From the NCBI RefSeq assembly GCF_031583145.1, contig NZ_CP134050.1, positions 30,001 through 94,000 on the forward strand: a DNA stretch of 64,000 bases, read 5' to 3'. The stretch's first letter is position 1. The number at the start of each line of letters is the position of its first letter. The notes below the pieces were generated by a model. It saw nothing but the letters and a program-made list of their open reading frames with translations. It did no database searches and had not been told where the DNA came from. The translations under genes and the position numbers were made by a program. This stretch comes from Brevibacillus brevis. GTDB taxonomy: Bacteria > Bacillota > Bacilli > Brevibacillales > Brevibacillaceae. Shown one piece after another: positions 1 through 64,000 of the stretch.

Positions 1-2457
<2,457 letters not shown>

Positions 2458-2505
2458 ACACAATCCTTGCATACATGCGTATTCAGTTTTGAAGGAATGA
2501 ACGAG

Positions 2506-2529
2506 CCATCCGGGTAGGGTGGTTTTTTT
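2506..2529 (+). terminator. rRNA operon terminator 1
   Basis: A short stem (CCATCC / GGGTGG with one G-U pair, 5-nt loop) is followed by seven T residues. It lies 50 nt after the 23S 3' end, where a 5S gene would normally begin. Confidence 0.75.
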
Positions 2530-2549
2530 GTTGAGAATAGGATGAAGAA

Positions 2550-2584
2550 AACCTTCTTGCTTTCGGCAGCGAGAAGGTTTTTTT
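2550..2584 (+). terminator. rRNA operon terminator 2, probably bidirectional
   Basis: The stem AACCTTCTTGC / GCGAGAAGGTT carries T-rich tracts on both sides. It can stop the rRNA transcript and also the converging yaaC transcript from the other strand. Confidence 0.75.
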
Positions 2585-2615
2585 CTAAGAAACGTGTATC
2601 TGACTGAGACAAAGT

Positions 2616-3653
2616 TCACGGATGCGCATAGAGCGAGTTTTTTTGTTGAACTTGCCTCATAATAACAGTGGGAAAAGATTCGATGTGGTACTCCAGAAAC
2701 TCCTCAAGAAGGACACGCTCTGCGTAATCATGAGTGAACGTGATTTCGCCCCACCACTCTGTTTCGTAACGGCAGAGCATGCTGAGCAGGTATAGCAGCA
2801 AGTAATGGCTGGCCCATTCAGGAAGGGGCAGCGTGTTTGCGGAACCGTTCCAAAAAAACAGTTCATCACCCAGAACACGGAACAAGGGATGTTGCTCCAG
2901 GGTATAAAGGGCGGAATGAGGAAGGAGCAGTTCTTTGCCCGTTCCCTTTTTCCAATGAAGTCGTTCTGCATGCCACCCAGCAGGTGCCAGGCGGCGGATG
3001 TACTGCGCAAACGTATCGCACGAGTAAGCCAAAGGGCCGTCCTGTTTTTCCGGGAAAACGATGGACATCCAGGACTCGCATGAACCCATAGAATGCCCGT
3101 CGGCAGAGTCCGCTGAAGGCGAATGGATGCATGAGTTCAGCTTCAGGCGAAGCCAGAGCGGTTGGGCATGGGTGAGCAAAGCGATCGTCTGGCTGACCCC
3201 GGGCATCGAGGTCACAAGTTCGCGGACGACATAGCGGTCCTGCAAAGGAGAAAGCTCGAATACATGGGCAAGATGGGCAAAAAAACCCTCTTTTTGCGGT
3301 CGGATCTCGTCCTCAATCAATGAGTACGTGCTGCGCTTGAGCCTCCTGGTCGTAACCCCATGCTGAAGCACCCGGCTGTTTTGCGGATAGGCGGGATCAC
3401 GGGTCAAAAGCATTCCTTTTAGCAAATGGGCAGAACCATAAAATAGGAGCAACGGCCGTACAGATAGTTCGGCTGTTTCGGCAGTCCTGTAATATTGTCG
3501 GGCTTGCTTCCAAAAATAGAGGAAACGCGTGCTGTTTTGAAAGGCTAACCGATCGGCGTGTTCCAACTCTATACCTTCATAGCAGGCAGTCAAAAACTTC
3601 CGCGCCGTCGGCTCCGCCTCCAAAAATTGGAACGTTTTCCACGCATGGTCCAT
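2616..3653 (-). CDS. yaaC: YaaC-like protein of unknown function
   Basis: The 345-residue product matches B. subtilis YaaC in length, orientation and position, lying reversed between an rRNA operon and guaB. The N-terminal part is rich in aromatic residues and contains an RXYYR-type stretch (AxQYYRTAE, around residue 53). No catalytic motif, signal peptide or membrane segment is evident. The start is supported by an AAGGTG ribosome site just upstream of the ATG at 3653. Its function is unknown in the family. The identification rests mainly on synteny and general resemblance. Confidence 0.85.
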   Translation of the reverse strand: MDHAWKTFQFLEAEPTARKFLTACYEGIELEHADRLAFQNSTRFLYFWKQARQYYRTAETAELSVRPLLLFYGSAHLLKGMLLTRDPAYPQNSRVLQHGVTTRRLKRSTYSLIEDEIRPQKEGFFAHLAHVFELSPLQDRYVVRELVTSMPGVSQTIALLTHAQPLWLRLKLNSCIHSPSADSADGHSMGSCESWMSIVFPEKQDGPLAYSCDTFAQYIRRLAPAGWHAERLHWKKGTGKELLLPHSALYTLEQHPLFRVLGDELFFWNGSANTLPLPEWASHYLLLYLLSMLCRYETEWWGEITFTHDYAERVLLEEFLEYHIESFPTVIMRQVQQKNSLYAHP

Positions 3654-3756
3654 TAGAATTCACCTTCGATAATTTTCGTATGTAAGATGCAATTGCCTGT
3701 GATTTTTTTGATTTATCTGGATAATCTACTCCATACCCGAACGTTGTACGCATTTC

Positions 3757-5280
<1,524 letters not shown>

Positions 5281-5305
5281 GAAACGTTTAGTACACAAGA
5301 CCTAA

Positions 5306-5342
5306 ACCCCCCTTTCCTTCTAAATGAAAGGGGGGTTATTTC
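5306..5342 (+). terminator. guaB terminator
   Basis: A perfect GC-rich stem (AACCCCCCTTTC / GAAAGGGGGGTT) is followed by TATTTC. Confidence 0.85.
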
Positions 5343-5375
5343 ATAGATTTCCATAATCCACAGGTGCAAACAAGC

Positions 5376-5405
5376 TTCAAGCATGCCTATTACCTATGGT
5401 AAACT
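5376..5405 (+). promoter_or_regulatory. Possible dacA promoter
   Basis: TTCAAG (5376-5381) and TAAACT (5400-5405) are spaced by 18 bp and lie 68 nt before the dacA start. Confidence 0.45.
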
Positions 5406-5473
5406 AAAAATGTTGTGCTTGTTTTAGCAAGGAAGCCAGAAAATCGACAGAAATGGGAGAGTGAGAGAAACTG

Positions 5474-6778
5474 ATGAAACGAAAGACATGGACCAAGCGA
5501 TTAACAGGTCTGTTCCTTTCTGTCGCTGTATTTGCTACAGCCATGGGAGGAGCCGCGACGAAGGCCGATGCAGCACCCGAAGCCAATCTACAACTGGCAG
5601 CCAAATCTGCCATTCTCTTAGAAGCATCCACGGGGAAAATTTTGTACAGCATGAATCCGGACATACCATTACCTCCTGCCAGCATGAGTAAAATGATGTC
5701 GGAGTATTTGGTGCAAGAGGCCGTCAAGCAAAAGAAGATCAGCTGGGACGAGCAAGTGCCGGTAAGCGAGTACGCTTTTTATGTAGCGAAGATCTCTGAC
5801 GCATCCGGTGTCTACTTGAATATGGGAGAGTCGTTTTCCGTCCGAGACTTGTACAAGGCGATGGCTGTCGTATCGGCAAACGATGCTACCGTGCTGTTGG
5901 CCGAAAAAGTAGCCGGCAGCGAAGCCAACTTCGTGCAAATGATGAACAAGAAGGCAAAAGAACTGGGCATGACCAACACCTCGTTTGTGACTTCTACAGG
6001 GCTGCCCGCGAACGAACTGGGGCCGTACTCCGTTCAAACCGATCAGGTGGAAAACCTGATGTCTGCCCGTGACTCGGCGATTCTCGCCCGTGCTTTGATC
6101 CGCGATTTCCCGGAAGCGCTCGAGGTATCCAAAATTCCTCGTCTGACGTTCCGTCCAAGTAAGCCAAATGAGAAAAAAGCAAACTACAACTGGATGCTTC
6201 CTGATCTGAACAACTACTACCCAGGCGTGGACGGTTTGAAGACCGGATATACCGCCCTTGCAAAGTATTGCTTCACCGGTACGGCAACTCGCGACAACAT
6301 GCGCCTCATTTCCGTCGTCATGGGTGCCGATAGCGAAACCAAACGCTTTGTGGAAACGAAAAAGATGTTCGACTACGGTTTCAGCAACTTCAAGCTCACG
6401 AAGCAAATGGACAAGGGTGCCACCGTCAAAGGCTTCGAGACCGCTCCTTTGAAAAACGGTGTGGATCTGACAGTGGGCGCAGTAACCGGCAAAGAAGTAA
6501 ACGTAGTGACCAAAATCGGTTCGGATGCGAAATTCACTCCGACCGTCACCTTCCAGAACCTCACCGCTCCAATCAAGCAAGGCCAAGTGATCGGTAAGCT
6601 GGCCTTGAAAGAAGAAGGAGCAAAGGACAGCGATTACCTGCAGCCGGAGGACGCTCAAAACGCGGGCGTAGACATCGTGGCAAGTCAGGAAGTCGAGGAA
6701 GGCAGCTGGATTCGCCTGTTCTTCCGCAGCATCATCCAATTTTTCAGCAATCTGTTCAGCAGTGCCACAGGCAAGTAA
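5474..6778 (+). CDS. dacA: D-alanyl-D-alanine carboxypeptidase (PBP5 type)
   Basis: This is a secreted, membrane-anchored DD-carboxypeptidase that trims the terminal D-alanine from peptidoglycan stem peptides. The first ~33 residues form a signal peptide (KRKTW then a hydrophobic run, with cleavage near ADA-APEA). The three penicillin-binding motifs are present: SMSK (SXXK), SAN (SXN, in VVSANDA) and KTG (in GLKTGYT). The C-terminal ~20 residues (WIRLFFRSIIQFF) form the amphipathic helix that anchors PBP5 proteins to the outer face of the membrane. Its position between guaB and pdxS matches B. subtilis dacA. Confidence 0.96.
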   Translation: MKRKTWTKRLTGLFLSVAVFATAMGGAATKADAAPEANLQLAAKSAILLEASTGKILYSMNPDIPLPPASMSKMMSEYLVQEAVKQKKISWDEQVPVSEYAFYVAKISDASGVYLNMGESFSVRDLYKAMAVVSANDATVLLAEKVAGSEANFVQMMNKKAKELGMTNTSFVTSTGLPANELGPYSVQTDQVENLMSARDSAILARALIRDFPEALEVSKIPRLTFRPSKPNEKKANYNWMLPDLNNYYPGVDGLKTGYTALAKYCFTGTATRDNMRLISVVMGADSETKRFVETKKMFDYGFSNFKLTKQMDKGATVKGFETAPLKNGVDLTVGAVTGKEVNVVTKIGSDAKFTPTVTFQNLTAPIKQGQVIGKLALKEEGAKDSDYLQPEDAQNAGVDIVASQEVEEGSWIRLFFRSIIQFFSNLFSSATGK

Positions 6779-6784
6779 ATCACC

Positions 6785-6819
6785 AACCCCATCTCATGAC
6801 GAGGTGGGGTTTTCTTTTT
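6785..6819 (+). terminator. dacA terminator
   Basis: The stem AACCCCATCTC / GAGGTGGGGTT with a 5-nt loop is followed by a T-rich tract. Confidence 0.85.
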
Positions 6820-6847
6820 GCATTTTTTTGAACTGCAGAAATAAGTG

Positions 6848-6877
6848 TTGTTTTTTTCACCCGGTTTCGTTTACAAT
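6848..6877 (+). promoter_or_regulatory. Possible promoter of pdxST
   Basis: TTGTTT (6848-6853) and TACAAT (6872-6877) are separated by 18 bp, about 70 nt before pdxS. Confidence 0.5.
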
Positions 6878-6947
6878 GGCCTTAGCTAACGAGGCATAAC
6901 ACCACATAACACTTTGAATCTCACTTCATGTTATAGGGGGAAGCAAA

Positions 6948-7832
6948 ATGGTACAAGTAGGAACATCCCGCGTAAAAAAAGGTATGGCTGAAATGCAAAA
7001 GGGCGGCGTCATCATGGACGTCGTGAATGCGGAGCAGGCGAAGATTGCGGAAGCTGCCGGGGCTGTTGCGGTCATGGCATTGGAGCGCGTGCCCTCCGAC
7101 ATTCGCGCGGCGGGCGGCGTAGCTCGTATGGCTGATCTGAGCATTGTGGAAGAAGTGTTGAATGCTGTATCGATTCCTGTCATGGCCAAAGCGCGTATCG
7201 GCCATTTCGTGGAAGCGCGTGTTCTGGAGTCCATGGGCGTGGATTACCTCGATGAAAGCGAAGTACTGACCCCTGCGGACGATTTGTACCATATCAATAA
7301 AAAAGACTTCACGGTTCCGTTCGTATGTGGTGCCCGCGACCTGGGTGAAGCGCTGCGCCGCATCGGCGAAGGGGCATCCATGATCCGGACCAAGGGCGAG
7401 CCGGGAACTGGGAACATCGTGGAAGCCGTTCGCCATATGCGTACGATGATGGCACAGATTCGCAAAGTCCAGGCGATGTCCTACGACGAGCTGATGGCCG
7501 AAGCGAAAAATCTGGGTGCGCCTTACGAGCTGCTGGAGCAAGTGCACAAAACAGGGAAGCTGTCGGTCGTCAACTTCGCAGCAGGCGGCGTAGCAACTCC
7601 TGCGGATGCGGCCCTGATGATGCAGCTCGGTTCTGATGGCGTATTCGTCGGCTCCGGTATCTTCAAATCCGAAAATCCGGAGAAATTCGCCCGCGCGATC
7701 GTGGAAGCGACGACCCACTACGACGATTACGAATTGATCGCCCGCGTATCCAAAGGTTTGGGAAGTGCGATGACCGGCATCGAAATTTCCAAAATCCGTG
7801 AAGCCGATCGCATGCAAGAGCGCGGCTGGTAA
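6948..7832 (+). CDS. pdxS: Pyridoxal 5'-phosphate synthase, synthase subunit PdxS
   Basis: PdxS condenses ribose 5-phosphate, glyceraldehyde 3-phosphate and PdxT-derived ammonia into pyridoxal 5'-phosphate. The 294-residue protein contains the typical start [16 protein letters not shown], the catalytic-lysine region MAKARIGH, and the [19 protein letters not shown] phosphate-binding stretch. The ATG at 6948 is preceded by GGGGGAAG. pdxT follows after 10 nt, so the two subunits of the 12+12 complex are cotranscribed. Confidence 0.98.
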
Positions 7833-7842
7833 GGTGAGCGAT

Positions 7843-8418
7843 ATGAAAATCGGTGTACTGGCCTTGCAAGGAGCGGTAGCAGAGCACGTAGGCATGCTGG
7901 AGCAAGCGGGAGCTACGGCCGTTGCCGTGAAGAAGGTGGAAGAGCTCGACGATTTGGACGGACTGGTCATTCCGGGCGGAGAGAGCACGACGATCGGCAA
8001 GCTGATGAACAAGTACGGCTTCATGGAAGCGATCCGCCGATTTGGAGCAGAGAAGAAACCGATTTTCGGGACATGTGCCGGAGCGATCCTCCTGGCGAAC
8101 CGGGTCAACGGCCAGGAGGAAGCTCATCTTGGCCTGATGGATATGAAAGTGGAGCGCAATGCGTTTGGCCGGCAAAAGGAAAGCTTTGAGGTAACGATGC
8201 CTGTAGCGGGTGTGGCCGCTGATTACCCGATGGTGTTTATCCGAGCGCCTTATATCATGGAAGTCGGGGAAAACGGTCAGGTGCTGGCGAAATACGAAGA
8301 AAAAATCGTAGCAGCGCGGGATCGGCACTATCTGGCGGCGGCCTTTCATCCGGAATTGACCGATGATATTCGGTTGCATCGATACTTCCTCGATATGGTG
8401 AGGGAGTATCGCAGCTAA
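7843..8418 (+). CDS. pdxT: Pyridoxal 5'-phosphate synthase, glutaminase subunit PdxT
   Basis: PdxT hydrolyses glutamine and channels ammonia to PdxS. The class I glutaminase features are visible: PGGESTT near residue 45, the nucleophile cysteine in GTCAGAILLA near residue 78, and the C-terminal AAFHPELTDD with the catalytic His and Glu. I chose ATG 7843 (MKIGVLALQG), preceded by AAGGTGAG, over an in-frame ATG at 7798 that lies inside pdxS. This gives 191 residues, the usual length. Confidence 0.97.
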   Translation: MKIGVLALQGAVAEHVGMLEQAGATAVAVKKVEELDDLDGLVIPGGESTTIGKLMNKYGFMEAIRRFGAEKKPIFGTCAGAILLANRVNGQEEAHLGLMDMKVERNAFGRQKESFEVTMPVAGVAADYPMVFIRAPYIMEVGENGQVLAKYEEKIVAARDRHYLAAAFHPELTDDIRLHRYFLDMVREYRS

Positions 8419-8481
8419 CGAAGGGAATACGGCTTGCCACCCTTTTTCCGGGTGAGAAAGCAGGGGCACGAGCGGGAACAA

Positions 8482-8515
8482 AAGACCGGCATGAGTGGAT
8501 GCCGGTCTTCTCTTT
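8482..8515 (+). terminator. pdxST terminator
   Basis: The perfect 11-bp stem AAGACCGGCAT / ATGCCGGTCTT is followed by CTCTTT. Confidence 0.85.
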
Positions 8516-8614
8516 GCTTATGCCTCCAAAGAGCCGCCCTTGAACAGGAAAAACTGGTGGAAGTCAGGATAGCCGCCCTTTACATAGGTATAGAACATGT
8601 AGTACAGTTAACAA

Positions 8615-10186
<1,572 letters not shown>

Positions 10187-10203
10187 GAAGAAGCCTCAGA
10201 GCG

Positions 10204-10241
10204 ACAGCTCTTGTTCCTACGGGACAAGGGCTGTTTTTTTA
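10204..10241 (+). terminator. serS terminator
   Basis: The stem ACAGCTCTTGTTCC / GGGACAAGGGCTGT is followed by a run of T. Confidence 0.85.
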
Positions 10242-10388
10242 TTCGGTAAGACATACCAAGACAACGAACAAGAGAGAAAGTGAGACTTGTACACTTGGGG
10301 TGCAAAAAGCTTGCCGGGGGCAAGTTTCCAATGGCACTAGACCCTGGTGGCGCAGGCCTTGATGCCGCAAAAGATACGAAGCCGCCGT

Positions 10389-10486
10389 TGTGTTATAACA
10401 CAGAAAGAATTTTCTAAAAATGGTGTTGCACTGTACCAATTGCTGTTATATAATAAAAACAAATCTTCCGAGTATTGTTTTAATAC
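10389..10486 (+). promoter_or_regulatory. Promoter with palindromes before the CXXCXGXG mini-gene
   Basis: A near-consensus promoter, TTGCAC (10426-10431) and TATAAT (10449-10454) with a 17-bp spacer, sits 60 nt before the small gene. A perfect 14-bp palindrome, TGTGTTATAACACA, lies upstream at 10389-10402. A GTATT-N5-AATAC dyad lies downstream at 10472-10486. Both could be operators. The stretch 10242-10388 holds only a short perfect hairpin (CTTGCC / GGCAAG near 10311-10325) and no convincing gene. Confidence 0.65.
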
Positions 10487-10513
10487 AGAATAAAGATGTG
10501 GAGGGAATGGAAA

Positions 10514-10666
10514 ATGGACTGCTACCGTTGCGAAGGAAATGGCGAACAAAATTGCACGAGGTGTGGGGGAGTAGGCCACGACGAAAGTGGGGCGGCTTGC
10601 CATCATTGTCTTGGAGTCGGGCATGTCATCTGCAGTCATTGCAGTGGCAGCGGATATCAGGAGTAA
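10514..10666 (+). CDS. 50-residue protein of four CXXCXGXG zinc repeats
   Basis: The small ORF starts at ATG 10514 with a GTGGAGGGA ribosome site and ends at TAA 10664-10666. The product is almost entirely four CXXCXGXG repeats: CYRCEGNG, CTRCGGVG, CHHCLGVG and CSHCSGSG. This is the repeat pattern of the DnaJ zinc-finger domain, which binds two zinc ions, but without J-domain or substrate-binding domain. B. subtilis has a small CXXC-repeat protein, YuiA, that may be related; I cannot verify this. Zinc binding is a strong inference. A role in protein folding or redox sensing is open. The gene sits between serS and aceB, with its own strong promoter. Confidence 0.85.
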   Translation: MDCYRCEGNGEQNCTRCGGVGHDESGAACHHCLGVGHVICSHCSGSGYQE

Positions 10667-10757
10667 GACCATTTTTTTTGAACCGACTGTACTATAATAA
10701 TTCAACAAAAAAATATCTGTATCATAATAACGTTCTGTAAAAGGAGGAGGAGATGTT

Positions 10758-12368
10758 TTGACTACTATACCGACCAATCCGTATCCACTGGAGCTGAGCA
10801 TCACTGGTGAAATGCACGAAGGGTATCGAGAAATTCTCACGCCGGAAGCGATCCAATTCATCATCAAGCTGGAAAGGGAGTTCGGAGACAGGCGGCTGCA
10901 GCTGCTCGCCGCACGTCAGGAGCGGCAACAGCAGCTGGACGCCGGAAAACGGCCGGACTTCTTGCCGGAAACCGAGGAGATCCGGAAAGGGGATTGGACG
11001 GTAGCCCCCTTGCCTCGTGACTTGCAGGATCGGCGCGTAGAAATTACAGGTCCGGCGGGCGATCGGAAAATGGTCATCAATGCACTCAATTCCGGGGCGC
11101 GACTCTTCATGGCCGACTTCGAAGACGCCAACTCGCCTACGTGGGAAAACACAATTCAAGGCCAGATCAATATGAAGGACGCAGTTCGCCGCAACATTTC
11201 CTACACCAGCCCCGAAGGCAAGCATTACGCGCTTAACGAAAAAACAGCGGTACTGATCGTCCGTCCCCGGGGATGGCACCTCGATGAAAAGCACATCGCT
11301 CTGGACGACAGGCCGATTTCGGGCAGCCTGTTCGACTTTGGACTCTATTTTTACCACAATGTGCAGGCTCTTCTGGCGAACGGCACAGCCCCCTACTTTT
11401 ATTTGCCCAAGCTGGAAAGCCATCTGGAAGCTCGTCTCTGGAACGATGTGTTCCTTTTCGCCCAGGATGAGCTCCACATTCCACGCGGCACCATCCGGGC
11501 CACGGTATTGATCGAGACGATTCTCGCCGCCTTTGAAATGGACGAAATTTTGTACGAGCTGCGCGATCACAGCGCCGGACTCAACTGCGGACGGTGGGAT
11601 TACATTTTCAGCTACATCAAAAAGCTGCGCAACCAGCCGGATGTCATCACACCCGACCGCGCTCAAGTGACGATGACGGTGCCTTTTATGAAGGCGTACA
11701 CATCTCTTGCAGTAAAGACATGCCACAGACGGCAGGCGCCTTGCATCGGCGGGATGGCCGCGCAGATTCCGGTCAAGAACGACCCGGTCAAAAATGAAGA
11801 GGCGATCGCCAAGGTACGCGCCGACAAAGAGCGGGAGGCATACGACGGGCACGACGGGACATGGGTAGCGCATCCGGCCCTGGTGCCAGTGGCGATGGAA
11901 GTGTTCAACCGCCTGATGAGGGAACCCAACCAGATCTGGTACAAACGCGAGGATGTGCAAGTGACGGCCGGCGACCTGCTGGCTGTGCCGGAAGGTGTGA
12001 TCACCGAGGAAGGGGTCCGCACGAATATCAGTGTCGGTCTGCAATACGTCGAGGCTTGGCTGCGCGGCTTTGGCGCCGTGCCCATCAACAATCTGATGGA
12101 GGACGCTGCGACCGCGGAAATTTCCCGGGCACAAGTCTGGCACTGGATTCGTCATCCCCGAGGCGTCTTGCAGGATGGGCGCAAGGTGACGGAGGGCCTG
12201 GTCAAACAATGGCTAAGCGAAGAGCTGCAGGCATTGAAAACGGCGATGGGGCCGGAGCGCTACGATGCGAGCAAGCTATCGCAGGCAGGCGAGCTGTTCC
12301 TTTCGCTCGTGACCGAGGATGAATTCGAAGACTTCTTGACCGTTCCAGGCTACCGCTATCTTTCCTGA
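10758..12368 (+). CDS. aceB: Malate synthase (A type)
   Basis: Malate synthase joins glyoxylate and acetyl-CoA to malate, the second step of the glyoxylate shunt. The 536-residue product has the family hallmarks: [19 protein letters not shown] (acid residues of the active site), [30 protein letters not shown], the [15 protein letters not shown] signature, and a C-terminal catalytic region around [21 protein letters not shown] start at 10758 is chosen because AAGGAGGAGG ends 7 nt upstream and the nearest in-frame ATG would cut the conserved start. It forms an operon with aceA, 98 nt downstream. B. subtilis lacks this shunt at this position. Confidence 0.97.
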
Positions 12369-12466
12369 GCAACCTCTATCGAGGCCCTGCCTGCAGAAGA
12401 GCAGAGCAGCCGCGATTTAGCAGGTCATAAAAATGATTGATAAAAATTGGAGTGGGGGAAATGAAA

Positions 12467-13756
12467 ATGGGCAAACAAACCAAGCAAGAAGCGATTCAGC
12501 AGCTGGAGCAAAGCTGGAAATCCGAGCGTTTCCAGGGGATTACCCGTACTTACACCGCAGAAGACGTGGTCCGTCTGCGCGGATCTGTCCAGATCGAACA
12601 TACCTTGGCCCGCCTCGGTGCCGAGCGGCTGTGGCAGCTGCTCCATAGCGAGCACCACATCAAGGCGTTGGGCGCTCTTACCGGGAATCAGGCTATCCAA
12701 CAGGTCAAAGCGGGGCTGAAGGCGATTTACCTCAGCGGCTGGCAAGTGGCGGCAGATGCCAATCTCTCCGGGCAAATGTACCCCGATCAAAGTCTTTACC
12801 CAGCCAACAGCGTGCCCCATGTCGTCAAGCGCATCAATCAGGCGCTGCAGCGCGCCGACCAAATCGATCAGTCGGAGGGTGGTACGGACACTTACTGGTT
12901 TGCGCCGATCGTGGCTGACGCCGAGGCAGGGTTTGGCGGGCCGCTCAACGTCTTCGAGCTGATGAAAAGCATGATTGAAGCGGGAGCAGCCGGCGTTCAT
13001 TTCGAGGATCAGCTCGCTTCCGAGAAAAAATGCGGCCATATGGGCGGGAAAGTGCTGATTCCCACCCAGGCGGCAGTTCGCAACCTGATCTCGGCCCGGT
13101 TCGCGGCAGACGTGATGGGAGTTCCGACGATCATCGTGGCACGCACCGATGCCAATGGCGCTTTCCTGATCACGAGCGACATCGATGAGCAGGATCGTCC
13201 ATTCCTTACCGGGGAACGTACCCCCGAAGGATTCTTCCGTCTGCGCGGCGGACTCGATGCGGCGATTGCCCGCGGTCTGGCTTACGCTCCATACGCCGAC
13301 CTGATCTGGTGCGAGACGTCCGAGCCAAACCTGGAGGAAGCACGCCGTTTTGCCGAAGCCATCCATGCGAAATATCCCGGAAAGCTGCTTGCCTACAACT
13401 GCTCGCCGTCCTTCAACTGGAAGAAGAAGCTGGACGAAGCTTCGATCGCACGCTTCCAGGAAGAGTTGGGCGAGATGGGCTACAAATTCCAGTTCGTGAC
13501 CTTGGCAGGCTTCCACGCCTTGAACTACAGCATGTTCGAGTTGGCCAGAGGCTATCGCGACCGCGGCATGGCGGCATACTCCGAGCTGCAGCAAGCGGAG
13601 TTCGCCAGCGAGGTGCACGGCTATACGGCGACCCGCCACCAGCGCGAGGTAGGCACCGGGTACTTCGACGAGGTCGCACAGGTCATCGCAGGAGGGAATT
13701 CCTCCACGACGGCATTGACCGGATCGACAGAGGAAGAGCAGTTTGCCCACCAGTGA
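12467..13756 (+). CDS. aceA: Isocitrate lyase
   Basis: Isocitrate lyase splits isocitrate into succinate and glyoxylate, which lets the cell grow on acetate or fatty acids. The catalytic loop [11 protein letters not shown] with its essential cysteine is present near residue 187. Other family blocks are [25 protein letters not shown] (metal ligands) and [16 protein letters not shown] 12467 is preferred for its spacing from GGGGG (12454); ATG 12461 in the same frame is an alternative. The product is about 429 residues, normal for Gram-positive enzymes. Confidence 0.97.
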
Positions 13757-13796
13757 GGAGGAAAGCCGTTCCTTCGTCCAAAATGAGCAAGCGTGT

Positions 13797-13825
13797 TTGC
13801 CAAAAGAGGGGGATCGGCATATAAT
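13797..13825 (+). promoter_or_regulatory. Promoter of the left tRNA-Arg gene
   Basis: TTGCCA (13797-13802) and TATAAT (13820-13825) are separated by exactly 17 bp. The tRNA begins about 41 nt after the -10 box. The duplicate tRNA at 26775 has no comparable promoter. Confidence 0.8.
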
Positions 13826-13865
13826 AAGAGGGTAAGCAGCAGAACAACTCGTCTGACTGCGCCCG

Positions 13866-13944
13866 TGTCCTCGTAGCTCAGCAGGATAGAGCGTCAGTTT
13901 CCTAAACTGTAGGTCGGAGGTTCGAATCCTCTCGGGGACGCCAT
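13866..13944 (+). repeat. Left direct repeat (att site) of the tRNA-Arg island
   Basis: A 79-bp sequence covering the whole tRNA-Arg gene plus one base on each side is repeated exactly at 26774-26852. Flanking bases differ at both copies. Confidence 0.9.
13867..13943 (+). tRNA. tRNA-Arg (anticodon CCT), island left boundary
   Basis: The 77-nt gene has a 7-bp acceptor stem (GTCCTCG / CGGGGAC with one G-U pair), GGTTCGAATCC in the T arm, the anticodon loop TTCCTAA giving CCT (reads AGG), and an encoded CCA end. It is identical to the copy at 26775-26851. It keeps the native promoter, but the DNA directly after it belongs to the island. Confidence 0.95.
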
Positions 13945-13951
13945 TGTAGGG

Positions 13952-13985
13952 AAAACCTTGGTGTATCAAGGTTTTTTCTTTTTTT
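13952..13985 (+). terminator. Terminator after left tRNA-Arg, supplied by the island
   Basis: The stem AAAACCTTG / CAAGGTTTT is followed by a long T-rich tract. It lies inside the island, so the island provides the end of the tRNA transcript. Confidence 0.8.
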
Positions 13986-14124
13986 ATGGCGCTCTGTTGA
14001 CCAACGGTTTACCTTCTGAAATCAGGTAGACTGTGGTTTCAAGCGGCATGAAACTGTTGGTGTAATTGCCTAGCTTATGAATGACTGTGTTATCTCCTGT
14101 AGTCGATGTCAGGAGGAAAAGACA

Positions 14125-15197
14125 TTGGAAACAGGCACAGAAAGCAGAAAAGGGAAAAGAATCGTTCTGCAACGTGGGAAAGCTTCATCAGGGGATATAA
14201 GTACGCTTAGAGAGAGCCAGACGACCATTCAAGAGGCGTTTGAACTGTTTGTGTGTATTAAAGAAGCAGAGAATGTAAAAACACGTACAAAGAGCGAATA
14301 CTATGTCCAGTACCGATACTTTGTGGATTGGCTCCAAGAGCAGCATTCAGAGGTTGTGTACGTGCAAGACGTGTCCACTTCAATGATTCGGTCTTACATC
14401 AACTACTTAGCTTATGAAAAGGAGAAATACGAAGGTATACCCTACCGTAGTGAAATGCTCGGTAATCAAAAGGGGTTATGCCTTACACCATCAATATCCG
14501 TATACGGTTTCTTAAATGCTGGTTCAACGTACTGGTCAGAGAAAAGCTAGTGCTTGATAGCCCTGTAAAGAACATAAAGTTGATGAAGGTCGATATAGAC
14601 TTGAAAGACCCTTTGACCGAAGATGAAGTCCGATTGCTACTTCAACAGCCAAATCAGCGACAGTATGCCCAATATCGTGATTATGTGATGCTCATGCTGT
14701 TTATCGACAGCGGAATGAGGGTTCAAGAGGTGTGCGCCCTTGATGTTGAGGATATTGACCTTACTACCAGATGTGTTCACTTGCCAGCAAGCAAAAATAA
14801 AAATCGGAAATCGAGGGTAATCCTGTTATCAGCGGAAGTCATTCGCCTTCTACAAGAATTGATTACCGAGACACGGCAATATTTCGATACTAATGTCCTT
14901 TTTGTCAGCAACTTTGGTGAGAGATTAACACCTGATGGCATAAGAACAAATATCAAAAAATACGCGAAGAGAGCGGGACTTAGAAAGACTGTGTCTCCTC
15001 ACGCATTTCGAAGGTTTTACGCGAAGCATTCTGCCTTGAACGGAATGGATTTGTTTTCATTACAGCGGATACTGGGACACGCTGATATCACCACCACAAG
15101 GCGTTATATACAGCTCAATAATGAGGATTTGGTCCAGCAGCATAATCAGTATAGTCCCTTGTCTAATGTTCTGAGAAAGAAAAGAAGAGAATACTAA
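14125..15197 (+). pseudogene. Tyrosine integrase, broken by a single-base frameshift
   Basis: Two overlapping frames make one tyrosine recombinase. The N-terminal part has the SAM-like core-binding domain (TIQEAFELFVCIKEAENVKT through SYINYLAYEKEK). The second frame, from about 14478, carries the catalytic domain with Arg (SGMRVQEVCALD), HAFRR (HxxR), GHADI and the nucleophile in TRRYIQL. The join falls in GGG TTA TG CCT: one added base would give Gly-Leu-Ser-Pro followed by YTINIRIRFLK, so a base appears lost at 14479-14480. A TTG at 14125 with AGGAGG is the likely start. It lies next to the left repeat, as expected of the island's own integrase. Confidence 0.85.
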
Positions 15198-15207
15198 CCA
15201 CAACTAA

Positions 15208-15252
15208 AATGAAACGCAGGAAAGCATGTGATTCCTGCGTTTCATTTTTTCA
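15208..15252 (+). terminator. Integrase terminator
   Basis: The stem AAATGAAACGCAGGAA / TTCCTGCGTTTCATTT with a 9-nt loop runs into T residues. It may also stop the convergent gene at 15274-15867. Confidence 0.88.
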
Positions 15253-15273
15253 ATATGAATGCTCTTTTTCGTT

Positions 15274-15867
15274 CTATAGCGTATATTCACTCAAAATAAA
15301 TTGTGGGTCTAATAAATAATCAATAGGGTACACATCGTCATTTGCTGTAATCAACGCTTTTACTAATCCAACTTTATATGGCCCTGTGATTTCGATGACA
15401 AGAAAAGCGTCCCGCTTTTTCGAGAGGGGATAAATCACATTGTTTGAATCAAATACTTTGTTCTCATAATCAAATGTAGAAATGTAGAAGGAAAGCCCTT
15501 GCCACTTTGTTTTATAAATCTTAAAGGCTCGATTTACTACTAGGTTGATGAGTTTGTCTTTTGTTAGATTCAATTCAATGCCAATTAAATACCCGTCCTT
15601 ATCCAAGTCATTACAATATTCCGCATCAATCTCAGTTCCGAGAGCCTGTTTGTAGGTTTTTTCGGACAAACTCATACCTTCAAGGAAATTACTTTTGTCT
15701 GATTCTATTTCCAAAGGTATCTGTAATGAATGTTCATCAACATATTGGCTTATTTTATTGTCTTTATCACATAGAAGTTTTTTCAAATTTTCTTTTGGTG
15801 GTTGTACATAGATATATCCCATATTACAGTAGGCATCACATGTAATAATCACTAGTGTCAGCTCCAT
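15274..15867 (-). CDS. Hypothetical protein, about 197 residues
   Basis: I do not recognise this family. The protein is acidic and soluble, with no signal peptide or membrane segment. It contains the stretches GYIYVQPPKENLKKLL near the N-terminus, IGIELNLTKDKLINLVVNRAFKIYKTKW in the middle and FLVIEITGPYKVGLVKALI near the C-terminus. The start is uncertain: ATG 15867 has no good ribosome site, while a GTG at 15852 lies 9 nt after GGAG. It converges with the integrase and lies alone between two terminators, as cargo genes of islands often do. Confidence 0.6.
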   Translation of the reverse strand: MELTLVIITCDAYCNMGYIYVQPPKENLKKLLCDKDNKISQYVDEHSLQIPLEIESDKSNFLEGMSLSEKTYKQALGTEIDAEYCNDLDKDGYLIGIELNLTKDKLINLVVNRAFKIYKTKWQGLSFYISTFDYENKVFDSNNVIYPLSKKRDAFLVIEITGPYKVGLVKALITANDDVYPIDYLLDPQFILSEYTL

Positions 15868-15944
15868 TTCATTTTCACATATTCAAGGCGAGTTTTATCT
15901 GACTATAGAATCTAGATAAAAAATACCATCGGCTGCACTTATGA

Positions 15945-15975
15945 AAAAATCTCAATTGAATTGAGATTTTATTTA
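15945..15975. terminator. Bidirectional terminator
   Basis: A perfect palindrome AATCTCAATT / AATTGAGATT is flanked by A and T runs. It separates the hypothetical gene from the frameshifted endonuclease-like gene. Confidence 0.65.
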
Positions 15976-16022
15976 TAAAACGATTACATTAAAAGGAATT
16001 TAGAGAGAGTGTTCTAAATGTT

Positions 16023-17077
16023 CTAATAAATTCTTTTTAAATCACCGTACTCAAATATATCCTCTAAACCATTGCTAATTACAAGCGAGTTATCTATATC
16101 AAAAGTAATCCAACTGTGATTATTGTTAAGATGCTTTATGGCGTAACGAAACATGTCCAATATTTTTTTGTCACTAGGTAGCTTGTCAGTCTTGGATATT
16201 ATGGTGATACTTTTCCACTCTTTTTATATAAATAATACCATCTTCTTTTAGCTTTGTTTGAAAACTCTTCAATTGTTAGTCTTCCAAATTTGACTTGTAA
16301 CCAATGACCTCCAAAATCGCATTCAATGTACAATTTGATACCTGGAAAAGCAACATCTAACAAATAATTTCCAACAGCATAATTGATTTTTCCACCAACT
16401 ACGTTTTTAATTTGAAGTTGTTGTCTGGAACAGGGGCCATTCCCATTCATACTTAATGTTTCTTTAGCTTTGTTTAATATTTCCTTGTTTTGCATGGGAT
16501 ATTTGACGTTATACTTTCTCAGTGTTGTATTAATCTGTTTCATTCTTACCTTTGGGTGTAGGGTAGGGCTAACATGTCCATATTTCTCTAAATTCGTTTT
16601 CATTATTTTCTCTTTAATCTCTTTATTTTGAGCAGGTGCTTTTGTTCCATACCGCTCCAAGACTGTCTGTTGAACTTTTTCTCTAATCAATCTGCTAACC
16701 ATACAATTTTCTCCACCATATCTTTTAATACAGGTATCCTTTTGCTTTTGTCTGATTTCTTGAATTTGGTTCGTACTTTCTACTCCATATTTTAGTAAAT
16801 TACTTTCCTTTATCTTCAGAGGTCTGCATTCATAACAACAATCCTTATTCAAATTCGCCTTTTTATGTTGTGTGGCATAATCTCCATATGCTTTTAGGCT
16901 CACGTTTTTTTCACAATAGTCACATAACACTTGAACAATAGCGCGACAACCATCTGTTAATTCATTAATATTAGCTTCAAAAGCATCTCCATATTCAGTG
17001 AAGATATATCCCTTTTTTATGTACCATTTTTTATTTCTTTTTGTCCATCTGATACTTATACTTTCATCCAGTAACAT
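16023..17077 (-). pseudogene. Homing-endonuclease-like protein, frameshifted in an A tract
   Basis: ATG 17077 has AAGGAGG 7 nt upstream and opens a protein with an N-terminal zinc-binding segment (CDYCEKN ... CCYEC), three or more repeats of the type K-(Y/R)YG-(5-8)-(Q/N)-(2)-EI-(R/K)-K around residues 90-200, and a C-terminal nuclease-like region (LDVAFPGIKLYIECDFGGHW). Such repeats accompany phage homing endonucleases. The reading frame stops at 16199, but the next frame continues at once with EWKSITIISKTDKLPSD to a stop at 16023. Restoring one A to the AAAAA tract joins them (LYKKEWKSI). The gene is therefore either a recent pseudogene or carries a sequencing error. Confidence 0.7.
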
Positions 17078-17809
17078 GGCACTACCTCCTTGAAGGGATA
17101 TAATTCCCAAACATGGGAGGATAATTCGTGAATTTAAATTATTTATTCTGCCAAATGCCAAAGAAAGTATTCACCTGTTACAGATATTTTTATGTGATTA
17201 ACAAAGAACGTGCTGGTGGTTCATGTTGAACGAAAAAAGTCTGTACAGTTGGAAGATAATGGGGTACCAAATAGTGGTGAGTTTCAGCATCAAGAGAGAA
17301 AGTTGATTGCATAGGGTTTACGCGATTTCGTAATTCCCTAGGTCGTTTGCTTTTTGGTTTAGGTCTGAGATTGACAGGGATAAAATCGCAACACTTTTTG
17401 GAGCAGTAAACCCATTTGCCACGAGAAGGAGAATCGTGTAAAGGGTCTTAGGCTGTCTGTTTCGTAAAATCCGTTCTATTACACCCTTATATAACAATAT
17501 AGTTAGTACGTTTCAATAAGAGTTTTTCTATTACATTATACATGTACTTATTGTTAAATGAGGGAGGAGTTGAACGGATTTTAAAATTTTACAAAAACGA
17601 ACTAATAATCGGATGAATCTAAAACAGTGGAATAAGTTATGGAAAAAACACTATGTAAAATGTAAGGGTAAAAAAATTAAGTCCTTTATCATGTAACATG
17701 GCAGGTAAATTTGGAATGCAATTGCCAAACCGAATATGAATTACTTTGACCAACACAAATGAGTGCTGGTCTTTTTTTTGCACAAAAAAACTGTTGGAGT
17801 GATTGAGAT
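17078..17809. other. Gene-poor stretch of the island with inverted repeat
   Basis: I find no convincing coding sequence in these 730 bases. Twelve-base inverted repeats, TAAAATCCGTTC at 17465-17476 and its complement at 17572-17583, bracket about 95 bp of AT-rich DNA. A hairpin GACCAACAC / GTGCTGGTC (one mismatch) followed by eight T, at 17748-17780, is a probable terminator just before the small gene at 17810. Confidence 0.5.
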
Positions 17810-17983
17810 ATGAGAGCGGAGACAGATTACTTCTTTTGTTACACCCCCAAGATGATGGCACATCTGAAGAAAAGTGGATTTAGATACATTTGTTCTGCGT
17901 TACATGAGAAGAGCGGCAATAGGTTTTGGTTGTTTCAGAGAAGTCCAGGAATGCAAGAGTGTATTGATAGTTTTAAGGGATAG
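17810..17983 (+). CDS. 57-residue DUF5659-like small protein
   Basis: The ORF starts at ATG 17810 with TTGGAGTGATTG upstream and ends at TAG 17981. The product has the layout of small phage and plasmid proteins of the DUF5659 type: a short helix (YTPKMMAHLKKSGF), a strand (YICSALHEKSGN), a strand (RFWLFQRSP) and a final helix (MQECIDSFK). The same TTGGAGTGATT ribosome site precedes the gene at 21651, suggesting a common origin of these island genes. The role is unknown. Family membership is from memory and unverified. Confidence 0.6.
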   Translation: MRAETDYFFCYTPKMMAHLKKSGFRYICSALHEKSGNRFWLFQRSPGMQECIDSFKG

Positions 17984-18147
17984 GATTTTGCCAGTGGATA
18001 ATCAATCGTATGGGATAAATAGACAGGAGAGATGGCGAAATGGCGAGAAAACGACAAGCATTCTTTACAGCTGTATTTTGCAACTCAAAAATGCAGAGTT
18101 TGGCGGCCAATTTATGCAGAACACTGCCAACATCAATACAAAAGAAT

Positions 18148-20378
<2,231 letters not shown>

Positions 20379-21650
20379 TCCTCTCACTCCCTCAGATTTT
20401 CGCCAAATCCAAGGGTAGATTTTGTAGGGGGATGTTGGCAAGTGCCTTTTTCATGGCCTCAGAATTGCGGTGGAACTCTGCAGTTTTCCGCCGCAATTCT
20501 CTGCACTTTTATCCTGCCATAAACAACAGCGAAAGAAATGAGAGAATTGATGGATGTTAATGAGTTTCAAAACTATGTGCATATGCCTAATGAAATCTAT
20601 TCTGATTTCACAAGAGCATTTGCAGAATTGAAAGAGGAAACAGATAATGGTACAAGGTCATCACACATTGCATATGCTTTTGGATACACCTTCTTGGCGC
20701 ACTATATGTGGAGATATGCAAGATTTTACACTTGGAACAATGCAAAAGGTTCTGTACCTATCAACGAAGCAATCATTAAGCAGATGTTGGGTTTCCCTGC
20801 TAAATCGGAAGCATACACTTGGTTGACCAAAAACAAAACTGGATTCTTAGAACAGATTGGTTACATTAACAAGGTTACTGATAAGCCAATTGCTTATTAT
20901 CACGATGAAGATAGGATAGACCTTTTCTTTTCAATGGAGAGCGAATGTGGTTCGCCAGATAAGGTCAATCATAAAGGTTGGAAAGTAGCAATGCCAGTTA
21001 AAGGTATGTGGAGAAACCCAGAAGATAAAGGAAAATATACCTTAGAAACAGGCACATTTCACATCATCGACAACACGCACATGATTGATATGGATACATT
21101 CATCTACTGCATCACGAATCCAGAGTTGGGTGTTGAAGGATTCTATCTGTATTCCTTTTTGAAATTTATGACAGACAAGTTCAACAACGCTTTTGACTGT
21201 TCCAATATGAGAATGGCCAGAATGACAGGTTTATCGGTTGATGAAATCAAGAATCAAATCAACAACTTGGAGCGATACAACATGATTACGAATGACCACA
21301 AACCTTACTGCTTGGATAAGCCAAAGGATAAGAAGTGTAAAGCAAACACTTATGGCATCCTTGAACATGACCAGTTCGCAAAGAACTTGATGCAGATGAA
21401 TGTGATTCCAAAGCAAGTTAAAATCTCCAAAGAGAGATATAAACGTGAGGTTGGATGGGCGAACGAGCGTGAGATTGATGGCAATATCATAGACACAGAC
21501 ACAGGTGAGATTATCAGAAGTGTTCCGAATTTCACTGTAGATGACATTGAGGATATGGACATGGAAGACTTGCCTTTTGAGTTCCAGTAAAAGCAATCCA
21601 TTCGAGGGAGAGTGGGTTGCTTTTTAATTTGACTAATTGGAGTGATTCAA

Positions 21651-21938
21651 ATGATATTTGCAAAGGAAATGGTTCGTATTTGGGGATTAAAGCACAGTGG
21701 CGAAGAAATGGTTCAGAAAGTGGTATTTGGGCAGACAGACAAGTCAACGTATAAGTTCCAGAGCGGTGGTGGCTCTGGATTCTTCAACTATCAGAAGATG
21801 CGTTGGTACGATTGCGTGAATGAGCAATGGCGTGTCACTGATGAGCTGCCTTTGTTTGGTGAATTTATCATCGACTTGGCAACAGGAAATGTGGACATTG
21901 ACGTTCACTTTCACAGGAGAAAAACACTTGTAGTTTAA
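21651..21938 (+). CDS. Hypothetical small island protein, 95 residues
   Basis: ATG 21651 follows TTGGAGTG, the same ribosome site type as the gene at 17810. The product begins MIFAKEMVRIWGLKHSG and has an FQSGGGSGFFNYQKMRWYD stretch, a WRVTDELP turn and a DVHFHRRK tail. No family is recognised. It follows the IS-split gene by 60 nt and is likely to be cotranscribed with it. Confidence 0.55.
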   Translation: MIFAKEMVRIWGLKHSGEEMVQKVVFGQTDKSTYKFQSGGGSGFFNYQKMRWYDCVNEQWRVTDELPLFGEFIIDLATGNVDIDVHFHRRKTLVV

Positions 21939-22069
21939 AGGAGTCGATGAACCGTCAGAGTACGTCCAATCGCGTTATTGGTTCGTATCGTAAAATCTGC
22001 TCACGGGGTTTGTGAGTGGGAGAGTTCGCCCCGCTCCAATCAGCCTTGATGGTTGGAAACCTGTAAAGT

Positions 22070-22090
22070 ACCCCCTAATGGCTAGGGGGT
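22070..22090. terminator. Hairpin at the end of the second recombinase gene
   Basis: The stem ACCCCCT / AGGGGGT lies between converging genes and touches the recombinase stop codon. T tracts are weak. Confidence 0.4.
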
Positions 22091-22998
22091 TACATCTTAT
22101 TCAATGCTTTAAGCTGTTCTTCTTGGCTGGGGTCAATGTATATAGCAGTGGTTTGGATTGATTCATGTCTTGCAAGTCGTCTAATAACCTCGATTGGTGT
22201 ACCTGCGTTAGCAAGGTTCTTGCAAAATGAATGGCGAAAACGGTGAGGTGTGATATTATCCATGTTTGCTAGTTTAGCATATTTATCGAGCATGACTTGT
22301 ATTCCCCTTACCCCTAATTGTCCGCTTCTTTCTGATACAAACAGGGAGGAGGATTCAACATATTTTTCGTCAGTCAATGATTGGCGATATTTTAGCCATT
22401 GACGCAAGTTCTTACTGTATTTGTTGATTAAAACAACAGTAGCATACTTTCCATGCTTCCCTTCCCTTATGGTCAGAGTAGTATCTCCATTTACCTTCAC
22501 ATCATCTAGTTTTAATTCCTCAATTTCTGCTACCCTAAGACCCGCATAGAGCATAATGTCGATGATTGCGAGGTTTCTAATGCGCTTAGATTCATTCTTC
22601 TCCAATTCTACATAGCTGATGAAGCGTTCTTGTTCTTCTTTGGTCAGCCATTTAGATGTATCCTTTTCACCAACTTTATCTGTGGTTTGTATCTTCTGAA
22701 TCTTTATCCTAGTCATGGGATTATCTGAAATAAGTCCTTGTTCAGCAAGATAAGAGAAGAAAGTTCTTAGTGAAGCTATACTTTTGTTTATGGTCGCTTG
22801 CTTACGATTCAGTCTGTGTTTCATATACCCAAGATACTCTTTAACATCTATCGGTTTTATTTCTGTTATGTTGCTGTGTCCTGTTGAGCCTATGTACCAA
22901 TCAGTGAATTGGTTTATGGTTGTCCTATATGCTTTGATTGTTTTTTCATCCTTGCCTTCTTCATGAAGCCAGTTCAGAAACTGATTGAGGTGTTCCAT
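22090..22998 (-). CDS. Tyrosine recombinase/integrase, intact
   Basis: The 302-residue protein has an N-terminal core-binding domain (residues 1-95, KTIKAYRTTINQFTDWY) and a complete catalytic domain: Arg in AGLRVAEIEEL, the Lys strand region REGKHGKYA, HRFRHSF (HxxR), ARHESIQTT and the nucleophile Tyr in TAIYID. It resembles phage and ICE XerC-like integrases. It lies in the middle of the island rather than at an end, so it may belong to a second element nested in or fused with the first. Three TTCTACGAA repeats lie directly upstream of it. Confidence 0.9.
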   Translation of the reverse strand: MEHLNQFLNWLHEEGKDEKTIKAYRTTINQFTDWYIGSTGHSNITEIKPIDVKEYLGYMKHRLNRKQATINKSIASLRTFFSYLAEQGLISDNPMTRIKIQKIQTTDKVGEKDTSKWLTKEEQERFISYVELEKNESKRIRNLAIIDIMLYAGLRVAEIEELKLDDVKVNGDTTLTIREGKHGKYATVVLINKYSKNLRQWLKYRQSLTDEKYVESSSLFVSERSGQLGVRGIQVMLDKYAKLANMDNITPHRFRHSFCKNLANAGTPIEVIRRLARHESIQTTAIYIDPSQEEQLKALNKM

Positions 22999-23025
22999 AT
23001 AGTAATCCTCCTACATTTCAAGGTA

Positions 23026-23123
23026 TTCTACGAACAATTAATTTGTTGATTTTAAAGTGTTCTACGAATAATATAGTATAATTCGGAGGTATATTCAACA
23101 CAGAATATTAATTCTACGAACAA
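23026..23123. repeat. Three direct repeats TTCTACGAAYAA upstream of the recombinase
   Basis: Copies occur at 23026-23037, 23060-23071 and 23112-23123, all in the same direction, with 22- and 40-bp gaps. They lie between the recombinase (minus strand) and the membrane-protein gene (plus strand), the place expected for recombinase binding sites or an operator. Confidence 0.65.
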
Positions 23124-23196
23124 ATTTGCAATCGAAACTAACCAAAAGTTTTTTCGTATAACTAGTATGATTAGAACACTTGAGAGGTGGTCAGCG

Positions 23197-23682
23197 ATGA
23201 CTTCAAAAAATGTTGAGAAAAAGAAAGAGCCACTAGGAGGTATAGCTGTTGCCATTTCTATGGTATTAGCAGCGCTATTTTTATTTCTTAATCCATCATA
23301 TTTAGGAATTGTTATAGTCACAAATACTGTAGGTACAGTGTTAATGATTTTTGGGATAATTGGATTAAGTATCGAAATTAACAAAATGATAGGTGAGAAG
23401 CCAATCGGTTTTGATGATGTTGGATTAGGTTTCGCATTTTTGGTTTTTTGGGCAATAATTTATCACTATTTTGGTGGTGTAATTGTCAACTGGATACTTT
23501 TGTTTTTTTTATTCTTTGGATTATATGGAAGTGTTTTGGGCATTGCGAAAATAATCAACTTTGTCTCGTTTGAAGTACATAATAAAAAGCAAAAATGGTT
23601 ACGATTTGCTGTTTTTTTAATACAAGTCCTTGGATTTGGCGCTACTATTCTACAATACTTAACATCATTTAAACTAATGTAA
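23197..23682 (+). CDS. Hypothetical membrane protein with about four helices
   Basis: ATG 23197 (MTSKNVEKKKEP) has GAGGTGG upstream and is preferred to the upstream ATG at 23167. After a charged N-terminus there are hydrophobic segments at about residues 14-32, 35-55, 70-92, 98-118 and a final one near 135-155. No family is recognised. It is divergent from the recombinase and has its own terminator. Confidence 0.65.
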   Translation: MTSKNVEKKKEPLGGIAVAISMVLAALFLFLNPSYLGIVIVTNTVGTVLMIFGIIGLSIEINKMIGEKPIGFDDVGLGFAFLVFWAIIYHYFGGVIVNWILLFFLFFGLYGSVLGIAKIINFVSFEVHNKKQKWLRFAVFLIQVLGFGATILQYLTSFKLM

Positions 23683-23711
23683 AGAACATTCATTACGAAT
23701 GTTCTTTTTAT
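23683..23711 (+). terminator. Terminator of the membrane-protein gene
   Basis: The stem AGAACATTC / GAATGTTCT with a 5-nt loop is followed by TTTTTAT. Confidence 0.85.
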
Positions 23712-23964
23712 ATGACAAAGTCAGGTAGTCTAGAATGGGGGAGTAATGATAAAAAGCTATGGAATCTACTTCAGAGTAGATGGAGCTTCTGGTCTGTAAT
23801 ATTAGCGCTCACGTACTTTGTCGGTGAAGGAATCACCCTTAATAGTGTGAGAGGAGACAAGACATCAACGTTTGTAATTGCATTAAGAACCGTAACTTAT
23901 CAAACAATATAATCGAACAAAAAGGGATGAGAACAAGTCACTTAAAAAATGAAAGCAGATATAA

Positions 23965-24117
<153 letters not shown>

Positions 24118-24190
24118 GTTGTTAGGGCTTTAAAAGAGTGGTAATCATAAAGTTAAATAGATAGGGATATGTTTCCAAATCAGGTTGTTG

Positions 24191-24235
24191 TATAATAACG
24201 TCGGAAGTCAAAATCATATTGATAAAAATCAATAT
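24191..24235 (+). promoter_or_regulatory. -10 box and perfect inverted repeat before the nuclease gene
   Basis: TATAAT lies at 24191-24196, with no clear -35. A perfect dyad, ATATTGAT-AAAA-ATCAATAT, lies at 24216-24235 between the putative transcription start and the ribosome site (AAAGGAG) of the nuclease gene. It could be an operator for autoregulation or an RNA hairpin. Confidence 0.55.
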
Positions 24236-24248
24236 AAAGGAGATATAA

Positions 24249-25016
24249 ATGGAACTTACTGAAATTTTAGATTCTATAGAAATTCTAATAGAATCTAGTA
24301 AAGAAGACTTCGGAAGCAAACAGTATGTGGCATATGAAAAATATGTTACCGAATACAATGAAATCTTGAATAATCTTCATTCGCTTGAGATGTTCAAAGA
24401 ACTTAAACTAATAGAATACGTACCTTCAGGAAAGAAAGCCGCTTCGGGTGTAGGTATTACCCAGGCTGAAATAGCAAAACATAGGGAAGTTGTTTATGAA
24501 GCCACAAAACTCTATAAAAGAGTACGAACAATTCTTAAGCCAACTTCTGAAGAAGTGAACCCCTTAAATATTTTAGAATTGCTCTTTGTGAAATTCCACT
24601 CTGTTGCTAGACAATTGAGAGTAAGACATAGTAAAAGAGATACGTTAGACGTTAATGATGAATACGACGTTCAAGATTTACTGCATGCTCTATTGAAGAT
24701 TTACTTTGATGATATCAGAGTAGAAGAATGGACTCCAAGTTATGCGGGGAGTTCTAAAAGAATGGATTTCTTACTAAAAAATGAAGGCATCGTTGTAGAA
24801 GTGAAGAAAACAAGGGATAAATTATCAGATAAAGAAGTCGGGGAACAGTTGATAATAGATACCGCAACCTATGAAGTACATCCAAATTGCAAGACGTTAG
24901 TATGCTTTGTTTATGACCCAGAGGGTAGAATTGGTAATCCTAAAGGGCTTGAAAATGACCTCTCAAAAGAATCGGAGCAAGGGATGAATGTGTATACATA
25001 CATTTTCCCAAAATGA
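24249..25016 (+). CDS. PD-(D/E)XK nuclease-like protein, probable defence gene
   Basis: The 255-residue protein starts at ATG 24249 with AAAGGAG. Residues 1-100 are helical and probably form a regulatory or oligomerising region. Residues 137-255 form a PD-(D/E)XK fold nuclease: DVQDLLHALLKIYFDD, then WTPSYAGSSKRMDFLL with Asp173, then VVEVKKTR with Glu184 and Lys186, the D-x10-ExK spacing of the family. The end, FVYDPEGRIGNP, is typical of the restriction-enzyme-like group I recall as DpnII/MboI-type REase; this name is from memory. It is followed 71 nt later by a P-loop ATPase gene. Together they look like an anti-phage effector and sensor pair. The target and trigger are unknown. Confidence 0.75.
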   Translation: MELTEILDSIEILIESSKEDFGSKQYVAYEKYVTEYNEILNNLHSLEMFKELKLIEYVPSGKKAASGVGITQAEIAKHREVVYEATKLYKRVRTILKPTSEEVNPLNILELLFVKFHSVARQLRVRHSKRDTLDVNDEYDVQDLLHALLKIYFDDIRVEEWTPSYAGSSKRMDFLLKNEGIVVEVKKTRDKLSDKEVGEQLIIDTATYEVHPNCKTLVCFVYDPEGRIGNPKGLENDLSKESEQGMNVYTYIFPK

Positions 25017-25087
25017 TATATAAAGTTTACAGCCCATAATGCAAATTCGTAATTTTGGAATATTATTTTAAAGGATGGAAATCTTAT

Positions 25088-26542
25088 ATGTTCACACTAC
25101 CTCTACCAGTAAAGCAATTATATTTTGGAAGAGTCGATGCATCTACAGAAATAAATGAAGATAAAGAAAAATTTTTAAAAAACTTCTATGATGCAAATAA
25201 TGTTGTAGGTGAAATAACATCAAATCCAATTAAGTTTCTGATATTAGGAAAAAAAGGAACTGGAAAAACATCAGTAAGTAAATTTATTGAGCTCAGTATT
25301 TCTGAAAAATACACAGCGAAATATATTAACTTTGAAGAGTTTGACTACATCCAATTCTCTGAGTTTAAAAGTGATAATCGTGATGAGTATGAGCAATATT
25401 CAACTCCTTGGAAATGGATATTATACTCTTATCTTTCTGAAATACTTTTATCAGAGGATAATCAGCAGATTGATTTACGTACTATTTTCCAAAAATTGTT
25501 TGGTCGTAAGGGGGTTAGTCTATCGAAATTATTAAATAAACGATTTAATGAAGGGATAGAAATACCATTTGATTTTGTTGAGGAAATACTTGGATATAAA
25601 AATGAAGTATATTTGCTCCAAGATATTGTTGAAATATTAGATGTGTTAATAAGTGAATATAAACTTCAAAGTAGTAAACAGTACTTTTTAATTATTGATG
25701 GCCTAGATGAAAAAATAAAAAAAGAAAAATACTACACAGATGCAATTCTTTCCTTCTTGTGGTCGATATCAAGGTTAAATCAAGATTTTATCAATAAAAA
25801 GTTGCCAATTAAAATTATTGCATCACTAAGAAATGATGTTTTTGATTTGATTGGTGGCTCAAATGTTTATAAAAAGTACTATGACAACGCCGTAGAGATA
25901 AAGTGGACAAATACGTCTAGTGATAAATTCTCATACCCATTAGCAGGTTTAATTTCAACAAGAATTAAAACATCATTACTCGAAAAGGGCTTTCAAGAAA
26001 TTGAAGGGGATTTAGTAAAAAGACTCTTGACGACACATGTATATGGTAAGGAATGGAAAACGAGAACGTGGAACTTTATATTAGACATGACAACATATAA
26101 ACCTAGAGATGTAATTTCATTTCTACAAGAGTGCCATGAAATTTGTAATGAAGATGTAAAACAAATTCCACAAAGCGTAGTATGGCAAGCATTAAACAAT
26201 TACTCCAAATATCTAGTAAAAGAATTTAAATCTGAACTCCATGGTCATATTACGAAAGAACAAGCTGACGAGATTTTTGATGTAATTTTTCCTTCGCTTG
26301 GAAAAACCTTTAATTATAATGACTTTTATCTGAAAATAGGAAAAAGTAAACATTGTCTAGAACTGACTGGGGGAGACATATTAAGGCTTTTTTATGAATT
26401 AGGTATTGTTGGATTCTATGTGAATGATTCGCACATAGAATGGTATCATAGAGAGAAAAGTATAGTGAAGAAAGAATTCAGCTCACAGTCAAGTAAATAT
26501 CAAATTAATCAGGGGTTATACAAAGCACTTTCTTTTTGGTAA
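25088..26542 (+). CDS. P-loop ATPase (Sll1717-like/STAND-like), partner of the nuclease
   Basis: ATG 25088 (MFTLPLPVKQLYFGR) follows AAAGGATGG; a TTG at 25055 would add 11 residues. Walker A is GKKGTGKTS at residues 54-62 and Walker B is LIIDGLDE at about 201-208. A likely sensor segment (KIIASLRNDVF) follows near 250. The C-terminal ~150 residues look helical with a winged-helix-like end (GGDILRLFYELGIVGFYVNDSHIEWYHRE). This layout is that of the FxLD/Sll1717-type P-loop ATPases seen in bacterial defence islands. With the upstream nuclease it probably forms a two-gene operon ending at the terminator near 26630. Confidence 0.75.
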   Translation: MFTLPLPVKQLYFGRVDASTEINEDKEKFLKNFYDANNVVGEITSNPIKFLILGKKGTGKTSVSKFIELSISEKYTAKYINFEEFDYIQFSEFKSDNRDEYEQYSTPWKWILYSYLSEILLSEDNQQIDLRTIFQKLFGRKGVSLSKLLNKRFNEGIEIPFDFVEEILGYKNEVYLLQDIVEILDVLISEYKLQSSKQYFLIIDGLDEKIKKEKYYTDAILSFLWSISRLNQDFINKKLPIKIIASLRNDVFDLIGGSNVYKKYYDNAVEIKWTNTSSDKFSYPLAGLISTRIKTSLLEKGFQEIEGDLVKRLLTTHVYGKEWKTRTWNFILDMTTYKPRDVISFLQECHEICNEDVKQIPQSVVWQALNNYSKYLVKEFKSELHGHITKEQADEIFDVIFPSLGKTFNYNDFYLKIGKSKHCLELTGGDILRLFYELGIVGFYVNDSHIEWYHREKSIVKKEFSSQSSKYQINQGLYKALSFW

Positions 26543-26613
26543 AAGGAATGAACTTTGTAACAATAATTTCATGTTGATTTTATAGTCAGTTAGAGCATAA
26601 AGATTAATGTATC

Positions 26614-26645
26614 AAAACACCATTTGTTTGGTGTTTTTTGTTTTT
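26614..26645 (+). terminator. Terminator of the nuclease-ATPase operon
   Basis: The stem AACACCA / TGGTGTT is followed by a T-rich tract. Confidence 0.8.
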
Positions 26646-26773
26646 ATCCTTCTTAAATTGAATTGAATAATGTATATTAAAACTGTGTGATAAAAAACTT
26701 TAGACTGTTGGAGTAACCACAGTCTGTAGGCTAGGCTAAAAGCCAATATATGCAGATATATCAAGGTTTTGAA

Positions 26774-26852
26774 TGTCCTCGTAGCTCAGCAGGATAGAGC
26801 GTCAGTTTCCTAAACTGTAGGTCGGAGGTTCGAATCCTCTCGGGGACGCCAT
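26774..26852 (+). repeat. Right direct repeat (att site) of the tRNA-Arg island
   Basis: Exact 79-bp copy of 13866-13944. Confidence 0.9.
26775..26851 (+). tRNA. tRNA-Arg (anticodon CCT), island right boundary
   Basis: This copy is identical over all 77 nt to the gene at 13867. No good promoter lies in the island DNA just upstream, but a native-looking terminator follows. It may be silent or read only from the upstream operon. Confidence 0.93.
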
Positions 26853-26854
26853 CG

Positions 26855-26890
26855 AAAAACCGCGTGATTGCGCGGTTTTTTTGTTTTTCG
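26855..26890 (+). terminator. Native tRNA-Arg terminator
   Basis: The stem AAAAACCGCG / CGCGGTTTTT is followed by T residues. It was presumably the original terminator of the chromosomal tRNA before the island inserted. Confidence 0.8.
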
Positions 26891-27013
26891 TCGAAAAAGG
26901 AAACCGACGGCAATCGCGGTCATAATCGATTCAGCACAGGGGGGGCGTTTAACGCGGCTGGTTTTTTCAAACCATACAGGTGCAAGGATCGAGTATCGGA
27001 GGAGGAGTGCTGT

Positions 27014-27220
27014 TTGCAAGGCTATATGCAATCCATTGAATCCATTATTGCCGCGATCAACGATCTCCCGGGCAAACTGATGACCGTTGTTTTTTCTTCG
27101 ATTACCCAGCCAATCCAAACCTTGACCCATACATTGGTCGTGACGAACATCCTTTTGGGGTTGCTTGTTGTGGCATCCATCGCGAATTTCTGCATGCTTT
27201 GGAGAAACGGAAGGAAATGA
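27014..27220 (+). CDS. Small single-pass membrane protein, 68 residues
   Basis: A TTG start at 27014 lies 8 nt after GGAGGAGG; ATG 27026 in frame is the alternative. The protein has an amphipathic N-terminal half (SIESIIAAINDLPGKLM) and one transmembrane helix near residues 42-60 (VVTNILLGLLVVASIANF), ending in RNGRK. No family is recognised. The upstream part of the open frame (from 26864) overlaps the tRNA terminator and is not coding. Confidence 0.55.
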   Translation: MQGYMQSIESIIAAINDLPGKLMTVVFSSITQPIQTLTHTLVVTNILLGLLVVASIANFCMLWRNGRK

Positions 27221-27318
27221 GCGAGAGGGCGTCTTCCCAGGTTCCCGGACGACTCCGTGCTCGGAGCCGAACCCAAGCGGCGTTCCCCTGAGCACCAGGG
27301 GTTACTTTCCGTACAGGA

Positions 27319-27379
27319 TTGATTTGGGGAAATCATCTATGATATGATTTCGTTTGTTGTAACATATTTGTTATATCAA
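27319..27379 (+). promoter_or_regulatory. Promoter and MarR-type operator
   Basis: TTGATT (27319-27324) and TATGAT (27343-27348) are spaced 18 bp. An imperfect 26-bp palindrome (TTGTTGTAACATA / TTTGTTATATCAA, 27354-27379) follows over the likely transcription start. This is the expected place for autorepression by the MarR protein encoded next. Confidence 0.6.
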
Positions 27380-27406
27380 ATAATCTGAGAGAGAAGAGGG
27401 ATCCTT

Positions 27407-27832
27407 TTGAATCTTGATGATGCGATCGGGTTTCTGATCAATAACACGGGCCGGAGCCTGACACGTTTATTGACGAGCCAGTTCAGCCATCTGGATGTTA
27501 CGCCGGAGCAATGGTCGGTATTGAAACGGCTGGAGGAAGAGGACGGCATCACGCTGAAGGAATTGAGCAAGCGGGTAGGAAAAGACCAGGCCAACGTCAC
27601 GCGAATATCGGATTTGCTGGAACGAAAAGGGTATTTGCTCCGCAAGCCCAACCCGGAAGATAAGCGGTCTTCGCTCGTCTGCTTGACGGATGCGGGGAGA
27701 GCGATCACCAACCAGCTGATTCCAATCGACGAAAGTGTGCATGAAATGGCCCTCAAGGGGATATCGGAGCAAGAGATCCAGTTTTTGAAGCAGCTGCTCG
27801 CGAGAATCAGAGAGAATGTAGGCGCGGAATAG
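27407..27832 (+). CDS. MarR family transcriptional regulator
   Basis: The 141-residue protein has the MarR winged-helix: VTPEQWSVLKRL, the recognition helix region GKDQANVTRISDLLERKGYL, and the wing NPEDKRSSLVCLTDAG. It starts at a TTG with GAAGAGGG upstream. It is followed 36 nt later by an MFS transporter gene, so it most likely represses this efflux pump and itself through the palindrome at 27354-27379. Confidence 0.92.
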   Translation: MNLDDAIGFLINNTGRSLTRLLTSQFSHLDVTPEQWSVLKRLEEEDGITLKELSKRVGKDQANVTRISDLLERKGYLLRKPNPEDKRSSLVCLTDAGRAITNQLIPIDESVHEMALKGISEQEIQFLKQLLARIRENVGAE

Positions 27833-27868
27833 AGAGAGCATGGCGCCGAGTGGATAGGAGAGATTTAT

Positions 27869-29077
27869 TTGCATAAACAGCCCCTTTGGACCAGGGACTT
27901 CATTAAAATTTGTCTGAGTAGCTTGTTTTTATTCATCACCTACTATGCGCTTGTCGCAACCTTGCCCATCTACATAATGGAGACGCTGCGAGGCGGCGAA
28001 CGGGAAGTGGGCTTGGCACTGACGTCTTTTATCATCGCAGCGGTAATTGTTCGGCCGATTGCGGGGAAATGGGTGGACGAGCTGGGCAAGAAAAAGGTGG
28101 CCCTCTTGGCATCCGCCTTGTTTATGGCATCTACCTTTTCGTATGTGGGGGTCGCCAGTCTCTTTTTTCTGTTGGCGCTTCGCTTTGTGCACGGGATCAG
28201 TTTCGGTTTTTCGACGACAGCCATGGCTGCCATCGCGACCGACCTCGTACCTGAGCAGCGCAAAGGGGAAGGAATCGGCTATTACGCGCTGTTCATGAAT
28301 TTGGCGATGGTCATTGGTCCTTTTCTGGGTCTGATGATTATGAATACGTACAGCTTTTCCGTACTATGTATGCTCATATCCGTGTTTGCCGTCATCTCTT
28401 TCGGGTGCGGAGGATGGACCAAGGTTCGGGAAGCGCAGACCGCTGCCCGGAAAAAGCCAGCGCAAGCCTTCTCCTGGAAAAGCTTTATCGAGCCAGGTGC
28501 CATGCCGATTTCGCTGACTGCCTGTCTCATGTCATTCGCGTACAGCGGACTTCTTTCTTTCATTCCCGTCTATGCAAAGGAGATCGGAGCGGCTGGGGTA
28601 TCCAGCTACTTTTTTGTGATTTACGCGATCATGATCGTATTGTCCCGCCCTTTTACCGGGAAGCTGTTTGACCGGCTGGGCGAGCACGTCGTGATTTATC
28701 CCAGCATCGTCCTGTACGCCATCGGGCTCGTCCTGCTGAGCCAGGCTACTGGACCCGTCCTGTTCCTGGTGGCCAGTGCCGTCATCGGTCTGGGCTACGG
28801 AAGCGTGTTTCCGAGTTTTCAGGCCATTGCCATCCAGTCATCGCCGACAGAACGAAGAGGACTTGCAACCGGCACTTACTACTTGCTGTTCGATCTGGGA
28901 ATGGGAGTGGGGTCGTTCGTGCTGGCGATCGTCGCAGCGGCTACGAACCTTGGATGGATGTACATGATCTCTTCCTGGATCGTAGCTTTCGCAGGAGTCG
29001 TTTACTACAGCTTGCATCACCGCGCGGCAAACAAGAAACAACGCCGGGAAAGAGAGCTCTTGCAGCTATCGGAATGA
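27869..29077 (+). CDS. MFS transporter, drug-efflux type
   Basis: The 402-residue protein has twelve predicted membrane segments, the motif-A loop GKWVDELGKKKV after helix 2 and the second-half equivalent GKLFDRLGEHVV. It resembles YfmO/YwoG-type proton-driven multidrug exporters. The TTG start at 27869 has TAGGAGAGA upstream. It shares an operon with marR. The substrate cannot be deduced. Confidence 0.9.
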   Translation: MHKQPLWTRDFIKICLSSLFLFITYYALVATLPIYIMETLRGGEREVGLALTSFIIAAVIVRPIAGKWVDELGKKKVALLASALFMASTFSYVGVASLFFLLALRFVHGISFGFSTTAMAAIATDLVPEQRKGEGIGYYALFMNLAMVIGPFLGLMIMNTYSFSVLCMLISVFAVISFGCGGWTKVREAQTAARKKPAQAFSWKSFIEPGAMPISLTACLMSFAYSGLLSFIPVYAKEIGAAGVSSYFFVIYAIMIVLSRPFTGKLFDRLGEHVVIYPSIVLYAIGLVLLSQATGPVLFLVASAVIGLGYGSVFPSFQAIAIQSSPTERRGLATGTYYLLFDLGMGVGSFVLAIVAAATNLGWMYMISSWIVAFAGVVYYSLHHRAANKKQRRERELLQLSE

Positions 29078-29082
29078 TAAAA

Positions 29083-29118
29083 ACAAGGACCCTTTCGCAA
29101 CAGAGGGGGTCCTTGCTT
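29083..29118 (+). terminator. MFS operon terminator
   Basis: The stem CAAGGACCCT / AGGGGGTCCTTG is followed by CTTG; T tract is weak. Confidence 0.6.
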
Positions 29119-29181
29119 GCATGAAAAAAGCGCCTCTGCCGCTATGCAACGGCTGCAGGCGCTTTGATTTTGGAATGTACG

Positions 29182-29592
29182 TTACGCGATGTTCTTTTTG
29201 CCAAAGAGTACGCCATCCAAACTGTATTTGGTACTTCCGCTGATGGCGAGGGACAGAGTGATAGCAAGCAGTGCCAGTTCGAGCTCGTAGCCGGCTCCGC
29301 CTTGTCCACCCATAAAACCCGCAGGCAGCTTCGCTTTGATGATCGCACCAGCCATGACGATCGCCATGACCGCAGAAAATACGCGGGTGCCCAAACCCAA
29401 AATCAGCGCAATGCCGCCGATGACTTCCACGAAAGCGACAAAGTAAGCGATAAAGGCCGGAAGTCCCATCGATCCGAAGAACCCTGCGACGTTATCCAGC
29501 CCCATTTGAAACTTGGCGATACCGTGAATGACAAACGTGATGCCGGCAATGATGCGCAAGACGATGGCGCTCCATTCAAATCGAGAAGACAT
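29182..29592 (-). CDS. DoxX family membrane protein
   Basis: The 136-residue protein has four hydrophobic segments and the DoxX pattern: an N-terminal RIIAGITFVIHGIAKF helix, a FVEVIGGIALILGLGTR second segment and a final segment before KYSLDGVLFGKK. DoxX proteins are linked to thiol and disulfide stress and are often controlled by HxlR or MarR regulators. An HxlR gene is divergently encoded 200 bp away. The start has AGGAGG. Confidence 0.88.
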   Translation of the reverse strand: MSSRFEWSAIVLRIIAGITFVIHGIAKFQMGLDNVAGFFGSMGLPAFIAYFVAFVEVIGGIALILGLGTRVFSAVMAIVMAGAIIKAKLPAGFMGGQGGAGYELELALLAITLSLAISGSTKYSLDGVLFGKKNIA

Positions 29593-29622
29593 GTATAAGT
29601 ACCTCCTGGAATCATTTATACT

Positions 29623-29639
29623 AAGTAACTTTGTTACTT
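29623..29639. promoter_or_regulatory. Perfect dyad AAGTAAC-N3-GTTACTT in the doxX promoter
   Basis: The 17-bp dyad lies just upstream of TTTATA (29615-29620), the minus-strand -10-like TATAAA, 31 nt before the doxX start. It is a good candidate operator for the neighbouring HxlR-type regulator. Confidence 0.6.
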
Positions 29640-29799
29640 TTCGTTAGTAAGTTTATAATAATAAATAAACCGAGTCAAGATCATTCTTTGGCAGGTAACA
29701 TATGCCACCAAGCTGCACTTTAAAAGCGCCCTTCCCAATCATTCTTTTTGATGGATGAGCGAAAGAGCGGTATACTGAAAAGAGAATGGGGTGATTCCG

Positions 29800-30144
29800 A
29801 TGAAACAGTCCTCCCTCTGTCCCAAATTTGAAAAAGGCATGCAGTTGCTTGGAAAACGATGGACAGGGTTAATCTTATATCAATTGCTGGAGGGACCTCA
29901 GCGCTTTTGCGCGCTGGAAGGGGCTCTGCCTGTAAGCGGAAGGCTGCTTTCTGAACGTCTGAAGGATCTGGAGAAGGAAGGTCTTGTGCATCGGCAAGTA
30001 TACACCGATTCGGCTCCCATACGGGTGGAGTACTCGTTGACTGACATGGGCCTCGCCCTGGAACCGGTATTGAAAGGCATTGAAAGCTGGGCTCAGGAAT
30101 GGATTGAACTGAAGGCGGAAGATGCAGCAGACTGCTGTGAATAG
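29800..30144 (+). CDS. HxlR family transcriptional regulator
   Basis: The 114-residue protein has the HxlR winged-helix: CPKFEKGMQLLGKRWTGLILYQLLEG with the usual N-terminal cysteine, SGRLLSERLKDLEKEGLV (recognition helix) and VEYSLTDMG (wing). Such regulators often sense thiol-reactive compounds through the cysteine; here Cys lies near residue 6. ATG 29800 after GGGGTGA is preferred to GTG 29791. It is divergent from doxX and probably its regulator. Confidence 0.9.
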   Translation: MKQSSLCPKFEKGMQLLGKRWTGLILYQLLEGPQRFCALEGALPVSGRLLSERLKDLEKEGLVHRQVYTDSAPIRVEYSLTDMGLALEPVLKGIESWAQEWIELKAEDAADCCE

Positions 30145-30207
30145 GCATGGCCACGATGAAATGACAATAGCGCCGGGTACGCTTCCGACGCTTCCCGCGC
30201 AAACATA

Positions 30208-30243
30208 AAAAATGGCCCGGTACGGCTCAAACCGTTACCGGGC
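30208..30243 (-). terminator. Terminator of the PTS operon
   Basis: On the minus strand the stem GGCCCGGTAACGG / CCGTACCGGGCC runs into ATTTTTTATG. Confidence 0.85.
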
Positions 30244-30276
30244 CTCGTTCATTATCTGGCAAAAAAGCGGAAGCCG

Positions 30277-31716
30277 CTACAGCTTCGTGATTTCGTCTTT
30301 CAGCAGCTCCGATTGGGTACCGAAGACTACCTGCACGCTTCCTTGGCCGAGCTTCATCACGCCGGCTGCACCGAGCTCTTTCAAGCCTTTCTCGTTGACG
30401 ATCTTGTCGTCCTTGAGGATCAGGCGCAGGCGGGTAATGCACGCGTCGACGTTGACGATGTTTTCTTTTCCGCCGATCAGGGTCAGTACTTGTTTTGCTT
30501 TTTCCTGCATGGTGTTGGCTCCTCCGGTTTTGCTGACTTCTGCATCGTCATCCTCTCGTCCCGGCGTCTTGATGTTCAATTTCACGATCAGGATGCGGAA
30601 CAGGAAGTAGTACACGACCGCAAACGCCAGACCGATCGGGATGATCAGCCAAGCATTGGTGGAAAGCGGGAAGTTCAGTGCGTAGTCGATCAAGCCAGCG
30701 GAGAAGCCAAAGCCGTGCTTGATGCCCATCGCAGTGACGATATACCCGGAAACACCCGTCAAGATCGCGTGGATCACGTACAGCAGGGGCGCAGCGAACA
30801 TGAATGCAAACTCGAGCGGCTCCGTAATCCCTGTCAGGAACGATGCGAGAGCCGTACCGATGAAGACGGAGGCGATTGCTTTGCGTTTTTCCGGCTTCGC
30901 CGTGTGGATGATGGCGAAAGCGGCCGCTGGCAGAGCGAACATCATGATTGGGAAGAATCCGGTCATGAACATACCGGCCGATTTGTCGCCGGCAAAGAAG
31001 CGGTTCAGGTCGCCATGGACTACTTTTCCTGCCGCATCGGTAAAGTCACCGATCTGGAACCAGGCGATGGCATTCAATACGTGGTGCAGACCAAACGGAA
31101 TGAGCAAACGGTTGAAGAACCCGAACAAACCGGCGCCAATCGCACCCAACCCTACGATCCAGTTCCCCATGCTGGTCAAGGCATCCTGGATCGGGCCCCA
31201 GATAATCCCGAAGATGAGTCCGATGATGACCATGCTAAGCGAGGTAACGATCGGAACGAAGCGCTTCCCGCCGAAGAAGCCCAGCCACTCGGGGAGCTTG
31301 ATGTTGTGGTAGCGGTTGTAGCAGTATGCAGCCACACCGCCCGCCAGGATACCGCCCAGTACGCCCATGTTCAGTTTCGCTTCGTCGGCGATGAATGGCA
31401 TGGCGGCAGGCACCTTGGAGAGCACCGCAGTCAGCACCATGTAGGCGATGACAGCAGCCAGGGCGGCGACGGCGTCTCCTGCCAGGCCGATTGCGACCCC
31501 GACGGCGAAGATCAAGGATAAGTTATCGAAAATAGCAGATCCGCCGGCATTCAAGAATGGCGCAATGTACTGGTTCAGAAAACCACCGACAGCAGGTCCG
31601 AGGTGGAACTCGGTTTCGTAGTTGATGGCACCGAAGCGGAGCAAGAGCGCCGCGGCCGGCAAAGTGGCGACTGGGAGCATCAAGGCTTTCCCAATCTTTT
31701 GCAGAAAGGCGAGCAT
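30277..31716 (-). CDS. nagE: PTS transporter subunit IIBC, N-acetylglucosamine type
   Basis: The protein imports and phosphorylates a sugar. Residues 1-385 form the EIIC membrane domain with about ten segments and the substrate region GGKRFVPIVTS, IPFGLHHVLNAIAWF, GDLNRFFAGDKSAGMFM and TGITEPLEF. The GDLNRFFAGD stretch favours N-acetylglucosamine over glucose. Residues 405-479 form EIIB with the phosphorylation-site cysteine in NVDACITRLRL. The start has AAGGAGG. It is the last gene of an operon with the antiterminator, IIA and HPr genes. No IIA domain is fused; the separate IIA gene upstream supplies it. Confidence 0.9.
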   Translation of the reverse strand: MLAFLQKIGKALMLPVATLPAAALLLRFGAINYETEFHLGPAVGGFLNQYIAPFLNAGGSAIFDNLSLIFAVGVAIGLAGDAVAALAAVIAYMVLTAVLSKVPAAMPFIADEAKLNMGVLGGILAGGVAAYCYNRYHNIKLPEWLGFFGGKRFVPIVTSLSMVIIGLIFGIIWGPIQDALTSMGNWIVGLGAIGAGLFGFFNRLLIPFGLHHVLNAIAWFQIGDFTDAAGKVVHGDLNRFFAGDKSAGMFMTGFFPIMMFALPAAAFAIIHTAKPEKRKAIASVFIGTALASFLTGITEPLEFAFMFAAPLLYVIHAILTGVSGYIVTAMGIKHGFGFSAGLIDYALNFPLSTNAWLIIPIGLAFAVVYYFLFRILIVKLNIKTPGREDDDAEVSKTGGANTMQEKAKQVLTLIGGKENIVNVDACITRLRLILKDDKIVNEKGLKELGAAGVMKLGQGSVQVVFGTQSELLKDEITKL

Positions 31717-31823
31717 AGAAAAACCTCCTTAAAATGAAATGGTTATCAGCAAGTCATGCTCCGGATGAAAGGCAGAGGATGAGAGCTCGAAGAATGGCCG
31801 GAGACGACTGTTCTGATCAAAAA

Positions 31824-31897
31824 TGGAATCGCTTACAAACCGAGGGAAAAAACAACAAAACAGCTCATCTGCTTTGTTGTTTTTCCCTTTCGGCATG
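31824..31897 (-). promoter_or_regulatory. Hairpin and cre-like site between ptsH and nagE
   Basis: A long hairpin (GGGAAAAAACAACAAA / TTTGTTGTTTTTCCC, 31844-31897) follows ptsH and may attenuate transcription into nagE. A cre-like 14-mer, TGGAATCGCTTACA (31824-31837, two mismatches to the CcpA consensus), lies beyond it. Confidence 0.5.
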
Positions 31898-31918
31898 AAC
31901 GAAGCGGCTTTGTTGCCA

Positions 31919-32182
31919 TCAACCCGCGAATTCTTGATGGAACAAGTCCTGGATCTGCGCGGCGGCATCTTCTTCATCCGAGCCATCGATCTGGATGAGC
32001 AATTGGTCGCCTTGCGATACTCCCAGCGTCATAATGCCGAGAATGCTTCGCGCGTCCACTGTTTTATCGCCCTTGTTCAAGGTGATTTTAGACTGGGACC
32101 TGGATGCGCGACTGACCAACAGGGCGGCAGGGCGCGCGTGCAGCCCGCCTTCTACGGTGACAGTCACCTGAAACTCGATCAT
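31919..32182 (-). CDS. ptsH: HPr-like phosphocarrier protein
   Basis: The 87-residue protein has the phosphorylatable histidine in GGLHARPAA (His15 region) and the regulatory serine in ARSILGIMTLG (Ser46 region), so it can serve both PTS transfer and HPr-kinase/CcpA signalling. It lies in a sugar-specific operon rather than beside ptsI, so it may be a second HPr dedicated to this system. Confidence 0.93.
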   Translation of the reverse strand: MIEFQVTVTVEGGLHARPAALLVSRASRSQSKITLNKGDKTVDARSILGIMTLGVSQGDQLLIQIDGSDEEDAAAQIQDLFHQEFAG

Positions 32183-32217
32183 GGGGTTCCCCTCCCGCTA
32201 CGAAATCTGTTTGTAGT

Positions 32218-32712
32218 CTATTTCAAAAGAACAGTCATGAGCGGGTCCTGGCCTGCTTGCACGTTGGCCTTGGCCACGACATTCTTTTCCGCTACGACAT
32301 CCTGGTTGGTAATCACGATCGGTGTCACGATCGGGCATCCGGCTTGCTCCAAAGCGGCAGAGTCAAACTGGATCAGCTTGTCGCCCGCCTTCACCTGGTC
32401 CCCGACGGAGACAAACGGCGTGAAGCCTTGCCCTTTCAGCTTGACGGTGTCGATCCCGATGTGCATGAGGATCTCCAGGCCGGAATCGCTGGTGAGGCCG
32501 ATGGCATGGTGGGTCGGGAACAGGTGCGTCACTTTGGCGTCGATCGGGGAGATCAAAAGCCCCTCGGAAGGCAGGATCGCTACGCCGTCTCCCACTACTT
32601 TCTGGGCAAAGACGGGATCCGGTACTTCGGATAGCGGCACGATGGCTCCGGTCAAAGGGGCGAGAAAGGTCACTTCTTGCTGTTTTTTGCGAGAAAATAA
32701 ACTGCGTAGCAT
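32218..32712 (-). CDS. crr: PTS glucose-family IIA component
   Basis: The 164-residue protein carries phosphate from HPr to EIIB. It contains both active-site histidines: LFPTHHAIGL and ILMHIGIDTV. The remaining blocks, APLTGAIVPLSEVPDPVF and VVTPIVITN-type end (here CPIVTPIVITNQ), fit IIA-Glc. ATG 32712 (MLRSLFSRKK) has AGGAGG upstream; the longer frame from 32760 overlaps the terminator of the RAT switch. It is the first gene after that switch. Confidence 0.93.
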   Translation of the reverse strand: MLRSLFSRKKQQEVTFLAPLTGAIVPLSEVPDPVFAQKVVGDGVAILPSEGLLISPIDAKVTHLFPTHHAIGLTSDSGLEILMHIGIDTVKLKGQGFTPFVSVGDQVKAGDKLIQFDSAALEQAGCPIVTPIVITNQDVVAEKNVVAKANVQAGQDPLMTVLLK

Positions 32713-32740
32713 AACTTCCTCCTTTTGCGTTGAACGAAAA

Positions 32741-32826
32741 TAGGCATGAGCAGGCTCCATACATACGACATACTTACTATGTCCGTATGTTCTCGCCGCT
32801 CATGCCTAGTCGAACTAGTAACACGC
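32741..32826 (-). promoter_or_regulatory. RAT antiterminator switch before the IIA gene
   Basis: On the minus strand the RNA would contain GCGTGTTACTAGTTCGACTAGGCATGAGCGGC (32795-32826), shaped like the ribonucleic antiterminator (RAT) bound by BglG/GlcT proteins; key parts are GTGTTACT and GGCATGAGC. It overlaps a long terminator whose outer stem is AGGCATGAGC / GCTCATGCCT, with inner complementarity ACATACGGACATA / TATGTCGTATGT (32741-32808). Confidence 0.85.
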
Positions 32827-32840
32827 AGGATGATCGATAT

Positions 32841-33701
32841 TTATGGTTGTTGTTGCAGCAAACGAAACACGTGCATGGCCATGTAGCCGATCTCGTCTTC
32901 CGGTACTGCCATTTCCAATCGGGACGAGATGTGGGCGGCCAGCTCGGAGGCTAGCTGATAGGCTTCCGGAATCATTGTTTTGACCCGGTCCAGCAATGGA
33001 TTTTGAATCGACTTTTGCTGGCGGATGCGATCGACGGCAAAGCGCAGGTGAGTGATGAGCCGCACGTAGTCGACGGTACTGCGCTCAATCGTAATGCCGG
33101 TCTTTTGTTCAATGATATTCACCAGTTCGTTGATCATGTTGGTGAATTGGACCGTTTTGCTGACCGGCATATAGCTGATGGCCGAGTGGATGTGCAGGGC
33201 CAAAAAGCCGATTTCGCTTTCAGGGATATCCTGCCCAAACGCCTTCTTGATCATCTCTGCCGCCCGTTTTGCCAACGCGTATTCTTTGGCGTACAGCGAC
33301 TGAATCTCAAACAGGAACGGATTTATGATCTCCATGCCGTTTTTCAACCGGTAGATGGCGAACTGGATATGGTCGGGCAAAGCCACGTGGACGTGCTCGT
33401 TCAATTTCGGGGTGATCTCGCTGGCGACAAGCGCGATGATTTCTTCCGCAATGCCTACGACAGCAGGATCGACCTGACTGAGAATGGTCTGGTACTGCTT
33501 TTGATGGCTTTCACTTTCCAACCGAAAGCGCTTCTCCACCCGAGGGTCGTGGGCAGGAATGGCATTCCCGGGCTTGGCGCCGAATCCGATCCCTTTGCCG
33601 AACAGCACGATCTCCTGCTTGGTCTCGGGTTCCTCAACGAGTACGACGTTGTGGTTCAACACGCGTGTGATCGCATATGGTTTTTCATGTTCGCGGGACA
33701 A
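32841..33701 (-). CDS. glcT: BglG/GlcT-type transcription antiterminator
   Basis: The protein has an N-terminal RNA-binding CAT domain (residues 1-60, ITRVLNHNVVLVEE then VLFGKGIGFGAKPGN) and two PTS regulation domains: PRD1 with ALPDHIQFAIYRLKNG and EIGFLALHIHSA, PRD2 with THLRFAVDRI and EIGYMAMHVFRL. Their histidines would be phosphorylated by HPr and EIIB. The start is uncertain. A TTG at 33701 with AAGGTGG is favoured; an ATG at 33743 has no ribosome site and abuts the upstream terminator. It should bind the two RATs flanking it. The symbol is given by analogy; NagE-type sugar specificity suggests a GlcNAc-responsive variant. Confidence 0.88.
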   Translation of the reverse strand: MSREHEKPYAITRVLNHNVVLVEEPETKQEIVLFGKGIGFGAKPGNAIPAHDPRVEKRFRLESESHQKQYQTILSQVDPAVVGIAEEIIALVASEITPKLNEHVHVALPDHIQFAIYRLKNGMEIINPFLFEIQSLYAKEYALAKRAAEMIKKAFGQDIPESEIGFLALHIHSAISYMPVSKTVQFTNMINELVNIIEQKTGITIERSTVDYVRLITHLRFAVDRIRQQKSIQNPLLDRVKTMIPEAYQLASELAAHISSRLEMAVPEDEIGYMAMHVFRLLQQQP

Positions 33702-33744
33702 CCAATTCCACCACCTTGTGAGCCCCAAACGGTTACGGTGCATA

Positions 33745-33818
33745 AGAAAAAGCCGAAAAAACCTTTTTACTAATAAAAAGATCTTCTCGGCTCATGCCTG
33801 CTTTACCAGTAACACGCC
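33745..33818 (-). promoter_or_regulatory. RAT antiterminator switch before the antiterminator gene
   Basis: The minus-strand RNA contains GGCGTGTTACTGG and CAGGCATGAGCC (33789-33818), a RAT element, overlapping a terminator (AGCCGAGAAG... / ...TTTTTTCGGCT, 33751-33792) followed by TTTTTCTT. The antiterminator therefore seems to control its own gene as well as the PTS genes. Confidence 0.85.
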
Positions 33819-33822
33819 TGTG

Positions 33823-33836
33823 TGAAAACGCTTTAA
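33823..33836. promoter_or_regulatory. Catabolite-responsive element (cre)
   Basis: TGAAAACGCTTTAA matches the CcpA consensus TGWAARCGYTWNCW at 13 of 14 positions. It lies just upstream of the RAT of the PTS operon, near the presumed promoter. Confidence 0.65.
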
Positions 33837-33974
33837 TTGATCTTTATCATAGCGTACGATTTTTTCGTTGTCAATTCCCTTGTACGAAGGGGGAATGCGT
33901 ATCTTTTTACCAGAAGGATTGCCCCAAAATATGGTAAAGTTACAAAGGGCATAAGAATCAAAACAAAGGTGCGG

Positions 33975-34226
33975 ATGGACATGTTTATCCATTTATTCCG
34001 AGGAAGAAAAAGGGAGTACCTGGCTGTGGAGCTCGTCCTTTTTGCCGGCATGCTGATCTATGACCTCGCAAGCATTACGCTTGGCACTTTTTCGCCGCGT
34101 GTCGCCTTTCTCTTCGTTGCACTGATTTTCCTGGTGAGAGTGCTGGAGGGCTTCATGAGAAAATCCAGTCTGATGTCACTCGCCATTTTCATAGCGGGTC
34201 TGGTGATCCTGTTCACAAGCGATTAA
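33975..34226 (+). CDS. Small membrane protein, 83 residues
   Basis: ATG 33975 (or 33981) follows AAAGGTG. After a basic N-terminus (FRGRKREY) there are three hydrophobic segments at about residues 15-32, 40-55 and 62-80. It is divergent from the PTS operon. No family is recognised. Confidence 0.65.
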   Translation: MDMFIHLFRGRKREYLAVELVLFAGMLIYDLASITLGTFSPRVAFLFVALIFLVRVLEGFMRKSSLMSLAIFIAGLVILFTSD

Positions 34227-34348
34227 GTCCGCTCCCTGTCCTGCTGCGTGGCACTTGAAGAGGACATGGAAAAAGGACTTGCGAAGCCCGTTCGCGAATA
34301 ACAAAACAAACTGACGGATGCGCAGGTGTGATCCGCCAGTCTGCCCGG

Positions 34349-34846
34349 TCATTTGGTGAATTTGTCCGCAATGGTCGAAGCGCAAAACGAGTTCGGCTTG
34401 ATCTCGGCGCGGAAATGGTTCGTCTCTGCTAAGCTTAGCAGGGACTGGATAAACTTACGGGTAGGGCCATTCGTTCCGATGTCAAAATGCAGCCGGATCG
34501 GCGTGTCATGCTGGTGTTCGCGCAAATATTGGCGTATCTCTGTGGCGAGGCCTACGGCGTACATGGCTTCCTGGAAAATGCGCTGCTGCAGCGATGAGTA
34601 ACGACGCTCCTGAAATTTGTGGTAAAAGAATGTGCCTCCATGTCCAGGGCGAATGACCGTGATGACTAGGGCAAAAAATGTTCCACGGCTCTTGAGTTGC
34701 GAGTCGGCCCCTACGATAATTTCAAATGGACCCGGCATGGACGTGACCGTTTGTTCGATCAGGGAGAACACATCCTCCTTGGGAAGTACTCCTCTCGTCG
34801 GACTGTGAAAGCAATCAAACAGCGTACCTGCAGAGGTTAAACCCAC
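34349..34846 (-). CDS. YkuK/DUF458-like protein (RNase H-like fold)
   Basis: The 165-residue protein has the features of the DUF458 family: a strand with GADSQLKS (acidic RNase H-type residue), ALVITVIRPG, KFQERRYSSLQQRIFQEA, and FDIGTNGPTRKF near the end. B. subtilis YkuK is the model. The GTG start at 34846 has GGAGGG upstream. The family function is unknown, though an RNase H-like fold is proposed. Confidence 0.82.
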   Translation of the reverse strand: MGLTSAGTLFDCFHSPTRGVLPKEDVFSLIEQTVTSMPGPFEIIVGADSQLKSRGTFFALVITVIRPGHGGTFFYHKFQERRYSSLQQRIFQEAMYAVGLATEIRQYLREHQHDTPIRLHFDIGTNGPTRKFIQSLLSLAETNHFRAEIKPNSFCASTIADKFTK

Positions 34847-35050
34847 TCACATCCCTCCAGATCGAGGCAATCTAAAGAATCCATGCATGACCCGTACATC
34901 ATTAATGTATGTAATCTCCCAGAGAGTATGTGAAAGGTAAGGACAAAAACGTAACGAATCAATCAAATAGCGGAGGTTCTCCTCGCCCTACTATGCAACG
35001 AGCCGTACTAGCCAATACCAAGTGATGGATCCACAATGAAATTCGATAAC

Positions 35051-35067
35051 TAAGAACCTGGTTCTTA
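35051..35067. promoter_or_regulatory. Perfect 17-bp palindrome before the nitroreductase gene
   Basis: TAAGAACC-T-GGTTCTTA lies 64 nt before the start codon, with a TATTTATAAAAAT tract directly downstream that could hold the -10. It is a candidate operator for a stress-responsive repressor encoded elsewhere. Confidence 0.55.
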
Positions 35068-35130
35068 TTTATAAAAATGAGCGGGGACCCTTCCCCAAAC
35101 CAAACAAACATGCAGGAGGCTCACACAAAC

Positions 35131-36224
<1,094 letters not shown>

Positions 36225-36242
36225 ACGGAGTTTATCGTCGGA

Positions 36243-36293
36243 AAAACGAACCGCCCGGCATCGGCGAAAAGCCTGCGGGCGGTTCGTTTGTTC
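36243..36293 (+). terminator. tadA terminator
   Basis: The stem AAACGAACCGCCCG / CGGGCGGTTCGTTT is followed by GTTCT. It can act in both directions, also ending the rsuA-like transcript. Confidence 0.8.
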
Positions 36294-36341
36294 TAAATCG
36301 CGGTCGCTCATCCTTGAAGTGCTTCGATAGAGGTTTTCTTA

Positions 36342-37058
36342 TTACCGCTGGTTTTGCAGCATGTCCAGCTCTTCCTCGGTCAGCTCGCGGTATTCACCCG
36401 GCTTGAGAGCGGGGTCGAGATGCAGAGGGCCCATGCGGATGCGCTGCAGGTAGGTCACGTTCAGATCGAAAGCGGCAAACATGCGCTTTACCTGATGGAA
36501 CTTGCCTTCCATGATCGTGACGCGGATCTCGGAGGTGTCGCCTGACGAGAGGATCTCCAGCTTGGCAGGCAAAGTCGTGAAATCCTCCAGCTCCACTCCT
36601 TTGGCGAATTCCTCGACATGGCGCTCCGTTACCCGGCCATCGATGCGGGCGAAATACTCCTTGTCGACCTTTTTCTTTGGAGACAGCAGGTTATGCGACA
36701 GCTGTCCATCATTGGTCAACAGCAAGAGTCCTTCCGTATCAATATCGAGCCGTCCGACCGGATGCACCTTGATTGCCCATTCATAAGGCAAGAGGTCCAC
36801 GACGGTCTCGTGGAGGTTGTCCTCCGTAGCAGAGACCACTCCCGGCGGCTTGTTCATCATGACATAGACCCAACGTTTGAAGTTCAATGGCTCTCCGTCT
36901 ACGACGATCTCCTGTTCCTCCGCGATCACGTGCATGCCGGGATCGGTAGCGACCTCGCCATCGACGACGACCAGCCGCTGCTTGACCAGGGCCTTCACTT
37001 CCTTGCGTGTGCCCAGTCCCATATTGGCAAGCACTTTATCCAAACGCTCACGTTTCAT
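36342..37058 (-). CDS. rsuA: 16S rRNA pseudouridine synthase, RsuA type
   Basis: The 238-residue protein has an N-terminal S4 RNA-binding domain (ERLDKVLANMGLGTRKEVKALV) and the RsuA/RluB catalytic block GRLDIDTEGLLLLTNDG with the essential aspartate. The end, EGKFHQVKRMFAA, is typical of the family. It would modify U516 of 16S rRNA, or a close relative of that site. The start has GTGAGGA upstream. Confidence 0.9.
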   Translation of the reverse strand: MKRERLDKVLANMGLGTRKEVKALVKQRLVVVDGEVATDPGMHVIAEEQEIVVDGEPLNFKRWVYVMMNKPPGVVSATEDNLHETVVDLLPYEWAIKVHPVGRLDIDTEGLLLLTNDGQLSHNLLSPKKKVDKEYFARIDGRVTERHVEEFAKGVELEDFTTLPAKLEILSSGDTSEIRVTIMEGKFHQVKRMFAAFDLNVTYLQRIRMGPLHLDPALKPGEYRELTEEELDMLQNQR

Positions 37059-37228
37059 GTATGTTCCTCACTTTTCTTTCATCTATAAAGCAGTCTGAAC
37101 CTGGTGGGTATGATTATTAGTTTGGCCTAATACGGTTCGCAAATCAAGAGGAATGGAGAGATAAAGTCTTGCATTTTGTCCGGAGATTTGCTATAGTTAA
37201 TAATGTTTCTGATCGAACTTCAAATCAT

Positions 37229-37317
37229 GGAGAGATACCCAAGTGGTCATAAGGGGACGCACTCGAAATGCGTTAGGCGTCGTGAGGCGTGCGTGGGTTC
37301 GAATCCCACTCTCTCCG
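37229..37317 (+). tRNA. tRNA-Ser (anticodon CGA)
   Basis: The 89-nt gene has a 7-bp acceptor stem (GGAGAGA / TCTCTCC), a long variable arm as expected for serine, GGTTCGAATCC in the T arm and the anticodon loop CTCGAAA (CGA, reads UCG). CCA is not encoded. Confidence 0.95.
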
Positions 37318-37326
37318 CTTACCAGG

Positions 37327-37372
37327 AAGCATGATTTTGCCCGAGTGGCAAGGTCGTGCTTTTTTCTTTTTC
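37327..37372 (+). terminator. tRNA-Ser terminator
   Basis: The stem AAGCATGATTTTGCC / GGCAAGGTCGTGCTT (two mismatches) is followed by a long T-rich tract. Confidence 0.75.
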
Positions 37373-37441
37373 TAGGGAAAAGGTCTCCCCCTATTTGGCA
37401 TACAGGCAGGTACTCCCATAAAGCCATATTCGGCGAAGGGA

Positions 37442-37486
37442 TTGACAGCAGGACATTCTCTGCTTACTATATACCCATAGGGGTAT
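37442..37486 (+). promoter_or_regulatory. Promoter with CstR-type operator 1
   Basis: TTGACA (37442-37447) and TACTAT (37465-37470) are spaced 17 bp. The dyad ATACCC-ATAG-GGGTAT (37471-37486) follows directly and covers the transcription start. This matches CsoR/CstR operators (TACCC-N4-GGGTA). Confidence 0.85.
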
Positions 37487-37582
37487 TAGTATACGAAGCC
37501 GAAAACTATTTCGTACACGCTACGCTTTCAGGCGGAGCCCCCGAAGTGAAAAAGGTGACAGCAAAAACAGGGAGGGGTATAG

Positions 37583-38167
37583 ATGACAGCAAGACAGACG
37601 ATTTCGGCCGATCAAGTATTGGATTGCAAAGGGCTTGCCTGTCCGATGCCGATCGTTCGGACGAAGAAGGCTATAGACGCGCTGCTGCCAGGGCAGGTGA
37701 TCGAGGTACAGGCGACGGACAAGGGTTCGCTGGCCGACATGCAAGGCTGGGCCAAAAACACGGGACATCAGTATCTGGGGACTGTTCACGAAGGAGAGGT
37801 GCTCAGGCATTTTCTCCGCAAGGCCAATGACGGGGAGACCAAGGAGGAAACGAAATTTCCTCATACGATCTCCAATGAAGAGCTGGCGTACAAGCTGGAA
37901 AAGCGGGAGCCAATCGTCGTCCTGGATGTAAGGGAACCGGCGGAATATGCGTTTCAGCGCATTCCTGCGTCAATTTCAATACCTCTGGGGGTATTGGAGG
38001 AGCGGATTGGGGAATTGAACCCGGAAGATGAGATCGTTGTCGTGTGCCGCTCCGGCAATCGCAGTGACCTGGCTTGCCGCTTGCTCGCGGAAAAAGGCTT
38101 CACCCGAGTCAAAAATGTCGTTCCCGGAATGGCAGGATGGACAGGACCGACAGAAAGCCAACAATAA
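37583..38167 (+). CDS. TusA-rhodanese fusion protein
   Basis: Residues 1-82 form a TusA domain with the sulfur-carrying cysteine in GLACPMPIV. Residues 95-190 form a rhodanese domain with the catalytic cysteine in VVCRSGNRSD. The protein would move persulfide sulfur from a carrier thiol to rhodanese acceptors. The same fusion is CstA in staphylococci. It is the first gene after operator 1, and the start has GGAGGGG. The operon continues with the rhodanese-MBL, TusA and probably TauE genes. Confidence 0.9.
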   Translation: MTARQTISADQVLDCKGLACPMPIVRTKKAIDALLPGQVIEVQATDKGSLADMQGWAKNTGHQYLGTVHEGEVLRHFLRKANDGETKEETKFPHTISNEELAYKLEKREPIVVLDVREPAEYAFQRIPASISIPLGVLEERIGELNPEDEIVVVCRSGNRSDLACRLLAEKGFTRVKNVVPGMAGWTGPTESQQ

Positions 38168-38190
38168 GCCAACGATAAGGGGGAAGGAAC

Positions 38191-39345
38191 ATGAACCAAC
38201 AACAAACGGCTTTGCATCCGATGACACCACACGAACTGACGCAAATACTGTTTCAAAAACAGCCGTTGTTCATCCTGGATGTGCGGAATGAGAGCGATTT
38301 TCGTGATTGGAAGATCGAAGGCCATCACGTCGATATCATCAATGTCCCTTACTTTGAGCTGATGGACGGAGTCGAGCGGGTTTTGGACAAAATTCCTGCA
38401 GGGCAAAAGGTGTTGGTCGTTTGCGCCAAGGAAGGGTCGTCGATCTTCGTGGCGGAAAAGCTCCTCGAAGCGGGTATCCCCAATGTGCATTACTTGCAGG
38501 GCGGCATGAGGGCATGGAGCGAGCACCTGGAACCCGTGAAGGTAGGGGACCTCCGTGGGGGAGGAGAACTGTACCAATTTGTGCGGATCGGAAAAGGCTG
38601 CCTGTCCTACATGGTGGTATCAGACGGAAAAGCAGCGGTGATCGACACGCTGCGCATGACCGATGTGTACACGGAATTTGCCGGGAAGCTCGGTGTCTCG
38701 ATCGTGCACACGCTGGACACGCACCTGCACGCCGACCACATTTCAGGCGGGAGAATGCTGGCAGAGCAAACAGGAGCTACGTACTGGCTTCCGGAAAAGG
38801 ATGCGGAAGAAGTGCAGTTCCCGTATGAGAAACTGGAGGAAGGCCGGGACATTCGGATTGGAAGCTCGACGCTCTCCATTCACCCCATCTATTCCCCGGG
38901 TCATACCATTGGGAGTACATCGATCATCCTGGACGATACGTACTTGCTTACTGGAGACATTCTGTTCGTAGCCTCGATCGGACGACCGGATCTGGCAGGT
39001 AAAGCGGAAGATTGGGTGGGAGATCTGCGCAATACTTTGTATAATCGATTCAAGGGACTCCCGATGAACCTGATCGTCCTGCCCGCCCACTTTGGCAGCT
39101 ATATCGAGCTGGGCGAGGGAGGAAAAGTATCCGCCCGATTGGGTGACCTGTTCGCCAACAATCCCGGTCTGCAAATGAAGGACGAAAGCGAGTTCCGCAG
39201 GGCGGTGACGGAAAACCTGCCGCCGCAGCCCCATGCGTACCAGGAAATTCGTCAAACCAACATGGGAAAAATAACGCCGGATGCCGAGCAGCAGCACGAA
39301 ATGGAAATCGGTCCAAATCGCTGCGCGGTGCATGAGCAGGCGTAA
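38191..39345 (+). CDS. Rhodanese and metallo-beta-lactamase (persulfide dioxygenase-like) fusion
   Basis: The 384-residue protein has an N-terminal rhodanese domain (residues 10-115; active-site cysteine in VVCAKEGSS) followed by an MBL-fold domain with the metal motif [18 protein letters not shown] and TGDILFV. The MBL part resembles ETHE1-type persulfide dioxygenases, which oxidise glutathione or bacillithiol persulfide to sulfite. In staphylococcal CstB the MBL domain comes first; here the rhodanese is N-terminal. It lies 23 nt after the TusA-rhodanese gene. Confidence 0.87.
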
Positions 39346-39388
39346 TTCATAACATCTGTGAAAACAGGTAGAAAGGGAGGAAACGAAC

Positions 39389-39613
39389 ATGGCGGATATC
39401 ATTGTAGATACAAAAGGAATGGCATGCCCCATGCCGATCGTCAAAGCAAAAAAAGCACTGGATAGCCTGGCACCTGGCCAAACCATGGAGGTGCTTTCCA
39501 CGGATAAAGGCTCGCTCAACGATTTTCAGGCGTGGGTCAAACAAACCAAGAATGAACTGGTAGCCCAGGAGGAGGAAAACGGGGTCTACAAGTTTTTGGT
39601 CAAAAAATTGTAA
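39389..39613 (+). CDS. TusA-like sulfur carrier
   Basis: The 74-residue protein is a single TusA domain with the sulfur-carrying cysteine in GMACPMPIV and the conserved DKGSLNDFQAW. It probably accepts sulfane sulfur from the rhodanese proteins encoded upstream. The start has GGGAGG. Confidence 0.93.
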   Translation: MADIIVDTKGMACPMPIVKAKKALDSLAPGQTMEVLSTDKGSLNDFQAWVKQTKNELVAQEEENGVYKFLVKKL

Positions 39614-39650
39614 AAAGACGGGCGGGCACGTCACGTCGCGGCGTGTTCGC

Positions 39651-39821
39651 TCATTTCCCGTCCTCGTAGACGATGCGAACACCCAGGTGGGTAAACGTCT
39701 CTTCTCTGTAATGGCCGTTCGGGCACGTTTTTTCGCAGCGCCATTCGTCGACTTGGGAACGTAGAGGCTCGCCGCAGGTGGGGCAACGATGTTGAAAGAT
39801 CGATTGTAAATATCGAATCAT
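39651..39821 (-). CDS. 56-residue zinc-ribbon-like protein
   Basis: An ORF on the opposite strand starts at ATG 39821 with AAGGTGG and ends at TGA 39651. The product has CPTCG at residues 13-17 and WRCEKTCPNGHY at 28-39, a CXXC-x12-CxxxC zinc-ribbon layout. It lies reversed between the tusA and tauE genes of the sulfur cluster. No function is known to me. It may be unrelated or act in the same response. Confidence 0.65.
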   Translation of the reverse strand: MIRYLQSIFQHRCPTCGEPLRSQVDEWRCEKTCPNGHYREETFTHLGVRIVYEDGK

Positions 39822-39937
39822 TTATACCACCTTATTCACATTAAAATACTTGGATTTATTTTAACCGAGAAGCGCTCATTTGAAAAGCAGGCAAGGAGAG
39901 TTTTCGGTCAGCCCCTTTTGGGGAGGAAGGAGGGCGC

Positions 39938-40726
39938 ATGGACGCACCATTGTTTGTACTAATGCTTTTGTTGGGATTGGTCGGCTCGTTCTTTTCCGGC
40001 CTGCTCGGCATAGGCGGAGCGATCATCAACTATCCGTTGCTGCTCTTCGTGCCGGATTGGCTGGGGGTCGGCCACTTCACCGCGCAGGAAGTGTCGTCGA
40101 TTTCCATGTTCCAGGTGTTTTTTTCCTCGCTGTCAGGGGTGCTGGCCTTCCGCAGGAAAAACGGAAAAAGCTCGCCGCAGATTCACAAAGGTCTGGTGAA
40201 AGACATGGGGATCAGCATCCTTTTGGGCAGCCTGCTTGGCGGGGTCACCTCGAAGTACTTGTCGGCAAGCAGCATCAATCTGGTCTACGGCATTTTGGCT
40301 ATTGTGGCCGTCGTCCTGATGCTGATGAAAAACAGAGCGAATGAAGAGAGCGTGAAGGATGTCGCCTACAACCGGAGCATCGCCATTCCTTCTGCGTTTC
40401 TCGTCGGGACGGTGTCCGGAATCGTGGGGGCAGGGGGAGCTTTTATACTCATCCCCATCATGCTGACCGTGCTAAGGATTCCGACGAGGGTGACAATCGC
40501 CTCTTCATTGGCCATTGTATTCATTTCCGCCATCGGTGGTGTAGCAGGAAAGCTGACGGCAGGACATATTCCGCTTTGGCCTGTGCTGTTCACGGTGATT
40601 GGCAGCGTGATCGGCGCACCGCTCGGGAGCCGCATCAGCGCCAAAATTAACGTAAACGTCTTGCGTTACGGCTTGCTGGTTCTGATCTGTGCGACCGCGA
40701 TCAAAATTTGGAGTGACATCTTGTAA
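39938..40726 (+). CDS. TauE/SafE family sulfite exporter-like permease
   Basis: The 262-residue protein has about eight membrane segments in two repeats, each with the family pattern GFxxGLLGIGGA (here SGLLGIGGAIINYP and SGIVGAGGAFILIP). In CstR regulons such exporters remove sulfite or thiosulfate produced by persulfide oxidation. The start has GGAGGG. It follows the tusA gene by 320 bp, interrupted by the reversed zinc-ribbon gene, so it may have its own promoter. Confidence 0.87.
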   Translation: MDAPLFVLMLLLGLVGSFFSGLLGIGGAIINYPLLLFVPDWLGVGHFTAQEVSSISMFQVFFSSLSGVLAFRRKNGKSSPQIHKGLVKDMGISILLGSLLGGVTSKYLSASSINLVYGILAIVAVVLMLMKNRANEESVKDVAYNRSIAIPSAFLVGTVSGIVGAGGAFILIPIMLTVLRIPTRVTIASSLAIVFISAIGGVAGKLTAGHIPLWPVLFTVIGSVIGAPLGSRISAKINVNVLRYGLLVLICATAIKIWSDIL

Positions 40727-40769
40727 GCGAAAAGGAAGGGCCTTGCTTGCAGGGGCGCTCTGCGCGCAT

Positions 40770-40798
40770 TTTATTACCCATAGGGGTATTGGTATAAA
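40770..40798 (+). promoter_or_regulatory. Promoter with CstR-type operator 2
   Basis: The operator core TACCCATAGGGGTA (40775-40788) is identical to that of operator 1. It lies within the 17-bp spacer between TTTATT (40770-40775) and TATAAA (40793-40798), upstream of the dsrE-cstR operon. Confidence 0.8.
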
Positions 40799-40826
40799 TC
40801 GGATTCAAAAAGGAGAGGGGTTTTCC

Positions 40827-41309
40827 ATGGATACGCAAAAAGAAAAAACGACCATCGTCCTGTTCAGCGGAGATCTGGACAAAGCCATCGCCGCCTTCAT
40901 CATCGCAAACGGCGCGGCAGCCTACGATCATGATGTCACGATCTTCTTTACCTTTTGGGGATTGAACACCATGCGCAAAGACGAAATCGTGAAAACAAAC
41001 AAAGGATTTTTGGAAAAGGCGTTTGGCTGGATGATGCCTCGAGGGGCGAAACGGCTCGGATTGTCCAAGATGAACATGCTGGGGATGGGACCGAAAATGA
41101 TCAAGCACGTCATGAAGAAGCACAACGCCCTGACGCTGCCGCAGCTGATCGAGCTGGCTCAGGAGCAGGGAGTGAAGCTGGTAGCTTGTACGATGACGAT
41201 GGATCTGCTGGGGCTCAAGCAGGAAGAGCTGGTCGACGGCATGGAGTTCGCCGGTGTAGCGGCTTACTTGGGAGATGCCACACAGGCCAAAGTGAATTTG
41301 TTTATTTAA
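40827..41309 (+). CDS. DsrE/DsrF/DrsH-like sulfur-transfer protein
   Basis: The 160-residue protein starts at ATG 40827 after AGGAGAGGGG. It has the DsrE-like beginning TTIVLFSGDLDKAIAAFIIANGAAAYDHDVTIFFTFWGL and a conserved cysteine in VACTMTMDLLG. This is the family member (peroxiredoxin-family-like DsrE2) common in sulfide-detoxification operons. A hydrophobic patch around MPRG...MGMG may contact membranes. It forms an operon with cstR. Confidence 0.9.
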   Translation: MDTQKEKTTIVLFSGDLDKAIAAFIIANGAAAYDHDVTIFFTFWGLNTMRKDEIVKTNKGFLEKAFGWMMPRGAKRLGLSKMNMLGMGPKMIKHVMKKHNALTLPQLIELAQEQGVKLVACTMTMDLLGLKQEELVDGMEFAGVAAYLGDATQAKVNLFI

Positions 41310-41370
41310 ACCGTTCCCACTTTCGGATGGTATACCTGTATATGTATACTTGATAAAGGAGGTAGAGCAA

Positions 41371-41637
41371 ATGGATTACAACTACGGTGATGATATCAAA
41401 AAGCGGCTGCGCAGAATCGAGGGACAGGTTCGCGGAGTTTTGAAAATGATGGATGAGCAGAAGAACTGCAAGGATGTTGTCGCCCAACTGTCAGCTGTGC
41501 GCAATGCGACAGATAGAGCGATCGCGCAGATCGTGGCGGAAAATCTCCAACGCTGCTTGCTGGACGAGCAGGCATCGGGCGGGGACCCCGGCAAAATGGT
41601 CAAGGAAGCGGTGGAGCTGCTGGTAAAAAGCCGCTGA
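41371..41637 (+). CDS. cstR: CstR-type persulfide-sensing repressor
   Basis: The 88-residue all-helical protein belongs to the CsoR/RcnR family (DIKKRLRRIEGQVRGVLKMM). Two sensing cysteines are present, C32-region (NCKDVV) and C61-region (NLQRCLL). The position four residues before the second cysteine is Asn, where copper-sensing CsoR has a His ligand. This points to the persulfide sensor CstR rather than a copper sensor, in line with the sulfur genes around it. It probably binds the two TACCC-ATAG-GGGTA operators. The start has AAAGGAGG. Confidence 0.9.
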   Translation: MDYNYGDDIKKRLRRIEGQVRGVLKMMDEQKNCKDVVAQLSAVRNATDRAIAQIVAENLQRCLLDEQASGGDPGKMVKEAVELLVKSR

Positions 41638-41718
41638 CCGATCGGCCATTCACGGGAAGAGGAGAGATGCCCGCATAAAAACGAAATTCCGTCTCGGCGG
41701 AGACATCCGCCATAGAAA

Positions 41719-41762
41719 AAGGCTCCGCCAAGCTGAAAAGCTAAGCAGCGGAGCCTTATTTT
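41719..41762 (+). terminator. dsrE-cstR terminator
   Basis: The stem AAGGCTCCGC / GCGGAGCCTT is followed by ATTTTG. Confidence 0.75.
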
Positions 41763-41872
41763 GCGTTGTATCACAAACGCGCGCCAGATCCGGCACGCGC
41801 CTGACACCTGCATGTTTTGAAAAGTCAGCGGCTTCACGCATCCGCTAAGGTAATCGCGAAGCGCTGTCAGAA

Positions 41873-42112
41873 TCAGTCTATGTACCTGATCGCCGCCAAA
41901 ATCATCCCTGCGATCACCACTTCTCCTTGCTCCACCTCCAGCCCGTCTGCATAGCCGCTCACAGGCGAGAGGATGTCCACCGACTTGCCTGCCTGATCCA
42001 GCGTGAAAAGCACTTCGCCCTCCTCCACCCGTCCCCCTGGAAGGAAGCGGATACGGGTGATCGTCCCAGCGATAGGGGATACGACGTCATACTTTAAAGC
42101 CAATCTGCTCAC
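41873..42112 (-). CDS. Biotinyl/lipoyl-domain-like small protein
   Basis: The 79-residue protein is a single biotinyl/lipoyl fold: SPIAGTITRIRFLPGGRVEEGEVLFTLD, then the turn QAGKSVDI, then SPVSGYADGLEVEQGEVV. The turn holds a Lys but not the AMKM motif of biotin carriers. A GTG start at 42112 overlaps the 3' end of the sigma-54 activator gene by 26 nt. It is the last gene of that transcript. Whether the lysine is modified is unknown. Confidence 0.7.
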   Translation of the reverse strand: MSRLALKYDVVSPIAGTITRIRFLPGGRVEEGEVLFTLDQAGKSVDILSPVSGYADGLEVEQGEVVIAGMILAAIRYID

Positions 42113-44225
42113 CCCGACTTAGTTTCTCTTGGATTTCCTGATACTTGCGGCTAATGGTGGACTGGCTGACACCCAGCATTTTGGCTGCCATGGAGGTCGT
42201 TTTATACTCGTCCATCGCCATCTTGATCAACTGCTCCTCCATTGCCCTCGTCGCTTCCTTCAGCGGCATGATCTTGGTCAGGCGCTGCTTCAAATACTGT
42301 TTCTTCCCTTTTTTCAGCAAAGGGGTGATGTGGTGAGCCTCAATCAAATCTTCGTCGGCGGTCACGACGAGCCGCTCGATGATGTTTTGCAGCTCGCGGA
42401 CGTTGCCCGGCCAGGAGTAGGACTCGAGCAAGTCCAGGGCGTCCTGGGACAGCTGCGCGTTCCGCTGGTACTTCTCGTTAAACGTTTGCAAAAAGTGGAG
42501 GCCGATCAGCGGGATGTCCTCGGGCCGGTCGCGCAGCGGTGGAATCGCGACGGGGATGACGTTCAGCCGGTAGTACAGGTCTTCGCGGAATGTACCCTCT
42601 TCCACCATTTTCTCGAGGTTCTTGTTGGTGGCGGCGATAATTTGCACATCGACCTCGACGACCTCCGAGCCCCCGACCGGGATGATCTCCCTCTCCTGCA
42701 GCACCCGCAGGAGCTTCACTTGAAGATTGAGCGGCATCTCGCCGATCTCGTCCAAAAACAGGACGCCTTTGTGCGCCATCCGGAAATATCCGGGCTTTCC
42801 GTTGGAATTCGCCCCGGTAAAGGCTCCTTTCTCGTAGCCGAACAGTTCGCTTTCCAGGAGCGTCTCGGGGATGGCCCCGCAGTTGACTTTGACGAACGGC
42901 TTGCTGCTGCGGGCCCCCAGCTCGTAGATCGTCCGGGCAAACACCTCTTTGCCCACCCCTGATTCTCCGGTCAACAGGACGGTCGAGGACGTGCCGGCGA
43001 TCTTGTGGATGTACTTCATCACTTTCTCGATCTGCTCGCTTGCGTAGATCAGCTGCCGGCTTTTGCCGTATTGTTTCTGGTCGCGCAGGTGCTCCAGTTC
43101 TTTTTTGTATTTTTCGGACATTTTTTTGGCCTGGAGCAGCTCTTCCTTCAGCAGCATCGTTTCGGTCACGTCGCGAAGAGCGATGACGATGCGCTCCAGC
43201 TTGCCCTTGTCGTCGAAAATGGGGTTGCCGACGGCCAAAACATTCTTGCCAGAGCGGCTTTCCTGGGTGACCGACACCTTGCGCTTGCGCTCGATCACCA
43301 TTTTTACGATAGCGGAGAAAAAAGTGCCCTCGTGCTCCAGCTCCATCAGGTTGAGGCCGATCAGCTGTTCTTTGTCGATCTCCCAGAAGTCCTTGATTAA
43401 ATTGCCGCTGTAGCGAAGCAAAACGCCGTTTTCATCCAGAACCAGGATCTCATCGTAGATGGAGGACAATATTCCTTGCAGGTCCGTATTCAAATTTTTG
43501 ACGTACGCCATCTCCATCGCCATTTTTTCAATAAACGGCAGGTCCTGGAGCACGATGATCGCTCCCGTGACGTTGCCGTGCTGGTTGCGGATCGGACCGA
43601 AGTCGGCAAGGACGCCGATGCGATCGTTGACGATGATGTGGTTGAGGATGGTCTCGCCGTGTTCTACGACCTTCAGGAACAGAGCCGGATCGAGCAATTC
43701 CCCCGCCCGCTGCCGCCGCAGTTCTTCCGGAGTGATGCGCATCATCCGCAGCACCTCGGAGCTGAAGTTTTCGATGCGCCCGTGCACGTCGGCGATGACG
43801 ATGCCCATCGGAATGGAATTGAGCAGCGAACGGATCCAGTCGGTATGGGACGATTGGCTCGTCAGCAAATAGTAGAGAATGTCTTCCCGATGAAGATATC
43901 CTTCTGTCTTGCCTTCCCGGTTCTGGATGACGACGACTTCCTCGCCGAATACTTTGAAAAAATCGAGCATGTCCGCTTCCTGCTGAAAAAACGTCAGGTT
44001 GGTGTGAAACGGCAGCTGCCGCACTTGCCGTTTGAGCCAGTCCGGATCGTCGAGGAACGGCATGATGTCGGTATTTCTTATGTAGGCAACGATGCTGCCG
44101 TCTTGCGTGGCATCCGTGACAAACACGTAACGCTCGTTGAACCGGGACATGATGTTCCATAAATCGTTGGCGGAAGATTCAAACGATACGGTATACGCTT
44201 TTCTGACAAGCCATTTTGAAGCCAT
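42087..44225 (-). CDS. Sigma-54-dependent activator with CBS and PAS domains
   Basis: The 712-residue enhancer-binding protein has an N-terminal CBS-like region (residues 1-125), two PAS domains (about 130-250 and 255-375), a coiled linker, an AAA+ domain (Walker A GESGVGKE, the sigma-54 contact GAFTGA, Walker B FLDEIGEM, RxDLYYRLNV) and a C-terminal helix-turn-helix (TSMAAKMLGVSQSTISRK). The organisation resembles the RocR/BkdR/PrdR group. It lies downstream of the aminotransferase genes and probably activates the four nearby -24/-12 promoters through the 35-bp dyads. The effector is unknown; a polyamine, GABA or semialdehyde is plausible. The start has GGGGAGG. Confidence 0.93.
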   Translation of the reverse strand: MASKWLVRKAYTVSFESSANDLWNIMSRFNERYVFVTDATQDGSIVAYIRNTDIMPFLDDPDWLKRQVRQLPFHTNLTFFQQEADMLDFFKVFGEEVVVIQNREGKTEGYLHREDILYYLLTSQSSHTDWIRSLLNSIPMGIVIADVHGRIENFSSEVLRMMRITPEELRRQRAGELLDPALFLKVVEHGETILNHIIVNDRIGVLADFGPIRNQHGNVTGAIIVLQDLPFIEKMAMEMAYVKNLNTDLQGILSSIYDEILVLDENGVLLRYSGNLIKDFWEIDKEQLIGLNLMELEHEGTFFSAIVKMVIERKRKVSVTQESRSGKNVLAVGNPIFDDKGKLERIVIALRDVTETMLLKEELLQAKKMSEKYKKELEHLRDQKQYGKSRQLIYASEQIEKVMKYIHKIAGTSSTVLLTGESGVGKEVFARTIYELGARSSKPFVKVNCGAIPETLLESELFGYEKGAFTGANSNGKPGYFRMAHKGVLFLDEIGEMPLNLQVKLLRVLQEREIIPVGGSEVVEVDVQIIAATNKNLEKMVEEGTFREDLYYRLNVIPVAIPPLRDRPEDIPLIGLHFLQTFNEKYQRNAQLSQDALDLLESYSWPGNVRELQNIIERLVVTADEDLIEAHHITPLLKKGKKQYLKQRLTKIMPLKEATRAMEEQLIKMAMDEYKTTSMAAKMLGVSQSTISRKYQEIQEKLSRGEQIGFKV

Positions 44226-44294
44226 AGGTCCTCCCCATGCTGACAGGATTGTTTCCTTTCATTATAAACGGGGCTTCGAAGGACGGGAAAGCGG

Positions 44295-44324
44295 AAAAGA
44301 AGACCGGGTGGACAGTCTTCTTTT
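44295..44324 (-). terminator. Terminator of the ALDH-aminotransferase operon
   Basis: On the minus strand the stem AAAAGAAGAC / GTCTTCTTTT ends in a T-rich stretch, just after the aminotransferase stop. Confidence 0.75.
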
Positions 44325-44337
44325 CCTCATGGAATGC

Positions 44338-47216
<2,879 letters not shown>

Positions 47217-47262
47217 CCAACGAATCCTCTCCCTTCCGCTTTTCCCTTCAGCCATTACGATG

Positions 47263-47278
47263 AGCAAGTCTCGTGCCA
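47263..47278 (-). promoter_or_regulatory. Sigma-54 promoter of ALDH1-patA operon
   Basis: On the minus strand TGGCAC-GAGAC-TTGCT matches the -24/-12 consensus (TGGCAC-N5-TTGCW) fully, with GG and GC ten bases apart. It lies 47 nt before the ALDH1 start. Confidence 0.85.
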
Positions 47279-47331
47279 ACAGGGAAAGGAGGCTCTGCCT
47301 GCGATTTGGCATGAGCGATGCAGGGATGGGT

Positions 47332-47366
47332 TATTCAAAAAATCATAAATTATGCAAAAATGAATA
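47332..47366. promoter_or_regulatory. 35-bp enhancer dyad 1
   Basis: The layout is TATTC-AAAAA-ATCAT-AAATT-ATGCA-AAAAT-GAATA, with outer arms complementary and inner arms partly so. Its centre is about 97 bp upstream of the ALDH1 transcription start. It is a probable binding site for the sigma-54 activator encoded at 42087-44225. Confidence 0.75.
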
Positions 47367-47454
47367 ACTTTCATCTCGCGGATTCGGATGGGAAAACGTC
47401 TTACAGGGGAGAGGCACCGGCACGATCTAGCCTCCCGCGCATGGCGAATGCTGC

Positions 47455-47505
47455 GAAAAAAAACAGCTCTCCAGCGAAGCGAATGCACGCCAAGCGAGAG
47501 AGCTG
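47455..47505 (-). terminator. Terminator of the ALDH2-ureohydrolase operon
   Basis: On the minus strand CAGCTCTC / GAGAGCTG (stem at 47464-47505) is followed by eight T. Confidence 0.85.
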
Positions 47506-47577
47506 CAAATGGATGGTGTGTTTACATGTGCGATCCGGCCATCAGGACTGCGATCCGCATTGCTGCACCTGAAAGAT

Positions 47578-48516
47578 CTATGCCTGTTCCTTCACCTTCA
47601 ACGCTACCAAAGCTGAAAAGTCGTGAATCAGCGTGGCAGCCAGCAGTGCCGTAATCTGCGTCGGATCGTAAGGCGGCAGCACCTCTACCAGGTCGAAACC
47701 GATGTAGTTCATGCCGCTGAGGGAACGGATGATTTGAAGGGCTTCGTGACTGGTGAAGCCGCCGACCTCCAGCGTGCCGGTGCCGGGCGCGAAAGCCGGG
47801 TCGACGAAGTCGATGTCAAATGTCAAAAAGCAGGGCGTATCCCCAATCGTCGCTTTGATTTGCTTGACCACGTCGTCGATACCTCGGTTGCGCAGCTCCT
47901 GCGTCGTAATGACGTTGTAGCCCAGCTCATAGCTCGCCTCGAGGTCGCCGGGGTGGTTCAGCGTTCCACGGATGCCGACCTGGAACACCTTGTCCGGGAT
48001 GAGCAGCCCTTCCTCGTGGGCGCGGATGAATGGAGAGCCGTGCCAGTATTTCTCGTCGTAGTACGTATCCCACGTGTCCGTATGCGAATCGAACTGGATC
48101 AGCGCGACCTGTCCGTAAACCTTTTTGGCAGCCCGCAGCGACGCCAGCGTGATCGAGTGGTCGCCGCCAAGTCCAATGGGGACGATGCCTTTATTCATCA
48201 GATCGAGCATGGCTGCTTCCATCAGCTCGTAGCTGCGGTGGATGTTGTGCGGAATGACCGGCACGTCTCCGATGTCGATCGCGTTCGTGTCGTCAAACGG
48301 ATACACCTTGTGTGTCGGATGGTAGGGAAACAGCGTCATGGAGGCCTGGCGGATCGCCTGCGGGGCGAACCGGGCTCCTACGCGGAAGGAAGCCGCCGTG
48401 TCGAACGGCTGGCCAAGGATGGCCACCTTGGCGTTTTCCCTGCTGGAGGGCAGGCGCATGAACGTTCCCGTCGTACAAAATTCTGGTTTGACATCAGGTG
48501 TAAGTGGATATTGCAT
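47578..48516 (-). CDS. speB: Agmatinase-family ureohydrolase
   Basis: The 312-residue enzyme contains the manganese-binding motifs GGDHSI, DSHTDTW and DIDFVDPAFAPGTGT of the arginase/agmatinase family. It would release urea from agmatine to give putrescine; 4-guanidinobutyrate hydrolysis to GABA is the main alternative and would also fit the pathway. It is cotranscribed with ALDH2 (24-nt gap) from a sigma-54 promoter. The start has GGAGGATT. Confidence 0.88.
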   Translation of the reverse strand: MQYPLTPDVKPEFCTTGTFMRLPSSRENAKVAILGQPFDTAASFRVGARFAPQAIRQASMTLFPYHPTHKVYPFDDTNAIDIGDVPVIPHNIHRSYELMEAAMLDLMNKGIVPIGLGGDHSITLASLRAAKKVYGQVALIQFDSHTDTWDTYYDEKYWHGSPFIRAHEEGLLIPDKVFQVGIRGTLNHPGDLEASYELGYNVITTQELRNRGIDDVVKQIKATIGDTPCFLTFDIDFVDPAFAPGTGTLEVGGFTSHEALQIIRSLSGMNYIGFDLVEVLPPYDPTQITALLAATLIHDFSALVALKVKEQA

Positions 48517-48540
48517 GGTTAGTAATCCTCCGGTTTCGGT

Positions 48541-49965
48541 TTAGTTGCGGTTGAACACCACCAGTTTCATCTCGGTCATTTCCTCAACCGCGTATTTCAG
48601 GCCTTCCCGTCCGGTTCCGCTCTCCTTCACGCCGCCGTACGGCATGTGGTCGACGCGGAACGTGGGGATGTCATTGATCATCACGCCGCCGACGTGCAGC
48701 TGCTGGGCCGCCATCAGCGCCGTGTGGATATTGTCCGTGTAAATGCCCGCCTGCAGACCGTAGCGGGAGTCGTTGACGAGGGCAATGCCTTCGTCGACAG
48801 AGCCGATCTTGTTGATCAGGACGATCGGGGCGAAGACCTCCTGGCAGGAGACCTTCTGAGCCGGATCGACGTCGAGCAAAATCGTCGGCAGCAAAACGTT
48901 TCCTACTGCCTTGCCGCCCGTGATGACTTTGGCTCCGTGCTGCTTCGCTTCCTCGATCCAGGCGAGGGTGCGGTCCACGTCGGCAGGGGAAATCAAGGCG
49001 GACACATCCGTCTTCGGGTCGAGCGGATCGCCGGCTGTCAAACGGTTGGTCGCAGCCATGAACGCTTTTGCGAAATCTTCGTAGAGATCCTCGTGCACGT
49101 ATACGCGCTGGAGGGAGATGCACACCTGCCCCTGGAAGGCGAACGCTCCTTGGACGCAGCGGGGAATGATTTTCTGAATATCGACGCCTTTGTCTACGAT
49201 CAGCGCGGCGTTGGATCCGAGCTCCAGCGTGACGCGCTTCAGGCCAGCCTTGTTGCGAATGCCGATGCCGACCGCCGGGCTTCCGGTAAACGTGACCATC
49301 TGGACGCGCTCATCCGTGACGATCAAATCGCCAACAACGCGGCCGCTGCCTGTCACGACATTGAGCGCACCGGCCGGCAGTCCCGCTTCCTGCAGAAGCT
49401 CCGCCAGGAAAAAGGCGGACAGCGGCGTTTGGCCAGCCGGCTTCAGCACGATGGTGTTTCCGGCGGCGATGGCCGGGCCGACCTTGTGGGCGACGAGATT
49501 CATCGGAAAGTTGAAAGGCGTGATCGCGCCGATGACCCCGAGCGGCTCGCGCACTGTGTAGGCCACCCGATTTTCCCCGCCGGGCGCGGCGTCGAGCGGC
49601 AGCGTCTCACCGTGGATCCGTTTTGCTTCCTCCGCGGCAAACCGGTACGTCTGGACCGTCCGCGACACTTCCCCGCGCGCCGTCGCAATTGGCTTGGCCG
49701 CCTCGAGCGCGATGATGCGGGCGGCTTCCTCTCCTCGCACTTCCAGCAGGGATGCCAGCTTGCTTAGAATCTCTGCGCGGGCGTGCGCAGGGAGGGACTT
49801 CATTTTGCCTTGCGCAGCATAGGCAGCGGCGATGGCGGCATCCACTTCCTCCGGGGTCGCCGCGGGGATTTCCGCGATCACTTCTCCGCTGTAGGGAGAA
49901 GTCAATGTTGTGTAATGGCTTGCCTGCACCCATTCACCGTTTATAAACAGACTCTTTTTATCCAT
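48541..49965 (-). CDS. Aldehyde dehydrogenase, probably succinate-semialdehyde type
   Basis: The 474-residue enzyme has FNFPMNLVAHKVGPAIAAGN, LELGSNAALIV (Glu region) and GQVCISLQRVY (catalytic Cys). Its class resembles lactaldehyde/succinate-semialdehyde dehydrogenases with the CISLQR loop. In this cluster, after gabT, oxidation of succinate semialdehyde to succinate is the logical role. Substrate assignment is by context only. It has AAGGTG before ATG 49965. Confidence 0.85.
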   Translation of the reverse strand: MDKKSLFINGEWVQASHYTTLTSPYSGEVIAEIPAATPEEVDAAIAAAYAAQGKMKSLPAHARAEILSKLASLLEVRGEEAARIIALEAAKPIATARGEVSRTVQTYRFAAEEAKRIHGETLPLDAAPGGENRVAYTVREPLGVIGAITPFNFPMNLVAHKVGPAIAAGNTIVLKPAGQTPLSAFFLAELLQEAGLPAGALNVVTGSGRVVGDLIVTDERVQMVTFTGSPAVGIGIRNKAGLKRVTLELGSNAALIVDKGVDIQKIIPRCVQGAFAFQGQVCISLQRVYVHEDLYEDFAKAFMAATNRLTAGDPLDPKTDVSALISPADVDRTLAWIEEAKQHGAKVITGGKAVGNVLLPTILLDVDPAQKVSCQEVFAPIVLINKIGSVDEGIALVNDSRYGLQAGIYTDNIHTALMAAQQLHVGGVMINDIPTFRVDHMPYGGVKESGTGREGLKYAVEEMTEMKLVVFNRN

Positions 49966-50028
49966 GTGTGATCACCTTGTCTTTTCAAGTAATGTCTCGT
50001 CCGAAACTCGTCTGCCAAAAAGAGTGCC

Positions 50029-50103
50029 TTACGCCGAATGGGCGCGTGCCGGCAGCAAAATCATCGAGAGCAGGACGGCGATTAAGAACAGCTTGTTTTG
50101 CAT
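50029..50103 (-). CDS. 24-residue hydrophobic leader peptide
   Basis: Between the sigma-54 promoter and ALDH2 an ORF starts at ATG 50103 with GAGGTGG and codes MQNKLFLIAVLLSMILLPAR plus AHSA before TAA. It is one hydrophobic helix with a basic N-terminus, like a signal peptide or small membrane protein. It may be a regulatory leader or a small membrane protein. Confidence 0.5.
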   Translation of the reverse strand: MQNKLFLIAVLLSMILLPARAHSA

Positions 50104-50161
50104 ACAACCACCTCGTGTGCCCTTTCCATTGGAAGGCCAATCCTTCCTGTCCTCACATTAT

Positions 50162-50177
50162 TGCAAAAGTTATGCCA
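50162..50177 (-). promoter_or_regulatory. Sigma-54 promoter of ALDH2-speB operon
   Basis: On the minus strand TGGCAT-AACTT-TTGCA matches the -24/-12 consensus. It lies about 60 nt before the small ORF and 197 nt before ALDH2. Confidence 0.85.
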
Positions 50178-50217
50178 ATTTTGAAATCGTTTCCGGGTTG
50201 TCACTCCGGTGGTTCTC

Positions 50218-50252
50218 TATTCGATCTTGCATCAAATATGCAAAATTGAATA
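50218..50252. promoter_or_regulatory. 35-bp enhancer dyad 2
   Basis: TATTC-GATCT-TGCAT-CAAAT-ATGCA-AAATT-GAATA: both outer arms and both inner arms are perfectly complementary, all in 5-bp modules. The centre is about 85 bp upstream of the transcription start. This is the best copy of the three. Confidence 0.85.
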
Positions 50253-50263
50253 ACTTCCCGAAA

Positions 50264-50296
50264 GAAGAGAGCTGCCTCATGTCGGCAGCTCTCTTC
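50264..50296 (-). terminator. gabT terminator
   Basis: On the minus strand the stem GAAGAGAGCTGCC / GGCAGCTCTCTTC is followed by TTTC. Confidence 0.8.
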
Positions 50297-50318
50297 CGTA
50301 TTTCCCTCCTGGCCGGAG

Positions 50319-51665
50319 TTATGCCAGGTCGACAAAAACTTCTTCGATGATGTCCAGCGCCTCGGCCAGCTGCTCGTTCGTGATCACCAGGGGGCAGAGG
50401 ATGCGGATAACGTTTTTGAAAATGCCTGCGCTGAGCGTCACGACGCCACGCTGGTTGCAGGCCGCCACGATTTTGGCGGTCAGTTCATCAGCGGGTGCCT
50501 TGGTGGATCGATCCTTCACCAGCTCCACGGCAACCATCGCCCCCAGGGCACGTACATCGCCAATCGCCGCGTGCTTTTCCTGCATGGCCCGGAAGCGGGA
50601 GACGACAGTCGCGCCAATCAGGTTGGCCCGTTCCGGAAGGTTTTCCTCTTCCATCATTTCGATGACTTTCAGAGCCGCTACGCAGCCGAGCGGGCTGCCG
50701 CCATACGTTCCGCCGATCTGGCCGGGCTCCGGCGCGTCCATTATCTCCGCGCGCCCGGTTACGGCGCTGATCGGAAGGCCGGCCGCAATTGACTTGGACA
50801 TGGTCATCAGATCAGGCACGACGCCGAAATGCTCCATGGCAAACATTTTGCCTGTGCGGCCAAAGCCGGTCTGGATCTCGTCGGCGATGAACAGGATGCC
50901 GTGTTTTTCGCAGATCGCCTTCACGCCCTGCACGAAGGTCTTGGACGGGATGACGAAGCCGCCCTCGCCCTGCACCGGCTCCATGATGATCGCGGCCACT
51001 TCTTCCGCCGCCACTTCCACGAGGAAAAATTCCTCCAGCTTTTTCAATATCTCCCGGTCCAGCTCCTCGGACGACATGCCGTGCGGGGCTCGGTAATAGT
51101 ACGGATACTGCATTTTGTACACATCCGGAGCGAACGGGCCGAAGCCGTATTTGTAAGGCTTCACCTTGCTGGTCAGCGACATCCCCAGGAGGGTGCGGCC
51201 GTGGAAGCCCCGTTCAAAGGAAATGACCGCCTTGCGTCCCGTGTATTTGCGGGCGATTTTGATCGCGTTTTCCACCGCTTCAGCACCGCTGTTCAAGAAA
51301 AACGTCTTTTTCGGATGATTCCCGGGAGTGATCTGGTTCAGCTTTTCCGCAAGCGCTACGTAAGGCTCGTACATCATGACGTGGAAGCAAGGGTGAATGT
51401 ACTTGTCCAACTGTTCCTTGAGCGCTTCCACTACTTTAGGCGGACAGTGGCCCGCATTCAGAGTACCGATCGCGCCGGCAAAGTCAATGAACGTGTTGCC
51501 GTCGACATCGGTCAGCAGGGCGCCTTCTCCTTTGGCGGCAAAACTGGATACGGTCGTGAACGGACCGCGGGGAACGTGCTCTTCCTTTTTCGCCAGCAAG
51601 GCCTGCGCATTCGGCCCGGGGATCGGCGTCTGGATGTTGACATAGCTTCTTGTCGTGCTGCTCAT
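50319..51665 (-). CDS. gabT: 4-aminobutyrate aminotransferase
   Basis: The 448-residue class III transaminase has FLNSGAEAVENAIKIARKYTGR, FADEIQTGFGRTGKMFAMEH and the PLP lysine in TMSKSIAAGLP. The order of blocks and the GxFPxL-type middle (RGFHGRTLLGMSLTSK) match GabT. It converts GABA and 2-oxoglutarate to succinate semialdehyde and glutamate. ATG 51665 has GGAGGAG; a longer frame from 51704 starts before the transcript. It has its own sigma-54 promoter. Confidence 0.92.
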   Translation of the reverse strand: MSSTTRSYVNIQTPIPGPNAQALLAKKEEHVPRGPFTTVSSFAAKGEGALLTDVDGNTFIDFAGAIGTLNAGHCPPKVVEALKEQLDKYIHPCFHVMMYEPYVALAEKLNQITPGNHPKKTFFLNSGAEAVENAIKIARKYTGRKAVISFERGFHGRTLLGMSLTSKVKPYKYGFGPFAPDVYKMQYPYYYRAPHGMSSEELDREILKKLEEFFLVEVAAEEVAAIIMEPVQGEGGFVIPSKTFVQGVKAICEKHGILFIADEIQTGFGRTGKMFAMEHFGVVPDLMTMSKSIAAGLPISAVTGRAEIMDAPEPGQIGGTYGGSPLGCVAALKVIEMMEEENLPERANLIGATVVSRFRAMQEKHAAIGDVRALGAMVAVELVKDRSTKAPADELTAKIVAACNQRGVVTLSAGIFKNVIRILCPLVITNEQLAEALDIIEEVFVDLA

Positions 51666-51709
51666 CGAAATCTCTCCTCCCACTTTCTCTCTTTCCGCCG
51701 CCAAAATTT

Positions 51710-51725
51710 TGCAAGAAACATGCCA
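51710..51725 (-). promoter_or_regulatory. Sigma-54 promoter of gabT
   Basis: On the minus strand TGGCAT-GTTTC-TTGCA matches the consensus, 44 nt before the gabT start codon. Confidence 0.87.
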
Positions 51726-51789
51726 AGGCCGGATGTGGTACGGACTCGCTTCTGCGTAATCGCACGACCCACGGTGACCCGGACGCCGC

Positions 51790-51824
51790 TATTCATTTTT
51801 GGATAGTCTATGATTTTTTGAATA
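51790..51824. promoter_or_regulatory. 35-bp enhancer dyad 3, shared by divergent promoters
   Basis: TATTC-ATTTT-TGGAT-AGTCT-ATGAT-TTTTT-GAATA has the same modules as dyads 1 and 2. Its centre (51807) is almost the same distance, about 108 bp, from the gabT and the permease transcription starts. Confidence 0.78.
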
Positions 51825-51889
51825 ATAATACGGCACGCAATAGCCTGTGCCCAAACGGACGGGCTTGATCCGAGGGCACTTCATCAGGT

Positions 51890-51905
51890 TGGCACATCCC
51901 TTGCA
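51890..51905 (+). promoter_or_regulatory. Sigma-54 promoter of the permease gene
   Basis: TGGCAC-ATCCC-TTGCA is a full match to the -24/-12 consensus. It lies 222 nt before the permease start. Confidence 0.88.
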
Positions 51906-51960
51906 ATCAGATGACCTTGCAACAACAGACGGCATTTTCAAACAAGGGAGGCTGTGAACC

Positions 51961-52032
51961 ATGAGACAAAGGGGTAGACCGCAAGCGACATACAGCCGCG
52001 CAGCCGGGGGGATGGACCGATTATCACTGTGA
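51961..52032 (+). CDS. Possible 23-residue leader peptide
   Basis: In the permease leader an ATG at 51961 follows AAGGGAGG and opens MRQRGRPQATYSRAAGGMD plus RLSL before TGA. It is basic, not hydrophobic. It may only be a chance ORF, but the ribosome site is good. Confidence 0.35.
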   Translation: MRQRGRPQATYSRAAGGMDRLSL

Positions 52033-52073
52033 AGAGGAGTCTGAATTGATACCAACTTTTTATAGCAGTAAAT

Positions 52074-52087
52074 TTTAAGCGCTTACA
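52074..52087. promoter_or_regulatory. cre-like site in the permease leader
   Basis: TTTAAGCGCTTACA matches the CcpA consensus at 13 of 14 positions. Being inside the transcribed leader, it could act as a roadblock for catabolite repression of the sigma-54 transcript. Confidence 0.6.
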
Positions 52088-52126
52088 ACATACCGAGGTA
52101 AATTCTGACATAAAAGGGGATTGGTC

Positions 52127-53485
52127 ATGCACAAAAACGTGGAACAAGAACATTTTCCTACATTGAAAAGAAGCTTGAAGCTGTGGCAGGTCATCGTTCT
52201 GGGTTTGGGATATTTAACCCCTCTCACTGTTTTCGATACGTACGGAATCGTCACTCAGGAAACGAGCGGGCATGTTCCCACCGCCTACATTCTCGCGCTG
52301 GCAGCCATGCTGTTCACTGCCTCCAGCTACGGAAAAATGGTCAAAGTCTTCCCTGTCGCCGGGTCTGCGTACTCCTACGCCCGCCAGACGATTAATCCGC
52401 ATCTCGGTTTTTTGGTCGGCTGGGTGTCCCTCCTCGACTATGTATTCCTGCCGATCATCAATGTGCTGCTCGGAAAAATCTACTTGGCAGCCATGTTTCC
52501 CTCCGTTCCGGACTGGCTTCTCGGCATTCTGCTCGCGGCCGTGACGACTGCCGTCAATCTCCGCGGGATCGGATCGACCGCCAACTTCAACACGTGGCTC
52601 GTCGTCTTCCAGGTGCTGGTCGTCGGTATTTTCACTTGTTTGGCTATCCAGCATCTGTCGGGAGCCGCCACAACCGCCAACCCGTTTCCCATCACTCCGT
52701 TTTACGGGGAAGGAATATCGTTCCCGACGCTTCTGTCCGGGGCCGCGATTCTCTGTTTTTCCTTTCTCGGATTTGACGCGGTCACGACCTATACAGAAGA
52801 AGCGATCGACCCGATGAAAACCATTCCGCGGGGCATTTTTCTGGTCGCTCTGATCGGGGGCGTCATCTTCATCACCGCTTCCTATTTCACCCAGCTGGCT
52901 TTTCCCGACATCACCCGCTTCCAAAATTCCGATTCGCCTTCACCGGAAATGTCGATGATCCTGGGCGGTGACCTGTTCCACACGGTGTTCGTCGCCGGAA
53001 GCATCACCGCAGCTCTCGCATCCGGAGTCGCGTCGCACACGAGCGCTTCCCGCCTGCTGTTCGCCATGGGAAGGGAAAATGTTCTGCCGCAAAAGCTGTT
53101 TGGGCGGCTGCATCCGACCAGAGGCATTCCCGTAGGCAATGTTCTTTTCATCGGGGCGATTTCCCTGTCCGCGTTGTTCCTCGACCTGGAAACGGCGCTC
53201 GCCTTCATCAATTTCGGCGCACTGACCGCCTTTACCGCCGTCAACGTGTCGGTCTTCGCACACTATTACATTCGAAAGAAGCAGCGTTCTCTGAAGGACA
53301 CGCTCTCGTATGTCATCTCCCCGTTGATTGGGGCCAGCTTCGTCGCTTTTCTGTGGTTCAATCTCGACAGTCAGGCGCTGACGCTCGGCATCGTCTGGAC
53401 ACTCGTCGGGATCGGGTATTTGCTCGTCACGACCAAAGGCTTCCGCAAACGGCCGCCAGTGATCGAGTACGAGGATGCGATTTGA
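52127..53485 (+). CDS. APC superfamily amino acid/polyamine permease
   Basis: The 452-residue protein has twelve membrane segments and the APC beginning KLWQVIVLGLGYLTPLTVFDTYGIVTQ, the conserved SFLGFDAVTTYTEEAIDPMKTIPRGI block after helix 5, and GRENVLPQKLFGRLHPTRGIPVGNV. It resembles PuuP-type putrescine importers. It is divergent from gabT and shares its enhancer, so uptake of a pathway substrate (putrescine or GABA) is likely. The start follows AAAGGGGA. Confidence 0.9.
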   Translation: MHKNVEQEHFPTLKRSLKLWQVIVLGLGYLTPLTVFDTYGIVTQETSGHVPTAYILALAAMLFTASSYGKMVKVFPVAGSAYSYARQTINPHLGFLVGWVSLLDYVFLPIINVLLGKIYLAAMFPSVPDWLLGILLAAVTTAVNLRGIGSTANFNTWLVVFQVLVVGIFTCLAIQHLSGAATTANPFPITPFYGEGISFPTLLSGAAILCFSFLGFDAVTTYTEEAIDPMKTIPRGIFLVALIGGVIFITASYFTQLAFPDITRFQNSDSPSPEMSMILGGDLFHTVFVAGSITAALASGVASHTSASRLLFAMGRENVLPQKLFGRLHPTRGIPVGNVLFIGAISLSALFLDLETALAFINFGALTAFTAVNVSVFAHYYIRKKQRSLKDTLSYVISPLIGASFVAFLWFNLDSQALTLGIVWTLVGIGYLLVTTKGFRKRPPVIEYEDAI

Positions 53486-53510
53486 CATTCGCACGCGAAT
53501 AGACCGCAGC

Positions 53511-53526
53511 TGGTATCATTTTTGCA
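53511..53526 (+). promoter_or_regulatory. Sigma-54-like promoter before the DUF3055-like gene
   Basis: TGGTAT-CATTT-TTGCA keeps the essential GG and GC with N10 between them, with one mismatch in the -24 box. An inverted repeat ATTCGC-AC-GCGAAT lies at 53487-53500. Confidence 0.6.
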
Positions 53527-53578
53527 ATATTCCTTCAACCATCCTGGATGTCCCATACCATTTCAAGAGGTGAGTGTC

Positions 53579-53872
53579 ATGGCATTTGACTACCTGTACG
53601 ATCAATCGGAAAACATCCTGTCCCGCTACGTCGCGTTTGCCACAGAACATACGCGCTATGACCTGGGACTGTTCTACTCCCAGCATTTTGACGGCAAAAG
53701 CTTTGTGGTTTCCCTGCAAAACATGCAGTCCATCCTCATTTCCTCCGATGACATTGGCTACGACCACGGCTGGGTCGAGAGGCTGGGTGTGCGTGCGGAA
53801 GATGTGGACGTCGTCTCCAGTTTTTTGAAAAGGACGCTCACTTCCTTGTTCAACAATCACGACCTGGATTAA
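53579..53872 (+). CDS. DUF3055-like protein
   Basis: The 97-residue acidic protein resembles the DUF3055 family of Firmicutes (FDYLYDQSENILSRYVAF, then YDLGLFYSQHFDGKSFVVSLQ, then FLKRTLTSL at the end). ATG 53579 has AAGAGGTGAG. The function is unknown. It follows the permease and probably has a sigma-54 promoter, so it may belong to the polyamine regulon. Confidence 0.72.
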   Translation: MAFDYLYDQSENILSRYVAFATEHTRYDLGLFYSQHFDGKSFVVSLQNMQSILISSDDIGYDHGWVERLGVRAEDVDVVSSFLKRTLTSLFNNHDLD

Positions 53873-53938
53873 CCGAAGGGCCTGCAGCATCACCGCTTGG
53901 CAGGGAAATCCGCAAGAAGAAATAAAACAGCAAGATAG

Positions 53939-53982
53939 CCCGCAGAGACGGAAGAGGGAGGGACGCCGATCTGCGGGTTTTC
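53939..53982 (+). terminator. Terminator after the DUF3055-like gene
   Basis: The stem CCCGCAGA / TCTGCGGG (23-nt loop) is followed by TTTTCCCC. Confidence 0.6.
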
Positions 53983-54013
53983 CCCTTGCAGGAAAGGGGG
54001 AGGGAAATCCAGC

Positions 54014-54108
54014 TTGACAAACCGAAGTTGTTGTAACTAAAATGATTACAACAGGAGGCATCGGGAGCTCCTTGTTTTTTGGAGGAATTGTAACTGATTT
54101 GGTTACAA
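54014..54108 (+). promoter_or_regulatory. Promoter with two GTTGTAAC-type dyads before the reductase gene
   Basis: TTGACA (54014-54019) and TAAAAT (54038-54043) are spaced 18 bp. Dyad GTTGTAA-N9-TTACAAC (54030-54052) overlaps the -10. A second dyad TTGTAAC-N7-GTTACAA lies at 54088-54108. Two binding sites for a dimeric repressor (HxlR or MarR type) are likely. Confidence 0.7.
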
Positions 54109-54172
54109 CGAAATCTGACGTTATAGAATCGCCCAAACTGATCTATTCTATTATCCATGGAGGGAATCACTC

Positions 54173-54808
54173 ATGAAAATCGCCATTGTTGGAGCAAGCG
54201 GAAAAGCAGGAAAACAGATTATGAAGGAAGCGCTGGACCGCGGACATGAAGTGACAGCGATCGTGCGTGACGCGTCCAAAATGACCGAACCAAACGTCGC
54301 TGTGCTGGAAAAGGACGTATTTGCATTGAAATCAGACGATCTGAAAGGGTTCGATGTGGTCGTCAATGCGTTTGGCGCCCCGTTCGGCCAGGAGCATCTG
54401 CACGTAGAGGCAGGAAATGTGCTGATTGAAGCGCTGAAAGGAGCTCCCGACACCCGACTGTTCGTAGTCGGCGGGGCAGGCAGCCTGTTCGTCGACGAGG
54501 CAAAAACGACACGCGTTCTGGAAACGCCAGATTTCCCGGAGATGTTTTTGGCTACGGCAAAAAACCAGGGAGAAAATCTTCGCATTTTGCAAGGAACCGA
54601 CAACATTTCGTGGACGTTCCTCAGCCCGTCCGCTTTCTTTGATGCGGAAGGTCCACGCACCGGCTCGTACGTGTCAGGAAAAGACCACCTGCTGGTAAAC
54701 GCGAGCGGGCAAAGCTACATCAGCTACGCCGACTACGCGATTGCCGTGCTGGACGAAATCGAGGATCCAAAGCACATCAATGAACGGTTCACTGTCGGAT
54801 CGAAATAA
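54173..54808 (+). CDS. NAD(P)-dependent reductase, atypical SDR (YwnB/NmrA type)
   Basis: The 211-residue protein has the Rossmann start KIAIVGASGKAGKQIMKEALDRGHEV (GxxGxxG), VVVNAFGAPFG, LFVVGGAGSLFVDE and WTFLSPSAFFDAEGPRTG, as in YwnB and related flavin/quinone reductase-like proteins. The regulatory dyads upstream suggest induction by electrophile or oxidative stress. Confidence 0.88.
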   Translation: MKIAIVGASGKAGKQIMKEALDRGHEVTAIVRDASKMTEPNVAVLEKDVFALKSDDLKGFDVVVNAFGAPFGQEHLHVEAGNVLIEALKGAPDTRLFVVGGAGSLFVDEAKTTRVLETPDFPEMFLATAKNQGENLRILQGTDNISWTFLSPSAFFDAEGPRTGSYVSGKDHLLVNASGQSYISYADYAIAVLDEIEDPKHINERFTVGSK

Positions 54809-54842
54809 CCCGACGCTGCAAAAAAACACCGACCGGACAGAA

Positions 54843-54880
54843 AAAAGACCAGTCTCCATGATCAGGAGCTGGTCTTTTTG
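54843..54880. terminator. Terminator between reductase and DUF4870 genes
   Basis: The stem AAAGACCAG-T-CTCC / GGAG-CTGGTCTTT is flanked by A and T runs and can serve both converging genes. Confidence 0.8.
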
Positions 54881-54924
54881 CATGTTTGGAAAGGCTCTGT
54901 CCGCTGACGAAAACGCAAGCCGGA

Positions 54925-55233
54925 TTAGCGTACAAGGGATCCGATCACCGGGTAATGGAACGGTCTTCCGTTCAGCGAGTAAATGATCCCTTTGATCGGA
55001 TAGTAGATTCCCATCAAACCGAAGACGATCAGGAAAGGGATCCCTACCAAAATGAACGACAGGGCCCAGGATATGCTGATCAGAACACCCATAATGACGT
55101 GGAACAGAAGAGCTTGCAGAGCCATATTTTTCGCATCGCGATCAGACATGAGCAGCCAAACTACCAATGGCACCAGAAAAGGGGCGAAAAAGGCGCTCGC
55201 ATGGGTAATCGCTTTGACTCCGTTATAATTCAT
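54925..55233 (-). CDS. DUF4870 family membrane protein
   Basis: The 102-residue protein has three hydrophobic segments and the DUF4870 features LITHASAFF-type start (VKAITHASAFFAPFLVPLVVWL), KNMALQALLFHV and GIYYPIKGIIYSLNGRPFHYP at the end. The function is unknown. The start has AAGGAGG. Confidence 0.87.
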   Translation of the reverse strand: MNYNGVKAITHASAFFAPFLVPLVVWLLMSDRDAKNMALQALLFHVIMGVLISISWALSFILVGIPFLIVFGLMGIYYPIKGIIYSLNGRPFHYPVIGSLVR

Positions 55234-55467
55234 GTAAAAGTCCTCCTTGGCGTATATGACGAACTAGTTATGTCCTTATTGTACATGAGGGGGAAAACTG
55301 ACAAAAACCATCAAAAGCGTGATTTCCCGCTCCGCCTGCAGACGGAGGAAAACTCCTTTCCGATCGTTTACTGTAAATCTTAAGAAATTCTTTTGATTTT
55401 TTACAAGGAAATCTAAAGGTGAAATGGTTATGATGACAGATAAACAGAGAAATGGGGCGAGGATGAG

Positions 55468-56055
55468 ATGATGATCAATTGCCATCAACCGGTCAGCATC
55501 AAGGAACGGCTGATGTTCTTCTATAATTTTTTGCAGGCTCCCGGACAGGTAGGGAGCATTACCCCTAGCTCGCATGCGCTCGCGAAGCAAATGATGAAGC
55601 CGATCGAGTGGGAGAATGCCCATACGATTGTGGAATTGGGGGCGGGAACCGGCATTTTTACCAAATGGATTCATGAGCTGAAAAGGCCGGACACGACATT
55701 TCTCTCCTTTGAAAAAGAGAACAGCATGAGAAACAGGCTGGAACAGCTTTTTCCGGACGTTCTTTTCCACGAGGACGCCGTGGAATTGATAAGCGTCTTG
55801 CGCGAAGCCGGTCTGGGTAAGGCAGACGGGATCATTTCCGGGCTCCCTTTCGCCAACTTCCCACAGAAGCTCCGTGACGAAATCATGGAGCAGGTGTATG
55901 CGGCGCTGAAGCCGGGCGGAGTCTTCGTGGCGTTTCAGTACTCGCTGCAAATGAAAAAACAGCTGCAATCCGTCTTTTCGGATGTCTCCGTGCGCCTGGT
56001 TCCTTTCAACCTGCCGCCAGCCTTTGTGTACGTGTGCCGAAAAGAGATTGGATAA
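55468..56055 (+). CDS. SAM-dependent methyltransferase, phospholipid N-methyltransferase-like
   Basis: The 195-residue class I methyltransferase has the SAM site VELGAGTGIFTKWI near residue 55, the acid end of strand 2 (SFEKEN) and the substrate loop ISGLPFANFP. The N-terminal FLQAPGQVGSITPSSHALAKQMM is typical of PmtA-type phosphatidylethanolamine methyltransferases and of rRNA dimethylase relatives. It is followed 21 nt later by the dedA gene. Confidence 0.85.
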   Translation: MMINCHQPVSIKERLMFFYNFLQAPGQVGSITPSSHALAKQMMKPIEWENAHTIVELGAGTGIFTKWIHELKRPDTTFLSFEKENSMRNRLEQLFPDVLFHEDAVELISVLREAGLGKADGIISGLPFANFPQKLRDEIMEQVYAALKPGGVFVAFQYSLQMKKQLQSVFSDVSVRLVPFNLPPAFVYVCRKEIG

Positions 56056-56076
56056 GAAACAGGAGGATACGCATAA

Positions 56077-56706
56077 ATGGTAGTGGATATGCTGACCGAT
56101 TCAGTAGGCCAGTTTGGCTACTTGGCCCTCTTTTTCATGCTATGGCTCGGAATCGTCGGGATGCCGATTCCCGACGAAGTGATTGTTTTGTCGGCTGGCG
56201 TGCTGACCGCTACAGGGGTACTCCAGGTCGTACCCGCGTTTATAGCGACGTATCTGGGAGTCGTCTCCGGGCTGTCGCTCGGGTATGTGCTGGGCAGGAC
56301 AGTAGGGGCACCGGCGCTGAACTGGATCGGACGGAAAAAAGGGATGAACAAGTATGTGGCGCGGGCCCAGGCGCTCCTGGAGCGGTATGGGAGCTACGCG
56401 CTGTGCATCAGCTATTTTTTGCCGGTCGTTCGGCACGTGGTCCCTTATTTGGTGGGGATCGGCAAGATGACGTTTCGCCGTTACGCCTTGTTCTCGTACA
56501 CAACCGGACTGGTTTGGACCCTGATTCTGTTTGTGATCGGACATATCACCGGCAACAATATCGCCTATCTGGACGTGCATTTGGGCACAGTGACGACAGG
56601 AATGGCGGCGGGCATCGTAGCAGTAGCCCTCATCGGAGTGGCAGCGGTGTACGGATACAGAGGATGGAAAAAGCGCAAATCAGGCGTCGCGGTCTCCAAG
56701 GAATAG
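56077..56706 (+). CDS. DedA family membrane protein
   Basis: The 209-residue protein has the DedA pattern: GMPIPDEVIVLSAGVL near residue 30, GYVLGRTVGAPALNW, and FLPVVRHVVPYLVGIGKMTFRRYALFSYTTGLVW with the conserved arginine. DedA proteins flip lipid carriers or phospholipids. It is cotranscribed with the methyltransferase gene. Confidence 0.93.
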   Translation: MVVDMLTDSVGQFGYLALFFMLWLGIVGMPIPDEVIVLSAGVLTATGVLQVVPAFIATYLGVVSGLSLGYVLGRTVGAPALNWIGRKKGMNKYVARAQALLERYGSYALCISYFLPVVRHVVPYLVGIGKMTFRRYALFSYTTGLVWTLILFVIGHITGNNIAYLDVHLGTVTTGMAAGIVAVALIGVAAVYGYRGWKKRKSGVAVSKE

Positions 56707-56711
56707 GATGG

Positions 56712-56740
56712 GAAACTTCCGTTTTTGCGGAAGTTTTTTT
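56712..56740 (+). terminator. dedA terminator
   Basis: The stem AAACTTCCG / CGGAAGTTT is followed by T residues. Confidence 0.85.
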
Positions 56741-56789
56741 GTACTCGCCCCTTTATAATAGACGGGAGTGAGGGGAGAGAGAAACAATC

Positions 56790-57668
56790 GTGGCAACCAA
56801 AAAGCAATTGCTCTGGGCCGACCTTTCCTTGTTTGTCATTGCACTGGCCTGGGGGTATACGTTTATTTTGAGCAAAGACCTGCTTAGAGAGCTCGCTCCC
56901 TTTACCTTTTTGGGGACGAGGTTTCTCATCGCCGGGCTCATTCTGCTCCCGTTTGTCTGGAGGCGGCTGAGAACGGCTGGCAAGGAAGTGTGGCGGCAAG
57001 GTATCTTGTGCGGCGTCGTCTTGTGTGCGGCTTTTACCTTGCAGCTTCTGGGAATTGATCGGACGACGCCGGGGAAAGCGGGTGTGATCACGGGGACCAA
57101 TGTCATTTTGGTGCCGTTTCTTTCCTACCTGTGGCTGCGCAAAACGGTGGGAAAAGGGGCGGTCATCGGTAGCATTCTCGCATTTGCAGGACTCGTCTGT
57201 CTGTCGGGGGAGGGAGAGTGGACGGGGCTTTCCACAGGTGACCTGCTAGTGTTCTTGTGTGCCATTTTCTTTGCCGCGCACATCTTGATGGTCGACAGCT
57301 TCTATGAAAAAAAGGCGGACATCGATCCGCTCAGCTTCGTCATGATTCAATTGCTCGTGGTTGGCGTGGTCGATACAGCTCTGGCGGTATGTACGGAGCC
57401 ATTTCCACAACCGCTTAGCCCGTATGGATGGTTCGCCTACTGGTTTGATTGCCTGCTTGGTACATTGCTTGCCTATGTCGTTCAAATCAAGGCGCAGCAG
57501 TTTTCGCCGCCGGTGCACGTCAGCATTTTGCTGTCGCTGGAAGCCGTTTTTGCCTTCCTGTTTTCCTGGCTGCTCTGGGGCGAGCTGGTCACGCCGATCA
57601 TTCTCACTGGTGTTTTTCTCATGCTGGCGGGGATTTACATCGCAGAGATCAGCGATCACGGTTCCTGA
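56790..57668 (+). CDS. EamA/DMT family transporter
   Basis: The 292-residue protein has ten membrane segments in two EamA repeats (WGYTFILSKDLLRELAPFTFLGTRFLIAGLIL and the second ending ILLSLEAVFAFLFSWLLWGE). It probably exports a metabolite or amino acid. It starts at GTG 56790 with GAGGGGAGAG. Confidence 0.9.
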   Translation: MATKKQLLWADLSLFVIALAWGYTFILSKDLLRELAPFTFLGTRFLIAGLILLPFVWRRLRTAGKEVWRQGILCGVVLCAAFTLQLLGIDRTTPGKAGVITGTNVILVPFLSYLWLRKTVGKGAVIGSILAFAGLVCLSGEGEWTGLSTGDLLVFLCAIFFAAHILMVDSFYEKKADIDPLSFVMIQLLVVGVVDTALAVCTEPFPQPLSPYGWFAYWFDCLLGTLLAYVVQIKAQQFSPPVHVSILLSLEAVFAFLFSWLLWGELVTPIILTGVFLMLAGIYIAEISDHGS

Positions 57669-57808
57669 TTTGTCTTTTTGCTTGGATAATACGCGGCCTA
57701 TTTCCTGTCTATCCCGGGAAAACCTTGTCTGTCCATGTTTACCTTCTGGCTCCACGTGGGAAATAAGGAAATGACTAGCCATGAAGCGCAGAAGGAAAGG
57801 GGAGGCCG

Positions 57809-59551
57809 ATGTATTTTCCGAGGGCAAAAGACCGACTATTCGCAACTTTTTTGTTGCTCTGCCTTTTCCCGATTCTCTTTATCTGCTTTCTTTTTTATGA
57901 GGAAGCTCAGAAGGCGGTATTCGAGCAGTACCAGATCAGCAGTGAAAGCCACTTGAAGCTTGCCGACGCGCGACTGTCCTTGTTCATCCGAGGGATTCAG
58001 GAGGATGTCGATGCGTTGGCGCAAAACCCGCTCTTGCTTGAGCATGAACAAAATATCGATTCACTTCGGATTTTGTTTCTTCAATTCGCTCACATGAATA
58101 GTATGGTCGGCAACGTTCATTTGCTCAGAGATAACCGCAGCATTGCCTCCTTATATCCGGAGGAAGGCTGGGATGCGGCGGATCGTCCGATCACATTTTA
58201 CAGGGAGACGTTTTCGATCGAACAGAACCGAGTCTGGCTCCTCGGAAGAGAGGATGAACGGGGCACTCGCCGTTCCGTCTACGTGGCGCAGAAGGTGAAA
58301 GACAGAGAAGGCAAGAGTGGGGATCTCCTGCTGGTGGAAATCAAGCTGGGTCAGCTCTCCAGCTGGATTCGGACGAATTTTATGGCGGAGAACAGCGGGA
58401 TGATGATGGTCTCACCCACTGGGAGAATCATGCTCGATACCAACATCGACATGATCGGCCGGTACCTGCATGCCCTCCCGGATTACGAAATCATCAGCCA
58501 AGCGATTCGGTCCGCCACAGAAAAAGAAAATAGGGTGCTGTCCTTTCGCCAAAACGGAGAGACCTTTTACGCTTTTCACCTTGTATCGCCGACGAACAGC
58601 AATCATTACATCGAGTGGATTCCCGGAGAAGGGATGAATGCGCGGCTGGACCGGCTAAAGCTGATTCTGCTCGTGACAATATTTCTCGTCGTAGTTTTTT
58701 CCGCTTATGTCTCGCATCGGCTGTCGAACTGGATTGGACAGCCCATCTACACGATGGTCCGCGCGACAGATTCCTTGCTGCAAGGCGATTTTTCGATTCG
58801 GGTCCCGATCGAAGGGATGGAAGAAATCACGCTGCTGGAAAAGAAATTCAACCAGATGGCGGAACAGATTCAGTGCTTGCTCTGCCGGGAGAGGAAGTAC
58901 ATGCGGGAGAGTCTTGATCAAATTGTGCGGAGCTTTTACCTGGCGGTGGAAATGAAAGATCCGTATACGGCGGGACATACGGAGCGCGTCACCAACTATG
59001 CGCTCATCTTGTACGATCATCTGGACGAGGAGGATCGCAAGCAATTTTCCCGGGACGACTTGCGCTATGCTACCCTCATGCACGACATCGGGAAGGTTGC
59101 GATTCCCGATCGTGTGCTTTTAAAGGCGGGAAAACTGACCGATGAGGAGTACGGCCAGATGATGCGGCATTCCACCATCGGAGCAGACATCGTGGAGCAA
59201 ATCAAGAGCCTGGCACACGTAAGCCCGGGAGTCCGACATCATCACGAACGCTGGGATGGTCGAGGGTACCCGGACCAGCTGAAAGGGGAGGAGATCCCTT
59301 TGATGGGACGAATCATTGCCGTGGCCGATACGTTTGACGCGATGACCACCACTCGTTCCTATCGCCACGCAATGGGGTTCCAGGAAGCCTACGCCGAGAT
59401 CGTGCGGTGTTCACAGACGCAGTTCGATCCGCGTATTGTCGCCGTGTTTCAAAAGGCGTATAGAAGCGGCGCATGGCATGAGCGGCCGCTGTCTTACGGG
59501 GGAGGGAAGCAGCAGCAGACCGAGGGTGCGATGGCCCGGCATGGGGGATGA
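57809..59551 (+). CDS. HD-GYP domain c-di-GMP phosphodiesterase with extracellular sensor
   Basis: The 580-residue protein has one N-terminal membrane helix (residues 13-33), a ~240-residue extracellular Cache-like sensor, a second helix near 285-305 (LILLVTIFLVVVFSAYVS), a HAMP domain, and a C-terminal HD-GYP domain with HTERV, MHDIGKV (the HD pair) and HHERWDGRGYPDQLKG (the HHExxxGxGYP block). It would degrade c-di-GMP upon an external signal and affect motility, biofilm or sporulation. Confidence 0.93.
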   Translation: MYFPRAKDRLFATFLLLCLFPILFICFLFYEEAQKAVFEQYQISSESHLKLADARLSLFIRGIQEDVDALAQNPLLLEHEQNIDSLRILFLQFAHMNSMVGNVHLLRDNRSIASLYPEEGWDAADRPITFYRETFSIEQNRVWLLGREDERGTRRSVYVAQKVKDREGKSGDLLLVEIKLGQLSSWIRTNFMAENSGMMMVSPTGRIMLDTNIDMIGRYLHALPDYEIISQAIRSATEKENRVLSFRQNGETFYAFHLVSPTNSNHYIEWIPGEGMNARLDRLKLILLVTIFLVVVFSAYVSHRLSNWIGQPIYTMVRATDSLLQGDFSIRVPIEGMEEITLLEKKFNQMAEQIQCLLCRERKYMRESLDQIVRSFYLAVEMKDPYTAGHTERVTNYALILYDHLDEEDRKQFSRDDLRYATLMHDIGKVAIPDRVLLKAGKLTDEEYGQMMRHSTIGADIVEQIKSLAHVSPGVRHHHERWDGRGYPDQLKGEEIPLMGRIIAVADTFDAMTTTRSYRHAMGFQEAYAEIVRCSQTQFDPRIVAVFQKAYRSGAWHERPLSYGGGKQQQTEGAMARHGG

Positions 59552-59585
59552 GGGGACGTTTCCCTCTAATGGATGGCTTTTCGCC

Positions 59586-59614
59586 TTGCGATCGATTCAT
59601 ATCTCTGGTATTCT
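59586..59614 (+). promoter_or_regulatory. Promoter of the SRP RNA gene
   Basis: TTGCGA (59586-59591) and TATTCT (59609-59614) are spaced 17 bp, about 7 nt before the start of the RNA. Confidence 0.7.
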
Positions 59615-59620
59615 AATCAT

Positions 59621-59893
59621 ACCGTGCTAGACGGGGAGGTTGCGGTGCCCTGTAACCTGCAATCCGCAATAGCAGGGTTGAATTCCTATCATAGGTTTCC
59701 TCATGTGAGGCTGCCTTATGGCGGCGGTGTTGAGGATCGGGTCCTGTGCAACGCGAACCCATGAACCTGGTCAGGTCCGGAAGGAAGCAGCCATAAGTGG
59801 ATCATCGCGTGTGCCGCAGGGTAGCCTGGTCTGAGCTGCTGCCCTAAGTAACGCTCGGATGAGGATTATCGAAGATAGGTGCACGGTACCTTA
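59621..59893 (+). ncRNA. scr: Signal recognition particle RNA, large (Bacillus) type
   Basis: The sequence matches Bacillus scRNA throughout: CCGTGCTAGACGGGGAGGT at the 5' end, GGTGCCCTGTAACCTGCAAT, the helix 8 core AGGTCCGGAAGGAAGCAGC, GTGCCGCAGGGTAGCCTGG, and GGTGCACGGTA at the 3' end pairing with the 5' end. The length of about 270 nt includes the Alu domain. It lies upstream of dnaX as in B. subtilis, but a kinase gene is interposed. Confidence 0.95.
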
Positions 59894-59904
59894 TAGGACA
59901 GACA

Positions 59905-59942
59905 AGCAGCATGTTTCCCGACAGGGAGGCATGCTGTTTTTG
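59905..59942 (+). terminator. SRP RNA terminator
   Basis: The stem CAGCATG / CATGCTG (with inner CCC / GGG pairs) is followed by TTTTTG. Confidence 0.8.
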
Positions 59943-60168
59943 CATGGGCGGCTTAAAAAGCTGGATACAGCCAACATTTCCAATCGGCCCATGTATTTTT
60001 TGTTGTTTTTTGACGATAAGTAGCGAAACATTTCCACCCGCGTTATGGCCTTGCAGGGCAGGTTTTGAGCCGCTTTTCACGAACTTTCATTACAGGAGAA
60101 ATACAGGAGAAACATATCTACCGCTTTCCTGCTCATTGAAGTACGTCATAGGTCAGGGGGGACAAGCT

Positions 60169-61599
60169 GTGAGTGCATCCTTTTCGTTACATCTCGTCGG
60201 CTCGTCCGGACGATTGCAGCAGTTCATACATCAACTGCCGACTGCCGTGTTCGTAGTGAATCAGGCAGGGAGTATCGTAGAGGTAAACGAACAACTGCTT
60301 CGAGTCACCGGATTTTCTCGTGATCAACTTGTCAATCAACCGTTTCAGACCATCCTTCCTTTTGACGGCTCTGTGGATCAGATGCTCGCGGAGTACATCC
60401 AAAAGGAAGCGGAATCGGATAGCAACGTAGAGGTAGAATGGCGAAGCAAACAGGGGGTATGCGGCAAGACCCCTGCGATGATAATGGTCCAGCAAGCACA
60501 GCAGCCCTTGTATCTGATTCACTTGTATCAGCTGGCGAAGGAGACGGATTTCACTTTGCCACAGCGCTTATTGGCAAAGCTGACGCAGGATTCCAGTCTG
60601 GGATTGTTCGTCATGGATGAACAGGCGAATATTGTCGAGGCGAGCCACACTGCATGCAAACTGCTCGGTATGGAGCGGCTGAACGTCATCAACAAGCATG
60701 TCGACCAAGTGTTCGCCGGCATTCCCGAACAGCATCGGCTCATCAAAAAAGAGCTGCTGGAGGGCGTGAAATTGCACAATATCGCCATGTCGTGGACCAA
60801 CGACAACCAGCGTTACGAACTGATCGTGGATGCCAACACGCTGCATGACGATACGGGCAAAACAGTAGGTGCTTTCGTCCTTTTCAAGGATATCACCAAT
60901 CTGCGCTCCTTCGAACAAAAAATCGAGCGGAACGAGCGACTGGCCATGATCGGGCAGATCGCCGCCGGCACGGCTCATGAGATTCGCAATCCGCTCACGT
61001 CCATCAAAGGATTTTTGCAAATGTTTCTGAAATCGTTCAGCGATAGCGGAATGGATCGGGAAAAGACGTACACGGAAATCATGCTGACGGAAATCAACCG
61101 GATCAATTCGCTGGTAAGCGAGTTCCTCCTGTTGAGCAAACCGCGCAACATTCAGTATTCCATGGTCGATCTGAACACGGTCTTTTCGGAAATCTTGCCG
61201 ATTGTTGAATCCCAGGCGATTTTGTACGGGATCGACGTGAAGTTTGCGTCCAATGGCAAGCTCCCGATGGTGGTGGGCGATACGGAATTGCTGAAGCAGG
61301 TCTTTATCAACATCTGTAAAAACGGTATCGAAGCCATGGGAGAGCAGGGTACGCTCCACATCTCCCACCACATCGATCAGGATGGCGACAAGGTGAGCAT
61401 CGACATCCACGATTCCGGTCCGGGCATTCCGCTGTACATTATCGATAAAATTTTCGACCCGTTTTTTACCACGAAAGAAGAAGGGACCGGCCTTGGGCTG
61501 TCGGTTTGTCAAAAGATCATCCACGATATCGGGGGACAAATCCGCGTCTCATCGAAAGGGTACGGCACCACCTTCCACATCATGCTCCCCTATTTGTAA
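60169..61599 (+). CDS. PAS domain sensor histidine kinase
   Basis: The 476-residue soluble kinase has two PAS domains (about residues 15-110 and 135-235), the phosphoacceptor region [20 protein letters not shown] with the His, and a complete ATP-binding domain ([38 protein letters not shown]). No membrane segment is seen. This resembles the Bacillus sporulation kinases (KinA/KinE type) and NtrB. No response regulator gene is adjacent, so the partner (Spo0F for instance) must be elsewhere. The GTG start at 60169 follows AGGGGGGAC. Confidence 0.9.
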
Positions 61600-61617
61600 G
61601 AAAACATGGCTTCCAAG

Positions 61618-61680
61618 CGTCCCGCACCTCCAAGTGGCCGGGGCGTTTTCTTTGAAGGAACCAGGCCAATAGTGTATAAT
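61618..61680 (+). promoter_or_regulatory. Kinase terminator and dnaX promoter, adjoining
   Basis: A stem GCGTCCCG... / ...CGGGGCG followed by TTTTCTTT (61618-61652) ends the kinase transcript. TTGAAG (61652-61657) and TATAAT (61675-61680) with a 17-bp spacer form the promoter of dnaX. Confidence 0.7.
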
Positions 61681-61728
61681 AAACAGGATATAGAAGAGGA
61701 CTGTGCAGATGGGGAGTGTCACACGAAC

Positions 61729-63432
61729 ATGGCTTATACCGCGCTGTATCGCGTATACCGACCGCAGACGTTTCAGGATGTCGTCGGACAAGAACATGTG
61801 ACGATTACCTTGCGTAATGCCTTGCGCGAAGGAAGGCTTTCCCATGCTTATTTGTTCAATGGTCCCCGCGGTACGGGCAAGACGAGTGCGGCGAAAATCA
61901 TGTCCAAAGCCGTAAACTGCGAACAGCCGATCGACGGCGAGCCGTGCAACGAGTGCGGCACATGTCGGGCGATCATGAGCGGTTCGGTCACCGACGTGCT
62001 GGAGATCGACGCTGCTTCCAACCGCGGGGTTGAAGAAATCCGCGACATTCGCGATAAAGTCAAATTCGCCCCCAGCGACGTCAAGTACAAGGTGTACATC
62101 ATTGACGAGGTGCATATGCTGACGACGGAGGCGTTTAATGCGCTTCTGAAAACGCTGGAGGAACCGCCATCCCACGTCATTTTCATTTTGGCGACGACGG
62201 AGCCGCACAAGCTGCCGGCGACTATCATTTCGCGCTGCCAGCGTTTCGACTTCCATCGGATTCCCCTGAAAGTCATGGTCGATTTGCTTCAGCGAATCTG
62301 CCAGTCGCAAGGGGTCCGAGTGGAGGAACAGGCGCTTCAGCTGGTAGCGAAGATGGCGGAAGGCGGAGCGCGCGACGCCCTCAGCCTCCTGGATCAGGCG
62401 ATCAGCTACAGTCGGGATGAGGTGCGGGCGAGCGATATCATGCAAATTACCGGTACGGTGTCGCAGACGTACTTTTCCCTACTGGCACGCCATATTGCCG
62501 AGCGCGATGTGGCAAAGGTGATGGAGCAGTTCGATCAGGTCATGGTCCAGGGAAAGGATCCCGAGCAGTTCCTGCATGACTTTCTTTATTACTACCGGGA
62601 TATGCTGCTCTTGAAGACGGCTCCCGGGCTGGAGGAAATCGTGGAGCGGACGATGATCGACGATCAGTTCGCAAGCGTGGCGGAGCTGTACGGGTTTCCT
62701 GAGCTGTACGCCGCGATCGAGACGTGCAACCAGGCGCTGGCCCAGTTGAAGTGGTCGACGTACGCCAGAGTGCTTGTGGAGCTGACGCTGGTCAAATTGT
62801 GCCAGCCCGTGGCCCAGCAGGCAGGAGCGGCGGCTGTCGCGGTAGCGCCGCAATCCGGCGAGGAGGACCTGGCCGGCATGGCCAATCGCATCCGTGTCCT
62901 GGAAGAACGTCTCATGCAGGTCATGCAGGGGCAAGTAAGCATTCCGGCGCAAAAAGCGGAGGAGCCGCGGAAGGCGGAGCCGAAGCGAGTCGCTGCGGCG
63001 GGAGGCGGGTCCCGTACTCCGATGAACAAGGTCCGGGAAGTGGCCAAATCCATGGACGAAAATCTGACTCGTCAGGTGCGCGGACAATGGAGCCAAATTT
63101 TGACCGATCTGAAAAAGGTGAAAATCCAGTACCAGGCTTGGCTGGTCAACGGTCAGCCTGTTGCTGCGGGCAGTGATGCGGTGGTCGTTACATTTACCAG
63201 CCCCATCCACTGCGATAAAACCATGGAGCCTGAATTGAAAAGCGTAGTGGAACGGGTCATGCAAAACGTGCTCGGCAGGCCGTTGCATCTGCTCTCTGTC
63301 ATGGAAGAGGAGTGGCAGTCGGTCGAACAGCATTCGGGACCAAAGGATGCCGCAGCCGAAGAAGAGCAGGATCCGTTTCTGGCAGAGGCCATCAAGCTCG
63401 TGGGCGAATCACTTGTCGAAGTAAAAGATTGA
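61729..63432 (+). CDS. dnaX: DNA polymerase III subunits gamma and tau
   Basis: The 567-residue clamp-loader ATPase has [15 protein letters not shown], Walker [10 protein letters not shown] near residue 45, the zinc-binding cysteines [10 protein letters not shown], Walker B IIDEVHML, the sensor ATTEPHKLP and the SRCQRFDF arginine finger. Its C-terminal third is the tau-specific tail. ATG 61729 gives the usual MAYxALYR start; its ribosome site (GGGGAG) is rather far, at 13 nt. Confidence 0.97.
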
Positions 63433-63463
63433 TCGAAAAAAGACCGTAGGGAGGAATCCTCGT

Positions 63464-63784
63464 ATGAAAAACATGCAGCAAATGCAGCAGATGATGAAGC
63501 AAGTGAAAAAAATGCAGGAAGAAATGGCGAAAGCGCAAGAAGCGCTGAAAGACAAAGTCGTGGAGGGAACCGCTGGCGGCGGCGCTGTGCTGGTCAAGGC
63601 AGACGGCCACAAGCAAGTGAAAGAAATCGTGATCAAGCCGGAAGTCATTGATCCGGATGACGTGGAAATGCTGCAGGACCTCGTACTGACAGCGGTGAAC
63701 GACGCGCTGCGCAAAGCCGACGAGCTGATGGCGAAGGACATGAGCAAATTCACCGGAGGAATGAACATCCCGGGCTTGTTCTAG
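63464..63784 (+). CDS. ebfC: YbaB/EbfC family nucleoid-associated protein
   Basis: The 106-residue protein starts [21 protein letters not shown] and continues with [24 protein letters not shown], the usual EbfC/YaaK pattern. It binds DNA. It lies between dnaX and recR as in nearly all bacteria. The start has GGAGGAA. Confidence 0.96.
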
Positions 63785-63809
63785 ACAAACAGTTGAAGGA
63801 GCAAACGAG

Positions 63810-64000
63810 ATGTTCTATCCGGAACCGGTAACCAAGCTGATCGAAGGATTTATGAAACTGCCCGGCATTGGACCGAAAACCGCCGGGCGGCTTGCCTTTT
63901 TTGTCCTCAACATGAAAGAGGACGATGTGCTGGATTTGGCCAAGGCGCTGGTCAATGCCAAACGCCAGCTGCACTACTGTTCCATCTGCAACAACATCAC
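63810..64000 (+). CDS. recR: Recombination mediator protein RecR, 5' part
   Basis: The start [31 protein letters not shown] with its helix-hairpin-helix, and the first cysteines of the zinc finger (HYCSICNNI), are present. The gene runs off the window end after 63 codons. Confidence 0.96.

Follow-up and report, generated by a model that had tools for sequence, protein, structure and literature searches.

A stretch of 64,000 nucleotides of Brevibacillus brevis DNA (the window) carries three copies of an element whose best reading is two 16-bp palindromes, TATKCA-N4-TGMATA, placed 3 bp apart, in preference to a single 35-bp dyad. From sequence comparisons, we put at roughly 0.87 the probability that these paired palindromes are bound by the sigma-54 activator encoded at 42087-44225, as two dimers that would loop to sigma-54 polymerase at -24/-12 promoters. 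The elements, promoters, and genes concerned are:

42087-44225, minus strand: CBS-PAS-PAS-AAA+-HTH sigma-54 activator, 712 aa, proposed dyad binder (domain searches; GAFTGA present)
44338-45708, minus strand: putrescine aminotransferase, patA type (NF008570, 761.3 bits, cut-off 612)
45744-47216, minus strand: aldehyde dehydrogenase 1 (ALDH1), probably 4-aminobutanal dehydrogenase (substrate from context; start picked by eye, downstream of the promoter)
47263-47278, minus strand: -24/-12 promoter of ALDH1-patA, TGGCACGAGACTTGC
47332-47366: putative enhancer 1, for the ALDH1-patA operon (modules 47332-47347 and 47351-47366, gap 3 bp)
47578-48516, minus strand: agmatinase, speB type (TIGR01230, 213 bits, cut-off 174.3)
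48541-49965, minus strand: aldehyde dehydrogenase 2 (ALDH2), probably succinate-semialdehyde dehydrogenase (substrate from context)
50162-50177, minus strand: -24/-12 promoter of ALDH2-speB, TGGCATAACTTTTGC
50218-50252: putative enhancer 2, for the ALDH2-speB operon (modules 50218-50233 and 50237-50252)
50319-51665, minus strand: 4-aminobutyrate transaminase, gabT (NF005376, 689.4 bits, cut-off 676; start picked by eye)
51710-51725, minus strand: -24/-12 promoter of gabT, TGGCATGTTTCTTGC
51790-51824: putative enhancer 3, between the divergent gabT and permease promoters (modules 51790-51805 and 51809-51824)
51890-51905, plus strand: -24/-12 promoter of the APC permease gene, TGGCACATCCCTTGC
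52121-53485, plus strand: APC-family amino acid/amine permease (ORF list, family searches)

A scan of both strands with the layout TATTC-N5-TGNAT-N5-ATGNA-N5-GAATA, which the initial annotation had proposed for these three places, returned exactly 47332-47366, 50218-50252, and 51790-51824 in the window at up to 3 mismatches; the first copy has ATCAT as its inner left arm, as described, and the third has ATGAT in place of the expected ATGNA. Counted over the two strands, these are six matches (each element on both, with 0-3 mismatches), against 0.02 expected (mean of 100 dinucleotide-preserving shuffles, of which the largest value was 1). The next best match in the 6.23-Mb genome, with 2 mismatches, lies at C1:5539094-5539128, before a distant MerR/amidohydrolase/permease group, followed by C1:5690752 and C1:5944047 with 3 each. 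The initial annotation lacked the remote fourth site. Inverted repeats near 50264-50298 and 47467-47505, outside the dyads, look terminator-like by eye and are absent from the scan listing.

As had been claimed, -24/-12 promoters lie downstream of all three dyads, all on the minus strand; the permease promoter on the plus strand is additional to those named earlier, as is the position of the third dyad between two divergent -24/-12 promoters. The same -24/-12 expression also matches at 47307-47322 and 53511-53526 (both plus strand), with no upstream pair (best 11 and 12 mismatches). Distances from dyad centre to predicted transcription start are -97 (ALDH1-patA), -84 (ALDH2-speB), -108 (gabT), and -109 (permease), and those from dyad edge to the -24 element are, by arithmetic, 53, 40, 64, and 65 bp; the reported location 85-110 bp upstream thus holds from dyad centre to predicted start (84-109) and does not hold from dyad edge to the -24 element (40-65). 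This spacing recurs elsewhere: counting the window, 11 of the 12 close loci have a dyad at -96 to -98 from the ALDH1-patA promoter, the exception being L047, where that promoter was not recognised, and before the speB-containing operon the dyad stands at -83 to -87 in L037-L041 and L043 and at -116 in L042. Dyad-promoter distances of at most 135 bp, collapsed by genus and 4-bp bin, which only partly removes the shared ancestry of the loci, are helically phased (R = 0.60 at 10.65 bp, n = 37), none of 3000 random sets being equally good; dropping the upper limit (n = 44) weakens the phasing to R = 0.51 at 11.3 bp, matched by 1 of 3000 random sets. At helically phased distances, the activator would face the polymerase. 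The idea that a shared enhancer conserves the same distance to both of its divergent promoters was also considered and fails, the dyads between speB and permease promoters in L038-L040 lying at 83/146, 84/147, and 86/210 bp.

Conservation in orthologous intergenic regions, the lack of which had been named beforehand as grounds for rejection, was examined, and the sites proved conserved in close and distant loci alike. With a pair defined by a gap of 2-4 bp and at most 4 of 24 mismatches, we found it in 12/12 close loci (window included), all 12 with a recognised -24/-12 promoter at 60-220 bp, and in 22/22 distant activator loci, 20 of them with such a promoter (L194 and L204 have pairs without a recognised one), versus 3/80 loci of other sigma-54 activators, one with a promoter, and 0/6 loci having a speB or patA relative without the CBS-PAS-PAS activator, whose absence was judged at E 1e-170 (identity of the patA relatives is just 60% in G033 and 51% in G031). 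The distant loci comprise all genomes at E 1e-170 or better among 398 class genomes, a draw from a larger group, minus the close loci and G022; the 80 controls came from an activator-alignment profile scan of genome contigs and are relatives matching mainly in the AAA+ part. When consensus, a gap of 3, and threshold were set before the loci were fetched, 12 of the 18 loci L193-L210 had a pair versus 1/80 controls, gaps 2 and 4 being admitted only after gap 3 had missed the other 6; L049-L052, but not L193-L210, had been seen before the module consensus was settled. Real sites in distant loci number 1.07 per 20 kb, versus 0.0 after Markov shuffling.

The Priestia megaterium plasmid NZ_CP085417.1 is an independent case: its activator, 48% identical, shares a locus with gabT and with a gene for succinate-semialdehyde dehydrogenase, and gap-3 pairs precede gabT and a permease gene. 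Another plasmid-borne activator from Priestia (L251), encoded next to aspA and to amidase and permease genes and with 45% identity over residues 135-698, may be a paralog; its locus has no pair at ≤4 mismatches, the best having 5 at gap 4. No such pair was found either in L053-L055, where gabT adjoins genes for activators that share about 50% identity across their last 500 residues; these fall below the E threshold and were not counted as orthologs. The family includes 26 genomes that lack an ortholog, whether full-length or partial; nine of them have a pattern match, seven of these beside another activator, and matches in G011, G027, and at a second place in G019 are left unexplained. Activator-bearing genomes also show matches away from the cluster (four in G030, two in G034). 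Conservation and co-occurrence support the earlier proposal that the dyads are enhancers through which the adjoining activator, by putative binding, serves polyamine/GABA genes with sigma-54. Moreover, since the sites co-occur with the activator and are helically phased, it very probably binds as two dimers and loops.

The activator gene adjoins the cluster as initially described, domain searches and an N-terminal structure model giving the order CBS-PAS-PAS-AAA+-HTH. Its AAA+ sigma-54 interaction domain (PF00158, 242.7 bits, cut-off 20.2) has the GAFTGA loop in translation, and a Fis/TyrR-type HTH occupies the C-terminus (PF18024, 33.3 bits, cut-off 27). The CBS family PF00571 scores 23.3 in the whole protein, under the cut-off of 24, and 25.4 in the N-terminal 240 residues, and is matched by 14 of 21 orthologous activator N-termini, with one repeat each. 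The N-terminal model (mean pLDDT 78.4) comprises two beta-alpha-beta-beta-alpha units at 12-57 and 78-122, followed by a PAS at 140-228, a predicted secondary structure that we read as a tandem CBS fold. Taken together, AAA+/GAFTGA, HTH, genomic sigma-54 gene, and downstream -24/-12 promoters qualify the predicted protein as a sigma-54 enhancer-binding protein; with 456.7 bits for NF041552 (cut-off 795), it is not identified as PrdR. By eye, a TATAAT can be read near 44263, between patA and the activator gene, as can the inverted repeat GGAAAAGAAGAC/GTCTTCTTTTCC, neither listed by the scan; because they separate the two genes, autoregulation of the activator through the patA operon is doubtful in the window. 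In four distant loci (L050, L195, L198, L199), a gap-4 pair stands 50-85 bp before the activator gene, with no recognised -24/-12. As for the agmatine-putrescine-GABA-succinate route read earlier from the cluster, patA, agmatinase, and gabT stand above their NCBIfam cut-offs, and the two aldehyde dehydrogenase steps follow from context only, because neither enzyme passed the cut-off in any of the 25 NCBIfam families shown for each.

In the proposed mechanism, each 16-bp palindrome would be bound by one HTH dimer of the CBS-PAS-PAS activator and two adjacent dimers would nucleate the AAA+ hexamer, which would loop to the sigma-54 polymerase waiting at a -24/-12 promoter; ATP hydrolysis would then open the promoter on a signal, presumably polyamine-derived, sensed by the N-terminal domains. 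Uptake of agmatine and putrescine and their breakdown to succinate would so be turned on by one activator, together with the remote group at the fourth site.

Beside other activators, modules of 16 bp are likewise paired, at gaps of 3-5 bp and with other half-site letters (CATTCA, TTCTCA, and TATTC variants), which the initial annotation did not mention. One such case comes from a different Brevibacillus genome (L093), where a single-PAS activator is encoded next to a gabT-like gene and the pairs read GATTCA-N4-TGAATA. In three of the six loci that lack the CBS-PAS-PAS activator (G007, G008, and G024), partly degenerate TTCTCA/TGAGAA modules stand instead at the sigma-54 speB operon. The window genome has 14 scored activators, four of which were scanned besides the CBS-PAS-PAS activator: L084 alone has a palindrome pair of this half-site type before a -24/-12, the only pair at L088 is G/C-rich and dissimilar, and neither L086 nor L087 has one. 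A survey of 91 promoters in 96 loci counted 10 paired 6-Ns-6 palindromes with spacer 4, every one of them at a gap of 3-5, versus ≤5 for any other spacer and 0.8 after shuffling; the unbiased excess is small, because 4 of these 10 come from loci that had been fetched for pattern matches (L084, L085, and L089-L093 were so picked; L053-L055, L114, L145, and L249 were not; L094 and L095 were scanned for modules only and L006 was left out of the counts). Tentatively, and at somewhat less than even odds, PAS-type sigma-54 activators of Bacilli may share a rigid, helically phased enhancer frame of two 6-N4-6 palindromes 2-5 bp apart, with activator-specific letters. If so, Bacilli sigma-54 regulons could be predicted and read from sequence, and activators exchanged over an operon by rewriting letters in a fixed frame.

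The gaps also bear on the unit first proposed, a single 35-bp dyad of half-turn 5-bp modules. All three window copies fit that description (0-2 mismatches in the better orientation), and a gap of 3 dominates in close loci (25 sites, with ≤4 for each of the other gaps between 0 and 12). In distant activator loci, however, the gap is 2, 3, or 4 (19 sites at gap 4, three at gap 2) while the inner spacer stays at 4, with 71 sites vs ≤13 at any other spacer there and 38 vs ≤3 in close loci, and the other activators pair 16-bp modules at varying gaps too. Because gaps 2 and 4 occur beside orthologous activators, we reject the strict 35-bp unit as a general description and regard this rival as improbable; gaps of 2-4 with an inner spacer of 4 place module centres 18-20 bp apart. 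The distal and proximal modules do not clearly differ in strength (distal better in 35, proximal in 27, equal in 7 of 69).

That the dyads are sites of another regulator (MerR, GntR, or a second sigma-54 activator), conserved with the cluster by chance, seems similarly unlikely. The remote fourth site does precede a MerR-type gene, and half-sites resembling these (ATTCA/TGAAT) are used by further activators of the genus, but the sites track the activator gene rather than the metabolic genes (34/34 activator loci vs 0/6 gene-only loci), the Priestia plasmid activator has similar sites beside its own GABA genes, and we noticed no MerR gene in the ORF list for the window cluster. A purely structural role, as curved DNA or hairpins, would suit the A/T-rich N4 spacers and is less probable still: the half-sites are conserved in their letters, which change from one activator to another, and the terminator-like inverted repeats lie outside the dyads. 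Paired palindromes bound by the CBS-PAS-PAS activator remain the preferred reading, which gives a concrete, predicted polyamine and GABA breakdown regulon for Brevibacillus and relatives, with an activator architecture of a CBS pair and two PAS domains; the helical phasing between sites and promoters, spanning about six turns, makes a testable statement on how short sigma-54 loops arise.

Switches of this type are already known, and we found no published description of the CBS-PAS-PAS activator or its DNA code. The closest characterised system, in the passages of PMC4279683 drawn on here, is GabR of Bacillus thuringiensis, a sigma-54 activator that likewise adjoins gabT. It gives a 96-bp footprint upstream of gabT containing a 21-bp inverted repeat, deletion of the first repeat sharply cuts expression, and the system is induced by GABA and succinic semialdehyde, the gabR promoter itself not being sigma-54 (PMC4279683). 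GabR has a single N-terminal PAS and about 57 kDa, whereas the window activator has 712 aa with a CBS pair and two PAS, and its target in those passages is gabT alone, whereas several operons are predicted here; the likeness is one of description, not of site letters. Two pattern scans built from printed primer and promoter letters (PMC4279683, PMC4428206) did not locate the B. thuringiensis gabT promoter, the first matching nowhere and the second once, with 3 mismatches (L213). Also by description rather than site letters, and from parts of the sources, the window activator resembles RocR of Bacillus subtilis, a PAS-type sigma-54 activator of dispersed amino-acid breakdown operons in which one region can serve two promoters (cited in PMC4941409), although RocR acts in arginine catabolism, on another substrate. 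AguQ of Clostridium, likened without motif letters, has a predicted sigma-54 regulon for agmatine with multiple UAS sites for 32 orthologous groups and targets aguDA, aguBC, and aguQT, as against agmatinase and putrescine aminotransferase in the window (PMC6615313, in part). SoxR of B. thuringiensis, in the part of PMC4941409 used here, is a sigma-54 activator with one site for two promoters, an 11-bp inverted repeat with halves 7 bp apart (AAAATATTTTTTACAAATAAAAATATTTT), unlike the 16-bp pairs of the window.

The three elements that the initial annotation had read at 47332-47366, 50218-50252 and 51790-51824 were recovered at these positions, with six matches over both strands against 0.02 expected. 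Their layout, TATTC-N5-TGNAT-N5-ATGNA-N5-GAATA, can also be parsed as TATKCA-N4-TGMATA, N3, TATKCA-N4-TGMATA, a pair of 16-bp palindromes whose centres are separated by 19 bp. Single modules (at most one mismatch, inner spacers of 1 to 8 compared) and pairs (gaps of 0 to 12, at most 4 mismatches in 24) were counted in the 12 family loci that carry the activator, window included (close loci), and in 22 loci with diverged orthologs (distant loci). An inner spacer of 4 was found in 38 modules of the close loci and 71 of the distant ones, against at most 3 and 13, respectively, at any other spacer; 80 control loci around other sigma-54 activators gave 29 versus 8-18. In close loci, gap 3 accounted for 25 pairs and no other gap for more than 4; in distant loci there were 22 at gap 3, 19 at gap 4 and no more than 5 elsewhere. 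These counts indicate a rigid inner spacer and a gap that is usually 3 or 4 and occasionally 2.

On the minus strand the cluster runs gabT, ALDH2-speB, ALDH1-patA and the activator gene; the APC permease gene lies on the plus strand. Of the enzymes of the proposed degradation route, putrescine aminotransferase, agmatinase and GABA transaminase pass NCBIfam cut-offs; neither aldehyde dehydrogenase passes that of any of its 25 listed families, and their place in the route is presumptive. The three -24/-12 promoters originally described are present, but their total is four, since the permease has its own:

51890-51905, plus strand, -24/-12 promoter of the APC permease (promoter pattern scan)

Enhancer 3 (51790-51824) is, by arithmetic, 97-98 bp away from the distal end of each of the two divergent promoters, and the genome contains a sigma-54 gene. 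The activator (712 aa, 42087-44225, minus strand) has a CBS-PAS-PAS-AAA+-HTH architecture: PF00158 and PF18024 score over cut-off, 14 of the 21 N-termini of orthologs contain a recognised CBS domain, and the secondary structure of a predicted N-terminal model (mean pLDDT 78.4, 21 sequences) reads as two CBS-like beta-alpha-beta-beta-alpha units and, after them, a PAS-like unit.

Behind the permease, a -24/-12-like element, TGGTATCATTTTTGC, occurs at 53511-53526 upstream of a SAV0927-family gene (53579-53872), with no pair within 300 bp of it in the window. A half-degenerate pair (5 mismatches; L037:14269-14303) stands at -97 in genome G017, and on a Priestia plasmid (L250) a SAV0927 gene sits between permease and activator.

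Conservation of the dyads in orthologous regions was observed in all 12 close and all 22 distant loci. Full-length activator orthologs, 78-93% identical, occur in 11 other genomes among the 39 of the family, and pairs with a -24/-12 element at 60-220 bp were found at 12/12 full-length loci, window included. Around the distant orthologs (about 48-74% identical), every locus has a pair with a gap of 2-4, and in 20 of the 22 the pair goes with a recognised promoter. When only gap 3 was accepted, a criterion set before loci L193-L210 were extracted, pairs were present in 12 of these 18 loci versus 1 of 80 control loci; the loci missed (L193, L194, L198, L199, L201, L202) carry gap 4 or gap 2. Real distant loci contain 1.07 gap-3 pairs per 20 kb (4 mismatches), against 0.0 after Markov shuffling. 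Gap-4 pairs also stand directly before the activator gene, with no recognised -24/-12 element, at L050:7136, L195:11229, L198:11150 and L199:7468, an arrangement that would fit possible autoregulation in that genus.

Genome G022 retains only an activator fragment (residues 172-710, 89% identical; L048 on G022:C2), which looks like a remnant; the 16 kb examined there contain neither a gene of the polyamine cluster nor a pair. Six loci that lack the activator but have a relative of speB or patA likewise have no pair; in three of them (L244 in G024, L245 in G007, L246 in G008) a sigma-54 speB-ALDH1 operon carries TTCTCA/TGAGAA modules separated by 4 bp, whose pairs were aligned by eye and of which only the G007 locus has a perfect one, which suggests an apparent replacement of the regulator. 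On a Priestia megaterium plasmid with a 48% ortholog, gap-3 pairs lie, by arithmetic, about 82 bp from the gabT -12 and about 104 bp from the permease -12 (two of ten plasmid records with a match were examined). The elements are real and conserved, and very likely functional. The dyads are very probably (about 0.87) enhancers of the CBS-PAS-PAS activator, each of two 16-bp palindromes, driving the sigma-54 polyamine/GABA genes; our confidence is slightly reduced by the second Priestia plasmid activator (45%; L251), for which no pair was found at up to 4 mismatches.

Relative to its promoter, the ALDH1 dyad lies at -96 to -98 in the 11 close loci where that promoter was recognised. For the speB operon the dyad stands at -83 to -87 in seven loci, window included (-116 in L042), and in the window the dyad shared by gabT and the permease is at -108/-109. 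Phasing was assessed on 69 combinations of site and promoter, from 59 distinct sites, collapsed by genus and by 4-bp bin. The 37 distances of at most 135 bp show a 10.65-bp period (R=0.60) matched by 0 of 3000 uniform random sets, in samples from which kinship is removed only in part and where some paired promoters may not be the site's target. Dropping the 135-bp ceiling weakens the fit (n=44, R=0.51 with an optimum at 11.3 bp, 1/3000 random sets), and the 18 gap-3 distances of distant loci alone give a best R of 0.73 at 11.1 bp (1/5000) and 0.55 at 10.5 bp. This periodicity supports binding on a fixed helix face relative to the polymerase.

A whole-genome scan found a fourth copy at C1:5539094-5539128 (2 mismatches) and two additional places with 3 mismatches. 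The fourth site lies at -97, and its G017 counterpart shares the 83-bp distance from centre to -12. It stands upstream of a MerR-type gene, behind which lie genes for an Amidohydro_3 protein and an APC permease, and TGGCACACGCCATGCA occurs at the usual distance from it (L005:9095-9129); the counterpart (L092) is accompanied by MerR-like and amidohydrolase-like genes. TATTC/GAATA palindrome pairs with gaps of 5 bp (L084, C1:1460337-1460373) and 4 bp (L085, C1:4831126-4831161) occur upstream of -24/-12 elements, before genes that by eye resemble binding proteins; that of L084 is directly behind another sigma-54 activator match.

Beyond this genome, the gap-3 pattern (at most 3 mismatches) matched in 28 of 79 genomes scanned; the reversed pattern, used as a control, gave a single match in each of 2 genomes. 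In seven other genomes of the genus, GATTCA-N4-TGAATA-N3-TATTCA-N4-TGAATC or a near copy lies no more than 50 bp from a match to another sigma-54 activator, and such pairs sit directly behind another activator gene, with a third module close by, at L060-L062, L064, L065, L069, L072 and L093. In G005 a pair of this type precedes a gabT-like gene, by a single-PAS activator (weak PAS score). Other matches fall in G011, G027, G046, G051 and G072, the G072 one 76 bp away from a match to another activator, and at a second position in G019; away from the cluster, G030 has four further matches and G034 two, of which one each was extracted (L089, L090). A general paired-module grammar across sigma-54 activators, the part with wider interest, can be proposed only tentatively, at somewhat less than even odds, which are lowered because the module survey included loci chosen by the pattern.

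Sigma-54 activators bind upstream as dimers, assemble an AAA+ hexamer and, through a DNA loop, remodel the closed complex by ATP hydrolysis. Here, one HTH dimer would bind each 16-bp module, giving two per enhancer, and a polyamine-pathway metabolite may trigger activation through PAS or CBS.

No paper joining Brevibacillus, sigma-54 and putrescine was found; a description may exist in the subscription literature, mostly outside our search. Related work covers GabR, SoxR, a B. thuringiensis sigma-54 survey, Clostridiales regulons and a comparison of sigma-54 regulons (PMC3162934, PMC12316311, PMC4941409, PMC4428206, PMC7017808). An agmatine regulon (AguQ) predicted in Clostridiales has target genes other than those of the Brevibacillus cluster (PMC6615313). 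The closest working model for the mechanism is GabR of B. thuringiensis, which is reported to have GABA or succinic semialdehyde as its inducer and to be restrained by its PAS domain (PMC4279683). The Brevibacillus activator and its probable sites add to an already known type of sigma-54 enhancer.
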